DNA from: Rhodothermaceae bacterium
GTDB lineage: Bacteria > Bacteroidota > Rhodothermia > Rhodothermales > Bin80
Direction: 5' to 3'
Assembly: GCA_009841335.1 (NCBI GenBank)
Contig: VXLY01000016.1
Location: forward strand, 1-55,091
Length of the DNA: 55,091 nt
Part shown: piece by piece, positions 1 through 55,091 of the stretch
Numbering within the stretch: position 1 is the stretch's first letter
Layout of the letters: each line of letters starts with the position of its first letter
The notes under the pieces: model-generated
The model's database searches: none
Seen by the model: the letters and a program-made list of their open reading frames with translations, nothing else
What the model was told of the DNA's origin: nothing
Program-made: the position numbers and the translations under genes

Positions 1-1
1 C

Positions 2-190
2 GAGTTCGAGGCGTTGTCAAGCCTGGCAGAAGTGACTGGCTTGACAAAATCCCGGCTCATGCGCCTAGCGCTTGCCGGAACTGGGGCGCGGGGCGGTGAA
101 AGTGTCCCGCGCCGCGCCATCCCGGAATCCGACAACAGAGAACACTGCCGCGGACGATCAATTCGTCCAGGGAGAACTGTTTTCGGATGA
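2..190 (+). CDS. Partial C-terminal fragment, possible ribbon-helix-helix protein
   Basis: An open frame enters from the left edge and stops at TGA 188-190, giving about 62 residues. Its first 25 residues (EFEALSSLAEVTGLTKSRLM...) resemble the helix-turn region of small ribbon-helix-helix regulators or MobC-type relaxosome proteins. The rest is basic and of low complexity. The start lies outside the window and the fragment is short, so both the reading and the family are tentative. The following 180 bases contain no gene. Confidence 0.25.
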   Translation, partial: EFEALSSLAEVTGLTKSRLMRLALAGTGARGGESVPRRAIPESDNREHCRGRSIRPGRTVFG

Positions 191-369
191 TGAATATCGT
201 TGACCTTCCCCTCCGTTCTTCTTCATAAGCGCGTCAGGGCGATCCCCTAGGGCAAATCATAGCAGGGATGACACAAGATCAATGATCTGCGTTTGAGTGG
301 AGGGTACCCTTTATTTATCCCACTGATCGCAAATAAGGACATCAGAACGCCTTAAATGACAACACTCCC

Positions 370-1437
370 TCACTCTAGGTCAAACGGGTAACCGTATACG
401 TACTCCTCAAATTTTGAAGATACATACAGGTGATCCCCATGCAGAAGAAAATCGCCAGGAGAAATGGTCTTCGTATCGCTGATAGGATGGAAGATCATTT
501 TTGCAGCCATTCTATAATCGTCCCCAGACAAATCAAAGATATAAGTATCATGCCTCTCAGGTCCCGCATATGCAATCAGATAGCGGGAATTTAAAAACCT
601 TATGGTCCTTGTAAATACGCGAATGCCGGGTTCCATTCCTGCAGGACTTCCACCGGGCGGGGCAGCAATAGGATTGAAACTACGAACACTGCTTCCCTCG
701 AATCGGATGGTCTTCAAGTGTCTGAACTGACCATCATATACGAAGAGATAGGGGAGTCCCCTGTAAGCCACGGCAATCCTATCCCCCTCGGGAGAAACCG
801 TTACCAGGTTGCTGTTTTCCGCCGATCGATCGGGAAGATCCAGAACCGGGAGTAATTTAGCGGGCTCAGCCCAGGCATGTGGAGGCGAGGTACTGTATGG
901 ACAGACCAGCCAATCAACCCCAATACATTCCAGAAATATGTAATCAGGAGAAGCCGCAATTCTGTGGTGCCGCATCCCTGTGCCGGTATTGAAAAACGAA
1001 CCAACGTATTCAAACGTTTCCGTGAATATTTGAATGCGGCCCAGCTCCTTGACGAATATCTGCGAACCGTTATAATCGACCCCTACCGTATAATTAAACT
1101 CTCCCGGAGCTTCCCCTTGGGCACCAATTTTACGGCTCAAATATTCATCATTCCCTACCGCGAAGAAATGGTGACCAAGCCATTCAGAGATATAAATACT
1201 ATCCCCAACCGCGACCATTTGGTGCGGCCTACCAAGAATCAATGAATCGTTTGGAATACCCAACCTAGTCGTTGCAATCCAATTTTCCGGCTCAATATCT
1301 GTATTGACCACAAAATGCGGGGCAGAATCTAATAAGCGGTCAATGATCGGAGAATCTTCAAACCGTGTAAGCGGCATTTCCCCGGTCTGACACGCCATAA
1401 AGGGCAATAAAAACAGGATCCCCGCATACCTCCACAT
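370..1437 (-). CDS. 6-bladed beta-propeller lipoprotein
   Basis: This is a 355-residue predicted lipoprotein. The start at 1437 puts a hydrophobic segment (MWRYAGILFLLPFMAC) directly at the N-terminus with a lipobox ending in Cys; an upstream ATG at 1497 would add an implausible leader. The body has NHL-like blades and the family signature GAQGEAPGEF near residue 110, a G-x-G-x-x-PGEF loop typical of the Bacteroidota 6-bladed beta-propeller family. Four other members occur in this window. It follows a small secreted protein on the same strand (1499-1753) and is probably cotranscribed with it. No catalytic residues are evident. Ligand and partner are unknown; a binding or scaffold role at the envelope is inferred. 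Confidence 0.85.
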   Translation of the reverse strand: MWRYAGILFLLPFMACQTGEMPLTRFEDSPIIDRLLDSAPHFVVNTDIEPENWIATTRLGIPNDSLILGRPHQMVAVGDSIYISEWLGHHFFAVGNDEYLSRKIGAQGEAPGEFNYTVGVDYNGSQIFVKELGRIQIFTETFEYVGSFFNTGTGMRHHRIAASPDYIFLECIGVDWLVCPYSTSPPHAWAEPAKLLPVLDLPDRSAENSNLVTVSPEGDRIAVAYRGLPYLFVYDGQFRHLKTIRFEGSSVRSFNPIAAPPGGSPAGMEPGIRVFTRTIRFLNSRYLIAYAGPERHDTYIFDLSGDDYRMAAKMIFHPISDTKTISPGDFLLHGDHLYVSSKFEEYVYGYPFDLE

Positions 1438-1498
1438 GATGGGTATGCGGGGAATCGAAATGAAATTCATCTGTTCATGCAGCTCAGGTAGCAACACA

Positions 1499-1753
1499 TT
1501 ATTCCATGGTCATACCGCACACGGAACCCCCATAGGATCCAGTACCATAATATTCGTACTCTTGATCGTCTCCTTCGCACCAAATTAACATCGTCCACCC
1601 GCCACCTGTCTCCACAACAGTAGTAAGGCACGCACCATTCCAGCAAGAGAGCGCTCTATGTGGCGCATCGCTTGTAGCTTGAGATGAGACAGGGAGAACA
1701 CCCCCAACGAAAAGAAAAAGGCACATGGCCGCCAAACTAAGCACGTACTTCAT
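1499..1753 (-). CDS. Small secreted Cys-containing protein
   Basis: It encodes 84 residues. Residues 1-25 form a good Sec signal peptide (MKYVLSLAAMCLFLFVGGVLPVSS with a cleavage-like SQA). The mature part is about 58 residues with four cysteines (Cys-Trp-Asn-Gly-Ala-Cys, then single Cys residues), many Gly/Tyr and an acidic patch (EGDDQEYEYY). It ends 61 bases before the start of the propeller lipoprotein downstream. I do not recognise a family. The arrangement of a short exported peptide before a 6-bladed propeller recalls the NVEALA peptides of Bacteroides, but the NVEALA motif is absent. A second locus at 43.6-45.3 kb has a similar layout. Confidence 0.6.
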   Translation of the reverse strand: MKYVLSLAAMCLFLFVGGVLPVSSQATSDAPHRALSCWNGACLTTVVETGGGWTMLIWCEGDDQEYEYYGTGSYGGSVCGMTME

Positions 1754-1783
1754 TTTTACGAAGGATCGCCAGCGATGGCGTTC

Positions 1784-1981
1784 TTAGAGGGGAGGACTAC
1801 CCTCCTTGAGAGCAGTATAGTTCCGCCGGACAATTTGGCCGATCATATAACTATCTCCGGAAGCCGCGGCCACGCGCCCCGATTCGGCTTGATGGGTGCG
1901 ACATAATGGCCCTAATGTAACATCCGCAACCCCAGACATACAGATTACACATGATCCGAATCGTAATTCTGCCTGCCTCAT
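1784..1981 (-). CDS. Small putative zinc-finger-like protein
   Basis: This encodes 65 residues. A CxxC pair (CVIC) followed 12 residues later by CRTH gives a Cys2-CysHis arrangement that could bind zinc. There is no signal peptide. Its ATG overlaps the stop of the preceding 59-residue frame (ATGA at 1978-1981), the usual sign of translational coupling, which supports both as real genes. No homologous family is recognised. The gene lies 30 bases upstream of the secreted protein at 1499-1753 and may share its transcript. Confidence 0.4.
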   Translation of the reverse strand: MRQAELRFGSCVICMSGVADVTLGPLCRTHQAESGRVAAASGDSYMIGQIVRRNYTALKEGSPPL

Positions 1982-2157
1982 TTGCCTATCAGATGAAGCC
2001 GGTTTCTGATCTCATCGATTAACAATTCCATTAACGCGTCCTCACGCGCACAATCTTGGAAATAACTATCGACATCCTTCATCGCCTCCACAATATGACC
2101 ACGTGACACGCGCATACCTGGGCATCGTTCGCATACAAGTCGCACAACTTGATTCAC
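1978..2157 (-). CDS. 59-residue coupled hypothetical protein
   Basis: The frame starts at GTG 2157 with a purine-rich AAGGAAG upstream and ends in a TGA that overlaps the next ATG. The product begins MNQVVRLVCERCPGMR, with a CxxC pair, and continues as an acidic helical segment rich in Asp/Glu and Leu. The overlap and a coding-like composition are the main evidence. Function is unknown; a small regulator with a Cys pair acting with its partner downstream is possible. Confidence 0.35.
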   Translation of the reverse strand: MNQVVRLVCERCPGMRVSRGHIVEAMKDVDSYFQDCAREDALMELLIDEIRNRLHLIGK

Positions 2158-2256
2158 TACTTCCTTCTTTCGTCATCCATCGTATGGATCTCCTTCTCGC
2201 AGCGCAAAATCCAAGTCGCTGGAACCTATTTCAATAATCATCTAATTCGGGAATTT

Positions 2257-2550
2257 TTAAAAAGGCTGTCCCTCCTTGACCATCTTTTCAGCTTCTTCAC
2301 GTGCTTTTTTGTAAAAGGACCTGGCTTTTTCTTTAGTTTCATCTGAAATACTTGTGATTCCTTTTTTAGAAAACAAACGGAGTTCATAACCACTGCTTGA
2401 GAGGGGGGTGATCCAATATCCTTCTAACTCTGGCAGTTCATATTTTTCAGAATTCAGGAGCTCACATGTAAGATAGAATACTCTATGTAAAGTGCCAGCA
2501 TTGATTGGACCTTGGCCGAAGCGCATTACTTCTGTTTTAAAATTCAGCAT
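2257..2550 (-). CDS. Hypothetical protein, 97 residues
   Basis: The start at 2550 (MLNFKTEVMRFG) is preferred to an upstream ATG at 2643, because the additional 31 residues are an Arg/Lys-rich run unlike the rest. The protein has a mixed alpha/beta N-terminal half (residues 1-60, including GYWITPLSSSGYELRLF) and a strongly charged, helical C-terminus (KEKARSFYKKAREEAEKMVKEG) that may be a coiled coil. It has no signal peptide and no recognised motif. It sits in a run of small minus-strand genes of unknown function, which looks like accessory DNA. Confidence 0.45.
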   Translation of the reverse strand: MLNFKTEVMRFGQGPINAGTLHRVFYLTCELLNSEKYELPELEGYWITPLSSSGYELRLFSKKGITSISDETKEKARSFYKKAREEAEKMVKEGQPF

Positions 2551-2719
2551 GATTTTGCCGACCCCTCGGCGTTTAGTTAATGTGTTGGTGTTATGCTGCC
2601 GCGCCTCTTTTCTCTTTCTCACACGGCGCACTTTTCCGCGCATATTGCTTGCCGCGCAGCTTGTCCGTCAGCGGGTACGGGACTTGCTTGGGATCCAGGT
2701 CAAAGAAAGCTTTTAATTT

Positions 2720-2932
2720 TTAACGCTTTAGGCTTGCATAAATGGTAGAGAGTCCCCCCCCTACAGGCACAACGCGCAGGATTTTGTACGGTGCATCAAG
2801 CGATAGCAGGAACCGCTGCAGCGCATGTTTGTGGCCGTTTGCTTCCAGCTCCCCTTCCAAGTCATACACCGTATAGGTCACCCCGCCCCGCCGCACGCAG
2901 ATCACATAATCGCTGTGCTTGCCCTTGCTCAT
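2720..2932 (-). CDS. Hypothetical protein, 70 residues
   Basis: A short minus-strand frame begins MSKGKHSDYVICVRRGG. It has alternating beta-like segments (YVICVRRGGVTYTVYDLEGEL), a helical middle and a C-terminal KILRVVPVGGG strand, consistent with a small folded cytoplasmic domain. No family is recognised. The 170 bases between it and the next gene hold a further open stretch without a start codon that may be gene debris. Confidence 0.4.
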   Translation of the reverse strand: MSKGKHSDYVICVRRGGVTYTVYDLEGELEANGHKHALQRFLLSLDAPYKILRVVPVGGGLSTIYASLKR

Positions 2933-3225
2933 GGAATCAGTTTCTTGTCAGGCCAGGATCCGGATTTTCCGCCCGGATTACAAGTTGCATATGCTCAAAT
3001 TGTTCGCTATGAGTGGCGAACCCCGCTCAGACACTTCAGAATCGTACCGCGGTACAAATGACGTTTCCCGCACTTGTCCTGTGTCTCTTTGAGCGTACGC
3101 AATGCCGTTCTTAACCTGAGCGTGCGCCTGCGTGCGGCAATGCATAGCTGGGGGCAGGAGAGAAAAATGTCAAACTGTTGGAGACTAGACCAACCTCTGA
3201 TTCTGGACGCTAAAAGCAATTAGGC

Positions 3226-3558
3226 TTAACTGGCTCGCGAAGCGGAAAGACTTTGCCCCTTCGGCTTCGGCTCCACCTTCTTGGCTTCAGCTTCTTTATC
3301 CAACTGGAGCTGGTATATGGCCTCCATGTTCTCCCATACAGTGGCACTGAGTCCAAAAACCTCTTCAAACTGCAATGCAGTTTCTGGTTCAATCTGAGCC
3401 TTACCAGCTATTATGTCACTGATCAACTTGAGCGAGAGCCCGCAACGACGAGCAAGTTCGGCCTGCGAGTAGCCCCGAACTTCAAGGTACTCTTCAAGCA
3501 ACCAACCCGGCGGACTTGCATAGTCCGGCGTCCATTTGCGCGTTGATTTCGACATCAC
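3226..3558 (-). CDS. HigA-like XRE-family antitoxin/regulator
   Basis: This encodes 110 residues with an XRE helix-turn-helix around residues 18-70. The pattern PPGWLLEEYLEVRGYSQAELARR, then ISDIIAGKAQIEPETA, and a Trp-Glu-Asn motif after the domain matches HigA-type addiction-module antidotes, which bind their own operator and neutralise the HigB ribonuclease. No HigB-like gene lies on either side: the upstream gap to pyrR is 109 bases and the downstream side is empty. The Lys/Glu/Pro-rich C-terminus may replace a larger domain found in relatives. It is therefore an orphan antitoxin or a stand-alone regulator. Confidence 0.75.
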   Translation of the reverse strand: MMSKSTRKWTPDYASPPGWLLEEYLEVRGYSQAELARRCGLSLKLISDIIAGKAQIEPETALQFEEVFGLSATVWENMEAIYQLQLDKEAEAKKVEPKPKGQSLSASRAS

Positions 3559-3667
3559 GCAGGAATCTCATCCTTCATAGAATTCACTAATCCTGAATCT
3601 TATGGTGAGCTGTAACGGTTGTGTTGGCGAAACCCGATCACGATTGAATTGATGCTCGCCCGCAACG

Positions 3668-4141
3668 TCACTCTTCAAGGTACACGGCCAGCCCCTCTCT
3701 CGCATCTACCTGTACCCGCTCACGGTACTTGGTTTGTATTCTTCGTCCAACATAATCTGGCTGAAGGGGCATTTCGCGATGACCCCGGTCTATCAGCACC
3801 ATCAACTGAACTCGGGCAGGCTCACCCATTTTGCATACTGCGTCAACACCGCGATGGGCAGTGCGTCCGGTATGAAGCACATCATCCACTACCACAACCT
3901 GCTTGCCTGATACCTCCACCGCTTGCCCACTATCCGCCCGCAAGTCAAGCGGGATGGGATCTACTCTGCGCCCCGCAATTTCGCTGATGTATCGTGCCAA
4001 CGCCCGGGCTACAAGGATCCCCTGCGGTACGATCCCGAACAAAACCAGATCGCCCGTACCACGATTGTGCTCATCCAACTCGCACGCGAGCCGTGCAAGC
4101 GTCCGCTCCATTCGCTCCTTTCCAAGGATCAAAGTTCGCAT
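3668..4141 (-). CDS. pyrR: PyrR, bifunctional pyrimidine operon regulator / uracil phosphoribosyltransferase
   Basis: This encodes 157 residues starting at ATG 4141 (MRTLILGKERMERTL). The phosphoribosyltransferase PRPP-binding motif is clear (VVVVDDVLHTGRTA, about residue 92), as is the PyrR-type N-terminal region ending GIVPQGILVARALA. In the family, PyrR binds UMP/UTP and pyr mRNA leaders to promote attenuation, and has weak UPRT activity. No pyr biosynthetic gene or leader is visible nearby, so its targets would lie elsewhere. The gene lies 16 bases downstream of the secreted protein at 4158-4559, probably in one transcript. Confidence 0.9.
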   Translation of the reverse strand: MRTLILGKERMERTLARLACELDEHNRGTGDLVLFGIVPQGILVARALARYISEIAGRRVDPIPLDLRADSGQAVEVSGKQVVVVDDVLHTGRTAHRGVDAVCKMGEPARVQLMVLIDRGHREMPLQPDYVGRRIQTKYRERVQVDAREGLAVYLEE

Positions 4142-4157
4142 GGCGGTGCCGTGCGAA

Positions 4158-4559
4158 TTAATCCTGGAACATAGCCTTGATGCTGCCCCAACTTCTTGGA
4201 ATGGCAGTAGGCGTATAGTTAACCTTCCGTTCGGCCACACGCTGCCGCAATCCGTTAGTCAGCACCGCCTCTAATCTATAGTCAACCATCGCCATCGGCG
4301 ACTTGTAGACCTGTTCATCCCGTACCGTATAAGGGGTATTTGCACCATGAGCCTGAAGTTCCACGAGCAACTGGAACTGCTCGGACTGTTCCGTTTTCCG
4401 GTGAAGTTCGTATGTTCGTACTCCTGGCTCGGCCTCCGCTTCCCAGGTAACGACCATAGCTGCCCCACTGTACTCCGCATTAAAATAGCGAAGACGAACA
4501 TCGAGGGACACTGAGGCTATCAGTAAAATCCCGGTCAGTAGAAATAACAGCACCCGCAT
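4158..4559 (-). CDS. Secreted protein of unknown function
   Basis: From ATG 4559 it encodes 133 residues. The N-terminus MRVLLFLLTGILLIASVSLDV is a signal peptide or membrane anchor. The mature portion (VVTWEAEAEPGVRTYELHRKTE, then YRLEAVLTNGLRQRVAERKV) has the beta-strand rhythm of a fibronectin type III-like domain. It is followed at 16 bases by pyrR. The partnership may be only positional. No catalytic motif is visible. Confidence 0.65.
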   Translation of the reverse strand: MRVLLFLLTGILLIASVSLDVRLRYFNAEYSGAAMVVTWEAEAEPGVRTYELHRKTEQSEQFQLLVELQAHGANTPYTVRDEQVYKSPMAMVDYRLEAVLTNGLRQRVAERKVNYTPTAIPRSWGSIKAMFQD

Positions 4560-4675
4560 GCAGGCTGAAATCAGTTCAAAACGGATTCGTTCCCGTAACA
4601 CTATACACGGACAAGACACAAGATGATCAACCATCCGTGCCCGACTCGGCTAAACATAAGCACTAAATTATAAAT

Positions 4676-5401
4676 ATGCGCGATAAAATCCCTCTAGGCA
4701 CAATAGTGGGGATCAATGCCTCAGCTCATTGGTCTCTGATCGTACTCCTGATTGGGCTGTTCGGAGTACTCCTTTGGCAAGGAGTTGGCTTGATTCTTGC
4801 CCTGCGCAGCCTGCTGCTTACCGGGCTGCTCTTTCTTTGTGTATTGTGTCACGAATTTGGCCATGCCATCGCCGCCCGGACTTTTGGGGTTCGTACGCTG
4901 GACGTTACACTGTACCCCGTAGGAGGTATTGCCCGTCTGGAACGTATGCCTGCTGTCCCGCGCCAGGAACTCATTATCGCCGCCGCGGGCCCATTTGTCA
5001 ACCTGCTCCTCGCCGCTGGATTCTTCCTCTGGTCGCTAGCCAACGGCTACAACCCCGGATTCTCTGTCTCCGCGCAGTCTCCAATCCCGGTGAGCCTGCT
5101 TTGGCTGAACCTCGCGCTCGCGGCCTTCAACCTGCTCCCGGTCTTTCCTATGGACGGAGGACGTGTGCTGCGGGCCCTTTTGGCTATGCGCATGTCCTAT
5201 CGAATGGCTACACGCGTAACCATATGGGCAGCGCAAATTCTTGCCATTGGTTTCGCTGTCGTCGCGATTTTTCCGATGCCCCTTTTTCGTAAATTCAACC
5301 CAGTGTTGCTTTTTGTCGCTGTCTTCGTTTTTTTCGCTGCAAGACAGGAAGGGAACCAACCGTCTCAAACGCCCGTTTCGGATACATCGGCCGCGCCTTA
5401 A
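4676..5401 (+). CDS. M50 family (site-2 protease-like) membrane metalloprotease
   Basis: This encodes 241 residues with about six hydrophobic segments. The zinc site HEFGH lies at about residue 60 inside a transmembrane helix, and the second metal-ligand motif NLLPVFPMDGGR lies near residue 155. These are the two signatures of intramembrane zinc proteases of the SpoIVFB/S2P type. The length fits the compact class without a PDZ or CBS domain. Such enzymes cleave membrane-bound regulators or proteins within the bilayer; the substrate here is unknown. It is divergent from the pyrR side and precedes the LVIVD operon by 28 bases, so it may be the first gene of that transcript. Confidence 0.9.
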   Translation: MRDKIPLGTIVGINASAHWSLIVLLIGLFGVLLWQGVGLILALRSLLLTGLLFLCVLCHEFGHAIAARTFGVRTLDVTLYPVGGIARLERMPAVPRQELIIAAAGPFVNLLLAAGFFLWSLANGYNPGFSVSAQSPIPVSLLWLNLALAAFNLLPVFPMDGGRVLRALLAMRMSYRMATRVTIWAAQILAIGFAVVAIFPMPLFRKFNPVLLFVAVFVFFAARQEGNQPSQTPVSDTSAAP

Positions 5402-5429
5402 AACGTACCCGTTTTTTCTTCTCAATTGA

Positions 5430-6590
5430 ATGCGCATTTCTTTACTCTCTGCGTGGTTGTTTCTTTCCTGCCTTAGCCTATGCCAGGCACAGGAAAGCAG
5501 CCGGAATGTGCAGGTTGTCGGACAATTGTCTTTGGAAGGAGGCTTCCTGGCAACAGTTTTGGACCAAGACCCAAACCGCCCGCTCGCATACACACTGGAC
5601 ACCCTCTCTGTGCTGCATGTCGTTGATCTTTCCGACCCTGCGGCACCTGTTGTCTCTTCCCGGGTAACCGCGTCCGGCGGACACGACCTCACCACTTTCG
5701 TTGCAGAGGGCCGGGTATTTGTAATTATCGCAGGAAATCGCCTCACGGTAGTCGACGTCTCCCAGGCGTCGCAGGCCGTGCTTCTCTCAGAGCAACTTTC
5801 CCCGGAACCGTTCTCTCGTGTTTTTGCCTATAAGCACAGCACGGGTCAAAGACTTCTTTTTGGCGCCGGCTCCTCACAGGCCCTTGCACTTGATCTTTCC
5901 GCCCTTGTTACAGGCACTGTCTCAGTCGAGGCCTCACTCTCTACGCCTCCTCATCAAGGAACCCTTGAAGGTATTGGGGACCTGTTTGCGGGCTTCTATC
6001 CAGAAACTCAGGAGGATCGTTTGTATTTAGCTGCCGCGGGAGGATATTTCGTCTATGATATCACCAACCTCGAGCAGCCAGTACTCAAGACCAGTGTACT
6101 GTCTGCGGCCGTCCAAAAGGGGCATGCCATTGCCCCTACTCCAGACGGCGCCTTCGCACTCACGCTAGCCAGTTATCGTACTGCTCCGCTACGCATCTTT
6201 GACCTTACCGGTGAGCGGGTTAGAACGGCTGTCGGAGCATGGATGGAGGACTGGCAGAGCGAACTTGAAGATGTTCGCGTGCGCTGGCCGTTCGCGTTCG
6301 TCGCGGGGCTGGAGTCCGGGCTCTATGTGATTAATATTTTCGATCCCGCTGCACCCTACACCGATGCCTGGTTCCGACCGGATCCTCCCAGCGAGACCGC
6401 TCCTTTATTGCGTCAACGGCAAGGCGTCGTGTCCGTAAACATACGCAACCACGATGGCCTGATTGTGGCCACAGATCATACACATGGCTTGTGGCTTCTT
6501 CGTCTGGAAGCCTTTGGAGGGTGGCATGGTCAGAACTGGGGAGTCCCCAACGTTTCTGAAGTTCAAGATTGGGTAAACGGACCATACTAA
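5430..6590 (+). CDS. LVIVD-repeat (choice-of-anchor B type) beta-propeller, divergent paralog
   Basis: This encodes 386 residues with a signal peptide (residues 1-20, ending CQA). Repeats such as YTLDTLSVLHVVDLSDPAAPVV are LVIVD-type beta-propeller blades. The C-terminus carries the same block as the next two paralogs (GWHGQNWGVPNVSEVQDW). It differs by losing most of the conserved His motifs: GGFHNIF reads EPFSRVF and the HNHEVRWP site reads LEDVRVRWP. It is also shorter. The stop and the next start overlap (TAATG at 6588-6592), so the pair is translationally coupled. It is a secreted or periplasmic protein of unknown ligand. Confidence 0.85.
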   Translation: MRISLLSAWLFLSCLSLCQAQESSRNVQVVGQLSLEGGFLATVLDQDPNRPLAYTLDTLSVLHVVDLSDPAAPVVSSRVTASGGHDLTTFVAEGRVFVIIAGNRLTVVDVSQASQAVLLSEQLSPEPFSRVFAYKHSTGQRLLFGAGSSQALALDLSALVTGTVSVEASLSTPPHQGTLEGIGDLFAGFYPETQEDRLYLAAAGGYFVYDITNLEQPVLKTSVLSAAVQKGHAIAPTPDGAFALTLASYRTAPLRIFDLTGERVRTAVGAWMEDWQSELEDVRVRWPFAFVAGLESGLYVINIFDPAAPYTDAWFRPDPPSETAPLLRQRQGVVSVNIRNHDGLIVATDHTHGLWLLRLEAFGGWHGQNWGVPNVSEVQDWVNGPY

Positions 6591-7963
6591 TGACTCGACC
6601 TTTATATGCTTTGTGCTTTCTGCTTCTTTGGCCAGCCGTCACGCTCGCTCAGGGACTGAAGCACCCCTCTCACCCTCCTCCCCCGGGGCAGCGTGGAAGC
6701 GAGAATATTACGGTGGTGGCACACCTGCCACTCGGAATTCCTGGAAGTGTGTCCGATATAGAAATTGAACAGGATCCCGACCGGCCCTTTGCATATGTTG
6801 CCCGCAGGTCTCACGAAAAAGGGTTTGATGTTATTGACCTGAGTAACCCATCCCAGGCCCGCGTGATTCATCGCTGGCGCATTGAAGAGGAAGACCTGCA
6901 TCAGGGTGGGGCGATGGATGGTCGTTACTTTAAACATGACGGACGATACTATTACGTGCAGTCTGTGCAGTTTCGGCAGGGAGGTCCGAATTCGGAGGTT
7001 GGCGCTATTGTTTTTGACGTAACCGATCTACCCGAAGCACCGAGGGAAGTGGGGCGCATCCGCCAATCCGAAACTCCCGGAGGCTTTCACAACATCTTTA
7101 CCTACAAACACTCTGGAGGCTCGCCCCTCCTTTTCGCCACGAGTGGACCTTCAGCCAAGGTCTTTGATCTGGGTCGCTTTATTGAAGGTTATCAGACAGA
7201 AGTGGAAGCCCGGATTCAAGATGAAAATCATGCGCTGGTTGGCGTCGTTCCCATTGCGCAGAGCGAGAATATGTGGTCTCGCGGCTATCACGATTTCTAC
7301 ATTGGCTACCACCCTGAGTCCGGACAGGATCGCTTCTATGGTGGCGGGGGCAGCGGGTATTACGTGTACAATGTGACGGATCTGGCCAACCCCGAACTGC
7401 TTCTGACTATTCTTGGCGTCCCCGGCGTGTCCTGGGGACACACCTTTACCCCATCACCCGACGGCCGGTTTGCTGTCGGTGAAACCGAATTTCAATATCA
7501 GCCTCTGCGCTTCTTTGACCTGCAGCCTGCCCTGGATGGCGAGGTCGATAACATTGACCACGCAGTGGGAGCCTGGCATGCGGACTGGAAGAGTCTCGCA
7601 CATAACCACGAAGTTCGGTGGCCTTACCTCTTCGTTGCCGGCTATGAGACCGGGCTTAGCGTGGTAAACATGGAGGATGTTACCAACCCCCACACAATTG
7701 CTTACTACGACACCTTCAATGGCCGGCACAATAACCGTGACGAATCGGCCGCCCGCATGGGAAGTCCCTACACCTGGAATGTCTACGATGGGGCATGGGG
7801 CGTGGATGTCCGTAATTATGACGGTCTTATCGTAGTCAGCGATATGTCTACCGGGTTTTGGGCATTCCGCGTAGACGGTTTTGATGGATGGAACGGCGAA
7901 GATTTTGGCGTTCCAAACATTTCCAGTGCACAGAACTGGGATTCCGGTCCCGCACCAAAATAA
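6590..7963 (+). CDS. LVIVD-repeat (choice-of-anchor B type) beta-propeller protein
   Basis: It encodes 457 residues from ATG 6590, which overlaps the preceding stop. The signal peptide ends at LAQ (about residue 21). Blades carry LVIVD-like strands (FDVIDLSNPSQARVIHRW). Conserved His-containing motifs recur in the next paralog: EEDLH, GGFHNIFTYKHS, GYHDFYIGYHPESGQDRFYGG, GHTFTPSPDGRF and HNHEVRWPYLFVAGYETGL. The clustered His residues could bind a metal; this is inference. The C-terminus ends with GWNGEDFGVPNISSAQNW. It is part of an operon leading to a multicopper oxidase. Confidence 0.88.
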   Translation: MTRPLYALCFLLLWPAVTLAQGLKHPSHPPPPGQRGSENITVVAHLPLGIPGSVSDIEIEQDPDRPFAYVARRSHEKGFDVIDLSNPSQARVIHRWRIEEEDLHQGGAMDGRYFKHDGRYYYVQSVQFRQGGPNSEVGAIVFDVTDLPEAPREVGRIRQSETPGGFHNIFTYKHSGGSPLLFATSGPSAKVFDLGRFIEGYQTEVEARIQDENHALVGVVPIAQSENMWSRGYHDFYIGYHPESGQDRFYGGGGSGYYVYNVTDLANPELLLTILGVPGVSWGHTFTPSPDGRFAVGETEFQYQPLRFFDLQPALDGEVDNIDHAVGAWHADWKSLAHNHEVRWPYLFVAGYETGLSVVNMEDVTNPHTIAYYDTFNGRHNNRDESAARMGSPYTWNVYDGAWGVDVRNYDGLIVVSDMSTGFWAFRVDGFDGWNGEDFGVPNISSAQNWDSGPAPK

Positions 7964-7974
7964 TTTTTGCTACA

Positions 7975-9276
7975 ATGCTTCGATTAACTGTTCTCCTCTT
8001 GTTCCTGCTGCCTGGCATCGCCACAGCTCAATGGACCGCCGAAAATCCCGGAAGCGACAACCTAACTGTGCTGGGACATATTCCCTTGGGACCTCGACTC
8101 AGTGTGGCGGATCTTGATATGGAACAGGAGCTGTCCAGACCTTTTGTGTATGTCTCCCGCATGGTGTACGGAGACGAGGGCTCCAAAGGCACAGACATCA
8201 TTGATGTTTCCGATCCTGCAAACCCCCGCGTGATCTACCGATGGAGAATAGAGGAGCAGGACCTGCATTTGAGAACCGGCGGGATGGATGTGAAATACTT
8301 TAAGTGGAAGGATCGCTACTATGTCGTGCAGTCGCTGCAGTTTGGTGCTGGCGGACCCAACAACGACCTCGGAGCTGTAATCCTGGATGTAACCGGGTTA
8401 CCCGACTCCACGCAAGTACGCGAGGTTGCTCGCATTCACGAACCTGACTTGCCGGGAGGCTTCCACAATATTTTTGTGTATGCCCATTCAAATGGTCGCC
8501 CGCTGCTCTTCAGTACGGTTTCCGGACCTTTTGCGCACGTGTATGACCTCGGGAAGATTGTTGAGGGCAATCTGGAAGAAGGCCTAGTTGCCCGCGTGCC
8601 CGTTCCAGAATCCCCACTTGGGCGTGGCCGCGCACGTGGATATCACGACTTCTATGTTGGCTATCACGCAGAAACCGGACAGGACCGTTTTTACGGCGGC
8701 GGCATAGGAGGCTACTTTGTCTATGATATCACCGACTTACAGGCGCCGTCTCTTCTGGTAACTCTGACCGGCATAAACGGGGTTCGCAGCGGGCACACGT
8801 TTACCCCAGGCCCGCATGGCCGGTTTGTGATCGCCGAAACCGAGTATCGCTACGCACCGCTACGCATCTTTGACCTGAAACCGGCGCTGGATGGCGAAGA
8901 GTCAAATATAAACCGCCCCATCAGTGCCTGGACTGCAGACTGGCGTAACCTGGTTCACAACCATGAGGTCCGCTGGCCATATGTTTTCGTATCCGGCTAC
9001 CTGGATGGCTTGCAGGTTTTCACCCTTATTGATCCGGAAAACCCCGCGACGGTCGCCTACTATGATACGTATCTGGGTCCAGAGAACACGGACCGGTATC
9101 CCGTATTTAACGGGGCTTTTGGTGTGGATGTGCGCAATGATGACGGACTTATTGTGGTCAGTGATATGTCTACCGGTTTTTGGACCTTCCGGATGGAGGG
9201 TTTCCGGGGATGGAACGGTGAAGACTGGGGAGTTCCGAATATTTCAAGTGTACAGGACTGGGACAGCCTACCATGA
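7975..9276 (+). CDS. LVIVD-repeat (choice-of-anchor B type) beta-propeller protein
   Basis: It encodes 433 residues. ATG 7975 is chosen because it begins a clean signal peptide (MLRLTVLLLFLLPGIATAQ); a longer frame overlapping the previous gene lacks one. The protein is very similar to its upstream neighbour, sharing EEQDLH, GGFHNIFVYAHSNG, YHDFYVGYHAETGQDRFYGGG, HTFTPGPHGRF and HNHEVRWPYVFVSGY, and the C-terminal GWNGEDWGVPNISSVQDW block. The two are clear tandem duplicates. Its stop overlaps the next start (ATGA at 9273-9276). A secreted or periplasmic location is predicted. Confidence 0.88.
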   Translation: MLRLTVLLLFLLPGIATAQWTAENPGSDNLTVLGHIPLGPRLSVADLDMEQELSRPFVYVSRMVYGDEGSKGTDIIDVSDPANPRVIYRWRIEEQDLHLRTGGMDVKYFKWKDRYYVVQSLQFGAGGPNNDLGAVILDVTGLPDSTQVREVARIHEPDLPGGFHNIFVYAHSNGRPLLFSTVSGPFAHVYDLGKIVEGNLEEGLVARVPVPESPLGRGRARGYHDFYVGYHAETGQDRFYGGGIGGYFVYDITDLQAPSLLVTLTGINGVRSGHTFTPGPHGRFVIAETEYRYAPLRIFDLKPALDGEESNINRPISAWTADWRNLVHNHEVRWPYVFVSGYLDGLQVFTLIDPENPATVAYYDTYLGPENTDRYPVFNGAFGVDVRNDDGLIVVSDMSTGFWTFRMEGFRGWNGEDWGVPNISSVQDWDSLP

Positions 9277-9779
9277 TTAGCGTGGTCTACCTGATATTGC
9301 TGGCGTTGCCCACTCCGGCGCAACTCAGTGAGTGCACAGATGATTATTATGCCATTGACCTGATTCGGACACGTCGGGTTCCTGCCGCGTTCCAAGCGGA
9401 GGGCTCTGTAAGGCTAACATTCGTTCCGTCTCCGTTTGGCGTTGCTGTCGATCCAATTGGTAGCTATCGCTATAACCTTGATGTTCAAGTCAATCGATTG
9501 GGCCCCGTGCCTGGACACGAATACACCGTCTGGCTCTCTACACCCAACCTAAAAGAAGTCGTGCGTCTCGGGCCTCTTTCGCGCGAGGGCCACATTGCCG
9601 GCTCGGTTTCCTGGAACAAGTTTCTAGTTATCATCACGCTTGAGCCGGAAGGTAGTGCTCCCGTGCGATGGACTGGCCCCGTGGTCATGCGGGGCCTCTC
9701 GCGCAGCGGACTGATGCATACCATGGCAGGACATGGACCCTTTGAGCAGGAGCCCTGCACGGTTTATGGTTATTACTGA
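9273..9779 (+). CDS. Secreted protein of unknown function in the multicopper oxidase operon
   Basis: This encodes 168 residues with a short signal peptide (MISVVYLILLALPTPAQ). Its middle (PGHEYTVWLSTPNLKEVVRLGPL) and following strands (LVIITLEPEGSAPVRWTGPVVMRG) have a beta-sandwich look, distantly like the C-terminal fold of RskA-type proteins. The end contains a His/Met cluster (LMHTMAGHGPFEQEPC) that could bind copper. It is coupled to the LVIVD paralog by ATGA overlap and is followed three bases later by the oxidase, so it belongs to the system. I know no described family for it. Confidence 0.7.
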   Translation: MISVVYLILLALPTPAQLSECTDDYYAIDLIRTRRVPAAFQAEGSVRLTFVPSPFGVAVDPIGSYRYNLDVQVNRLGPVPGHEYTVWLSTPNLKEVVRLGPLSREGHIAGSVSWNKFLVIITLEPEGSAPVRWTGPVVMRGLSRSGLMHTMAGHGPFEQEPCTVYGYY

Positions 9780-9782
9780 TCC

Positions 9783-11468
9783 ATGAGAGCTGTCTTGTTG
9801 CTTCTGGCGACCTTAAGCTTTGCTCCTTGCGCGTACTCACAGCATCAGCACCATGGGCACGCCATGCCTGTCGGCCCCCCTGACAGCGTAGTCTGGCGGA
9901 TGCCCCCCATGGATATGAGCATGCCAATGTTGCCCGGCCTGGAGAACGCACTTCCCCCGACGCCCCCGGACCTGCCTCTGCAGGACCCAGGCCTCCCCCA
10001 GGCAATCCCTGGTGAAGTCCTGGCGCTCGCGAACGGAGACTCCCTATATCTGACAGCAACCCCAGTTCGCCGCCAAATCGCTGGACAGGAGGTTGTGATG
10101 TTCGGCTACAATGGGCAATATCCCGGTCCCCTGTTGAAGGTTTCCAAGGGATCGACCATAACGGTCGTGTTCCGAAATGCTCTGACCGAACCAACCACGG
10201 TGCATTGGCATGGCCTCCGGCTTGATAACCGGTTTGACGGAATCTCCGGCATGACACAACCACCTGTCGAAGCGGGCGACGATTTTATTTACGAGCTCTA
10301 CTTCCCCGATACCGGACTCTACTGGTACCACCCACATATTCGCGAGGATGTGCAGCAGGACCTCGGGCTTTACGGCAATATGCTGGTCCTTTCCGAAACA
10401 TCAGACTACTATGGTCCGGCAAACAGGGAGGAGGTGCTCTTGCTGGACGACATTCTTCTCGACGAAAATGGTTTGATCCCGTACGGAAAGGAGGTTCCGA
10501 CCCATGCCCTCATGGGGCGCTTTGGCAACGTTATGCTGACCAATGGAGTGACCGACTACCGCTTTGAGGTGAATCGCGGCGACGTTGTTCGTTTTCACCT
10601 CACGAATGTGGCCAACGCGCGCTCTTTCAATGTCAATTTTGGAGGGCTGCCCATAAAGGTCGTGGCCTCTGACCTGAGCCGGTTTGAGCAGGAAGCCTGG
10701 GTGAACAGCATCGCCATTTCTCCCGCCGAACGCTATGTTGTTGAGGTCCTTTTTCCTGAGTCTGGAGCTGTAGCCATCACGAATACTATCCAGGCGATTG
10801 ATCATTTTCGGGGGGAATTCTATACCCATGTCGACACGCTTGCCCTCGCGATGGTTGGAGAAACTCCGGCATCCCCGGACTACAGCTCGTCCTTCTCGGA
10901 GTTGAGAGCAAGCCCCGATGTTTCAGCGAACATTGCTTCTTTTCGCGACCATTTTGACCGCCCGCCTGACAAGTTCCTTACGCTTTCGCTTCGCGTGCGG
11001 AACCTCCCTATCCCCATCATGCTCACAATGGAAATAGACACGCTTTACGTACCGCCCATTGAATGGAACGATGCCATGCCAATGATGAATTGGTTGTCTA
11101 CGGGCGCACAGGTGGAATGGGTTTTGCGTGAGAGGGATACCGGACTCGAAAATATGGACATTCACTGGGACTTTCAGGTTGGCGATGTTGTTAAGGTGCG
11201 GATATTTAACGATCCCCGCACCTTCCATCCCATGCAGCATCCTATCCATTTCCACGGTCAACGATTTCTTGTCCTGGAAACGGACGGGCTTCGTAATCAA
11301 TACCTTGTCTGGAAAGACACAGCAACTATCCCGGTTGGCTCAACCGTGGATTTTCTGGTAGACATGTCCAATCCGGGTGACTGGATGGCGCATTGTCATA
11401 TCGCCGAACATCTTTCGTCCGGAATGATGTTAGGTTTTTCCGTAAAACCTCCTCCGATTAACCGTTAA
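9783..11468 (+). CDS. Periplasmic multicopper oxidase
   Basis: This encodes 561 residues with a signal peptide (residues 1-20), then a His/Met-rich segment (HQHHGHAMP..., MPPMDMSMPMLPG). All four copper-ligand motifs are present in order: HWHG (about residue 142), WYHPH (about 182), HPIHFHG (about 482) and HCHIAEHLSSGM near the C-terminus, the last carrying the type 1 Cys and an axial Met. The enzyme couples one-electron oxidation of a substrate (Cu(I), phenolics or other) to reduction of O2 to water. The Met-rich segments are typical of CopA/CueO-type copper oxidases, but the operon lacks obvious copper efflux genes. The substrate cannot be read from sequence. Confidence 0.93.
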   Translation: MRAVLLLLATLSFAPCAYSQHQHHGHAMPVGPPDSVVWRMPPMDMSMPMLPGLENALPPTPPDLPLQDPGLPQAIPGEVLALANGDSLYLTATPVRRQIAGQEVVMFGYNGQYPGPLLKVSKGSTITVVFRNALTEPTTVHWHGLRLDNRFDGISGMTQPPVEAGDDFIYELYFPDTGLYWYHPHIREDVQQDLGLYGNMLVLSETSDYYGPANREEVLLLDDILLDENGLIPYGKEVPTHALMGRFGNVMLTNGVTDYRFEVNRGDVVRFHLTNVANARSFNVNFGGLPIKVVASDLSRFEQEAWVNSIAISPAERYVVEVLFPESGAVAITNTIQAIDHFRGEFYTHVDTLALAMVGETPASPDYSSSFSELRASPDVSANIASFRDHFDRPPDKFLTLSLRVRNLPIPIMLTMEIDTLYVPPIEWNDAMPMMNWLSTGAQVEWVLRERDTGLENMDIHWDFQVGDVVKVRIFNDPRTFHPMQHPIHFHGQRFLVLETDGLRNQYLVWKDTATIPVGSTVDFLVDMSNPGDWMAHCHIAEHLSSGMMLGFSVKPPPINR

Positions 11469-11534
11469 TTTGGTATCTTAGTCGGGAGCCCTTTGTGTTC
11501 TCGTAGATTATTTTCACCGTCAGAAACAGCCGTC

Positions 11535-12464
11535 ATGACCTCGATGCGTTATTCTTTCCTGCTTTTCACAGCACTCTCTTTTATCATTCTCACCGGATGT
11601 AATCCAAGAGCCGTCGAAACCCTAACCATGAATGCTCCTGAAACCTTGGAGACCAATCAGTCAGGTGATTTCTCGGCAATGGCCAATGACGATGCCCGTC
11701 CCCCGATCGAATATACCTGGGCGTTTGGAGACGGCAGTACTGCTGACAGCCCCAATACTGTACATGCCTACCAAGAAGCAGGGGCCTACACGGTGACCGT
11801 CACAGCAAGCAACAGGAACGGACGATTCACGGTATCCGAAAGCGCCAGTGTAATGGTGATGAATCCTCCGGTACCTGCACAGGTCTTGGCCCTTCTGGCC
11901 AGTTCTACGAATGTGGATACCCGCACACCTGTCGAGTTTTCTGCAAACGTCCTCGGGGACGCACCTCTAGCGTATGCCTGGAGTTTTGGGGATGGCACTT
12001 CTTCCGCCTCTCCCAGACCTCAGCACACTTATATGTCCGCGGGAGAGTATTCCGTATCGCTGGAAGTCTCCAATGAGCATGGACGAGACGCCCGCACGCT
12101 AAATATTGCTGTGGCGCAATTTGAACCGCCCTATTGCGCAGATCTCGCAGAAATGAGTACCGTCTTTTTCGAGCGTAATTCCAGTCTGCTGACCGATGCC
12201 GTCCAGCAGGCATTAGACGACAATCTCGAGATTCTGGGCGAGTGTTTGAATCTTCAGGTGCGCGTTGAAGGTATGGCTAGCCCTCTGGAACGTAATGCCC
12301 AGACACTGTCGGTTGACCGTGCGCGGGCTGTTCGTGATCACTATATCGAAAACGGGATTGACGCTCAGCGTATCTCGATGCTCGGTGTTGGGAGTGCAGA
12401 TGGAACGTCCAAGAAGAGCGGGGTAGATCAGTTCCGCAGGGCAGATACGATTCCGATCCGCTAG
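11535..12464 (+). CDS. PKD-PKD-OmpA lipoprotein
   Basis: From ATG 11535 it encodes 309 residues: a lipobox signal (SFIILTGC), two PKD domains with the hallmark YTWAFGDGS and YAWSFGDGT loops (about residues 50-110 and 135-200), and a C-terminal OmpA-like peptidoglycan-binding domain (VFFERNSSLLTDAVQQAL, then LSVDRARAVRDHYIENGI and DQFRRADT). It is probably anchored in the outer membrane and attached to the cell wall, where PKD domains could present or hold partner proteins. It lies 66 bases after the oxidase on the same strand and overlaps the convergent DinB-like gene by 4 bases. Confidence 0.88.
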   Translation: MTSMRYSFLLFTALSFIILTGCNPRAVETLTMNAPETLETNQSGDFSAMANDDARPPIEYTWAFGDGSTADSPNTVHAYQEAGAYTVTVTASNRNGRFTVSESASVMVMNPPVPAQVLALLASSTNVDTRTPVEFSANVLGDAPLAYAWSFGDGTSSASPRPQHTYMSAGEYSVSLEVSNEHGRDARTLNIAVAQFEPPYCADLAEMSTVFFERNSSLLTDAVQQALDDNLEILGECLNLQVRVEGMASPLERNAQTLSVDRARAVRDHYIENGIDAQRISMLGVGSADGTSKKSGVDQFRRADTIPIR

Positions 12465-12985
12465 GTACTGCACCACCCTCGCTGCACGGCGCCGTCTTCT
12501 CCGATGGTGTAAAATCCAAGGTCCCGGCCTGTGCGGAGCTTGGTTATGTAGATGATTTGGCCGACGTGCATCGAAAAGTGTTCGACTGCGTGATAGATCG
12601 CTCCAAGTACTGTTATCTGGATACCCTGAATGGTCCGGGGCTGCTCCAATAGGTCCTGCTCCAGGCCATCCAGCACGTAGACGGCCTGTTGCACGGTGGC
12701 TCGCAGTTTTCCGATCAGCACGGCTGCACTGCTACCACCATCAGCTGAAAATTCCTGTGCCCGCTGGCGATCGTCTTCCAGTCCACCAACCCCGGCTACA
12801 ATCCATTGATGCAGGTTGCCTGACAGGTGGAGCAGCAGATTTCCGACACTGTTTGAGGACGGATTTGGCCTCCACCACAGATCCGACTCAGGCAGGACCT
12901 CAAGGCACTTCTCTATCTTCAGCAAATAGTCTTTCCGTAGCAGGTTCTGCGATTGTCTGATAAAGAGCTCGCATGCTCGATCCAT
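12461..12985 (-). CDS. DinB-like (DUF1572-type) protein
   Basis: This encodes 174 residues predicted to be a four-helix bundle. His residues sit at the positions expected for the DinB metal site: HLSGNLHQWI near residue 53 and HAVEHFSMHVGQI near residue 135. Members are metal-binding, YfiT/thiol-transferase-related proteins, mostly of unknown function. There is no signal peptide. It converges on the PKD-OmpA gene, overlapping its stop by 4 bases. The 276 bases upstream, to the protease gene, hold no supported gene and presumably two divergent promoters. Confidence 0.85.
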   Translation of the reverse strand: MDRACELFIRQSQNLLRKDYLLKIEKCLEVLPESDLWWRPNPSSNSVGNLLLHLSGNLHQWIVAGVGGLEDDRQRAQEFSADGGSSAAVLIGKLRATVQQAVYVLDGLEQDLLEQPRTIQGIQITVLGAIYHAVEHFSMHVGQIIYITKLRTGRDLGFYTIGEDGAVQRGWCST

Positions 12986-13261
12986 ATTGTTTTCTTCTAC
13001 GCTTTCGTCTCTTCAAGAGAGGTCTGTGATATTTTGTGGGCCCCGTATTCTATCTGTCCGAGAATACCGTGTCGTTCTGGGTACTTTTGTTCTTGGAATT
13101 TGTGTCCTATGAGTGCCTGGTGACCCTTAAGCATGTTCTTGTCTTATGCCTATCTTTAGTAAAAGGATGCCTTACAGAACAAGGGCGGACTTTCTGTGTA
13201 CGCTCCTGTTTTCTTTGAGAGATTCTTCTGGCTCCCAAAACGATTTTGACATCTAGCCTTA

Positions 13262-14911
13262 ATGAAATTTCAACTGCGCTTCATCATACCGATCACGCTG
13301 CTTCTCTTGGCGGGAGGGCTGCTTGGGGCTTCTTTTAGTCGCTATTTCGGTGACATAACGGAAGATTTGCGCAAGCTTGAAGAGGCTTTTCTCATGATCA
13401 ACCGCCGGTACGTTGATCCAGTGGAGCCCAACAAAGCCGCCGAAGACGCGATCGAAGGAATGCTCAAATCCCTCGACTCGCATTCTTCCTACATTGACGC
13501 TTCTGCATTTAAGGAGGTGGCCGAGTCTTTTCAGGGCTCCTTCGGTGGCATTGGCGTTTGGTTTCAGATACCTGACGGCGACACCGCGCGCGTGGTTTCC
13601 CCAATAGAGAATGGTCCCAGTGAAAAAGCGGGGATCCGAGCAGGTGACAGAATCATTGCCGTTGATGATACGTCGGTGGTCGGTGTAGGTGAGGATGAAG
13701 TGAAGCGACGCCTCAAGGGACCGGTGGGTACGCAAGTAGAGGTAACTATACGACGCTTGGGTATTCAAAAGCCTTTCACTGTGCCCCTCACACGTGACCT
13801 AATCCCATTGTATTCTATCACCAGTAGCTATATGGTGGATGAAATCACCGGTTATATCCGAATCAGCCGATTTGCCCAGAGCACCTATGCTGAATTCATT
13901 CAATCCCTTGACGAACTGCAGGGACAAGGAATGGAACGTTTGCTCTTGGATCTTCGGGACAATGGTGGAGGAATATTGCAGTCAGCGGTTGCAATTGTTG
14001 ATGAAATGCTGGCCGGGAATGAATACATCGTCAGCACTATTGGCCGCAGCGTACCCAGTGAAGTTTTTGTTGCTCAACGTACTGGGCGCTTCGAAACCCA
14101 ACCCATTATCGTTTTGGTAAATGGTAACTCCATTTCCGCAAGTGAAATTGTCGCGGGAGCCTTGCAAGATCACGACCGTGCACTGCTTGTTGGTCAACGA
14201 ACCTTTGGGAAAGGATTGGTGCAAAACCAATTTCCTTTACCTGATGGCAGCTACCTACAAATAACAACGGCCCGTTACTATACCCCCTCCGGCCGATTAA
14301 TACAGACTCCGTACGAGGAGGGGGATCGCGAAGGATACTTTGAGGCTAAACTGGAAGGTTTGATCAAAGCCCAGCAGGATCCCGATAAATACGCGGAAAG
14401 CATTCCAGATTCACTAAAATTCACCACCACACACGGGCGTACCATCTTTGGGGGCGGAGGAATCATGCCGGACCATTTTATTGAAGGCGATTCCCTCAGG
14501 CCTCGCATACTCCGCGCACTTTATGGCGGTGCACTATTCGAAAGCTTTCGCCTCTGGTTCGAAAATAATGAACAGGTACTGCGAACCACCTGGGAAGATC
14601 GGGCAGATGATTTCTTGAACGATTTCACTTTTTCGACTGCACAATGGGATGCTCTGTGGGTTTCTGGAGCTTCCTCCCAAGTTCCTGTGACTTTTGTGGA
14701 AGCTGATCCTTCGACTGAAGAGCTGCAGTTCACTTACAAGGAACTCAATGATAACAGTGAAACAATCCGCCTTTACTTCAAAGCTCTTCTCAGCCGACAG
14801 TTATACGGAGCCCGGATCGCCACTCCGCTGTTTCATGCCATTGACGAAACCTTCCAGGAGAGTCTGTTACTCTGGCCTGAAGCCGAGAAGTTAGCGCTTC
14901 TCAGTCAATAG
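13262..14911 (+). CDS. S41 family C-terminal processing peptidase
   Basis: This encodes 549 residues: an N-terminal signal or anchor ([18 protein letters not shown]), a helical cap with LDSHSSYID, a PDZ domain (about residues 95-175, [11 protein letters not shown] ... [14 protein letters not shown]) and the S41 catalytic core. The catalytic Ser lies in [15 protein letters not shown] (about residue 290) and the general-base Lys in [11 protein letters not shown]. This is the arrangement of CtpA/Prc proteases, which trim periplasmic or exported proteins at their C-termini. The C-terminal 150 residues form an extra region common in Bacteroidota members. It overlaps the convergent moeA stop by 11 bases. 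Confidence 0.93.
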
Positions 14912-16127
14912 TTGCCCACGGCAGGCGTGTGATTTTCACTTCTTCCCCACCGGACGGATCTGCACAGTCTTCGGGCAGATGGATGAGACAATTGGCATGC
15001 TGCAGCGAAGAATACAGATTTGATGCTTGTGGTCCAGTAGTTTGCACAAGCAGTCGCCCATCTTCCTGGCGGACAGCTCTTCCACGGACGAAATGATACA
15101 AACCCGCTGGCTTTTTCACTGGAAATTCCAGCTGTGCACATAAAAAAGGAGGGTTTACCTGGGCAGCTCCCCCGAGCCTGAACAATGCGGGACGGACATA
15201 TTGAAGAAAGCATACCGCCGCTGAGACAGGATTGCCCGGCAAACCAAAAACCAGTTGGGAGCCAAGCTTACCAAACAACATCGGTCCACCTGGTCGCTGG
15301 CGTACGCGCCAGAAACTCTGACGAAATCCCATATTCGCAAGTACATCCTTGACCAGGTCATGTGTGCCCACGGAGACGCCTCCACTGATAATCAGCACAT
15401 CCGCACCCTTACTGGCCTCAATTGCTTGTATTAAGCTGTCAGGATTATCCCGCGCAATTAGCGGCCCCGTCACCAGGCCGCCTGCATCCAATATCTGTGC
15501 TACAAGTCCCGGACCATTAGCATCGCGAATCTTTGCGGGCGGTAGAGGCCCATCTGCTTCCAAGTGCAACTCGTCCCCCGTCACAATAACGGCTACATGT
15601 GGAGTAGCGCCCACTTTAATTTCCTGGTAGCCGGCGGCCGCAATCATACCCACAACCGGCGGCGTAATATGCGTGCCTCCACTTATTACTGATGTTCCCT
15701 CCTTTACGTCCTGCCCTGCGCGCCGAATATACGCCCCCTTCTTCGGGCATTGATTAATTCTCACAAAGCCAGGGTCATGCTCCGTGGTCCACTCTACTGG
15801 AACCACTGCTTCCGTACCCGGTGGGACTTTTGCCCCCGTCATTATCTGTATGCAGCCTCCGGGCCTTACTCCACTTTGGGGGTTCTTGCCAGCTGGAATA
15901 TCTCCGTCCAAACGGAGACGCGCAGGAACTACCGCAAGATCTTCCATGCGTACTGCGAAACCATCCATACCCGAATTATCGAAAGGAGGTATTGATTCCC
16001 GGGCAATTATTGTCTCTCGCAAAACCCGTCCCAGCGCCGCTGACAGAGGCACCCTCTCTGTCGGAAGCAACCGTAGCTCCGCGCTAATTTTCCGCAATGC
16101 TTCTTCAACCGTGATTCTATCTTGCAT
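14901..16127 (-). CDS. moeA: Molybdopterin molybdenumtransferase MoeA
   Basis: This encodes 408 residues. The family signatures are in order: [13 protein letters not shown] near residue 42, [10 protein letters not shown] near 245 and GLPGNPVSA near 290, followed by the C-terminal beta domain. MoeA inserts molybdate into adenylylated molybdopterin in the final step of molybdenum cofactor synthesis. No other cofactor gene is in the window, so its partners (mog, moaA-E) must be elsewhere. Upstream lies a long AT-rich non-coding stretch with DnaA-box-like sites. Confidence 0.93.
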
Positions 16128-16132
16128 AATCT

Positions 16133-16409
16133 CGTGGATAAAATGTTACATCCTCTTGATTTAATTCAAGCACGCCAACTGTTAACTTCAGACTTGTGGA
16201 TATCAATGCAATTATTCACGTCTTACTCACAGATTTAAAATCGGTGTTTACACCTATTTGAGGGGAGATATTGCCCACTCTTGTGCATTTTCTCCCACTA
16301 TGTAGAGGGCTACTCTAAGTTATCCACAAATCCACAGAGTCAACGAGTATGTAAAGTTGGAAATTTTAAAAGCTTCGTGTAGTAAATGTATCTGGTCACT
16401 TGTGGACAA
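16133..16409. promoter_or_regulatory. Cluster of DnaA-box-like sites
   Basis: Within 280 AT-rich bases I see TTATCCACA (16320-16328, a perfect consensus box), CGTGGATAA (16133-16141), TGTGGATAT (16195-16203), TTATTCACG (16212-16220) and TGTGGACAA (16401-16409), the last four each one or two bases off consensus. The density exceeds what the surroundings show. It may be a DnaA-titrating or regulatory locus, or part of a replication origin. The dnaA gene itself is 26 kb away and has its own boxes. Confidence 0.45.
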
Positions 16410-17019
16410 CTTTTTACGCTACCTAAAACTCGTGAATCTGGCGTTTAGTCTGCAGAGATTGTTAGTGAGCCCTGAGCATAGTAATTATGCCTCCATAAGG
16501 CTTGATGGTGGTATGCTTTCGTATGGTTGAACTGAAACTATCTCTGTCCATCTCTTGGGGCCTTCTTCTGGAGCAAGCACCCAAGTAACGGATGAGGTCG
16601 AATCGCAATGTTCGGGATATACTTCCAGTAACAGGTACCATGCTAAACTGATAGACCTCAATTGGTGTGACCGTAGCTCTGTGCAGTCGGCATAACAAGA
16701 TCCCATGACAGGCCCTCCTTGTATGAGCAGCTCTCTGAGGGAGGGCCGCAGAGAACTTGCAGTGGGCTTCGTAGAAGAGAGGTAAGATGGCCCTGAGTTC
16801 AGGCGTTTACAGACCACCGCTGCGGTGATTCATTGTGCGAGTTTCCACGTGTATGTGAATGGTATCTTTTCCAAACCAGGTACAAATTCACAAAACCGCC
16901 GACGTGTTCCTTCACCTACGTTTACTACAGCTTCTGAAAAAACAGCAAAGCTCAATTACTTCCCCGCCCCTGACTCGCCTTGAATTCACCGGAATTATTC
17001 TGATAATCCTGCTCAGGTA
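16410..17019. other. Non-coding or decayed stretch
   Basis: No convincing gene. Two overlapping minus-strand frames (16462-16698 and 16485-16817) are open for 78 and 110 codons but lack recognisable motifs. The alternation between frames could mark a decayed small gene. The remaining bases show no clear terminator or RNA. Confidence 0.3.
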
Positions 17020-17274
17020 TCATTGCACTTGAACGCTTCGATACCAGTCTAAACCACGCTTAAATACAAAAGGACCCATAACCAATAGCATTAGTCCCAC
17101 ACCAATGCTAGGAAAGCCTAAAAAACTCAAACCTGTTGCGATACAGGAAATAAAATAGGTCAATGCAACGAAGAATTTAGCTTGCTCAGACACAGACTTT
17201 ACGAACCTATCCCATAAAAACCAAGCAACAATGGAAACCGCCAATAAAATCGACAAAATCATTTTTTGCCTCAA
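17020..17274 (-). CDS. Small integral membrane protein
   Basis: This encodes 84 residues with three hydrophobic helices: about residues 5-22 (MILSILLAVSIVAWFLW), 33-52 and 56-72, with a basic tail (FKRGLDWYRS). No family is recognised. It stands alone between two long non-coding stretches. Function is unknown. Confidence 0.55.
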   Translation of the reverse strand: MRQKMILSILLAVSIVAWFLWDRFVKSVSEQAKFFVALTYFISCIATGLSFLGFPSIGVGLMLLVMGPFVFKRGLDWYRSVQVQ

Positions 17275-17598
17275 TTAGCAATCCTATTTATCTCCAGAAA
17301 CTAAGCAAAGGTAGATAAATAGGCGAGGAACAACCGCAACAGACCAAAAATGACATAGAGACTGGAACAAAGATTAAGAGCAATATGCCGTTACACCTGC
17401 CACATTCTGGAAGCAATAAATCCCAAGCATTCCAGAGCATTCGGCATTCAGGCATCAGGAGAACACACCATGGCTCTTGATGGAAACCGGCAGCCCAGCG
17501 GGCCGTATTTTGTGCGTATGGAAACGTCGGCCTATCGGCAAACCCGCATGATGATGCTGGCCAAGTAGGCACAGGACCACCATTTGCCCCCTGTATTC
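17275..17598. other. Intergenic, no gene supported
   Basis: About 320 bases between the small membrane protein and the T9SS cargo gene. The frames here are short and overlap on opposite strands without recognisable motifs. Divergent promoters for both flanking genes should lie here, but no clear sequence element could be assigned. Confidence 0.4.
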
Positions 17599-19458
17599 AT
17601 GCAATTACAGCGATCCGGCCTGTTGATACCGGGATTGTGTGCACTGCTGCTGGTGCACGCACCGGCGGAAGCGCAGTCCTTCGGACCGGCGACGTGGATC
17701 CGGCAGGCCTGGATCGCAGAGGACGACATCATTCCCATGGATATCGCCATTGGCCCGCACGAGGAAGTCTTTGTGACCGGCCTGCTGAGCTTGGAAGAAG
17801 ATGCCTGGTTTGAGGCTTCGGCGGATTCAGCGGATATCCTTATGCTGGACACGCCACTAGGTGGAACCGGGTTTCTGGTTCGATACGATGGCGAGACCGG
17901 CGAACTGGGATTCGTGCAGCCAGGGAGCGTGATCCCTGGTGAATGGCCCCTGTTCATTGCCAGTGAATACAGCACCGGCTACTCCGTTGCCGTAGTTGAT
18001 GGTCGTCTGTTCCATGGTGAAGGTCTCGGACCAAATGAGGTTTACAGGGCGGGCTCGGCCATGGTTACCGTGCGTGATCTGGCAGGCTCGGTACAGTACC
18101 GGATCGGACCACGCGAGCGTAGGCCACTAGCGTGGACCATTTACATACAGGGGATCCGCTTCGACGCGCAGGGCAATCTCTACCTGGCTGGCACATACAG
18201 AGACACGCTTTACTTTTCGCCGGATGTGGTTCTGGCTCCGTCCAGAAGCTTCCACCACGCTACATGGGATGTTTTCGTGGCCAGCTACGCGCCGGACGGC
18301 CTGGTGCGCTGGGCACACCAGGTAGAAGGCGGTACAGATGACTTGTGGATTTCGAACGGGTGGTTCGGCAGGGCGGCCTTTGACGTGGACGCAGCAGGCA
18401 ATGTGGTGCTCGGGGCCGTCGCCAGTGGCGAACTACCTCCTTCTTTAAGCGCTGCGGAAGACGGCGTCGTGCTGGCGCATTACAGCAGCAGCGACGGCGC
18501 ACTGCAACGCATTCAAACGCTAAACGATCTTGGAATCTCCTACATCCCTTCATTCAGTACGCTGCGTAATCATATGGGGCCGATTTACCGCGCCTTTGCG
18601 GGCGATTACGTAGCGACTCCGCAAAACATTCGTCTTGACAGGAGCGGAAATATGTACGCGATCTGGCGCAAGACGACAGCTAAGGCCGCCCTATTCAATT
18701 CGCTGACGATCAGCGATACGACGCTGCACCGCCGGGAGCAGGGGTCTATACGTGTCCTGACGAAGTTTGATGCGCAGGGGACGTTTTTGTGGGCCAGGAG
18801 GCTGGACAACTATTATGTGGTGTCTCCGGGCGGCCTGGAGGTCGCAGAGAATGGCCACGTATATGTGTGGGGATTTTTCCGGGGGCGTTACGCCGAGTTC
18901 GAGGGCGTCCGGTTGACGCAGGAAGAAGCCGAGGGTAGTGACGGCTTCGTGGCGCACTACGACGAAAGCGGTCATCTTGTGCGGGCGCTCCATCTGGAGA
19001 CCACCGGTGACACGGGGGATTTTATTGAAGTGCTGGGGATAGGGGCTTCGGGAAACGTGTACGTGGCCGGCAGCTTCGGGGCCGATCGGGCGATTCTGGG
19101 TGCGGATACGCTGTACGCCCGGGGCAAAGGCAACCTTTTCATCGCCAAATACGGCGCCACCTCCCTGTCGTCGGAGCCCCCGGATGGAGTCCCCTCCGGG
19201 GAGATCGAAGTATCGACTTATCCCAATCCGTTCCGCCAAAGGGCGACCATCGAGTACCGCGTGCCGGCGCCGGGGCATGTCCGACTGACGGTATACGACG
19301 TGCTCGGACGCGAGCTGGCCGTGCTCGTGGACGAACGGCAAAGCGCCGGATCGCACTCCGCAAAGCTGGACGCGCCCAGTTGGCCGAGCGGCGTATACCT
19401 GTACCGCCTCGAGGCCCGCAATCAGGTCGCTACGGGCCGGCTGGTGCGTCACAAATAA
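17599..19458 (+). CDS. T9SS-exported beta-propeller-repeat protein with type A sorting domain
   Basis: It encodes 619 residues from ATG 17599, giving a signal peptide ending APAEAQ. The body has SBBP-like beta-propeller repeats (FDAQGNLYLAGTYRDTLYF; ASGNVYVAGSFG). The last 80 residues are a classic T9SS type A C-terminal domain: STYPNPFRQRATIEYRVP, then VRLTVYDVLGRELAVLVD and SGVYLYRLEA. That domain directs secretion through the outer membrane by the type IX system, followed by cleavage and surface attachment. No T9SS machinery genes are in this window. Its GC content is higher than that of its immediate flanks. Confidence 0.92.
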   Translation: MQLQRSGLLIPGLCALLLVHAPAEAQSFGPATWIRQAWIAEDDIIPMDIAIGPHEEVFVTGLLSLEEDAWFEASADSADILMLDTPLGGTGFLVRYDGETGELGFVQPGSVIPGEWPLFIASEYSTGYSVAVVDGRLFHGEGLGPNEVYRAGSAMVTVRDLAGSVQYRIGPRERRPLAWTIYIQGIRFDAQGNLYLAGTYRDTLYFSPDVVLAPSRSFHHATWDVFVASYAPDGLVRWAHQVEGGTDDLWISNGWFGRAAFDVDAAGNVVLGAVASGELPPSLSAAEDGVVLAHYSSSDGALQRIQTLNDLGISYIPSFSTLRNHMGPIYRAFAGDYVATPQNIRLDRSGNMYAIWRKTTAKAALFNSLTISDTTLHRREQGSIRVLTKFDAQGTFLWARRLDNYYVVSPGGLEVAENGHVYVWGFFRGRYAEFEGVRLTQEEAEGSDGFVAHYDESGHLVRALHLETTGDTGDFIEVLGIGASGNVYVAGSFGADRAILGADTLYARGKGNLFIAKYGATSLSSEPPDGVPSGEIEVSTYPNPFRQRATIEYRVPAPGHVRLTVYDVLGRELAVLVDERQSAGSHSAKLDAPSWPSGVYLYRLEARNQVATGRLVRHK

Positions 19459-20258
19459 AAACAAGCCCCCCCCTGCTATCCACACCATCGAAGCAGCGCA
19501 AACTTTCCGTTTAGGGGCGGGCAAATGCAATAAATACCTATATAACCCCCTTTATCACACCCACTACGTTCTATTTGTGAGAAATTGACGGCCATGAAAA
19601 ACGCCCTCGGTGGGAATGTGGCTATGGGAACAACAGGAGACGTTCATTGGCGCCCAACAGGCCAGTCCCATTGAAGAAATTGACTGTTTATGCGTATTCG
19701 ACAGAGGCATCACAGAGATTATTTGAACAGGTTTAGCTTAGCCAGGAGTTCTGTAGAATTTGGGCGGATTTCAAAAATTCACGACTCGTGGATAACATGT
19801 GGAATTCTCCGTGAAAACTTTGCGACTTCGAGAGACTGTTTATTACCTTTGAGAACATAGGGAAGGTTTTTCAGGTGAAGACTGGGGCTTCTTCCTGCTT
19901 GGAGGTGTCTTTTGGGGAGAATTCAGGGCTATTTACCTATGCGGGCATGGTTTTGGGCCATACACTACGGATATATTTTGGAAACATTTTATTGATACAG
20001 CCAGGGTGAGGGTGTGGATAACCAACCTTTCCAGTACATCTGCCGGTTGCATCTCAACAGACGATCCTAATGGGCACCGTGAACGTTTCCGTATCCTGGA
20101 TGTTGACCGCCTCGGTGGATGGCCTTGTCGGTTGGAGATAGTTTACGCTCGTTATTTTAGTGGTTTCGGCGGAGATAGGTAATGCTTAGACATCTCGGTG
20201 CACTTGATGTTAGCATGTGTGACATGATGCAAAAAGCTTATTAGTTTGAACGGTTCCT
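19459..20258. other. Long intergenic stretch with two DnaA-box-like sites
   Basis: 800 bases without a supported gene. Two DnaA-box-like sequences are present: CGTGGATAA (19787-19795, one base off) and TGTGGATAA (20013-20021, the perfect box on the minus strand). No tRNA, known riboswitch or clear terminator was recognised. A small RNA cannot be excluded. Confidence 0.35.
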
Positions 20259-21101
20259 ATGATTAAGCGAATAGTAGTGGCGCTGGACGCTGACACTGAT
20301 ACCCCAGTAGCAACACGTTATGCGACGGAAATTGCACGTGAACACAATGCTGAACTAACCGGAATGGCCGTCGTGGATACGGCCAGCATTTCGGCATCTT
20401 CAAAAGGCGGAGGAATCGGCAGCATGTATCTCATGTCCAAGGTTCAGGAGAGCCTTACGGTTGAGGCTCGTGAGATTGCTCAGGCGCTAACGCGAGCATT
20501 CAGGGATGCCGTGAACGACAGCGGAATCCAATCACAGGTAGTTATTGAGGAAGGTGTAGCACTTCAACGAATCATTGAGGATATGAACTGCCGGGATTTA
20601 CTGGTCATCGGCAAGGAGCCACACTTCTTTTATGGCCATCCTGATGAAACGTTTACAAAATTGGAAAAGATTGTCGGTCATGTGGTGAGTCCCACCTGTG
20701 TGGTTCCCAATTCTTACAGAAAGGTTAAGCGGGTAATGATTGCCTATGATGGTAGTGCAGCCTCGGTTCGTGCCATGCGCAGTTTCTTCCAACTCAAGCC
20801 TTTTGGGAGCGAAGTGTCCGTAGAAGCAATCAATGTGCACAGCAAGGGAGATCGTGCCAGTGCGTTGCTCGCGCTCGCGCATGTGAAAGCGTATGGCGAA
20901 GCACATGGATACTCCGTTCAGACACTTGCATTTGAAGGAACCGATCCAAGCAGGGAGATCGTAGAGGCACTCGAGCGCCATCAGGCAGATGTTCTGGTAG
21001 CCGGAGCGCATATCGTTTCCCCGTTATCCCGTATTGCATTTGGATCCACGAGTGCAAGTCTGTTGCACGAGGTCAATATTCCCATGTGGCTAGAGGCCTA
21101 G
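20259..21101 (+). CDS. Universal stress protein with two UspA domains
   Basis: This encodes 280 residues built as a tandem of two UspA folds. The first runs from MIKRIVVALDADTDTPVA to the DLLVIGKEP strand near residue 120; the second starts at VKRVMIAYDGSAASVRAMR near residue 152 and ends VLVAGAH...LLHEVNIPMWLEA. The ATP-loop motif G-x2-G-x9-G(S/T) is degenerate in both halves (GSTSASLLH in the second). It is cytoplasmic and typically induced under stress or growth arrest. It lies 24 bases upstream of nusB on the same strand. Confidence 0.88.
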   Translation: MIKRIVVALDADTDTPVATRYATEIAREHNAELTGMAVVDTASISASSKGGGIGSMYLMSKVQESLTVEAREIAQALTRAFRDAVNDSGIQSQVVIEEGVALQRIIEDMNCRDLLVIGKEPHFFYGHPDETFTKLEKIVGHVVSPTCVVPNSYRKVKRVMIAYDGSAASVRAMRSFFQLKPFGSEVSVEAINVHSKGDRASALLALAHVKAYGEAHGYSVQTLAFEGTDPSREIVEALERHQADVLVAGAHIVSPLSRIAFGSTSASLLHEVNIPMWLEA

Positions 21102-21125
21102 CTTCTGGCATAACCACCAAGTTGG

Positions 21126-21623
21126 ATGGCGATTCCACCTCGCCGCCGAGCACGCTGTGCAGTGCTGCAAGCGCTTTATGCATATGCACTCAGTGGTGAT
21201 TCCCGGTCTCACGTCAATAAGACAGTTCTCTTGCCGCGGCTGCCTCCGCAGGAGGGTGCCATGGATCTGGGAATAGCACTTTTCAGCAAGGTGATAGAAG
21301 AGCATGATGCGCTGGACGAAATAATCGCTACGAATGCAAAAAATTGGGACTTGAAGCGCATTCTCAGGATAGACTTGATCATTCTCCGCATGGCGATTTG
21401 CGAATTTCTGTACTTCAAACAGATCCCTCCCAAAGTGACCATGAACGAGGCTATTGAGCTCGCAAAAATGTTCAGTACTGAAGAAAGCAAGGATTTTGTG
21501 AATGGCGTACTTGATTCGATCGCGTTTAAATTAAGAAAGGAGGGCAGGCTCGTCAAAAGTATAGCAGGTCTTCAAGGCTGGGAGGAAATGGTGCACAGAC
21601 AGAACACTCAGCGGACGAAGTAA
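21126..21623 (+). CDS. nusB: Transcription antitermination factor NusB
   Basis: This encodes 165 residues. The N-terminus RRRARCAVLQALYAYAL and the C-terminal half (LRIDLIILRMAICEFLYF, then KVTMNEAIELAKMFSTE and FVNGVLDSIAFKL) match the all-helical NusB family. NusB binds boxA RNA with NusE (S10) to prevent premature termination of rRNA transcription. A roughly 20-residue tail follows the core. It follows the UspA gene closely and may share its transcript. Confidence 0.92.
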   Translation: MAIPPRRRARCAVLQALYAYALSGDSRSHVNKTVLLPRLPPQEGAMDLGIALFSKVIEEHDALDEIIATNAKNWDLKRILRIDLIILRMAICEFLYFKQIPPKVTMNEAIELAKMFSTEESKDFVNGVLDSIAFKLRKEGRLVKSIAGLQGWEEMVHRQNTQRTK

Positions 21624-21727
21624 GCGACTAGGGTTTTGTGAAGTCATGTGCCCTGGGATCAACTTCGGGAGCACACCCATCTGATCGATCCATATTGATA
21701 TTTGAGAGGTCGGAAAACCGCGTACGA

Positions 21728-22387
21728 ATGGGACTGATTGCTATCGGTGATATTCACGGTTGCTCGCGAACACTGAAGGTGCTGTTAGAGGCTTTATCTC
21801 TTGGAGCAGAAGATCATCTTGTTTTTTTGGGGGATTATGTGGATCGTGGCCCGGACACAAGGGGAGTGATTCATCAACTGATAGCTCTATCCAAGCGGGT
21901 CAGATGCACCTTCCTGCGAGGCAACCATGAACAGGCAATGCTGGACTGGTTGAGTGGTGAGGAGGGAACGTACTGGCTGCATTATGGAGGAGAAGAGACA
22001 CTACAGAGTTACATGCAAGGAGGGAAGTTGGATTTTCCGGCTACACATCTCTCGTTTCTGAAATCAACCACTTTATATCTGGAGACACCCGAGTTCTTCT
22101 TTGTTCATGCGGGACTTCGACCAGACCGTACGGTCCAGGAAAACATCCGTCACGCGGAAGCTGAAGTCTTTCTCCACTACCGGGGACATCTCCGGGTGGC
22201 GGTACCACAATGGGAAAAGTGCGTTGTGTTTGGGCATACGCCACATTCGGCTCCGATATTGACGGATCGGATGATTGGCATTGATACGGGTTGTGTTTTT
22301 CCAGAACGCCTGGGGCTGGGGCGCCTGACCGCAGTCCGATTGCCTGAGCGCGAGATGGTTGCGGTCGCCAACCAGGAGTTCAGATAA
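21728..22387 (+). CDS. Serine/threonine-type metallophosphatase
   Basis: From ATG 21728 it encodes 219 residues. Motifs of calcineurin-like phosphoesterases occur in order: GDIHGC, GDYVDRG, GNHEQ, VHAG and VFGHTPH. The short form and the YVDRGPDTRGV segment resemble PrpA/PP2A-like bacterial protein phosphatases, which use a two-metal (Mn/Fe) site. Protein dephosphorylation or Ap4A-type hydrolysis are both possible. The longer upstream frame from 21638 is unlikely because the GDIHG motif normally starts near the N-terminus. Confidence 0.9.
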   Translation: MGLIAIGDIHGCSRTLKVLLEALSLGAEDHLVFLGDYVDRGPDTRGVIHQLIALSKRVRCTFLRGNHEQAMLDWLSGEEGTYWLHYGGEETLQSYMQGGKLDFPATHLSFLKSTTLYLETPEFFFVHAGLRPDRTVQENIRHAEAEVFLHYRGHLRVAVPQWEKCVVFGHTPHSAPILTDRMIGIDTGCVFPERLGLGRLTAVRLPEREMVAVANQEFR

Positions 22388-22685
22388 AGGGATTTGTTCT
22401 CAGGTGTATATTGTTCAGCAACAATCCTTTTTGCCGTCGCAGACTACCAAAGGTTCATGGTGAAAAATTGTCCTTCATTGAGGTGGGGCTGCACGGAGGA
22501 CCTTCCGATCCATGCCCCGCGCGCTGCTAAGAATAGTAAGGATCCTGCAAAAGCAACCTCCCTTTAGGTGGCCCTGAGCTTATGAACTATGGATAATGGA
22601 TGAGGCTATGTCACTTCTTCCGTACATCAGGAATGTCTCACAATACGCTGGAAATGAATATTACCCTGCCGAAGGAGGGATCAAG
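22388..22685. other. Intergenic, no gene supported
   Basis: About 300 bases after the phosphatase gene with no coding signal or recognisable RNA. A purine-rich run follows near 22690 but lies opposite the C-terminal part of the minus-strand outer-membrane protein gene. Confidence 0.3.
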
Positions 22686-23171
22686 TTACAAAGCAACCCA
22701 AAGCCCAAAGCGAAAAGACGGACGCTGAGAGCCGATTTCAAAGAAAACGGGCTGCCGCCCGATCGAGACCGTATATCGAATATATGGATCCAGAAAAAGG
22801 CTGAACTGCCGGTTTTTTTCGGCACGAGTGGCGTTTTGCAGAAAGGTTAATGCAGGGCCAAAGCGCACTCCGAGATAAAGATCATACGCGTAATTGGCCC
22901 GCCCGATAACGCGCAAAATCCCCAAAGGGCGGAGTGCTGTTCCGACGCCCGCGGAGAGATGCACAGGTGTTCGTTCCTTCCAGAGTTCCGAATCAACGGA
23001 AGTGATCACTTCAAGTGTGTAGACACTCCGGGCTTGAACGTGTCCCACCTGGAATCCAGCTCCCGGCCATGCACCGAGCCCCACCTGCCACTGAGAGGTC
23101 TGTGCCAACGCGGAAAATCCACTTGGAACCAAAGTAAAAAGCAGGAAGCAGGTGGTCCTAAAGAGAGGCAA
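22686..23171 (-). CDS. Small outer-membrane beta-barrel-like protein, copy 1 (ATG start lost)
   Basis: This 161-residue frame begins with TTG at 23171. Compared with copy 2 (25615-25950), its ancestral ATG has become ACG at 23181-23183, so it either starts at TTG or is silent. A signal peptide (CFLLFTLVPSGFSALAQ) precedes alternating beta strands (YAYDLYLGVRFG, RQPVFFEIGSQRPSFRFGLW), with an aromatic-like C-terminal strand as in small barrel proteins. It is complete at the 3' end, unlike copy 2. The function is unknown. Confidence 0.5.
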   Translation of the reverse strand: MPLFRTTCFLLFTLVPSGFSALAQTSQWQVGLGAWPGAGFQVGHVQARSVYTLEVITSVDSELWKERTPVHLSAGVGTALRPLGILRVIGRANYAYDLYLGVRFGPALTFLQNATRAEKNRQFSLFLDPYIRYTVSIGRQPVFFEIGSQRPSFRFGLWVAL

Positions 23172-23231
23172 TGGTTTAGTCGTCTGTGGCAGCCGGTGCT
23201 AGAGAAGCTCTATGCTCTTTAACGCGATGAA
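22863..23231. repeat. 369-bp direct repeat, left copy
   Basis: It aligns without a gap to 25630-25998, offset exactly 2767 bases and in the same orientation, with about 37 differences counted by eye (about 90% identical). It covers the 5' part of the outer-membrane protein gene and about 60 bases upstream of it. The repeat pair brackets a broken VPS10-repeat gene and an intact propeller lipoprotein. Confidence 0.85.
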
Positions 23232-24032
23232 AACCCAAAAGGCTTTGTTGGTCGCGGCAGAGACACTGGCGCTTGCCACATTCGTTTACTTGCGGGTCGC
23301 CCCGCCGGCGCGCGGGAGTCGGATGCAGCCGTGCTGGCATCGGGATTGCTCCGCGACCGTGATGGAAATACTGAGGATAACTCGGATCTGTTCGCCCAGA
23401 GCCACCACGCAATTAGCTACTCCCCGCACGGAGTTAACCAATATCCGATGGGCTGCAAGATCAGGGAATTCGGGAAGGCTCTAACTGCGGCGAAGAGCAC
23501 CCCAAGCCACCTTGGATTGAACGGGAACCCGACAATGTCGGCGCACGCGCCCATTACTGTCAGACCCTAATGACCCCTTCCGGTACACGTGGTATGCAGG
23601 CTCCGTGTCCGGGCGGTTGTGGAAACCGACCGATGGCGGCACGACTTGGCATTTTCTGAGCGACTATCTTCCAAAGCCGGCGGTCGTGATCCAAGCCATC
23701 GGAGCTAGCAACCGTGATTTCATGTACGTAGGCACGGGTGAGGGCTTTGGCGGTCACGCCGGCATTGTTGCCGTGGCCGGAAGCGGGGTTTTCAAGTCAA
23801 CTGATCAGGGTCGAACACGGACGCACCTGAATCTACAATCATCAATACCGGCTTTAGATGGGTTTATTGCTTGGTTGGAGACCCCACCAATGCCAGTGTA
23901 GTGCTTGCGGCGACGGGTGTCGGCATTTTTCGTTCAACCGATGGGGGAACGTCGCGGATTCGTGACTACGGTCCACGGGCGGGCCATCACAAGTTTCTAG
24001 GGCAAGCACCAACCAAATGTGGAAACGTCTGA
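23227..24032 (+). pseudogene. Broken VPS10/BNR-repeat secreted protein
   Basis: Starting at ATG 23227 (MKTQKALLVAAETLALATF, signal-like), the coding sense passes between frames. One frame gives ESDAAVLASGLLRDRDGN; another from about 23560 gives SDPNDPFRYTWYAGSVSG and RLWKPTDGGTTW, then YVGTGEGF and GVFKSTDQGRT; a shift near 23880 leads to DPTNASVVLAATGVGIFRSTDGGT and a stop at 24030-24032. These are sortilin/BNR repeats of large secreted proteins that should exceed 700 residues. At least two frameshifts and a missing C-terminus mark it as a pseudogene. Confidence 0.75.
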
Positions 24033-24079
24033 AAGATTGCTGCATACTACAGCCAGTGCCCGGAAAGCTCAATAACCAT

Positions 24080-25312
24080 ATGCCTCTAGCCGCTATACGC
24101 TTGATGCTGCGTCCTACCTCACTTGCACTACTGGTTCTGTTTGCCAGTTGCTCGTCACGCGAGCCATACACGGCCAATCAGCCAGAATCTGAGGTTTCAG
24201 GGGTCATGACTCTGCCGGATGGCAGTCAGGAAACATGGCGCATTGTGGAAGAATTTCGCGTGGGCAATGAGACCGGGAATGGTGCCATATTCTTCGGATT
24301 GGTCTCTGCCATTACCGTTGATGAATACGACCAGCTCCTTGTACTGGATCGTCAGGCGAGCGAAGTTCTGGTCTTTGACGCAAAGGGGGAGCTTGTTCGT
24401 ACGATAGGCGGCAAAGGCGCCGGTCCCGGTGAATTTGAACACGCGGTCCATATTGATGTCGGTCCTGATGGTAACCTGTGGGTAATGGAAATGCGCACCG
24501 GCCGACTCACGTTGCTTGATTCTACCGGACACTACCTGCGGAAGGAACAGCTTGACATCTTTGGTTGGGACGTAGGCTTTGTCGCCGATGCGTACCTCGG
24601 CGGCTTTGACTGGCAGGATCGCTACAATGCGGCTGTTGAGGTGCCATATTCGGGGGAGGCGGGCGCACAAGTCACTCTGGGAGGCAACCACTTAGTGCTC
24701 GCCCGCTACAGCGCATCACTAACGCCCATTGACACAGTTCCAATGCCGCATAGTCCGGTCCGTTTTGAGAAGTACGTCCACTTTGCTCAAAACAGTGTAA
24801 TGATTGAGGATGTGCCGTTGCAAGGGGAATTCCACTGGCGGTTTGCTCCCGGCGGAAACTATTGGACATTGCTTACACGACCATATGAGATATCCGAGGT
24901 CTCGATGTCAGGTGATACTCTTCGGACCTTTGCGATGCCGTTTGATCCGGTGCGGGTTACGGATGAGGATTTGCAGGAAGCCCACGAGAGTCTCGAACGC
25001 TTCTTTGAGCGCGGAGCAGAGTTAGATCTCGACAAGATCCCGAGTACGCATCCGGCCGCCAATTCTTTCTTTGTGGACGAAGATGGGCGTATCTGGGTGG
25101 ACAAGCGCGCCCCTTCATCGGAAGATCAACACCACCTGTTTGACATTATCGACGCAGACGGGACATTGATGGGGACACTGAGATCACCTTTTGCAGTTAG
25201 CCCGACACCCATCCCGGTCATCAGGCATGGTTTTCTTTACGCCGTCAGCGCCGCAGATGACGGATCCCAGTTGGTGATCAAAGCACGCATTGATAAAAGT
25301 CGCAGCGACTGA
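24080..25312 (+). CDS. 6-bladed beta-propeller lipoprotein
   Basis: It encodes 410 residues from ATG 24080; an ATG at 24104 is also possible. The signal ends in the lipobox LFASC. The family signature GGKGAGPGEFEHA lies near residue 110, followed by NHL-like strands (VGPDGNLWVMEMRTGRLTLLDSTG). It is probably anchored in the outer or inner membrane facing the periplasm. It follows a pseudogene and is flanked by a 369-bp direct repeat, so it may have moved or been duplicated as part of this unit. Confidence 0.85.
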   Translation: MPLAAIRLMLRPTSLALLVLFASCSSREPYTANQPESEVSGVMTLPDGSQETWRIVEEFRVGNETGNGAIFFGLVSAITVDEYDQLLVLDRQASEVLVFDAKGELVRTIGGKGAGPGEFEHAVHIDVGPDGNLWVMEMRTGRLTLLDSTGHYLRKEQLDIFGWDVGFVADAYLGGFDWQDRYNAAVEVPYSGEAGAQVTLGGNHLVLARYSASLTPIDTVPMPHSPVRFEKYVHFAQNSVMIEDVPLQGEFHWRFAPGGNYWTLLTRPYEISEVSMSGDTLRTFAMPFDPVRVTDEDLQEAHESLERFFERGAELDLDKIPSTHPAANSFFVDEDGRIWVDKRAPSSEDQHHLFDIIDADGTLMGTLRSPFAVSPTPIPVIRHGFLYAVSAADDGSQLVIKARIDKSRSD

Positions 25313-25614
25313 AGCAGAATGGCAATTCCGCGCGACTACACCCCATTTGCTGCAATATCGGTTAACGAGCCGTTGTGACCACACAACGAGTGGCCGACGA
25401 TTTACGGGCAAACTCCGTGTACGACGGAACATGAACGGAGGCGAGTTCTATCAAGATTTTGTACTTGAGGGCGACATTCGTCGCGAATTTCCACCGAACA
25501 TTGAATCTGGGGTGAAGGGAGTGATATTGCCGGCCTTTGACGAAAAAACTGGAAACTCGCACCGCAGCGTTTGCAGGAAAGTTTGAGGACAGCTTGACTT
25601 CATCGTCAACACAG
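25313..25614. other. Intergenic, possible gene debris
   Basis: About 300 bases between the propeller and the truncated outer-membrane protein gene. A plus-strand frame (25290-25586) overlaps the propeller's 3' end and shows no recognised motif. I see no convincing gene. Confidence 0.3.
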
Positions 25615-25950
25615 TTATGTACGTCCAGGGCGCACTCCGAGATATAGATCATACGCGTAATTGGCCCGCCCGATAACGCGCAAAATCCCCAAAGGCTGGA
25701 GTGATGATCCGACGCCTGCGGAGAGATGCACGGGTGTTCGTTCCTTCCAGAGTTCCGAATCAACGGACGTGATCACTTCAAGTGTGTAGACGCTCCGAGC
25801 TTGAACGAGTCCGGCCTGGAATCCAGCTCTTGGCCAGGTGCCGAGCCCGACCTGCAACTGAGATGTCTGTGCCAGGGCGGATAATCCGCTTAGAACCAAG
25901 GTAAAAAGCAGGCAGTAGGTGGTCCTGAAGAGAGGCAACGGTTTATTCAT
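25615..25950 (-). pseudogene. Outer-membrane protein, truncated copy 2
   Basis: From ATG 25950 (MNKPLPLFRTTYCLLF) this frame gives 111 residues matching copy 1 (22686-23171) closely up to YAYDLYLGVR. It then leaves homology (PGRT, stop), losing the last 60 residues that contain the C-terminal strands. The ATG and signal peptide are intact here, whereas copy 1 has lost its ATG but kept its tail. The truncation point coincides with the edge of the 369-bp repeat. Confidence 0.65.
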
Positions 25951-25998
25951 CTGTGGTAGCCGATGCTGGAGAAGCTCTATGCTCTTTAACGCCATGAA
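25630..25998. repeat. 369-bp direct repeat, right copy
   Basis: This is the partner of 22863-23231, in the same orientation and about 90% identical with no insertion or deletion. The boundary at 25630 is where copy 2 of the outer-membrane protein is cut off. Homologous recombination between the copies would delete or amplify 2.8 kb. Confidence 0.85.
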
Positions 25999-26434
25999 TC
26001 GCGCAGGTGCCGAAAAGTGCTTACTTGATATGATAGGTTCTATACACGCGAAGGTTTGGTTCTAGGAATAGACACGGGTTGCCGCTTGACGGGTACTCAC
26101 ATATACAGTGAAGCTTTTTCAACTATTCACTTAAGTCCTAAACAAATTCTTTGACTGATTCAGGGTGTCCGGCAGGCGATCCCAGCGTCACGATGCTGCG
26201 GTCGAGCATCATCAGGGAATTGCAAGCACAGCCCAGGGTGCATCAAATAGACCCCGGAGGTCCGCGAGGACCGGATCAGGCGGTATGCACATCAAGGCCA
26301 GTTGAGACGTATAATGACGCCGCTCTGTCCAGAAGGTAGGCTTCCTGCAGTGGTCGGGCCGAAAATGTTCAAACGAGAATCGTTTTCAGAGCGGTTCAGA
26401 TAATTTTCCCTATGGATTCAGCCGTTGTTCGGTG
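25999..26434. other. Intergenic, no gene supported
   Basis: About 430 bases upstream of ychF. No coding frame with recognisable content, tRNA or clear terminator. A promoter for ychF presumably lies near the end. Confidence 0.35.
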
Positions 26435-27532
26435 ATGCCCCTCAGGTGTGGTATTGTTGGATTGCCCAATGTTGGTAAGTCTACGCTCTTTAATGCGCTT
26501 AGCGGTGCAGGTGCGGCCGCAGCGAATTACCCATTTTGCACCATTGATCCTAATCGCGGAGTGGTGCCCGTCCCGGATGAACGATTAGATAGGCTGTTCG
26601 CTACGAACTCGTCTGCCCGGGCTATTCCGACGACGATAGAGTTTGTGGACATCGCAGGTTTAGTGGCGGGGGCCTCGCGAGGAGAAGGCCTCGGGAATGC
26701 TTTTCTTGGGCATATCCGACAGGTGGATGCCATCCTTCATGTAGTACGGTGTTTTGAGTCAGAGGACATCATTCATGTGGCCGGTAAAGTAGATCCCGAG
26801 CGAGATATAGAAATCGTCAACACTGAGCTGTTACTGAAAGATTTGGATACAGTGGAGCGCTTCACGGAAAAATGGCAGAAAGCGGCGAAAGGAGGAGACG
26901 TGGTAGCCGGGAGTCAGGCAGCACTGGGGGCGCGGCTAATGACGCATTTGGCCGAAGGAAAGGCGGCGCGGCTAATGACAGAACTCACCAGAGAAGAACA
27001 GCGCAGCGTCGACGAAATGTTTTTGCTAACCAGACGCCCTGTTCTTTATCTTGCCAATGTGGGTGAGTCTGATTTACCTGAAGGGAATGCATGGGCCGAA
27101 CAGGTCCGTGACATCGCCAACAGCGAACAGGCAGAATGTTTAATTTTAAGCGCGGAGTTTGAGGCACAGTTGGCTGACCTGGATGAGGCGGAGAAAGCGG
27201 CTTTTCTGGAAAGTGAAGGGCTTTCTTCAGGAGGTCTGCAGCGCCTGATTCATGCGGCGTACAGGTTGCTGAACTTGATTACATTCTTTACGCATGGGCC
27301 AAAAGAATCGCGTGCATGGACAGTCGTGACAGGCACGTGTGCCCCGCAGGCAGGGGGCCAGATACATAGTGACTTTGAGCGCGGATTTATTCGTGCAGAG
27401 ACCGTAAATGTGGATGATTTTGTTCGTGTCGGCTCAGAAACAGCGGCCCGTAACGCCGGCATCATGCGCTCGGAAGGCAAAGAGTACGTAGTTCAGGATG
27501 GGGATGTGATTCTCTTTCGATTCAATGTATAG
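26435..27532 (+). CDS. ychF: Ribosome-binding ATPase YchF
   Basis: It encodes 365 residues from ATG 26435 (a GTG directly precedes it). The P-loop GLPNVGKSTLFNAL is at residue 8, followed by DIAGLVAGASRGEGLGNAFL (G3 region). In this OBG-HAS family the G4 motif is NxxE-like, giving ATP rather than GTP preference; here it is NVGES in LYLANVGESD. A coiled insert and a C-terminal TGS domain (FIRAETVNVDDFV ... GDVILFRFNV) complete the usual length. It binds ribosomes and is linked to stress responses. It directly adjoins the next gene. Confidence 0.95.
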   Translation: MPLRCGIVGLPNVGKSTLFNALSGAGAAAANYPFCTIDPNRGVVPVPDERLDRLFATNSSARAIPTTIEFVDIAGLVAGASRGEGLGNAFLGHIRQVDAILHVVRCFESEDIIHVAGKVDPERDIEIVNTELLLKDLDTVERFTEKWQKAAKGGDVVAGSQAALGARLMTHLAEGKAARLMTELTREEQRSVDEMFLLTRRPVLYLANVGESDLPEGNAWAEQVRDIANSEQAECLILSAEFEAQLADLDEAEKAAFLESEGLSSGGLQRLIHAAYRLLNLITFFTHGPKESRAWTVVTGTCAPQAGGQIHSDFERGFIRAETVNVDDFVRVGSETAARNAGIMRSEGKEYVVQDGDVILFRFNV

Positions 27533-28339
27533 ATGATAGAAAGATCGAAAATGCAGAAAGCAGCAGTGCTTGTTTTAAGTCTGTTTATATCCGTTACGGT
27601 TTGGGCGCAAGAAGACCCCTTAGCTGACTCGCTCTCTCAGCGGGTGTTTGAGGCTGCGGGAGGACCCGGGGTATGGTCACGCGTGCCCTATTTGGCATTC
27701 AGTTTCGGCGTAGAAGAGAATCGCCAGATTGGCCGAGTGGTACGCCATCTGTGGAACCGAAACACAAACCAGTACCGCCTGGAAACACCAGGACCGACAG
27801 GAGAACCCTATGTTGTTCTCTTTGACGTGGATACGCGACAGGGAAAAGCTTACTGGGGTGGTGTAGAGCTCGGAAATAAGGAATCAGCAACACGGGTCGC
27901 GGATGCGTTCCAGCGGTTTGTAAATGACACCTTCTGGCTTCTGATGCCGTTTCGGCTGTTTGATGCAGGGGTTGAACGGGCATTCTTGCCTGATTCGTCA
28001 AATGATGTCGTAGACGTGCTGCGTATCCGGTTCACTTTACCAGATCGCGCGCCAACGGACGAGGTCTATCTATACATTGCGCGCGAGACGGGGAGAATAG
28101 TTCAGTGGAAATACCGGACCCCTGCGGATGGGCCGGATACACCACTCCGGGGATTTGAGTGGAGAGATTATACGCGTTACGTCACGCCCGTTGGTGAAGT
28201 CGTGCTGTCAATCCGCAAACGCGCGCTTGGGCGTCCCTTTGAGGTTGTTGTGGGGGGTGTTCGGATGCCGCAGGAGGTCCCCGATGACTGGTTTACCACC
28301 GGAGTGCCTAAACTGACGCCGGGGGCGGTGAGGGAGTGA
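27533..28339 (+). CDS. Secreted LolA-fold-like protein, possibly DUF6503-type
   Basis: This encodes 268 residues with a signal peptide (residues 7-25, ending VWAQ). ATG 27533 follows the ychF stop at once; ATG 27551 is an alternative. The mature protein is rich in beta strands (FSFGVEENRQIGRVVRHLWNR, LYIARETGRIVQWKYRTP), resembling LolA/DUF6503-like curved-sheet proteins. The stop overlaps the next start (TGATG), which couples it to an ABC-type permease of the lipoprotein-sorting class; a role in lipoprotein or envelope transport is possible but inferred. Confidence 0.7.
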   Translation: MIERSKMQKAAVLVLSLFISVTVWAQEDPLADSLSQRVFEAAGGPGVWSRVPYLAFSFGVEENRQIGRVVRHLWNRNTNQYRLETPGPTGEPYVVLFDVDTRQGKAYWGGVELGNKESATRVADAFQRFVNDTFWLLMPFRLFDAGVERAFLPDSSNDVVDVLRIRFTLPDRAPTDEVYLYIARETGRIVQWKYRTPADGPDTPLRGFEWRDYTRYVTPVGEVVLSIRKRALGRPFEVVVGGVRMPQEVPDDWFTTGVPKLTPGAVRE

Positions 28340-29568
28340 TGGATTACCGGCTGTTCATCGCACGGCGGTACCTGAGCAGCCGGCAGCGCGTTCGTCTGAT
28401 CACCGTGATCTCCGGCATCTCGGTAACTGGAGTGGCCGTAGGAGTTGCTGCGTTGATAGTGGTTCTCTCGGTCATGAATGGGTTCTACGATGTCGTACGT
28501 GACCTACTTGTTTCGCTGGACCCGCATGTTCGCATTGTTGCTGAGTCCGGGCACGGGTTGCAGCAGACCGAAGCAGACCAATTAGTGGATCCATCCCTGC
28601 AGCTGCCCCAGGTTATAAGTGCCGAGCCCTATGTTGAAGGGAAGGCTCTCCTGGTTCCAGCTAGACGAACAGAAGTCAACCGTGTTGTGATCGTACGGGG
28701 TGTAATGGGTAACGCAGTAAGGGGGGGCATCGTAGTTGGGGAGTTTGACACCGCTGAACGTGGCATCATCATGGGACTAAGCCTCGGTCAGCGGCTGGGA
28801 CTTTCTCCTGGCCCAGAAACCAGCCGGGTGACACTTTTTTCTGCGCAAGGACTGGGGTTGATGCTTACCCGTGTGTTTTCTCCTCCTCCGATCCGATCAT
28901 TTGATGTTCGAGGTCTTTATAAACTGGAAGACACTTATGACAATACGCATGTGTTTATTGGACTTGAGGAAGCCCAGCGCCTTTTTCACATGAACGATGC
29001 CGTAACGGGCGTTGAACTGCGTCTCTCGAATCTGGAACATGCCAGTGCAGTCAAGCGAAGCCTAGAAGCGCTGTACCCGGAGGACCTCGAGGTCCAAACC
29101 TGGTATGAATTGCAACAGTCGCTGTATGATGTGATGCGTCTGGAAAAATGGGGGGCATCACTCATACTGATATTAATCAGCATAGTCGCCGCCTTCAACA
29201 TTGTCGGATCACTATCTATGGTCGTTGTTGAGAAAAAGCGGGATGTCGGGATTTTGCAGGCAATGGGGACTTCCGCAAGCGATATTCGCCGGATTTTTTT
29301 GATACAGGGCGGGATAATTGGAGCACTTGGTGCAGGATCTGGGTTTGTGATCGGGTTGGGGCTTGTTCTGGTACAGAAGTACTTTGAGTTGGTACCGCTG
29401 CGGGGAGCAGAGTCCTTTGTTATTGAAGCCTATCCAGTCGCCATCCAGATGCTGGACTTGATGTTGATCGCCATTGTATCTTTCGGGCTTTGCCTACTGG
29501 CAGCGCTCTATCCAGCATGGCGCGCTTCTCGGATCGAACCGGCCAAGGCGGTGGCTCAGGATCGCTAA
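28339..29568 (+). CDS. FtsX-like ABC transporter permease (LolC/LolE type)
   Basis: It encodes 409 residues from ATG 28339. An N-terminal transmembrane helix (ISVTGVAVGVAALIVVLSVM) follows the typical LolC/E start YRLFIARRYLSS. A periplasmic MacB-like domain of about 220 residues comes next, then three C-terminal helices (LILILISIVAAFNIVGSLSM, GGIIGALGAGSGFVIGLGLVL and LMLIAIVSFGLCLLAALYPAW), with KRDVGILQAMGTS before the second. LolC/E releases outer-membrane lipoproteins from the inner membrane together with ATPase LolD, which is not in this window. The many lipoproteins here would be clients. Confidence 0.9.
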   Translation: MDYRLFIARRYLSSRQRVRLITVISGISVTGVAVGVAALIVVLSVMNGFYDVVRDLLVSLDPHVRIVAESGHGLQQTEADQLVDPSLQLPQVISAEPYVEGKALLVPARRTEVNRVVIVRGVMGNAVRGGIVVGEFDTAERGIIMGLSLGQRLGLSPGPETSRVTLFSAQGLGLMLTRVFSPPPIRSFDVRGLYKLEDTYDNTHVFIGLEEAQRLFHMNDAVTGVELRLSNLEHASAVKRSLEALYPEDLEVQTWYELQQSLYDVMRLEKWGASLILILISIVAAFNIVGSLSMVVVEKKRDVGILQAMGTSASDIRRIFLIQGGIIGALGAGSGFVIGLGLVLVQKYFELVPLRGAESFVIEAYPVAIQMLDLMLIAIVSFGLCLLAALYPAWRASRIEPAKAVAQDR

Positions 29569-29635
29569 AGCGTTAGTGGGAACGTATGTCGAGCCAGTAC
29601 ATACAACTCGGTCGCCCAAAAGAGAAAAGACACGG

Positions 29636-29872
29636 ATGGCACGAAAGGATAGTCTAACCGGCAAAGGGCCCATGTCAGGCAATAATGTCTCACATGCCCA
29701 CAATAAAACGCGTCGGCGCTTTGGCGTAAACCTGCAAACCAAACGGTTTTACCTCCCTGAGGAAAAAAGATGGGTGACCTTAAAAGTCTCGGCAAGTACT
29801 ATAAAAACCATAAACAAGAAAGGTGTTGAGGCAGTTTTGCGTGAAGCTCGCAAGCAAGGAGTCCGTATTTAG
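29636..29872 (+). CDS. rpmB: Ribosomal protein bL28
   Basis: This encodes 78 residues: [21 protein letters not shown], then [16 protein letters not shown] and [17 protein letters not shown]. These are the standard bL28 features and length. The start at 29636 is chosen because the longer upstream frame runs through the 3' end of the permease gene. It leads a trio with bL33 and DUF4295 that is typical of Bacteroidota-related genomes. Confidence 0.95.
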
Positions 29873-29889
29873 ATACAGCGTTCACAATA

Positions 29890-30063
29890 ATGGCACGAAA
29901 AGGAAAAGATGTTCGGCTCAAAGTGATCCTCCAGTGTACGGAGGCACCCGGAACGAGCCGTTATTCCACGGTGAAAAACCGTCGGAACACATCCGGGCGA
30001 CTTGAGCTCAAGAAGTACAATCCTGTCTTGCGTAAACACACTTTGCACAGAGAAATCAAGTAA
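29890..30063 (+). CDS. rpmG: Ribosomal protein bL33
   Basis: This 57-residue gene lies 17 bases after bL28. The product begins [20 protein letters not shown], continues [11 protein letters not shown] and ends [18 protein letters not shown], the standard bL33 pattern. It has only one Cys, so it is the zinc-independent (C-minus) form. Confidence 0.93.
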
Positions 30064-30065
30064 GG

Positions 30066-30236
30066 ATGGCCAAAAGTCAATCTTTCGGAGACAAGGTCCG
30101 CAAGCGCCGTCAAGAGCGCCAGGTGATGGCCAAGCTCATTATCGCGGAGAAAAAACCGAACGGGAGTTTTCGCTTCAGGGAAAAAATGGTCCCTCAGCAG
30201 AACGTACAGGCGGAATTGAAGGCCGCTACCCGCTGA
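30066..30236 (+). CDS. DUF4295 family protein
   Basis: This encodes 56 residues (MAKSQSFGDKVRKRRQERQV, ending QNVQAELKAATR) and starts two bases after the bL33 stop. It matches the short basic DUF4295 proteins that follow rpmG in many Bacteroidota and are thought to be ribosome-associated. It ends 11 bases before tRNA-Pro. Confidence 0.85.
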   Translation: MAKSQSFGDKVRKRRQERQVMAKLIIAEKKPNGSFRFREKMVPQQNVQAELKAATR

Positions 30237-30247
30237 TTGGCCCGACT

Positions 30248-30321
30248 CGGGGCGTAGCTCAGCCCGGTAGAGCGCTGCGTTTGGGACGCAGAAGTCGTCG
30301 GTTCAAATCCGGCCGCCCCGA
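30248..30321 (+). tRNA. tRNA-Pro(UGG)
   Basis: A 74-nt cloverleaf: acceptor CGGGGCG/CGCCCCG, anticodon stem CTGCG/CGCAG with loop TTTGGGA (anticodon TGG) and a T arm with GTTCAAATC. CCA is not encoded. It is the first of three clustered tRNAs. Confidence 0.93.
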
Positions 30322-30354
30322 CTGGTGCGGATAAATCAGTTCTATAACATACAG

Positions 30355-30628
30355 GCGCCCGTAGCTCAACTGGATAGAGCAGCGGACTTCTGCAAGAAAG
30401 CGGGCCGCCGGCTGGAAACAGACGGCGTGTAAGTGGTCAAATTCGGGGAAGCCTGCGAAGCTTCAGCTTACGGTAATCCCGAGCCAAGCCCCAATGGGGA
30501 AGGTGTAGAGACTAGACGGCCACCACCTTCGTTCAGTCACTGAAAAAGGTGAAGGGATAGTCCGGGGAGTCGGGAAACCGGCACAAACCTGAATCCGCAG
30601 GCTGCAGGTTCGAGTCCTGCCGGGCGTG
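30355..30628 (+). tRNA. tRNA-Arg(UCU), interrupted by a group I intron
   Basis: The exons are 30355-30391 and 30592-30628. Joined, they make a normal cloverleaf: acceptor GCGCCCG/CGGGCGT (G1-U72 wobble), D arm AGCTCAACTGGATAGAGC, anticodon stem GCGGA/TCCGC with loop CTTCTAA, and T arm CAGGTTCGAGTCCTG. The anticodon is TCT, read as Arg. The interruption falls directly after the third anticodon base. The unspliced transcript could not form a functional anticodon arm, so splicing is needed for decoding AGA (and perhaps AGG) codons unless another copy exists in the genome. Confidence 0.9.
30392..30591 (+). ncRNA. Group I (IC3-like) self-splicing intron in tRNA-Arg
   Basis: 200 nt without an ORF. 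The 5' exon ends in U and the intron ends in G, the group I rule. Core elements appear in order: GGGGAAGCCTGCGAAG (P4/P5 side, 30445-30460), GGTAATCCCGAGCCAAGCC (30472-30490), AGAGACTAGACGG (P7 5' strand and P3, about 30507-30519), a P8 hairpin CACCTT/AAGGTG, GGGATAGTCC (P7 3' strand, about 30554-30563) and a P9 hairpin with a GAAA tetraloop (30571-30580). The blocks closely match cyanobacterial tRNA-Leu introns of subgroup IC3. The P1 guide pairing could not be settled by eye; AGAA near the intron start can pair with the exon end UUCU. Confidence 0.88.
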
Positions 30629-30637
30629 CAACCACAG

Positions 30638-30708
30638 GGTGACGTGGCCGAGTGGTTAGGCAGAGGCCTGCAAAGCCTTGTACGGCGGTTCGAATCCGTC
30701 CGTCACCT
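30638..30708 (+). tRNA. tRNA-Cys(GCA)
   Basis: A 71-nt cloverleaf with acceptor GGTGACG/CGTCACC, anticodon loop CTGCAAA (GCA) and T arm GGTTCGAATCC. The discriminator is U73, as expected for Cys. It ends one base before the convergent dnaB stop. Confidence 0.92.
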
Positions 30709-30709
30709 C

Positions 30710-32917
30710 TTACAAAGGAGCCTGTTCCTCATCAGAATCCGTGATGAATTCATCCTCCGGTCTACGATACCGCTCCAGGTTTTCGAAGCGGGCGTAGTCC
30801 TTGAGGAAGGAGAGCTTCACGGTTCCCGTCGGCCCGTTACGGTGTTTGCCGACGATGATTTCCGCAACACCTTCCGTTGGCTCCTTGTTCTTGTCGAACT
30901 CAATTCCGTAGTAAGATGCACGATAGATGAATGCGACGACGTCGGCATCCTGCTCTATGGCGCCGCTTTCCCGCAAGTCGGACAACTGCGGTCGCTTATC
31001 CTTCCGGTCTTCGGCATTCCTGTTCAACTGACTGAGTGCGATCACAGGAATATCCAACTCTTTTGCAAGCCCTTTGAGGGATCGTGAGATGTTTGCAATC
31101 TCCTGTTCGCGATTGTCTTTCGATCGTCCCTGCATAAGCTGCAGGTAGTCAACCAGGACAAGGCCGATGTCATGCTCCGATTTTAGACGGCGGCACTTGG
31201 CACGCAGCTCCAGCACACCGAGTCCAGCGGTGTCATCAATAAAGATTCGGGTATGGGCAAAGGCGTTTGCCGCTCGCACAACGGCGTCGAACTCGCTCTG
31301 ACGCAACTTGCCAGCGCGTGCGGCTTGAGCGTTGACACGGGCCTCTGAGGTTAACAGGCGCTGGGCCAGCTGCCGTGCACTCATTTCCATGGAGAAGATC
31401 GCACAACTGACCGGCCGGTCAGAAGACATTGCCGCGTTACGTGCACAGGCTAACGCAAAGGCAGTATTGTGTACACAAACATCCGACGCAACAAAATTAT
31501 GTGTGTCATCAATGGTCAGGTCAAACACTGGCCGGAGGCCACGTGCTTCAATGTGCGTGATTTCGTCATAAACAATCTGTTCTTTTCCTTCTTCCCGTCG
31601 GCCGGTCCCCATGGGGGTAACGGTCCAATCTCCGGCCGTATGCTGGACGCGGGCCAGAATACCGAACCGCAGCAGCAGATGTGCCAGTTGCCGGGCAAGC
31701 TGGCGCGAGGACACACGGAAGCTACGTTTGATTGCAAGCAGCTGATCAACAAAGCTCTTCAGACAGTCATGATCAAGCGTAAAGGTCCAGCCAGGCAATT
31801 TTTGCAATCCTCGGGATTTTACAAGTTGGCCACGAGCATCCGCCATGGGTCGCATCACTCGGTCGGGGTGCAGAATAGATGCAACGAGTTGCGAGATATG
31901 AGCATCAGGAACGGTTTTCATCCCAAATACCGGAAGCTCACTTGGAACTGCTATTGAACAGCCAGTCGCTAGTTCTCCCAAGGGCTGCCAGCCTCGGGGC
32001 GTGAGAAAAGGATGTGTAAGCGTCGTACTGACGGTACGGCCAAGACGAGTCGTGACCCGATAGACGGGCTTGAGGCCATCATCAACGTACGCAGAAGGCG
32101 TAGTAATGGAAAAGCGGTGATCCGCTCCCAGGGTCAGTAAGCGTGCATGCTGCCGTTCATACAGGTCAGCTATGCGGACCAAGCTCCCGTCAGACTGCAG
32201 GATCGGCGTATCCGCGTCGACACATTTTCCCATGGAAGGTCGACCGGCAATGATTACCAGATCTGAGTCCTGCCACCCTCCCGTCAACTCGTCCAGTTCG
32301 CTGAAGCCGCTTGTTATCCCCGTGAGTTTTCCGTCATGTTCAGTAATATTCTGGAGATGTTGGATGGTGTCTCGCACAATGTCCGTCAGGTTTTTCGCCG
32401 AGCGACGCACTTGACTCTCTGAGATTGAAAAGAGATCCGTTTCAGCCTGGTCAAGAAGTTCAAAGGCATCTGTTGCCGGATCATATGCCTCCGTGATACG
32501 CTTACTCATCGTTTCGATGAGCTTTCGCAATAGCGCTTTCTGGCCCAGGATACGCGCGTGATGCTCGGTGTTTGCCGAAGTGGCAACCCGCTCAGTGAGT
32601 TCGTCTAGATACGGCAAACCGCCGACGACATCCAAATGTTGGGATTTCTTCAATTGCTCCGAAACCGTGATGAGGTCCGTGGGCTGTCCCTTTTCAAAAA
32701 GCTCGCAGATCGCCTGATATATTCGCGTGTGCTTGGGCAGATAAAACGAGTCTGGAGGCAAGATTGCGGATGCAATATTTACGGCCTCAGAATCAATCAA
32801 CATCGCACCTAGGACATACTGTTCGATGTCCAAAGCTTGGGGTGGAACGCGCCCGGAATAGTCCTTCAGGTTCTGAACCAGTACAGGGCCTTGAGGGCGA
32901 GAGGCTTCGTATTGCAT
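30710..32917 (-). CDS. dnaB: Replicative DNA helicase DnaB with an intein
   Basis: It encodes 735 residues from ATG 32917 (a TTG start at 32947 is less likely). Removing a 253-residue intein leaves a normal 482-residue helicase: N-terminal DnaB domain (ALDIEQYVLGAMLIDSEAV), linker, and RecA-like domain with the P-loop GRPSMGK-T, Walker B LVLVDYLQLM and ALSQLNRNAEDR. DnaB is the hexameric fork helicase loaded with DnaC or DnaA help. The intein splits the P-loop between Lys and Thr, so the protein is inactive until spliced. It follows a uracil-DNA glycosylase gene upstream and converges with tRNA-Cys. Confidence 0.95.
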   Translation of the reverse strand: MQYEASRPQGPVLVQNLKDYSGRVPPQALDIEQYVLGAMLIDSEAVNIASAILPPDSFYLPKHTRIYQAICELFEKGQPTDLITVSEQLKKSQHLDVVGGLPYLDELTERVATSANTEHHARILGQKALLRKLIETMSKRITEAYDPATDAFELLDQAETDLFSISESQVRRSAKNLTDIVRDTIQHLQNITEHDGKLTGITSGFSELDELTGGWQDSDLVIIAGRPSMGKCVDADTPILQSDGSLVRIADLYERQHARLLTLGADHRFSITTPSAYVDDGLKPVYRVTTRLGRTVSTTLTHPFLTPRGWQPLGELATGCSIAVPSELPVFGMKTVPDAHISQLVASILHPDRVMRPMADARGQLVKSRGLQKLPGWTFTLDHDCLKSFVDQLLAIKRSFRVSSRQLARQLAHLLLRFGILARVQHTAGDWTVTPMGTGRREEGKEQIVYDEITHIEARGLRPVFDLTIDDTHNFVASDVCVHNTAFALACARNAAMSSDRPVSCAIFSMEMSARQLAQRLLTSEARVNAQAARAGKLRQSEFDAVVRAANAFAHTRIFIDDTAGLGVLELRAKCRRLKSEHDIGLVLVDYLQLMQGRSKDNREQEIANISRSLKGLAKELDIPVIALSQLNRNAEDRKDKRPQLSDLRESGAIEQDADVVAFIYRASYYGIEFDKNKEPTEGVAEIIVGKHRNGPTGTVKLSFLKDYARFENLERYRRPEDEFITDSDEEQAPL
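31466..32224 (-). mobile_element. Intein in the DnaB P-loop, with degenerate endonuclease region
   Basis: It encodes 253 residues from Cys (TGT at 32222-32224) to Asn (AAT at 31466-31468), followed by extein Thr. Splicing blocks are visible: CVDADTPIL (block A), TLTHPFLTPRGW (block B with T-x-x-H), VFDLTIDDTHNFVA (block F) and VCVHN (block G with the penultimate His). The central 100 residues contain LAHLLLRFGILARV, which resembles the region after the second motif of LAGLIDADG-type inteins, but no intact pair of endonuclease motifs is evident. It is probably splicing-competent and homing-defective. Confidence 0.93.
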
Positions 32918-32933
32918 AGAGAATAAGGGGAGA

Positions 32934-33662
32934 CTATTGTGGGGCAATGCCCGGTGTATAAAGTTTTTGCAAGCGCTGCAGATCTTCCCAGGCTGGCCGC
33001 TTCCAGCGCTGATTACGCAGGAGGGCTGCAGGATGGTACGTCACAAGCAGCGGGATGCCATGATAATCATGAATCTTTCCTCGAAGTGAACCCAATGTGC
33101 CCTTGGAGTTAAGCAATGTTTGCCCAGCAACCTTGCCCAGGCAAAGTATGAATTTGGGCTGGATAAGGGCCATCTGTTTGTACAGCACCGGCAAATGGGC
33201 AGCTATTTCCTGCGGCTCAGGGTTCCGGTTTCCGGGAGGTCTGGATTTCAGAATATTTGCAATAAAAAGTTCTTCCCGCGAGAGTCCGATAGCAGCAATC
33301 ATCTTATCCAGAAGTTTTCCCGCCCTGCCGACAAAAGGCCTGCCCAGACGATCTTCGTCTGCACCGGGAGCCTCGCCCACGAGCATTATCCGCGCCCGAG
33401 GATTGCCCTCGCCAAAGACGGCATTAGTGCGCGCAGCATCAATGGGAATCAAGGTAACGTTCGCCACATATTGTCGGAGATCTTCCAAGGACGTGAGCGC
33501 TCGTACAGGATTCTCACTGGGGATCAGATTTGTTATCCTCTTGGCAAAGCCATTGAGAGGTTCAACCGGCACAAAAGGACCGTGCATTTCTGCCTCAGCA
33601 TACAGGCAGTCCCTCAAGCCTCGAAGCAACTCAACCATGGTCGTGCAAAAATTGCGGCGCAT
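32934..33662 (-). CDS. Family 4-like uracil-DNA glycosylase
   Basis: This encodes 242 residues; ATG 33638 is an alternative start. Uracil-DNA glycosylase motifs are clear: GEAPGADEDRLGRPFVGRAG (about residue 95), LKSRPPGNRNPEP (about 140) and TYHPAALLR (about 215). It removes uracil from DNA to start base excision repair. The four cysteines that hold the [4Fe-4S] cluster in family 4 enzymes are missing: the N-terminal CxxC region reads VTLIPIDAART, the LKC position is Ser, and the fourth is replaced by His in IAAHLPVL. The gene is directly upstream of dnaB and overlaps the region of its possible TTG start. Confidence 0.88.
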   Translation of the reverse strand: MRRNFCTTMVELLRGLRDCLYAEAEMHGPFVPVEPLNGFAKRITNLIPSENPVRALTSLEDLRQYVANVTLIPIDAARTNAVFGEGNPRARIMLVGEAPGADEDRLGRPFVGRAGKLLDKMIAAIGLSREELFIANILKSRPPGNRNPEPQEIAAHLPVLYKQMALIQPKFILCLGKVAGQTLLNSKGTLGSLRGKIHDYHGIPLLVTYHPAALLRNQRWKRPAWEDLQRLQKLYTPGIAPQ

Positions 33663-33692
33663 CCCAAGGTATTAAACCCACCCACAACAAAA

Positions 33693-33734
33693 TGCTCGAC
33701 AACGCTCAACAAAGTGCTCAACAATGCTCAACAA
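33693..33734. repeat. Four short direct repeats upstream of the glycosylase gene
   Basis: Four near-identical 10-mers occur in 42 bases: TGCTCGACAA, CGCTCAACAA, TGCTCAACAA and TGCTCAACAA, at 33693, 33703, 33715 and 33725. They lie in the 105-bp gap between coaBC and the glycosylase-dnaB genes, upstream of the latter on the minus strand. They could be repeated binding sites for a regulator, or a slippage product. Confidence 0.5.
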
Positions 33735-33767
33735 AAAGGGCGAAGTTATTCGCCAAATTTCAACAGA

Positions 33768-34985
33768 TTATGCACAATTATCTGCCAAAATCTGATCAAG
33801 GAGGACTCTGGCCACTTGTTTCTTCGGCATTACAGACAAAGGGTAGGAGGAGCCGTCTTTTCCAAGGAGTGTTACGCGATTGGTCCCGGTACCAAACCCG
33901 GCGCCGTCCTCGGTTAGATTGTTGAGCACAATCCAGTCTAGATTTTTTTCAACAAGCTTGCGGCGGGCATTCGTCAGATCGTTTTCGGTTTCCATAGCAA
34001 ACCCCACCAGGGTTTGATGCTCCTGGCGGTTTTTTCCGAGTTCTGCAAGGATGTCGGTAGTGCGACGCAGTTTAAGTACCAGATGGTCGGCCGCTTTCTT
34101 GATTTTTGAGGAATGAAATTCAGTGGGTGTATAATCCGCTACTGCGGCGGCCATAAATACAAAGTCCGCGTTCCGATGAACCAGGACGGCTTCAAGCATC
34201 TCCGCACTTGTGAGAACATCAACCCGGTGGACGCGGTCCGGGGTATCAAGCAAAGTCGGGCCTGTGACCAGCGTAACACGGGCTCCGCGTCTGGCGAGAT
34301 CTTTGGCTAATGTAAACCCCATGGTCCCAGTTGAGTGGTTGGAGACCACCCGGACGGGGTCTATTGGCTCATAGGTAGGGCCGGCTGTAACAAGAGCGTG
34401 CTTGCCCCGAAGCTCTCCGGGCAGGAGTTCTGCAAGACGCTCTAGGATCTCCTCAATGTCAGGAAGGCGCCCGACCCCCACGAGCCCACTCGCCAACTCC
34501 CCAAAGCCGGGTTCCAACACCTCGTAACCTTGATCCTGTAGGGTGCGGAGGTTGGTTTTGACGGCAGAATGCAGGTACATATCATGATCCATAGCCGGGC
34601 ACACAAGTACGGGGCAGCGAGCAGCCAAAGCGGTTGCCGTCAGCATGTTGTCTGCAAACCCGTGCGCCAGCTTCGCCACAGTTTGTGCGGTGGCCGGGGC
34701 GATGAGAAAAACGTCCGCCCAGCGGCCTAAGGTAATGTGTCTGGTCCAGGCCCCCGTTTCACCACTGTCGGTGAGTTCCGTAAGCACGGGGTGACCGGAC
34801 AGGGTTTCTAGGGTTGTTGTTGTGATAAACTGAGCAGCGTCCCGGGTTGTGAGCACCTGTACTTCTGCATCAAGTTTACGCAAGGCTCGGACGATCTCAG
34901 CGGCTTTGTAGGCAGCAATGCTGCCGCTCACGCCTAAGAGTAGGCGCTTACCCTTCAATTTGCCAATTCGACTGGTACTACTCAT
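33768..34985 (-). CDS. coaBC: CoaBC, phosphopantothenoylcysteine decarboxylase/synthetase
   Basis: It encodes 405 residues from ATG 34985. The N-terminal decarboxylase half has GVSGSIAAYKA, the active-site His region (HITLGRWADVFLIAPATAQT) and PAMDHDMY. The C-terminal synthetase half starts near residue 195 (GKHALVTAGPTYEPIDPVRV) and has SNHSTGTMG and AAAVADYTP. It makes 4'-phosphopantetheine from phosphopantothenate and Cys for coenzyme A. The PAMD and GELASG motifs differ from the E. coli forms PAMN and LACG, as I recall for other Bacteroidota. It overlaps the gmk stop by 8 bases. Confidence 0.94.
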   Translation of the reverse strand: MSSTSRIGKLKGKRLLLGVSGSIAAYKAAEIVRALRKLDAEVQVLTTRDAAQFITTTTLETLSGHPVLTELTDSGETGAWTRHITLGRWADVFLIAPATAQTVAKLAHGFADNMLTATALAARCPVLVCPAMDHDMYLHSAVKTNLRTLQDQGYEVLEPGFGELASGLVGVGRLPDIEEILERLAELLPGELRGKHALVTAGPTYEPIDPVRVVSNHSTGTMGFTLAKDLARRGARVTLVTGPTLLDTPDRVHRVDVLTSAEMLEAVLVHRNADFVFMAAAVADYTPTEFHSSKIKKAADHLVLKLRRTTDILAELGKNRQEHQTLVGFAMETENDLTNARRKLVEKNLDWIVLNNLTEDGAGFGTGTNRVTLLGKDGSSYPLSVMPKKQVARVLLDQILADNCA

Positions 34986-35535
34986 GTTGGAGGTATGACG
35001 CAATCAGGGAAATAGCTTCATCAGCAGCCTCATCAAGTGAATCATTTACAACGAGGGCGTCAAACTGATCCGCATAAGCCAGTTCCTTTTTGGCTCTCTT
35101 GAGGCGTGTGAGGAGAGTTTGTTCTGTTTCGGTCCCCCGTTCACGTAGACGTCTTTCCAGCTCGGCTTCAGATGGAGGGGCAACGAAGATAAAAAAACCT
35201 CCAATGGTAGCACGGACATTCGCTGCCCCCTTAACGTCAATGTCCAGAAGGACCGGTCCGTTGACTTCTTCTGAAGTGAATTGTGGTGTTCCATAGAAGC
35301 AGCCAGGGTAGACCTCCTCGTACTCAAGGAGTGCCCCTTCCGCAAGGAGACGCTCAAACTCAGGTAACGAGACAAAGAAATAATCTTTACCATGCTCCTC
35401 ATGAGGCCTCGGCGCACGCGTTGTCACCGAGACCGCTAGATGCATACCGGGAAATGCATCCAGGACCCGCCGGGCAATACTGGACTTTCCAGCACCGCTT
35501 GGAGCAGTCAGGCCAACAATTTTTTGACGGCTCAT
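34978..35535 (-). CDS. gmk: Guanylate kinase
   Basis: It encodes 185 residues from ATG 35535. The P-loop APSGAGKSS is at residue 10, followed by SVTTRAPRPHEEHGKDYFFVS (GMP-binding) and LLDIDVKGAANVR, the standard arrangement. It phosphorylates GMP to GDP. It overlaps coaBC by 8 bases. In many genomes rpoZ (RNA polymerase omega) sits between gmk and coaBC; here there is no room for it. Confidence 0.94.
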   Translation of the reverse strand: MSRQKIVGLTAPSGAGKSSIARRVLDAFPGMHLAVSVTTRAPRPHEEHGKDYFFVSLPEFERLLAEGALLEYEEVYPGCFYGTPQFTSEEVNGPVLLDIDVKGAANVRATIGGFFIFVAPPSEAELERRLRERGTETEQTLLTRLKRAKKELAYADQFDALVVNDSLDEAADEAISLIASYLQHE

Positions 35536-35679
35536 GGACAGAAGCATCCGTTTGAGCGGCGGTGAACAGCTTGAAGATTCACATGGCTGGCAAGCTTCCG
35601 ATCATTACCCCATCAGGCAAACTCGGCATGAGGATCCCAAAGGGCAGAGGACAAGGTCTGTGCATATGCCTGCATCTTG

Positions 35680-35767
35680 CGGAGAGGGAGGGATTCGAAC
35701 CCTCGGTACCCGGTTAGGGTACACTCGCTTTCCAGGCGAGCCCGTTAGGCCGCTCCGGCACCTCTCC
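35680..35767 (-). tRNA. tRNA-Ser(GGA)
   Basis: An 88-nt minus-strand gene with a long variable arm. Acceptor GGAGAGG/CCTCTCC, anticodon stem CTCGC/GCGAG with loop CTGGAAA (GGA), variable arm TACCCTAACCGGGTA and T arm GGGTTCGAATCCC are all present. Its 5' end overlaps the last base of the frr stop codon. Confidence 0.93.
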
Positions 35768-36336
35768 TAAACTTCCATTATTTCTGCCTCCTTCTGGCGA
35801 AGAAAATTGTCGATTGCCGACACGAAACGATCCGTTTCCTTCTGCAGTCGCTCTTCGGCCAAGTATCGCATGTCTTCTGAAAGATGTTCTTCCTCCTGAG
35901 TAGTCTTTAGGTCGTCCTTGGTGCTGCGTCGAATATTGCGGATCGCAATCTTTGACTGTTCACCGATCTGCCGGACCCGCTTGCAGAGTTCTCTTCGACG
36001 CTCTTCCGTCAAGGGAGGGACCGGTACCCGGATGAGTACGCCGTCATTGGAAGGGTTCAGTCCCAGATTGGCGGACTGGATCGCCTTCTCAATGGCGTTA
36101 ATGGAGGACTTATCCCAGGGTGACACAACCAGAAGATCCGGCTGTGGGGCGTTGATGGACGACAACTGATTCAGCGGGGAAATACTGCCGTAGAATTCAA
36201 CTCTGACATTCTGTAGCATGGCAGGGGTTGCTCGACCCGCCCGGACAGCTCGCAACTCTTTTCCCAGATGTTGCATAGAGCGTTCCATGTGGTCTACAGC
36301 GTCCGACAGTATTAACTCCAATAATTCGTCTAACAT
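35767..36336 (-). CDS. frr: Ribosome recycling factor
   Basis: It encodes 189 residues from ATG 36336. Family features include MERSMQHLGKELRAVRAGRA, VVSPWDKSSINAIEKAI, LNPSNDGVLIRVPVPPLTEERR and RNIRRSTKDDLK. It splits post-termination ribosomes with EF-G. It follows pyrH by 17 bases in the rpsB-tsf-pyrH-frr order conserved in bacteria. The stop overlaps tRNA-Ser by one base. Confidence 0.95.
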   Translation of the reverse strand: MLDELLELILSDAVDHMERSMQHLGKELRAVRAGRATPAMLQNVRVEFYGSISPLNQLSSINAPQPDLLVVSPWDKSSINAIEKAIQSANLGLNPSNDGVLIRVPVPPLTEERRRELCKRVRQIGEQSKIAIRNIRRSTKDDLKTTQEEEHLSEDMRYLAEERLQKETDRFVSAIDNFLRQKEAEIMEV

Positions 36337-36353
36337 GGTGATGGCAGGGCAAG

Positions 36354-37088
36354 CTACTCCCAATGTACGTAAGAGCCCACTTTCATTCCTTGAACGATCC
36401 GCTGTATGTTGCCCGGTTCGTTCACGTTGCAAATCACGATCGGCATCTTGGACTCTTCGCACAATGTAAAGGCGGTCTTATCCATAACTTTCAGCCCCCT
36501 GCGAATAACCTCATCGCCAGCAATGGTCGCATAGTGTTCTGCGGTCTTGTGTTGCTCTGGATCAGCCGAATATATCCCGCTCACACGAGTAGCCTTGATT
36601 AGCACATCCGCGCTAATCTCCAAAGCTCTGAGCGCAGCAGCCGTGTCAGTAGTAAAATACGGGTTGCCGGTTCCTCCGCCAAAAATAACTACACGCCCCT
36701 TTTCCAAATGGCGTATGGCCCGTCGGCGAATGAAAGATTCAGCGATTTCTTCCATCTTGATACTTGACTGCAGTCGTGTTTGCACGCCCAACTGTTCCAG
36801 GGCATCCTGCAGGGCCATGGCATTAATCATAGTGGCTAACATGCCCATATAATCCCCGTGTGCTCGAGTCATGTTCCGGGTAGCTGCAGAAACGCCCCGG
36901 AAGATGTTGCCGCCGCCAATAACGACGGCCAGCTCAACCCCGGTTTCTACTACGGCCCGCAACTCCCTGACCCAGGTAGCAAGTACTTTGTCGTCAATAC
37001 CAAAGGAAAGCTTTCCCTGCAGCGCTTCGCCGCTGAGTTTCACAAGCACACGCTTGTAGACGGGTCTTTGAGGTTCAGGGTTTGGCAT
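36354..37088 (-). CDS. pyrH: UMP kinase
   Basis: This encodes 244 residues of the amino-acid kinase fold: LVKLSGEALQGK near residue 15, VIGGGNIFRG near 60, IFGGGTGNPYFTTDTAAALRA near 140 and GLKVMDKTAF near 200. It converts UMP to UDP and is usually activated by GTP and inhibited by UTP. It lies between tsf and frr, with short spacers on both sides. Confidence 0.95.
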   Translation of the reverse strand: MPNPEPQRPVYKRVLVKLSGEALQGKLSFGIDDKVLATWVRELRAVVETGVELAVVIGGGNIFRGVSAATRNMTRAHGDYMGMLATMINAMALQDALEQLGVQTRLQSSIKMEEIAESFIRRRAIRHLEKGRVVIFGGGTGNPYFTTDTAAALRALEISADVLIKATRVSGIYSADPEQHKTAEHYATIAGDEVIRRGLKVMDKTAFTLCEESKMPIVICNVNEPGNIQRIVQGMKVGSYVHWE

Positions 37089-37107
37089 AGCTGAGACCGC
37101 GTTCGGG

Positions 37108-37947
37108 TCACTCGCCTAATGCGCAGCGCACAAATTCACTAACATTGGCCCCGGACTTTTTCAGCACATCCCGAACGCGCAGTGAAGCATCTTTGACAAA
37201 AGGCTGCTCCACCAGGACATTATCCTTAAAGAAACGCTCCAGTTTGCCTTTGGCAATCCTCTCCAAGAGGTGCTCCGGCTTGCCTTCAAGTCTTGCAGAC
37301 TCCTTACCGATCTCCAATTCTTTGGCCTGAACGTCCGAGGGCACGTCCTCACGGTGTGCAGCAAGAGGGTTCAATGCAGCGATCTGCATGGCGACATCCC
37401 TTCCGGTTTCCTCTAGTGAGCCGGTGCCGGAGAGTGTGACCAACACACCCAGGCGGGAGCCGGGATGGATGTAGTCAATCACTTGACCATCCTGAACGGA
37501 CAGGACCGAAAAACGCCGGATGCCCAGTTTCTCACCAATCTTGCCAGTAAGATCAATCAGGGCTTCGCCAACGGTACGTCCATCTGCGAGGGGCAAAGCC
37601 AGCAATGCATCCAGGTCAGACGGGCGCGATGCGAGAATAAGATCTGCCACCTCATTGGCGAAAGCGTCAAACTCATCATTGCGAGCGACAAAATCAGTTT
37701 CGCAGTTGACCTCAACGATGATTCCGGTATGCCCGGAGTCAGAAATACGGGTCAGAATGAGCCCCTGGAGGGCCTCACGGCCCGCACGCTTTGCAGCAAC
37801 ACGCTGTCCCTTCTTGCGCAAAAGGTCTACGGCTGCGTCAAGACTACCATTTGCTTCGCCGAGCGCCCGCTTGCAGTCCATCATTCCCGCACCGGTCATG
37901 TCGCGGAGTCGCTTGACATCCTTTGCTGAAATAGATACCTGAGTCAT
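37108..37947 (-). CDS. tsf: Elongation factor Ts
   Basis: It encodes 279 residues. The N-terminal UBA-like domain ends in LRDMTGAGMMDCKRAL, and the core has VEVNCETDFVARN and QIAALNPLA. The C-terminus DVLKKSGANVSEFVRCALGE is typical. It exchanges GDP for GTP on EF-Tu. It follows rpsB after a 234-bp spacer, longer than usual, that contains a hairpin. Confidence 0.95.
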   Translation of the reverse strand: MTQVSISAKDVKRLRDMTGAGMMDCKRALGEANGSLDAAVDLLRKKGQRVAAKRAGREALQGLILTRISDSGHTGIIVEVNCETDFVARNDEFDAFANEVADLILASRPSDLDALLALPLADGRTVGEALIDLTGKIGEKLGIRRFSVLSVQDGQVIDYIHPGSRLGVLVTLSGTGSLEETGRDVAMQIAALNPLAAHREDVPSDVQAKELEIGKESARLEGKPEHLLERIAKGKLERFFKDNVLVEQPFVKDASLRVRDVLKKSGANVSEFVRCALGE

Positions 37948-38038
37948 GGGTTGGATTATTGTTGTTAAAATCTTACAGGCTGCCAGAATGTGATACCACT
38001 AAGCTACAGTAGCCATGTCGGAACGGGAACGATACCCT

Positions 38039-38055
38039 CCGGGATACAATCCCGG
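38039..38055 (-). promoter_or_regulatory. Perfect hairpin in the rpsB-tsf spacer
   Basis: CCGGGAT-ACA-ATCCCGG is a perfect 7-bp stem with a 3-base loop within the 234-bp non-coding gap between rpsB and tsf. No T-run follows on the minus strand, so it is not a canonical terminator. It might be an attenuation, processing or protein-binding structure. Confidence 0.4.
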
Positions 38056-38181
38056 CCGTACAGTTTCGAATGGACCCCTGAATAGACTGGTCGCCTGAGA
38101 CATAGCTGACTATTGCAATTGAACCTGCCTGTGTACCTTTGAACATTCTTTGCCAGATGCCCAGACAGACTGGAGTTTGAA

Positions 38182-38976
38182 TTATTTACGAGGTCTCTTC
38201 CGCCCTCTTACTTCCCGACGCTTTTCCTTTTCCGCCTGTTTGTTGGCCGCGGTAATCTCTGCCTGCTTCCGCCCTTCATTTACGGCCTGGGCAATCGTAT
38301 GTGTAATGATCTGGATGGACTTAAATGCATCGTCATTGCAGGGAATGACGTAATTCACCAGATCAGGATCGCAGTTGGTATCAACCATGGCGATGATCGG
38401 GATACCAAGTTTACGTGCTTCATTGACTGCGATGCGTTCTCGACGCATATCCACGACGAAGAGACAACCAGGAGTTCGGGGCATATCAGCGATACCGCCG
38501 AGGTTTCGCTGAAGCTTTTCCAGTTCCCTGGATTTCATCAGGCGCTCTTTCTTTTTGAGCTGATCCAACGTCCCGTCTCTGCCCATCTTGGCCAGATTCT
38601 CCATACGGCGGATACTGTTCCGGATTGTCTGAAAATTGGTCAACGTTCCACCGAGCCAGCGTTCGACAACAAAGGGGGATTTACAGGACTCTGCAGCTTC
38701 CCGGACGGTTTGCTTTGCCTGTTTTTTTGTTCCGACGAAAAGTACTGGTTTACCTTGTCGGGCAAAGCGTGTCGCGGTATCGGCTGCCCGTGTGAGAAGT
38801 TTTTGGGTTTGTAGCAGATCAATAATATGGATTCCGTTGCGCTGCATGAAGATGTAGCTGCGCATCTTGGGATTCCACCGACTGGTTAAGTGACCGAAAT
38901 GTGTGCCGGCCTTCAGAAGATCTTCTACAGAAACCCGGTCTTGGGTTGAACCGTGATCGGTTACGGCATTACTCAT
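38182..38976 (-). CDS. rpsB: Ribosomal protein uS2
   Basis: This encodes 264 residues. Signatures include LLKAGTHFGHLTSRWNPKM, RNGIHIIDLLQTQKLL, FVGTKKQAKQTV, WLGGTLTNFQTI and IVDTNCDPDLVNYVIPCND. The C-terminal 30 residues are highly basic. It is the first gene of the rpsB-tsf-pyrH-frr block; rpsI and rplM lie just upstream on the same strand. Confidence 0.95.
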   Translation of the reverse strand: MSNAVTDHGSTQDRVSVEDLLKAGTHFGHLTSRWNPKMRSYIFMQRNGIHIIDLLQTQKLLTRAADTATRFARQGKPVLFVGTKKQAKQTVREAAESCKSPFVVERWLGGTLTNFQTIRNSIRRMENLAKMGRDGTLDQLKKKERLMKSRELEKLQRNLGGIADMPRTPGCLFVVDMRRERIAVNEARKLGIPIIAMVDTNCDPDLVNYVIPCNDDAFKSIQIITHTIAQAVNEGRKQAEITAANKQAEKEKRREVRGRKRPRK

Positions 38977-39070
38977 GATTTTGAGATTGGGTTAGACCAC
39001 CAGGATCATCACTTGCAGGGCCAACCGGAGGGCACCCAGCCGTGCATCAGAACCTGTGCGGGATTTTTGG

Positions 39071-39466
39071 TTATCGTTTAGAGAATTGGAAGCGTTTGCG
39101 GGCCTTGGGTTGTCCGTACTTCTTGCGCTCCACCATTCTGGGATCACGCGTCAGGTATCCGGCCTCTCGAAGTGCTTTCCGGCGTTCCTCATCAGCCTGG
39201 ACCAGTGCGCGCGACGCACCCAAGCGGATTGCTTCGGACTGTCCGGTGAGTCCGCCACCCTTTACGTTGACCACCAGATCATACATTCCTGAGGTTTCGG
39301 TGACCTCAAAGGGAGACAGAAGCACATGTCTTCTGGTTTCCATTTTGAAGTACTCTTCAAGCGGTCTGCGATTGATAGTCACGCGACCGGAGCCCGGGCG
39401 CATATAAACACGCGCCGTAGAAGTTTTTCGGCGGCCGACAGCAACAAACTCAGATGGGTTGGTCAT
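39071..39466 (-). CDS. rpsI: Ribosomal protein uS9
   Basis: This encodes 131 residues: VAVGRRKTSTARVYMRPG near the start, VNVKGGGLTGQSEAIRLGASRAL in the middle, and a basic end DPRMVERKKYGQPKARKRFQFSKR that reaches the tRNA site of the ribosome. It follows rplM by 18 bases, the usual pair. Confidence 0.95.
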   Translation of the reverse strand: MTNPSEFVAVGRRKTSTARVYMRPGSGRVTINRRPLEEYFKMETRRHVLLSPFEVTETSGMYDLVVNVKGGGLTGQSEAIRLGASRALVQADEERRKALREAGYLTRDPRMVERKKYGQPKARKRFQFSKR

Positions 39467-39484
39467 TAATGGATCAACTAGGAC

Positions 39485-39937
39485 TTATTCGGGATTAGCG
39501 GGTAATTCTTCAGGGTTCTGTGCCCCATGGGGATGCTCGGCACTCGCGTAGACCTTAAGCTTGGTCAACATTTGCCGGCCCAGTACACCTTTCGGCAACA
39601 TACCTTTGACAGCATGGCGTAAGAGGTGCTCTGGCTTTTTCGCACGCATGGTTCGTGCTGTGCGTGATTTTAGGCCACCCGGATAACCGCTGTAACTGTA
39701 GTAGAGTTTTGCATCCTCCTTGTTACCGGTAAAGCGGACCTTATCTGCGTTGACAATAATCACATAGTCCCCAGTATCCACATGCGGGGTATAAATCGGC
39801 TTGTGCTTGCCTCGCAAGATGGTTGCCACTCGTGAGGCCAGACGCCCCACCACGGCTTGCTCTGCGTCAATGACATACCATTTCCGCTGCACCATCTTGG
39901 CATTGGCGCTAGTGGTCTTATAACTTTGAGTTTCCAT
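39485..39937 (-). CDS. rplM: Ribosomal protein uL13
   Basis: It encodes 150 residues from ATG 39937 ([14 protein letters not shown]). Typical features are [49 protein letters not shown] and [21 protein letters not shown]. It is followed closely by rpsI. A longer frame from 39997 has no supporting sequence conservation. Confidence 0.95.
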
Positions 39938-40013
39938 ACTTTGCAGTCTCGGGCGCATTTTCAGCGTAGCCGAGTGGTACGCTGAAGGAAACAGCAAAGT
40001 TCACACCCGGAAA

Positions 40014-41153
40014 TCAGGGCTGGAAGGTGTTGAGCATGACCGGCATTATCAGGATCGTGCACTCAAAAGATTCATCTTGCTCCACGGGTGTGATGAGTGC
40101 CGCGCGACTTGGCGTACCCAATGCAAGATTAATGTCCTCTGCAGGGACATACCTCAGGGATTCCTGGAGATAGGTTGCATTAAATCCGATCTGCATACGG
40201 TCTCCGAGGTATTCACAGTGGATCCTCTCTCGTCCTTTGCTGGATCGCTCAGGATCATGAGCGCTGACCTCAACCTCTGCCTCTTTGCAGTCCAGGATAA
40301 CTTGGTGTGACGCACGTGATGCGAATATATTTACTCGACGCACGCTGTTGTATAGATCGTCCTTGCGCAGGTGGACTACCTTGTCGTTACTTGTGGGGAT
40401 CACGCGCCGGTAATTTGGGAATTTGGCGTCAATAAGTGTGCTCACCAAACAGGTGGAACCAAAAGAGAAACTGATGCTGTCCTTATTGGTCTGTATGGTA
40501 CACTCGTCCTCGCCAGCAATGCGAGTCGCCTGTTGGAACACCTTGAGTGGAATGAGGGCGGTTGCATTGGTATCGTTATCAACCCCCTTCAGGGCACACA
40601 TTGCCAGCCGATGGCCATCAGTGGTAATACCCCGCACGACATCTTTTTCTATCTCCAGGTAAAAGCCCATCATGCCGATCCTGGAAGAATCTTTGCTTGC
40701 GGCGAAGCCCACTAAGTCCCAGGCTTGTTTCAGGCGTCTCCGGTCGATCGTTACGGATTCCTCCTCGGAAATCAGCGGGAAGTCAGGGAACTGTGTGCCA
40801 TTGTAGCCCATCCAGACATATCTGCCGTTTTCGTGTTCGAGCACGATGCTGTAGTCTTGACGGGCTTCAAAAGTTATCGGCACATCCGGCAGGGCTCGAC
40901 AAGCCTCCAGGAAATGTTGGGCAGGTACAGCGATCTGGTCAAGGTCCTCATCCGGTTCGCTGGAAAAGTCCATCGAGAGGGTATGTCGAGTGGAAAAACC
41001 AAGCTCGGAATCCATCGTCCTCAATTGGAGCGTATCCCCCAGTCGGTGTAAGTGGACACATTTCCAGATATCCGACTTGGGTTTACTCGACAAGGCACCA
41101 CTAACGATGTCCAGCGCTTCGGAAAGGACGTTGCTGTTGATTGAGAACTTCAT
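40014..41153 (-). CDS. dnaN: DNA polymerase III beta sliding clamp
   Basis: This encodes 379 residues forming three clamp domains. It starts MKFSINSNVLSEALDIVSGAL, and the C-terminal domain includes FNATYLQESL and the end CTILIMPVML, corresponding to the MPxRL-type clamp tail. The dimeric ring tethers polymerase III to DNA. It follows dnaA by 23 bases, the classic dnaA-dnaN order. Confidence 0.94.
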   Translation of the reverse strand: MKFSINSNVLSEALDIVSGALSSKPKSDIWKCVHLHRLGDTLQLRTMDSELGFSTRHTLSMDFSSEPDEDLDQIAVPAQHFLEACRALPDVPITFEARQDYSIVLEHENGRYVWMGYNGTQFPDFPLISEEESVTIDRRRLKQAWDLVGFAASKDSSRIGMMGFYLEIEKDVVRGITTDGHRLAMCALKGVDNDTNATALIPLKVFQQATRIAGEDECTIQTNKDSISFSFGSTCLVSTLIDAKFPNYRRVIPTSNDKVVHLRKDDLYNSVRRVNIFASRASHQVILDCKEAEVEVSAHDPERSSKGRERIHCEYLGDRMQIGFNATYLQESLRYVPAEDINLALGTPSRAALITPVEQDESFECTILIMPVMLNTFQP

Positions 41154-41176
41154 GGAGAGTGCAGAGAATCTCTGCG

Positions 41177-42586
41177 TTAAGTCAGAAGATTAACTTTGCG
41201 TCGGATATCAGCCACACGGTTACGGTAATTAATGTCCGTTTCAATGAGGTTATTAACACTTTTTACAGCATGAACAACGGTTGAGTGATCGCGACCTCCA
41301 AACTGGAGACCGATCGCCTTGTGGGTGTAATCCAGCTCACGACAAAGATACATAGCCAATTGACGTACTTGTACTATCTCCCGTTTTTTTGTTTTTTCAT
41401 GCAGGCGATTTTGGTCAATACCGAAATAATCACAAACCAGCCGTTGGATCCTGTCAATGGACAGCATGGCATGCGGTCGCGTGACGAAATCCTTTAGAGC
41501 ATTTTTTGCCAGGGATTCGTCAATCGTCTGTGTTGTATAGGTTGCCTGTGCCAGCAGACGCACAAGTGCTCCCTCAAGTTCACGAATGTTTTTTGTAATG
41601 TTCTGGGCAATGTAGTCAATCACGCCATGAGGCAGGGTCAGGCCGATCTCATTCGCTTTCCGCATCAATATGGCCGTACGGGTCTCTAGGTCCGGGGGTT
41701 GAAGGTCTGCCTGGAGGCCCCAGCAAAAGCGGGAGAGCAGACGATCCTCAATGCCCTCGATTTCTTTTGGAGGCCGATCTGCACTAAGTACAATCTGGTT
41801 GCCGTTCTGCTGCAACTCGTTGAAGACACAAAAGAATTCTTCCTGTGTTTTCTCTTTCCCGCCGAAGAACTGGACATCGTCAATAATTAGGACATCTACA
41901 TTTCGGTAGTATCTGGAGAAACTTTGAACTTTTTTCTCCTGGATTGCCTGCACAAAATCGTTTGTGAACCGCTCGCTCGAAATGTAGGAGACTTTCTTGT
42001 CCGAGTTCCAATTCAGGATATGGTTTCCGATGGCGTGAATGAGGTGAGTTTTTCCCAGTCCGACGCCGCCGTACACGAGAAACGGGTTATAGGCGGTACC
42101 GCCAGGCAAGTCTGCAATTGCCCGGGCAACACTGTAGGCCAACTGGTTGCAATCACCAACGACAAACTTGTCGAACGTGTAATTTTCCATCAGTTGACTT
42201 TTCACCACAGAGGGGGCAGTTGGCTCTGGTTGAGGTACAGGTTTGTGGTGACCGACACTGTCAGAGGCAGGCACCTGATACGTGTTTTGGGTCTCTTGGG
42301 TCTCTTGGGGTCGTGAATCCTCCTGTATGACGACTACCTCGTAAGACAGACGATTTTTCTCGCCAAGTACGCGGGTCAGGGTTGTCCGGAGGAGCAGGTT
42401 ATACTGTCCCTCAAGGTACTCGTAGTGAAAGGGACCGGGCACCCGCAGGGTTAGCTTTGAGAAGCCTTCTTCTTCCTCCAAGGTTACAGCTTCCAGAGGC
42501 GTGAACCAAGTTTGGAAGCATTGAGGACTAACGTTGTCCCGGATCACTACAAGACACTCCTCCCAAACAGAATCCGCAGTTAGCAT
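41177..42586 (-). CDS. dnaA: Chromosomal replication initiator DnaA
   Basis: This encodes 469 residues. Domain I (VWEECLVVIRDNVSPQCFQTW) is followed by a Gln/Pro-rich linker and the AAA+ domain, with Walker A GGVGLGKTHL near residue 175 and Walker B DVLIIDDVQFF. The C-terminal domain has GLQFGGRDHSTVVHAV, the DnaA-box-binding signature. It opens oriC and loads DnaB. The 300 bases upstream carry three TTATCCACA-like boxes. Confidence 0.96.
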   Translation of the reverse strand: MLTADSVWEECLVVIRDNVSPQCFQTWFTPLEAVTLEEEEGFSKLTLRVPGPFHYEYLEGQYNLLLRTTLTRVLGEKNRLSYEVVVIQEDSRPQETQETQNTYQVPASDSVGHHKPVPQPEPTAPSVVKSQLMENYTFDKFVVGDCNQLAYSVARAIADLPGGTAYNPFLVYGGVGLGKTHLIHAIGNHILNWNSDKKVSYISSERFTNDFVQAIQEKKVQSFSRYYRNVDVLIIDDVQFFGGKEKTQEEFFCVFNELQQNGNQIVLSADRPPKEIEGIEDRLLSRFCWGLQADLQPPDLETRTAILMRKANEIGLTLPHGVIDYIAQNITKNIRELEGALVRLLAQATYTTQTIDESLAKNALKDFVTRPHAMLSIDRIQRLVCDYFGIDQNRLHEKTKKREIVQVRQLAMYLCRELDYTHKAIGLQFGGRDHSTVVHAVKSVNNLIETDINYRNRVADIRRKVNLLT

Positions 42587-42891
42587 TCAGGGTAAAGTTT
42601 CAAAAAAACACAACACACAACATGAAAATAAGATAATCACGCGATTGCACAGACAGCGCGACCAATAAAGTTAAGGGTTTCGTGAAAACAAGTTGATAAA
42701 GTTATCCACAATCTATTCACAAAAACTTGCCGAATAGCACCAGCCCCTGTATTACCGCAGATTTTCGGAAATGGCCTTAACACACGTTAAACCTCAACCA
42801 AAACGCGCATTTTGGGTCAAAGATTAAAAAAATATCGCTTCAGATTGAATTTTGAGGACTATTGCCCGGGAAAGGTTGCATGTTATCCACA
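42587..42891. other. Probable origin of replication (oriC)
   Basis: The AT-rich stretch directly upstream of dnaA contains TTATCCACA at 42702-42710 and 42883-42891 and CTATTCACA at 42713-42721, plus poly-A and AT runs that could be an unwinding element. Genes point away on both sides: minus strand from here to 30.7 kb, and mostly plus strand from 45.8 kb on. This supports an origin between them. Confidence 0.6.
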
Positions 42892-43638
42892 AAAATTTGT
42901 CGCAATCAGATTGCTGGCGATGACCAGTCAACTGCGAAATAAGGGGAACCAAAATTGGAGAGCTGGAATTAGGCAAAGTGCATTCCGGTTGATTCTCTTT
43001 TGACGTCTCAGCAAGTGATTTCCGGGCTTACACTTCACCGTCATTGGTCTTACATCGGCTCCACATACGCTCGGCCCAGCTAATGCCTTTGTCGTATCCT
43101 GTCTTGAGGCCGAGACGTTAATGCTGTGTTTACGTCACTGTTAAGGCCACACACTTGAATATTGCGTGCATTGTTCGTACTCGAAATAATTCGCACTTAC
43201 TGCGTTTCTATGAATTACCCTGCGCGAAAATCTTGACGGTCTCTCAGCTCTCCTGAAATAGCACCGAGTTCTTAACAAACCTGTACCTATCCGATTTGCA
43301 GCAAAAGTAGGTAGTTCATGGTCTATGGAGATCTGCTCGGTAAACTCAGCCATCTCATAATTACATGCGCCACAATCCTGATCGGCGTATATGACAATAA
43401 AGCTCCATTGCTACCCCAGGCAAAATTGGGCTCGACAGAAAACTCGGCGTAAACCGACCTGCCCACTAACGACTCCACAATCAGATTCATTCGTCTAACC
43501 CCTACTTCACTCATTTTGTCTTGCCCCGCGTCAATATTTCTCTCACCAATCAACCCAAAACAATAAATAAAATGCAGACACACAAGAATATTGATAACAA
43601 CAGGATGTGTAGCTTATCTCGTGCCCTGCTCATAATCA
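42892..43638. other. Intergenic, no gene supported
   Basis: About 750 bases between oriC and the propeller lipoprotein. Minus-strand frames at 43141-43353 and 43323-43583 show no recognisable motif; the latter may be a remnant, but nothing identifies it. Confidence 0.3.
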
Positions 43639-44706
43639 CTACTGAATCAGATCTATGTCTTCGTATCGATAAAACATGCCGTCAGTGTAATGAAAAACTA
43701 ACAATTCATCCTCCGAAACAAATTCAAATGCCTCCACCCACCTCAGCGGCTCCTCCTGATGATCCAGCAAAGTGTACGCGTTCAAGAGATTCAGCGATTC
43801 CACGTCTATCTCCAAAAGTCTATTCACACGCAATCCAACTTCAGCATGGCCTTCAATTGGTATTAGATAAAGCCTGGAGTTGAGTGTGGCCATGTGACTA
43901 ATAACAGACACGATGCCTCCCCGCCCACCGTCTGCTTGTGAGTAAGAATCCTCTGCATAGTCAAGCCGTTCCCGAAAATAGGGCGTGTCAGATAAATCCG
44001 AAGATTGGATTAACTCACCGTCAAGCGAATATTTTTCAATAACTGGTATAGATAAGCCTACTGCCAGTAAATATTTATTGTTGATCAAGGTGATGAGCCG
44101 CCCGCTCAGTCTACGATTCAACGTCTCGGAGTACGACGTCGTAAGTAACTCCCCAAAAGTCTTGATGACCGTGCCCGAAGAGTCAAATTTTGTTATTGAA
44201 TATGGAACCACCGGAAATGAGTTGGCAACATATACATCACCCTGATTATTTACCGATATCCCCTGGGACCAGATAACCGCTTCCGGATCAACTGAAAAAG
44301 ATCTCAGATAATCCCCCTCGAGCGAAAATGCGTGAATGTCATTGGATGCGGCTTGCAAACCGAAAACCCTATTACCTTCAGCATACAAATTTCGCGGTGC
44401 TCCAGAAAATTCTCCTGGTCCCTCACCACTGCGGCCAAATGTCCGGATGACTCCTAAATCATCATCCAAGGCAAGAATATGACCATAACCCTGTCCACTT
44501 AGATACAGCACATCCCCAGATTTATGCATGGCCCAAACATGCTCCATAAACCGATCTCCCTCTACGGCTTCGACGAAGCTGGTTGCGACAAGAGTATTTT
44601 CCTGTGACCTCCCATCCTCCGTAGAGCATCCTATCAAACCTAGCACACTGGCCGATAAACACGCCAGTACCACGAACACATGCACTCGCATGCAATCGTA
44701 AACCAT
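43639..44706 (-). CDS. 6-bladed beta-propeller lipoprotein
   Basis: It encodes 355 residues from ATG 44706; ATG 44691 is an alternative. The signal ends in the lipobox SVLGLIGC. The family signature FGRSGEGPGEF is near residue 95, with blades such as NRVFGLQAASNDIHAFSLEG. It begins 7 bases after the stop of a small Cys-rich secreted protein gene, suggesting coupling. This matches the pairing seen at 370-1753. Confidence 0.85.
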   Translation of the reverse strand: MVYDCMRVHVFVVLACLSASVLGLIGCSTEDGRSQENTLVATSFVEAVEGDRFMEHVWAMHKSGDVLYLSGQGYGHILALDDDLGVIRTFGRSGEGPGEFSGAPRNLYAEGNRVFGLQAASNDIHAFSLEGDYLRSFSVDPEAVIWSQGISVNNQGDVYVANSFPVVPYSITKFDSSGTVIKTFGELLTTSYSETLNRRLSGRLITLINNKYLLAVGLSIPVIEKYSLDGELIQSSDLSDTPYFRERLDYAEDSYSQADGGRGGIVSVISHMATLNSRLYLIPIEGHAEVGLRVNRLLEIDVESLNLLNAYTLLDHQEEPLRWVEAFEFVSEDELLVFHYTDGMFYRYEDIDLIQ

Positions 44707-44713
44707 GGTTTTA

Positions 44714-44932
44714 CTAACAGTAAATAGGACAGAACGTATACTCGCCATCACATACAACGCCCCCGAGAGCCATGTGCGGCGCACAAATCTCACCTGAGTA
44801 CTCCACCTCACCCTCACTTGGACAGGCACTACAACGGACTGAAACCAAGCACGCTGTCTCTTCCTTGGCATGAACATGATCATTAGGTTGGATTAGGTTT
44901 AGGCACGCGACGGCAAAAGCAACAATGCACAA
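44714..44932 (-). CDS. Small exported Cys-rich protein
   Basis: A 72-residue frame in which the only in-frame start is a TTG at 44932; the frame is open upstream to 44966. A hydrophobic segment (LCIVAFAVACLNLI) is followed by HA and a mature region with seven cysteines, including CSACPSEG and ending FCPIYC. No family is recognised. It ends 7 bases before the propeller gene. The start is uncertain, but the Cys spacing and position argue for a gene. Confidence 0.5.
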   Translation of the reverse strand: MCIVAFAVACLNLIQPNDHVHAKEETACLVSVRCSACPSEGEVEYSGEICAPHMALGGVVCDGEYTFCPIYC

Positions 44933-44955
44933 AAAAGCAAGAAGACGTTTGGCAC

Positions 44956-45318
44956 TTAACGTGGTTTAAGTGGAAAGCATTGTTTAGTCAAGAAAGAAAT
45001 ATTACCCGTTGCGGTCCCCGCATACGTACTATCGAGAACCCTTATAACCACCGCAGTTAATAAATCCCCATCACGAGTGTACACCCCGCTACCCTTCGCC
45101 CCACTGGTCTCTAATCCCATGCAACAAGCCATGGGAACGCCGCATTCGTCTTCGTCACAATCTATGCATACCGTACAATCCCTGGCTTCTGTAGTGTGAC
45201 TTGCGCGGTAGACGTGATCCACTCCAATACGGCAAAAAAAGTTAACAGTGCCAATAGGTACATAATTGATAAGATGTTCTTGGCTGCTCTCGTAGCAAGG
45301 TGTAATTAGTTCGCGCAC
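44956..45318 (-). CDS. Cys-rich protein of unknown function
   Basis: This encodes 120 residues from a GTG at 45318. The centre has a dense cysteine block (CTVCIDCDEDECGVPMACC), with further Cys near both ends. No clear signal peptide is seen from this start, so a start further upstream or leaderless export is possible. Its TAA overlaps the beginning of the next small frame's open region, and three genes (45318 to 43639) form a compact minus-strand unit. Function unknown. Confidence 0.45.
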   Translation of the reverse strand: MRELITPCYESSQEHLINYVPIGTVNFFCRIGVDHVYRASHTTEARDCTVCIDCDEDECGVPMACCMGLETSGAKGSGVYTRDGDLLTAVVIRVLDSTYAGTATGNISFLTKQCFPLKPR

Positions 45319-45854
45319 AACGTAAACAATTAGTCAGAAACCATAAACACCAGAATACTCCAAGGATCCAATGCACTCTACATCTATTTCTTTTGAGCAC
45401 GGGATCTATTTCCCGACTACGTTAACCAGTATGATGTAGCAATATGGTCGGGGAGGAGCGAAGGGGAGGGTGAATGCGGCTTCTTGATCGCGCATTTCCG
45501 GGATCGTACGCCTCCGCGCAATCTGCGCAGAGGTCAGAGACGTACTGTAAGGTAGCGATTCAACCCTGCATTCTATTTCACGTTTTTTACCGGGCGAGCC
45601 TCTTTTGTACTCCTATTGGCCTTAAGGTCCTCAAGAATAGTGATTCCACGCGAATCAAAAAGGCGTTCGTCTGATCTTCCTGGCCATCTTGGAGCACCAG
45701 ACGGGGCACGCCACTCATCTCTTATGTTTGTCGCAGCTTGGCTTATCATTCCGAAAAATCACCCGTAACAAGGTTGGTTGTACCACGAAGTACAGACATA
45801 AGGAAACCTGTAGGCCTATTATCAGGTTTACGTTTGCTGTCTTTTTACGAGACC
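45319..45854. other. Intergenic region with one hairpin
   Basis: About 540 bases with no supported gene. A near-perfect inverted repeat, CCTCCGCGCA-ATC-TGCGCAGAGG at 45511-45533, could form a hairpin upstream of the DUF177-rpmF operon; no T-run follows. Divergent promoters for both flanking operons must lie here. Confidence 0.35.
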
Positions 45855-46334
45855 ATGTTGAAGATTGATTTAACTGAACCTCAAGGGGGACAGTTTGAAC
45901 TTGTTGCTTCAGACCTGGACCTGGATCCAGCGATATTTTCCAACATTCAGGTAAACCTGGAAGTTAAGCAGTCGGACGACACCGTAAGTGTGACCATTGG
46001 GGTTCAGTCGGACGCTCTTCTGGAATGTGATCGCACGCTGAAGGAGTTCGTAAAGCCCATCCGTAATTCGCATGAGTTGCTTCTCCTGAGGAATGGTCAG
46101 GAACCGGACGCCGATGTTGCGATGGAGCAAATTGAGCTGGAGCCCCGGCAGCGGGTGTTGGATTTGACCAGTATAGCCCGAGATGCGTTAATACTGGCCA
46201 TCCCCGTCAGGAAGGTGGCACCTGAGGCGGAGGAATTGCAAATACAAACAGTTTTTGGTGCTCCCGCAGAGGAGTCTGATCATCGTTGGTCAGCTTTACT
46301 TGCGATGCGAGAGGAGCAAGCTAACAAAATTTAG
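45855..46334 (+). CDS. DUF177 (YceD-like) protein
   Basis: It encodes 159 residues from ATG 45855 (MLKIDLTEPQGGQFELVASDL). The middle SDALLECDRTLKEFVKPI has the single-Cys C(D/S)R(C/T)L motif of DUF177, and the end LDLTSIARDALILAIPVRKVAP is the conserved family block. DUF177 proteins are linked to 23S rRNA accumulation. It is followed 3 bases later by rpmF, the usual pair. Confidence 0.85.
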   Translation: MLKIDLTEPQGGQFELVASDLDLDPAIFSNIQVNLEVKQSDDTVSVTIGVQSDALLECDRTLKEFVKPIRNSHELLLLRNGQEPDADVAMEQIELEPRQRVLDLTSIARDALILAIPVRKVAPEAEELQIQTVFGAPAEESDHRWSALLAMREEQANKI

Positions 46335-46337
46335 ACC

Positions 46338-46526
46338 ATGGCCAATCCCAGAAGAAAAAACTCAAAAGCGCGCAAGCGCAAGCGCAGGGCGGTATACTAC
46401 GGGAGTATTGATAAACCCACTATGGTGGAGTGCGAGTGCGGCAGGACAGTAAAGCTGAGACACCGTATTTGTTCTTGCGGAGTCTATCGCGGACGCCAGA
46501 TCATAGAACCGGCAGAAGACGTATAG
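46338..46526 (+). CDS. rpmF: Ribosomal protein bL32, unusual zinc-knuckle spacing
   Basis: This encodes 62 residues. The start MANPRRKNSKARKRKRRA and the end GVYRGRQIIEP are typical of bL32. The zinc-binding half reads ECECGRTVKLRHRICSCG, with CxC in both knuckles, whereas the usual zinc form is CxxC in both. It sits between DUF177 and plsX in the standard order. Confidence 0.93.
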   Translation: MANPRRKNSKARKRKRRAVYYGSIDKPTMVECECGRTVKLRHRICSCGVYRGRQIIEPAEDV

Positions 46527-46565
46527 ACAGATACGAGCCAGTCCACGACACTGGGTTGAAGATAC

Positions 46566-47567
46566 ATGGCCATTCGTGTAGCAGTCGACGCAATGGGCGG
46601 GGATCGCGCCCCCGCGGTGATTGTTGAGGGGGTTACGCGGGCCGTTGCAGCCTCAGAGGGTAAGTTGCAGGTGCAGCTCTACGGCCCGGAAGATGTGATT
46701 GGGCCGGTCCTTGACCTCTGGGGAGCCCCACCCGAAGTCAGTATTGTTCATGCTCCCGAGGTCATCGGAATGGGTGATTCCCCAGTTTCAGCCGTTCGTA
46801 CGAAGACACGCTCCTCCATTCACTTGGGACTCATGAGCCACAAGGAGAGTCGTTCTGATGCGTTCCTGAGTGCAGGCAATACCGGGGCCATTGGAGCTGC
46901 GTCCCTTTTTGTGCTGGGACGTCTGCCAGGTGTGTTTCGGCCGTCCATTCCTACGCTCTACCCAACTACTAGTGGCGTTTGCACCATTCTGGACGTGGGG
47001 TCGAATATGGACAGTCGACCGCAACATCTGTTGCAGTTTGCCAAAATGGGATCGGCTTATGCCGGGGCTATGATGGATATTGCCCGGCCGCGAATAGGTC
47101 TATTGAGTGTGGGCGAAGAGCCCGCCAAAGGCAATGAGTTGGTGAGAACGACCCATGAACTATTGGTTAATACCTTAGATCTGAATTTTATCGGTAACAT
47201 AGAGGGGCGGGATATTCTGCACCAGAAAGCAGATGTCATTGTATGCGATGGATTTGTCGGCAATATCGTCCTCAAATTGAGTGAGAGCATCAAAACGGCA
47301 GTTCCAGAAATGATATGGCAAGACCTGCAACGGCTAGACCCGGATCCAGGTGTCGTCGACATGCTAAAAAAGGTTTTTTCCGGACTCAAGCGTCGCTTTG
47401 ATCCTGAGCATTATGGAGGTGGGAGCCCATTGTTGGGAGTGGAGGGCGAAGTGTTTATACTGCATGGAGACACGACCGCTGGCGCAGTTGAGCAGTGTGT
47501 GCTGAAGGCTGCGCAGGCCGCGAGAGTCAATCTGAACTATGCGGTCCGGAAAGCCCTGATCCCTTGA
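46566..47567 (+). CDS. plsX: Phosphate acyltransferase PlsX
   Basis: This encodes 333 residues: [18 protein letters not shown] at the start, [16 protein letters not shown] near residue 98, [15 protein letters not shown] near 175 and [16 protein letters not shown] near 225. It makes acyl-phosphate from acyl-ACP for membrane phospholipid synthesis. It begins the plsX-fabH-fabD-fabG block, 39 bases after rpmF. Confidence 0.95.
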
Positions 47568-47583
47568 ACAAGCTCCTCCGATC

Positions 47584-48636
47584 ATGAGCCATATAACACG
47601 TGCATCAATCACGGCTGTTGGTCACTATGTGCCAGAGACCCGGCTGACCAACCAAGATCTGAGTCAAATGGTCGATACCAATGACGTATGGATCAGGTCA
47701 AGGACAGGTATCGAGGAGCGTCGCATACTCACGGGTAAGGGTAAGGGAACCTCCTACATGGCAGCCCGTGCTGGACGGGAGGTTTTGCTGAAACGGGGCA
47801 TAGCCCCCGAAGAGCTTGATGCAATAATTGTTGCTACAGTGACACCTGATATGTCGTTTCCGGCGACAGCCTGTCTGGTTCAGGCTGAACTCGGCGCGAC
47901 AGGAGCCTGGGGGTTTGATTTGTCTGCAGCATGCAGCGGCTTTCTTTTTGCGCTTAATACGGGGGCCGGACTTATTGAGAGTGGTCGGGCAGCAAAGGTA
48001 TTGGTGATAGGTTCGGACAAGATGAGCAGCATTACGGACTACACGGATAGAAAGACATGTGTGCTCTTTGGTGATGGTGCGGCGGGTGTGCTGCTGGAAG
48101 CGGACAATGAGGGGTATGGTCTCATAGATTCCGAATTGAATGTAGATGGTAGAGGCTGGGAGACGCTATGTATGTTGGGGGGCGGCAGCCTTAATCCGAC
48201 TACCCACGACACGGTGGACCGGAAGATGCACTACCTCCATCAGGATGGACAAGCCGTCTTTAAGGTCGCGGTCAAGGGCATGGCGGACGTAGCTGTAGAA
48301 ATTATGAAGCGCAACAACCTCACGGGGGACGATGTTCGGTATTTGGTCCCCCATCAGGCAAATCAGCGCATCATTGGTGCCGTAGCCCGTCGCATGGGTC
48401 TTGGGCTTGACCGCGTGATGCTTAATATCTCAAAGTACGGCAACACAACAGCAGCAACCATCCCCTTGTGCCTTCATGAATGGGAGCACGAGCTCAGAAA
48501 AGGAGACCGGATCGTGATTGCTGCTTTCGGTGGTGGCTTTACCTGGGGTGCAACCTACCTACGCTGGGCTTACAACGCCGCTCCTGTCCCGACTAATGGT
48601 GTAGAAAACTCGGAAAAAGCTGAGCTTGATGTCTGA
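47584..48636 (+). CDS. fabH: Beta-ketoacyl-ACP synthase III
   Basis: This encodes 350 residues. The catalytic Cys is in [14 protein letters not shown] (about residue 120), His in [10 protein letters not shown] (about 257) and Asn in [14 protein letters not shown] (about 287). It condenses acetyl-CoA with malonyl-ACP to start fatty-acid synthesis. A 20-residue tail ([17 protein letters not shown]) goes beyond the usual end. It overlaps fabD by 8 bases. Confidence 0.95.
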
Positions 48637-49573
48637 GCAAAAAATCGCTACACTGTTTCCCGGACAGGGATCGCAGGTCGTTGGTATGGGTTTGGACCTG
48701 TTTGAAACAATCCCTGAATCCAGGATCGTTTTTGAGACTGCGAACGAAGTGCTGGGATTTTCGCTCACAGATTACTGTTTTGGGAACGGTGCCGATGATG
48801 AATCACGGGCGCATAAGGAATTGACACATACGGCCATCTGTCAACCAGCACTTTATACTCACTCCATAGCGATACTGGCGGCCTTAAAGCTGTCACCGGA
48901 TCTCGTGGCGGGGCATAGTGTGGGAGAGTACAGCGCATTGCACGCATGCGGGGCCCTTTCATTTGAAGATGGTCTGCGTCTGGTGCGTCGCAGGGGAGAG
49001 CTTATGGCTATGGCAGGTCAGGGGCGTCCTGCGGGCATGGCTGCCGTTATTGGCTTGTCAGCCGAGGCTGTGGAGTCTATTTGTGAAAAAGTCAGTATCC
49101 GCGAAAGTATCGTGGTATGCGCGAATTACAACGCACCTGAGCAGGTAGTAATTTCCGGCGATAGGGAAGCGTTGCAGTTGGCGGAGTGCGCATTAAAGAG
49201 TGCAGGCGCGCGCAGTCTGATGCAATTGCCAGTGAGTGGGGCATTCCATTCCCCGTTGGTTTCGGCAGCACGGGAGGCGTTGGCCCAAGAGCTGGCCAGT
49301 GTGACTCTCAAGCCCCCGGTATGCCCGATATATCTTAATGTGACGGCGCAGCCCGCCCGGGACCCGGAACATATCCGGGCTCGTATGCTTGAGCAGCTTA
49401 CCAGTCCGGTAAGGTGGTTTCAGTCACTCCAGAATATGCCGGAAGACATGCATTTTATGGAGGTGGGCCCCGGGCGCGTTCTGACTGGTCTAGTGCGACG
49501 CACGCTTGGGCGGAAGGTTAAAGTCTCTTTCATTGGTACGGCCAAAGCTGTTGCGACGTTTATGGCCGAGTGA
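48629..49573 (+). CDS. fabD: Malonyl-CoA:ACP transacylase
   Basis: It encodes 314 residues from ATG 48629 ([21 protein letters not shown]). The catalytic Ser is in [10 protein letters not shown] (about residue 93), and [11 protein letters not shown] provides the second-site His. It transfers malonyl from CoA to ACP. The overlap with fabH supports the ATG rather than the TTG three bases upstream. Confidence 0.95.
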
Positions 49574-49588
49574 TCATAGCAACAAGTC

Positions 49589-50317
49589 ATGGAATTCAAG
49601 GAAACCAGAGTTCTCGTAACCGGAGGGACCCGCGGTATAGGTCGAGGTATTGTTGAGGCGTTTGCGGCCCAGGGCGCACGGGTTGCCTTTACCTACCGAA
49701 GTAGTGAGGCCGTTGCAGAGGAGCTTAAAGAAGCCACAGGGGGCCTAGCCTTCCAGTGTGACGCCGCAGACTTTGACGGAGCGGAGCAGGTAGTGACAGA
49801 GATGGTGACGGCATGGGGAGGTGTAGACGTTCTGGTTAACAATGCTGGTATCACCCGGGACAATCTACTTATGCGTATGAGTGAGTCAGACTGGGATGTC
49901 GTTATCAATGCAAACCTCAAAAGCATTTTTAATTACAGCAAGGCGGTTTATCGGGTCATGATGCGCCAGCGTTATGGGCGGATAGTCAATATTTCATCGA
50001 TCGTTGGACTCACAGGAAATCCAGGCCAGGCCAACTATGCTGCGTCCAAGGCGGGGATCATCGGTATTTCAAAGAGTCTGGCCAAGGAACTTGGCGCACG
50101 AGGAGTTACCGTGAATGTGGTTGCTCCGGGGTATGTGGAAACAGATATGACGGAGGGGATCAGTGAAAAGATGAAAGAAAACATGATTCGTTCTATTCCC
50201 GTTCGCCGAACGGCTGTGCCGGAGGAAATTGCAGCTCCGGTATTATTTCTCGCCTCCAGAGAGGCCGCATACATTACTGGCCAGGTTCTTACTGTTGACG
50301 GCGGATTAGCCATGTAG
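49589..50317 (+). CDS. fabG: 3-oxoacyl-ACP reductase FabG
   Basis: This encodes 242 residues: NADPH-binding VTGGTRGIGRG, NNAGITRDN, the catalytic Ser in VNISSIVGLTGNPGQ and YAASKAG (Tyr/Lys), then the VAPGYVETDM loop. It reduces 3-oxoacyl-ACP in the elongation cycle. The acyl carrier protein gene that usually follows is absent; a DEAD-box helicase starts 4 bases later. Confidence 0.95.
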   Translation: MEFKETRVLVTGGTRGIGRGIVEAFAAQGARVAFTYRSSEAVAEELKEATGGLAFQCDAADFDGAEQVVTEMVTAWGGVDVLVNNAGITRDNLLMRMSESDWDVVINANLKSIFNYSKAVYRVMMRQRYGRIVNISSIVGLTGNPGQANYAASKAGIIGISKSLAKELGARGVTVNVVAPGYVETDMTEGISEKMKENMIRSIPVRRTAVPEEIAAPVLFLASREAAYITGQVLTVDGGLAM

Positions 50318-50320
50318 CTT

Positions 50321-51787
50321 GTGACAAAACCTTTTACCACCCATCTAGATTTCACTTCGCGGGCCCAGGAGGCCGGCAGGGAAACCGCTGCTGAGCGTGT
50401 CTTTGATACAGTGGATTCCGAGGTTGAGGAGTCAACGGCTGACTCTCTTGGTCAATGGGCGCGGGCTGCGTTCGAGAAAAGCGATTGGTCTGGCCTGATG
50501 CCCGTACAGGCGCGTGCGATTCCGCACATGGCTGAGGGAAAGGACCTGATCGTACAATCCCGAACTGGATCCGGGAAGACGGGGGCATTCCTTTTGCCCA
50601 TGTTTGACAACCTGGATCCGTCAGTGCGTAGCGCACAGGCACTTGTACTTGCCCCAACGAGAGAGCTGGCAGGACAGATATATAGTGAGTTCAAGCGACT
50701 AAATCCATTTCCAGGGAGACTCAAGGCTACCCTGGTTTACGGGGGCGTGAGATATCAGCATCAAACGAAAGGGCTCACAGCGGGATGTCAGGTTGTAATT
50801 GGTACGCCGGGGCGTATTCTGGACCACTTGCAGCGCCGTACCTTCACATTGAATAAACTGCGCCTGTTTATTCTTGATGAGGCCGACGAGATGTTGTCTA
50901 TGGGCTTCTATCCTGCTATGGTGGCACTGAAGTCTTATCTACCGGGTAAACGGCATACCTGCATGTTCAGTGCAACAATGCCCCCGAAAGTGCGTCTGTT
51001 GGGGAGGGAGTTTTTGAAGAATGCCCAGTTTCTCGGACTTAGTGCCGATGGGATTGGCGTGGTGACGATAGATCACCGTTACTATAAGATCAACAATTCA
51101 ATGGATCGCGCACGCGCACTGGCCGGTCTGATTGAGTTCGAGAATCCGGATTCAGCCATAATTTTTTCAAATACGCGGCGCGAAGTCTCTTTTCTTACGG
51201 ACTTCCTCCAGAATTATGGTTTTAATGCCACTGCAATCAGTGGAGACTACAGTCAGCGTGCGCGGGAAAAGGCTATGGGCCGGTTGCGGGAAGGTCAAAT
51301 ACGTCTTCTGGTTGCCACAGATGTGGCAGCAAGGGGCATAGATATTTCGGAACTGAGTCATGTGTTTCAGGCTGAGGTGCCGCTTGAGGCCCAATTATAT
51401 ATTCACCGCACGGGCAGAACAGCTCGTGCCGGCAAGGCAGGTGTGGCTGTTACGCTTGCAACGTGGGAAGAAGAGGCTAGACTAAAGGCCATTGCTCATC
51501 GATTTGATATCAACATGGAAAAAAGAGAGTTGCCAAGTTCCGAAGAGATTGTTGCGCGTACTACACAGCGCGTAGCGATTGTTCTTGAAGAACAATTCCG
51601 CAATAAGACCAAGCTAGAACGCGAACGCCTAGCACGGTTCATTCCAATGGCAAAGGCCCTGGCAGAAGAGGAACCAGAGCTAATGGCTATGCTTATTGAT
51701 GAACTGAACCAGAGGAGGATGCAACCTGATCGGCAGAAAAAGGCGCGAAACCGTGACACAAAAGGCAAGTCGCAGCGTCGGAAGTAA
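50321..51787 (+). CDS. DEAD-box RNA helicase
   Basis: It encodes 488 residues from GTG 50321. The motifs are complete: QSRTGSGKT (I), PTRELAGQ (Ia), GTPGRILD (Ib), LDEADEM (II), FSATMP (III), NTRREV (IV), DVAARGIDIS (V) and HRTGRTARAG (VI). A 130-residue C-terminal extension ends in a basic tail (RRMQPDRQKKARNRDTKGKSQRRK) that is probably RNA-binding. It likely remodels ribosomal or mRNA structures. Its 60-residue N-terminal leader before the helicase core is acidic and unrecognised. Confidence 0.93.
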   Translation: MTKPFTTHLDFTSRAQEAGRETAAERVFDTVDSEVEESTADSLGQWARAAFEKSDWSGLMPVQARAIPHMAEGKDLIVQSRTGSGKTGAFLLPMFDNLDPSVRSAQALVLAPTRELAGQIYSEFKRLNPFPGRLKATLVYGGVRYQHQTKGLTAGCQVVIGTPGRILDHLQRRTFTLNKLRLFILDEADEMLSMGFYPAMVALKSYLPGKRHTCMFSATMPPKVRLLGREFLKNAQFLGLSADGIGVVTIDHRYYKINNSMDRARALAGLIEFENPDSAIIFSNTRREVSFLTDFLQNYGFNATAISGDYSQRAREKAMGRLREGQIRLLVATDVAARGIDISELSHVFQAEVPLEAQLYIHRTGRTARAGKAGVAVTLATWEEEARLKAIAHRFDINMEKRELPSSEEIVARTTQRVAIVLEEQFRNKTKLERERLARFIPMAKALAEEEPELMAMLIDELNQRRMQPDRQKKARNRDTKGKSQRRK

Positions 51788-51932
51788 TGCTATGGAGTTC
51801 TTTACCATGGATGTTCTCACCGCGGTCAAGTGGGAATTAAGCTTGGCAGGGTATCGGATCCATTGGGCACAGGCTATGTGAATAGGTAGACATTTCATCT
51901 GCGTATACCAACGCTAGAATACCAGAAACACG

Positions 51933-53111
51933 ATGAAGCTTCCTGCCCCGTATGGAAACCAGGATGTTCCCCGCTTAACTGAATGCTCATTCTGGCTTCT
52001 CTTGGTTTGCATTGTCGCAATTTCTTTGATATCAGCCTGTACGACGAGTGAAAACAACGGAGTAAGCGATGTAGCGCCCGCCAGATTTGAGTTGACTGAG
52101 CTCTTTCGACTGGGCGACGAACTTGCTGGAGACACGCTTTTGTTCGGTGGGATTGGGGATCTCGTCAGTGTTGACAGATCCGGCCGGATTTTTGTTGGAG
52201 AACAGCAATATCCGCAAATCTATGTTTTCACGGCAGAGGGAGATCTCCTCAAAACTGTCGGCCAAGAAGGCAGTGCTCCTGGCGAGTTTCAAAGACTAGC
52301 GTCAATCTATACTGATTTTGCAGACACACTTTATGCTTTTGATTCTCGTTTGGAGCGAATATCTGTATTTGAGCCAGAGGGGCTAGAGTTGGCCTATAGC
52401 TTTACTGTGTCGCAAGATTCGTTAGGCTTGCCCTATTGGTTGGTTGGGGTACTCGATACGGGTTTTCTCGTAACGTACGATTGGCCCGTATCGCCCGGGG
52501 ACGTATTGACGGACCGACGTTTGTATGTCATGCGAGTTGATTGGGAGGGAGAAGTCATTCATCCACCGATACATTATGTACCATCTGCCGAATGGATTGT
52601 CTCTCCAGCGGGCGAAGAGCAATTCGCGATTAGAAACCCCTTCGGGCGTGAACCAGTTCTGCGCATGGATTTAGCAGGTAGGATGTATGCTGGTTGGACG
52701 GAATCTATCAACATCAAGGTCATTCCTCCAAGCGGCGTACTCAGTGATTCAATCACATACCCCCTAACGCCTATCCCGCTGCTGCGCCAAGAGGTGGAGG
52801 ACTATGTCAAAGACAGTAGGGATTGGTACAAAAATGCAGTTCTATCAGCAGATCTACCGGCAAACAAGCCAGCCATTGAGACATTTGTCGTAGACGATCT
52901 GGAGCGCACGTGGATAAAAACGATTTCACCGTCACTAACGGACACCATCTCTAAGTGGCTAATCCTTGACAAAGAACGCCAACTCTACGGCCAGATTACG
53001 CTTCCCTCACACACAGATCTGATTACCATTCGGAAGGGCCGAGCCTATGCTGTGGATCATAGCAAGGGAAGTACCCTGATTGTGTACCAAGTGAGTGAAT
53101 CTGGTACTTAG
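51933..53111 (+). CDS. 6-bladed beta-propeller lipoprotein
   Basis: This encodes 392 residues. A hydrophobic segment ending SLISAC (about residue 35) forms a lipobox, preceded by a longer than usual N-region. The family signature VGQEGSAPGEFQ is near residue 110, with blades such as LYAFDSRLERISVFEPEG. It has its own promoter region of 145 bases and is followed by a related, broken gene (53278-54363). Confidence 0.85.
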   Translation: MKLPAPYGNQDVPRLTECSFWLLLVCIVAISLISACTTSENNGVSDVAPARFELTELFRLGDELAGDTLLFGGIGDLVSVDRSGRIFVGEQQYPQIYVFTAEGDLLKTVGQEGSAPGEFQRLASIYTDFADTLYAFDSRLERISVFEPEGLELAYSFTVSQDSLGLPYWLVGVLDTGFLVTYDWPVSPGDVLTDRRLYVMRVDWEGEVIHPPIHYVPSAEWIVSPAGEEQFAIRNPFGREPVLRMDLAGRMYAGWTESINIKVIPPSGVLSDSITYPLTPIPLLRQEVEDYVKDSRDWYKNAVLSADLPANKPAIETFVVDDLERTWIKTISPSLTDTISKWLILDKERQLYGQITLPSHTDLITIRKGRAYAVDHSKGSTLIVYQVSESGT

Positions 53112-53277
53112 GTTTGGTGAAAAAACGACTTACTCGGGTAGTATACCACTCACTGCAGCTTTTGGGCAGTAGCCTCATACTGGTGACATTACTTGCGGAG
53201 CATGGGCCATAGTTGTTGTGACTCGCAGGGCTCCTGGTGGATTCAGTTGCCTTTAATGATGTCCGTGATAGGGAAAT

Positions 53278-54363
53278 ATGTCGTGGATTAGGTTGCTACT
53301 TCTTGTTGCGCTACCGGTTGGATGTGCTACGTCTCCACAGCAGAGCCGCGTCTTGGACTCTCCCGTAGTGTCTTTTGATGAATTGTTCGCTTCCGCAGAT
53401 ACTATACGCTTGGACCCGTCCGTCATTACAGGTTGGATTTCGTTCTTGGACGTCAATCAAGCAGGAAGCTTACTGGTTACAGACGGTATAGGACGCAGTG
53501 TTAATCTGTTCTCGTCATATGGAGAATATGTCAGAGCCTATTCAGTGCCGGAGTGTTTACCTGATTTGGAAAGTTTTCATCCTTTTAGTTCGCGGTTTTT
53601 GGGCGAAGATCGCGTAGTTGTGATGACCCTTTGAGGGGCCGCTGCAGTATTCAGCATAGATGGTCGCTGTATCGGGGCCACCCGGAGGCTACCGGAACCC
53701 TCCCAAGGATTTTGCACGAGTGACGAATCCATTTTCTTTTTAGGCATTCCGTCAATGATGGCCAGGACCTCAGATCAAAATGCCATAATTGTATATTCGC
53801 CCGAGCTTCGTAAACTGCGCGAAATTTATGTGGAATTACCTGAATTCCCCGTGCTTAATGCGGGGCGTGGTGGGATCATTGGGCGCAACATTGATTGCTT
53901 CAGCGACGGACCATTCTACACATACTTGGGGAGCATGGATGCCATACCTGCACTTCCCAATGAAAATTATTCACAACAGCGCCCAGAGTTTTACAAAAAG
54001 CGTCCAAGGGATCTCACTACAGAGATGTCTTTGGAGGCGAAAAGAAGGGAATGAAACAACTACATTACGACAGATGGAGTTTTTGCTCTGGATGGTCAAA
54101 CACGCATGTTAGTTTACAGAAACATTGACGACCGATGGCGACCGGAAGAAACGGAAGGCCTCTCCGTGTACTTAGGTTTAAGCATTGCAAGCAATATCAA
54201 GCAGTTTCCCAGTCGCAGCACGATCTCTCCAATTTCCCCGTTAGCAACAGGAGACGGCTATATCTACAGCCAGGGAGATCCTGAGTTGCTTCCCGATGGT
54301 GACGTAGGCAACCCTACAGTCCTACGGTACCGTTTTATCCCTCCAATTCAAGAGTATCAGTGA
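53278..54363 (+). pseudogene. 6-bladed beta-propeller lipoprotein interrupted by two in-frame TGA codons
   Basis: One reading frame of 361 codons runs from a lipoprotein start (MSWIRLLLLVALPVGC) to 54363. It is broken only by TGA at 53632-53634 and TGA at 54052-54054. Continuity across both is clear because the frame stays open for 139 codons after the first and 102 after the second, with propeller-like content (AAAVFSIDGRCIG; ITTDGVFALDGQTRMLVYRN). Other genes here end in TGA, so it is a stop in this organism. Recent point-mutation inactivation is likeliest; readthrough is not excluded. Confidence 0.7.
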
Positions 54364-55039
54364 TATGCCGTTGGTCCTATTTCTGATGGCAGTGACGCCC
54401 TTCGTGTTCGTATGACGGTCATTTCCAGACTGAGGTTGGAATTTCGGGCGGACCAAGGACAGGAATACAGCCTATTACAAACATCTCCAGCTACTCTGCT
54501 AGTCGGACATACTATTTAGGAGGAAAGACTTCCTGAAGCCCAATCTCATACCTTTGTAACGAGCGACGTAACGAAAAAACCATACCGTGTACATATGTTA
54601 TATAACTAACACATAATTCATTGGCGAAATATCAGGATTATCATCAGATTGAGTTGATCCACGTAGTTACTCTTCTTTTACTACTTTTTGAAGGACTCCT
54701 CTACTGACCTGATCGCAGCGGCTAGTCTAGTAGTCGTAGTCCTCGCGTAGTCCAGCATGATCTTCACAGACTCAGATGTCACCCGATTGGTCTTTTTGAT
54801 ACCTCACTGAAGAGAAGTCCAGTCAAAAGAGGGCGTTTTTTCGCGTCGTCCTTCATTCTCCTTTCGTCAGACCGGAATAAGTGGGCAGCAAGTATTTGAA
54901 TTGACAAGGCAGGCAAGTATCCGAGAGAATGTAGCGCGAATCCTAAACAGGCATCGAGTTCATGGTGGATCCCCCAGGCGAGGTATGGCTCCCGTCCTGA
55001 CGGTACAGAGAACACGGAGCGGCACGATGGGTAAAGGTG
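54364..55039. other. Intergenic, no gene supported
   Basis: About 680 bases between the broken propeller gene and tRNA-Val. A minus-strand frame at 54779-55015 is open for 78 codons without recognisable motif. No terminator, attachment site or mobile gene was identified, although a tRNA at the boundary is a common integration site. Confidence 0.3.
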
Positions 55040-55091
55040 TGGGCGGTGAGGGATTTGAACCCCCGGCCTCCTGCTTGTAAGGCAGGCGCTC
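55040..55091 (-). tRNA. tRNA-Val(UAC), truncated by the window edge
   Basis: On the minus strand, the 3' 52 nt are present: anticodon stem CCTGC/GCAGG with loop CTTACAA (anticodon TAC), T arm GGGGGTTCAAATCCC and acceptor 3' strand ACCGCCC. The 5' acceptor and D arm lie beyond the window. Confidence 0.85.

Follow-up and report, generated by a model that had tools for sequence, protein, structure and literature searches.

An interrupted tRNA-Arg(UCU) gene

The window, i.e., the whole 55,091-nt stretch of DNA that was analysed, contains on its forward strand a tRNA-Arg(UCU) gene (30355-30628) whose anticodon loop is interrupted by a 200-nt group I intron located between U36 and A37 (Table 1). 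The acceptor stem begins with GCGCCCG at 30355 and pairs with CGGGCGT ending at 30627, followed by the discriminator base G73 at 30628. ARAGORN in its default mode, with introns off, reported no tRNA-Arg(UCU) gene at 30355-30628; with the intron search switched on, it called a tRNA-Arg(tct) gene with identical boundaries and placed the 200-nt intron at position 38, and the joined exons folded as a full tRNA-Arg(tct). The arginine identity bases A20 and C35 were both present. The first-pass annotation, made from the sequence, had proposed a tRNA-Arg(UCU) host in a Bacteroidota-related genome, interrupted directly after the third anticodon base by an ORF-less insertion of 200 nt, with the exon ending in U and the insertion in G. 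These particulars were confirmed, and the locus is a real tRNA gene that had been read correctly, down to its outer ends: the insertion measures exactly 200 nt without a long reading frame, follows U36, and ends in G, and the genome belongs to the order Rhodothermales.

The interrupted gene is the middle member of a conserved Pro-Arg-Cys tRNA cluster. The cluster is adjoined by a DnaB helicase gene (30710-32947, reverse strand) that contains an intein splicing domain, in which LAGLIDADG was weakly matched; an intein and a group I intron thus stand side by side in the window. Another tRNA, at the end of the window (55040-55091, reverse strand), abuts a scaffold gap with a run of N just beyond it (L094), and the whole-genome tRNA match there therefore corresponds to two half genes joined across the gap.

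Table 1. Features of the tRNA-Arg(UCU) locus and its intron, in window coordinates
Feature	Coordinates	Strand	Evidence
tRNA-Pro(UGG), upstream neighbour	30248..30322	+	ARAGORN; order kept in intronless relatives
5' exon, tRNA-Arg(UCU) positions 1-36	30355..30391	+	Sequence; ARAGORN intron search; 15-genome alignment
Anticodon UCU at 5' exon end	30389-30391	+	
Group I intron, 200 nt, without ORF, last base omega-G	30392..30591	+	RF00028; intronless orthologues; ARAGORN
P1 continuation	30392-30393 with 30400-30401	+	Flanking pair GC/GU/AU covaries, 14 genomes
Guide GGG, P1 partner of anticodon UCU (U34.G, C35-G, U36.G)	30402..30404	+	Invariant UCU/GGG; guide-anticodon match, four anticodons
P2 hairpin (30407..30426)	30407-30414 with 30419-30426; GAAA loop 30415-30418	+	6/8 pairs changed on both sides
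P3, enclosing P4, P5 and P6 (30433..30523)	30433-30438 with 30518-30523	+	One U-A to C-G double change
P4	30443-30448 with 30477-30482	+	Alignment, hand-drawn structure
P5	30451-30453 with 30472-30474	+	First pair alternates G.U / A.C
P6	30483-30485 with 30502-30504	+	Alignment, hand-drawn structure
P7, guanosine-binding helix (30510..30562)	30510-30514 (GACUA) with 30558-30562 (UAGUC)	+	Invariant, 14 genomes
P8 hairpin base (30524..30551)	30524-30529 with 30546-30551	+	83% of cells paired
P9.0 (with P9, 30566..30589)	30566-30567 with 30588-30589	+	100% of cells paired
P9	30569-30573 with 30578-30582; GAAA loop 30574-30577	+	100% of cells paired
3' exon, tRNA-Arg(UCU) positions 37-73, CCA not encoded	30592..30628	+	Sequence; 15-genome alignment; ARAGORN
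tRNA-Cys(GCA), downstream neighbour	30638..30709	+	ARAGORN; order kept in intronless relatives

Group I identity and conserved structure

The group I assignment of the first-pass annotation was upheld by the Rfam Intron_gpI covariance model (RF00028). The full model (1-253) matched with 59.5 bits, above its gathering score of 50; the E-value was 1.3e-12 for the whole window and 9.2e-15 when the sub-region alone was scanned. The match spans 30380-30584 and not the intron edges, which were set from the exons. Only this general group I model of Rfam matched. The minimum-energy folding of the intron was unexceptional (z of -1.23, not significant); folding energy alone is weak evidence, while the comparative evidence is strong.

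For the latter, 14 homologues were aligned, and a hand-drawn structure based on the sequence in the window, comprising the tRNA stems and P1-P9, was scored on them. Pairing was kept in 97.2% of 980 cells across the 14 homologues and fell to 29-43% when the partners were slid by 1-3 columns. Changes on both sides were found in 10 pairs (shuffled mean 5.5), amounting to 31 cells (shuffled mean 12.3), and none of 500 shuffles scored as high as the real alignment, with the caveat that one of the 14 sequences had itself served as the basis of the structure and that related sequences beat shuffles more easily. The gap over the shuffles, together with six doubly changed pairs in P2, leaves little doubt about the structure. 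Double changes were observed in P1, P2, P3, and P8 among the 14 genomes. P4, P6, and P7 were invariant and consequently provide little evidence by themselves, and P8 scored lowest because the alignment slips there.

The landmarks of the fold are a P7 pseudoknotted with P3, a U.G pair at the 5' splice site, the omega-G, and GAAA loops in L2 and L9. The splice-site U.G, the terminal G, and the L9 GAAA were invariant in the 14 homologues, and P5 carries CCU...UACGG or UAUGG, variants that by eye resemble the classic 11-nt receptor in which the L9 GAAA would dock. P1 with the exon consists of three pairs, two of which are G.U. An alternative P1, in which the intron GAAAG would pair with CUUCU, would include a mismatched C.A and be better suited to tRNA-Lys. 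It was discarded for lack of conservation of GAAAG; conserved instead are the GGG before P2 and, next to it, the covarying G-C/G-U/A-U pair.

Intronless orthologues and distribution

The joined 74-nt exons served as the query against 114 Rhodothermales genomes. Intronless tRNA-Arg(UCU) genes were found in other families (G093, G043, and G021), with as much as 99% identity along all 74 bases; all 30 fetched genes had the anticodon TCT, and nearly all lay within the Pro-Arg-Cys tRNA cluster. The same search returned no full-length intronless match in the window's family. Since intronless orthologues occupy the same locus elsewhere and none was detected in this family, the insert is a clean addition. 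Reading of the flanks located the 36/37 intron in 14 of the 16 genomes of the family; the remaining two (G001 and G010) yielded no such gene, with or without the intron. Two genomes of a second Rhodothermales family (G026 and G037) also carried it. The Arg-UCU host of the first-pass annotation stood; the intron proved to be a family-wide trait rather than an isolated case, and the same genome holds two further tRNA introns.

More broadly, the group I model matched in 26 of 59 relatives, and the 3'-end signature of the Arg intron type was confined to the two families among 394 genomes of the phylum. The exon-intron start is common to metagenome-assembled Rhodothermales records, such as Rhodothermaceae bacterium bin80. 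The tRNA-Arg(UCU) gene has a second insertion site, as group I introns were found at its 34/35 position in another Bacteroidota family (G444, L137) and on a viral contig (L185).

Group I introns were encountered in several other settings. Other Bacteroidota families have them in tRNA-Asn(GUU) (L095, L130, and L131), with an HNH-like reading frame recognized by eye in L130, and other Rhodothermales have them in 23S rRNA (L024, L026, L027, and L044). In IMG/VR, at least 120 contigs classed as viral contained this intron core (L158-L237 and L319-L331), many of them within tRNA genes (Leu, CAU, Asn, Thr, and Arg); a 2014 review described the phage introns known then as all lying in protein-coding genes (PMC3984707). 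BLAST of phage and plasmid collections returned fragments only, and the plasmid matches examined were tRNA introns of other hosts. The conjugative Escherichia coli plasmid NZ_CP023816.1 has an unannotated tRNA-Leu(UAA)-like gene interrupted by a group I intron (L280, locus 510-701), whose core also matches Salmonella, Klebsiella, and Acinetobacter plasmids, and a large plasmid of Tritonibacter mobilis has one in an apparent tRNA-Thr(UGU) gene (L279, locus 532-751).

Pairing of the guide triplet with the anticodon

The GGG of the Arg intron lies directly before P2, in the place of the guide GUG in tRNA-Ile(CAU) introns. Among 36/37 introns from viral contigs and Bacteroidota, the anticodon/guide combinations were UCU/GGG (n=14, all from Rhodothermales), CAU/GUG (n=9), GUU/GAC (n=2), and UGU/GCA (n=1), and in all four types the first guide base G faces U36, forming the wobble pair at the splice site. 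Further matching triplets occur by chance in some introns, so the guide was identified by its place before P2 and not by the match alone. All hosts have U36, which fits tRNAs reading ANN codons; from four anticodons, we infer that this intron type may be limited to such tRNAs. The match between anticodon and guide would provide a simple, testable rule for which tRNAs the intron type can inhabit, namely those with anticodons ending in U36.

Phylogeny of the introns

The Arg(UCU) introns formed one clade in both trees (support of 96/92 with 70 introns and 100/100 with 61 introns), with the second Rhodothermales family at its base. This position would fit inheritance with the host, and transfer would also be compatible with it. 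The three tRNA introns of this genome (Arg, fMet, and Lys) fell into separate clades. Introns at 34/35 and 35/36 were placed apart from those at 36/37 (92/74); a single 36/37 clade was not rejected (AU p of 0.28) but was not strongly supported, in a tree without an authentic Azoarcus sequence. The trees include several long branches, which leaves their deep order unsure.

These results bear on the likeness to cyanobacterial tRNA-Leu IC3 introns that had been noted from the order of the core blocks. The ribozyme class and the block order held. The nearest type, however, appears to be the 36/37 intron of tRNA-Ile(CAU), as in Azoarcus, and not the cyanobacterial 34/35 intron of tRNA-Leu, because position, guide place, and 3' end agree with the former and the 34/35 and 35/36 introns group apart. 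That the Arg intron is instead a direct relative of the cyanobacterial or plastid tRNA-Leu(UAA) intron is very unlikely: its core motifs recur in tRNA-Leu introns of proteobacterial and phage records, but the site is 36/37 rather than 34/35, the guide place and 3' end are those of the tRNA-Ile(CAU) type, and the Leu, fMet, Lys, and other 34/35 introns stand apart from the Arg clade.

Other interrupted tRNA genes in the genome

Two further tRNA genes of this genome were interrupted. The sole detected initiator tRNA-fMet gene contains a group I intron (L002; contig 36, ~21350-21690), which also occurs in most family members. The sole detected tRNA-Lys gene, tRNA-Lys(UUU), contains a divergent 345-nt group I intron at 34/35 (L003; contig 92, ~64970-65320), which scored 25.7 bits, below the Rfam gathering score, and is conserved in 11 family members. 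Further genes for Arg(UCU), Lys, or the initiator were absent from the tRNA matches of this genome and from those of a single-contig relative of 3,198,349 bases (G011), whose sole detected Lys(UUU) and fMet genes are likewise interrupted by group I introns; the two CAU tRNAs are the elongator Met and Ile2. The list for the single-contig relative has no Ile(GAU) or Ala(UGC), which usually lie in rRNA operons, and is therefore not fully complete. The data support the view that the sole detected Arg(UCU), Lys(UUU), and fMet genes each hold an unrelated group I intron. If this is true, translation initiation and lysine decoding would pass entirely through ribozyme splicing. Arginine is a known competitor for the group I guanosine site, and one could speculate, as a long shot, that a fixed dependence of three essential tRNA genes on ribozymes acts as a control point responding to, e.g., GTP or arginine.

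Proposed splicing and its alternatives

We consider it almost certain that the sole detected tRNA-Arg(UCU) gene holds a group I ribozyme, putatively IC3-like and of the Azoarcus tRNA-Ile type, that should excise itself. By analogy with established group I chemistry, both transesterifications would occur in the cell. The anticodon U34-C35-U36 would pair with the intron GGG into P1, whose U36.G wobble would mark the 5' splice site; the guanosine occupying P7 would attack after U36, and the freed U36 end would then attack after the omega-G (G200), joining U36 to A37 and releasing the 200-nt RNA. This would yield an ordinary tRNA-Arg(UCU) for reading AGA codons. The intron was probably inherited with the tRNA gene through the Rhodothermales family. 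An intron-free copy was sought, and no further tRNA-Arg(UCU) was present among the tRNA matches of this genome (a draft of 121 contigs, 97.5% complete). AGA is used in 41 of 7047 codons (16 ORFs picked by length). With no second UCU gene detected and AGA in use, splicing should be required.

It is very unlikely that the locus is a tRNA pseudogene with a dead intron and that another gene supplies tRNA-Arg(UCU). A draft genome could hold a second, intronless gene; nevertheless, no intact UCU gene was found among the tRNA matches here or in the single-contig 3.2-Mb relative, and 14 genomes have kept both the exons and the core, with compensatory changes. Removal by a protein tRNA-splicing endonuclease and ligase in the style of archaea and eukaryotes, or membership of another intron class, can practically be dismissed: although the insert lies one base before the canonical 37/38 site of protein-spliced tRNA introns (PMC4033280), it has a clear group I score and a pseudoknotted core with the U.G pair and omega-G, and the protein pathway is not known from bacteria (PMC4033280).

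Comparison with known systems

Bacterial tRNA group I introns have been reviewed for cyanobacteria and for alpha- and beta-proteobacteria (PMC4033280). The tRNAscan-SE 2.0 paper, which states that the program was not designed for group I tRNA introns, lists 36 genomes with fMet or Ile2 genes missing due to such introns and reports that Acidovorax and Burkholderia have an Azoarcus-type intron in tRNA-Ile2 (PMC8450103). Cyanobacterial tRNA-Arg, Gly, and Lys have been reported to hold group I introns of 22-49 nt (PMC5733544); we rejected these as a precedent, being too short for a ribozyme core. In the searchable, non-subscription literature, neither Rhodothermales nor any bacterial tRNA-Arg(UCU) is named as a carrier of a group I intron; within that scope, which leaves priority unproven, the expectation that an Arg-UCU host would extend the known set is borne out. 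What appears to be new is the host tRNA-Arg(UCU) and the Rhodothermales lineage; the kind of ribozyme is known. Three interrupted sole-copy tRNA genes are an unusual load, and these three essential tRNAs of a Bacteroidota family would, owing to the interruptions, be missed by routine annotation.

Small new ribozymes near one of the best-studied group I models are thus available in this lineage. The IC3 intron of the Azoarcus sp. BH72 pre-tRNA-Ile(CAU) is ~200 nt long and ORF-less, inserted between U36 and A37, with GAAA in L2 and L9. The tRNA-Ile(CAU) introns share with the Arg intron the 36/37 site, a guide just before P2, and the 3' end CACAAACC.G followed across the splice site by AATC (from CAU-type loci). 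The Arg intron differs from that of Azoarcus in its host tRNA-Arg(UCU), its guide GGG instead of GUG, and its phylum, Bacteroidota. Reinhold-Hurek and Shub (1992, cited in PMC4033280) reportedly described a group I intron in the tRNA-Arg(CCU) of Agrobacterium; compared by description only, it likewise occupies an arginine tRNA with an anticodon ending in U36, but the anticodon is CCU rather than UCU and the gene is a different one. The cyanobacterial initiator tRNA-fMet intron is of the same class, and the initiator tRNA is interrupted in this genome too, but host and position differ from those of the Arg intron. Introns of tRNA-Leu share the ribozyme class, an anticodon-loop site, and a similar core with the Arg intron but differ in their 34/35 site (from Rhodothermales and viral contigs) and their separate place in the tree; the tRNA-Leu(UAA) gene of this genome is itself without an intron.
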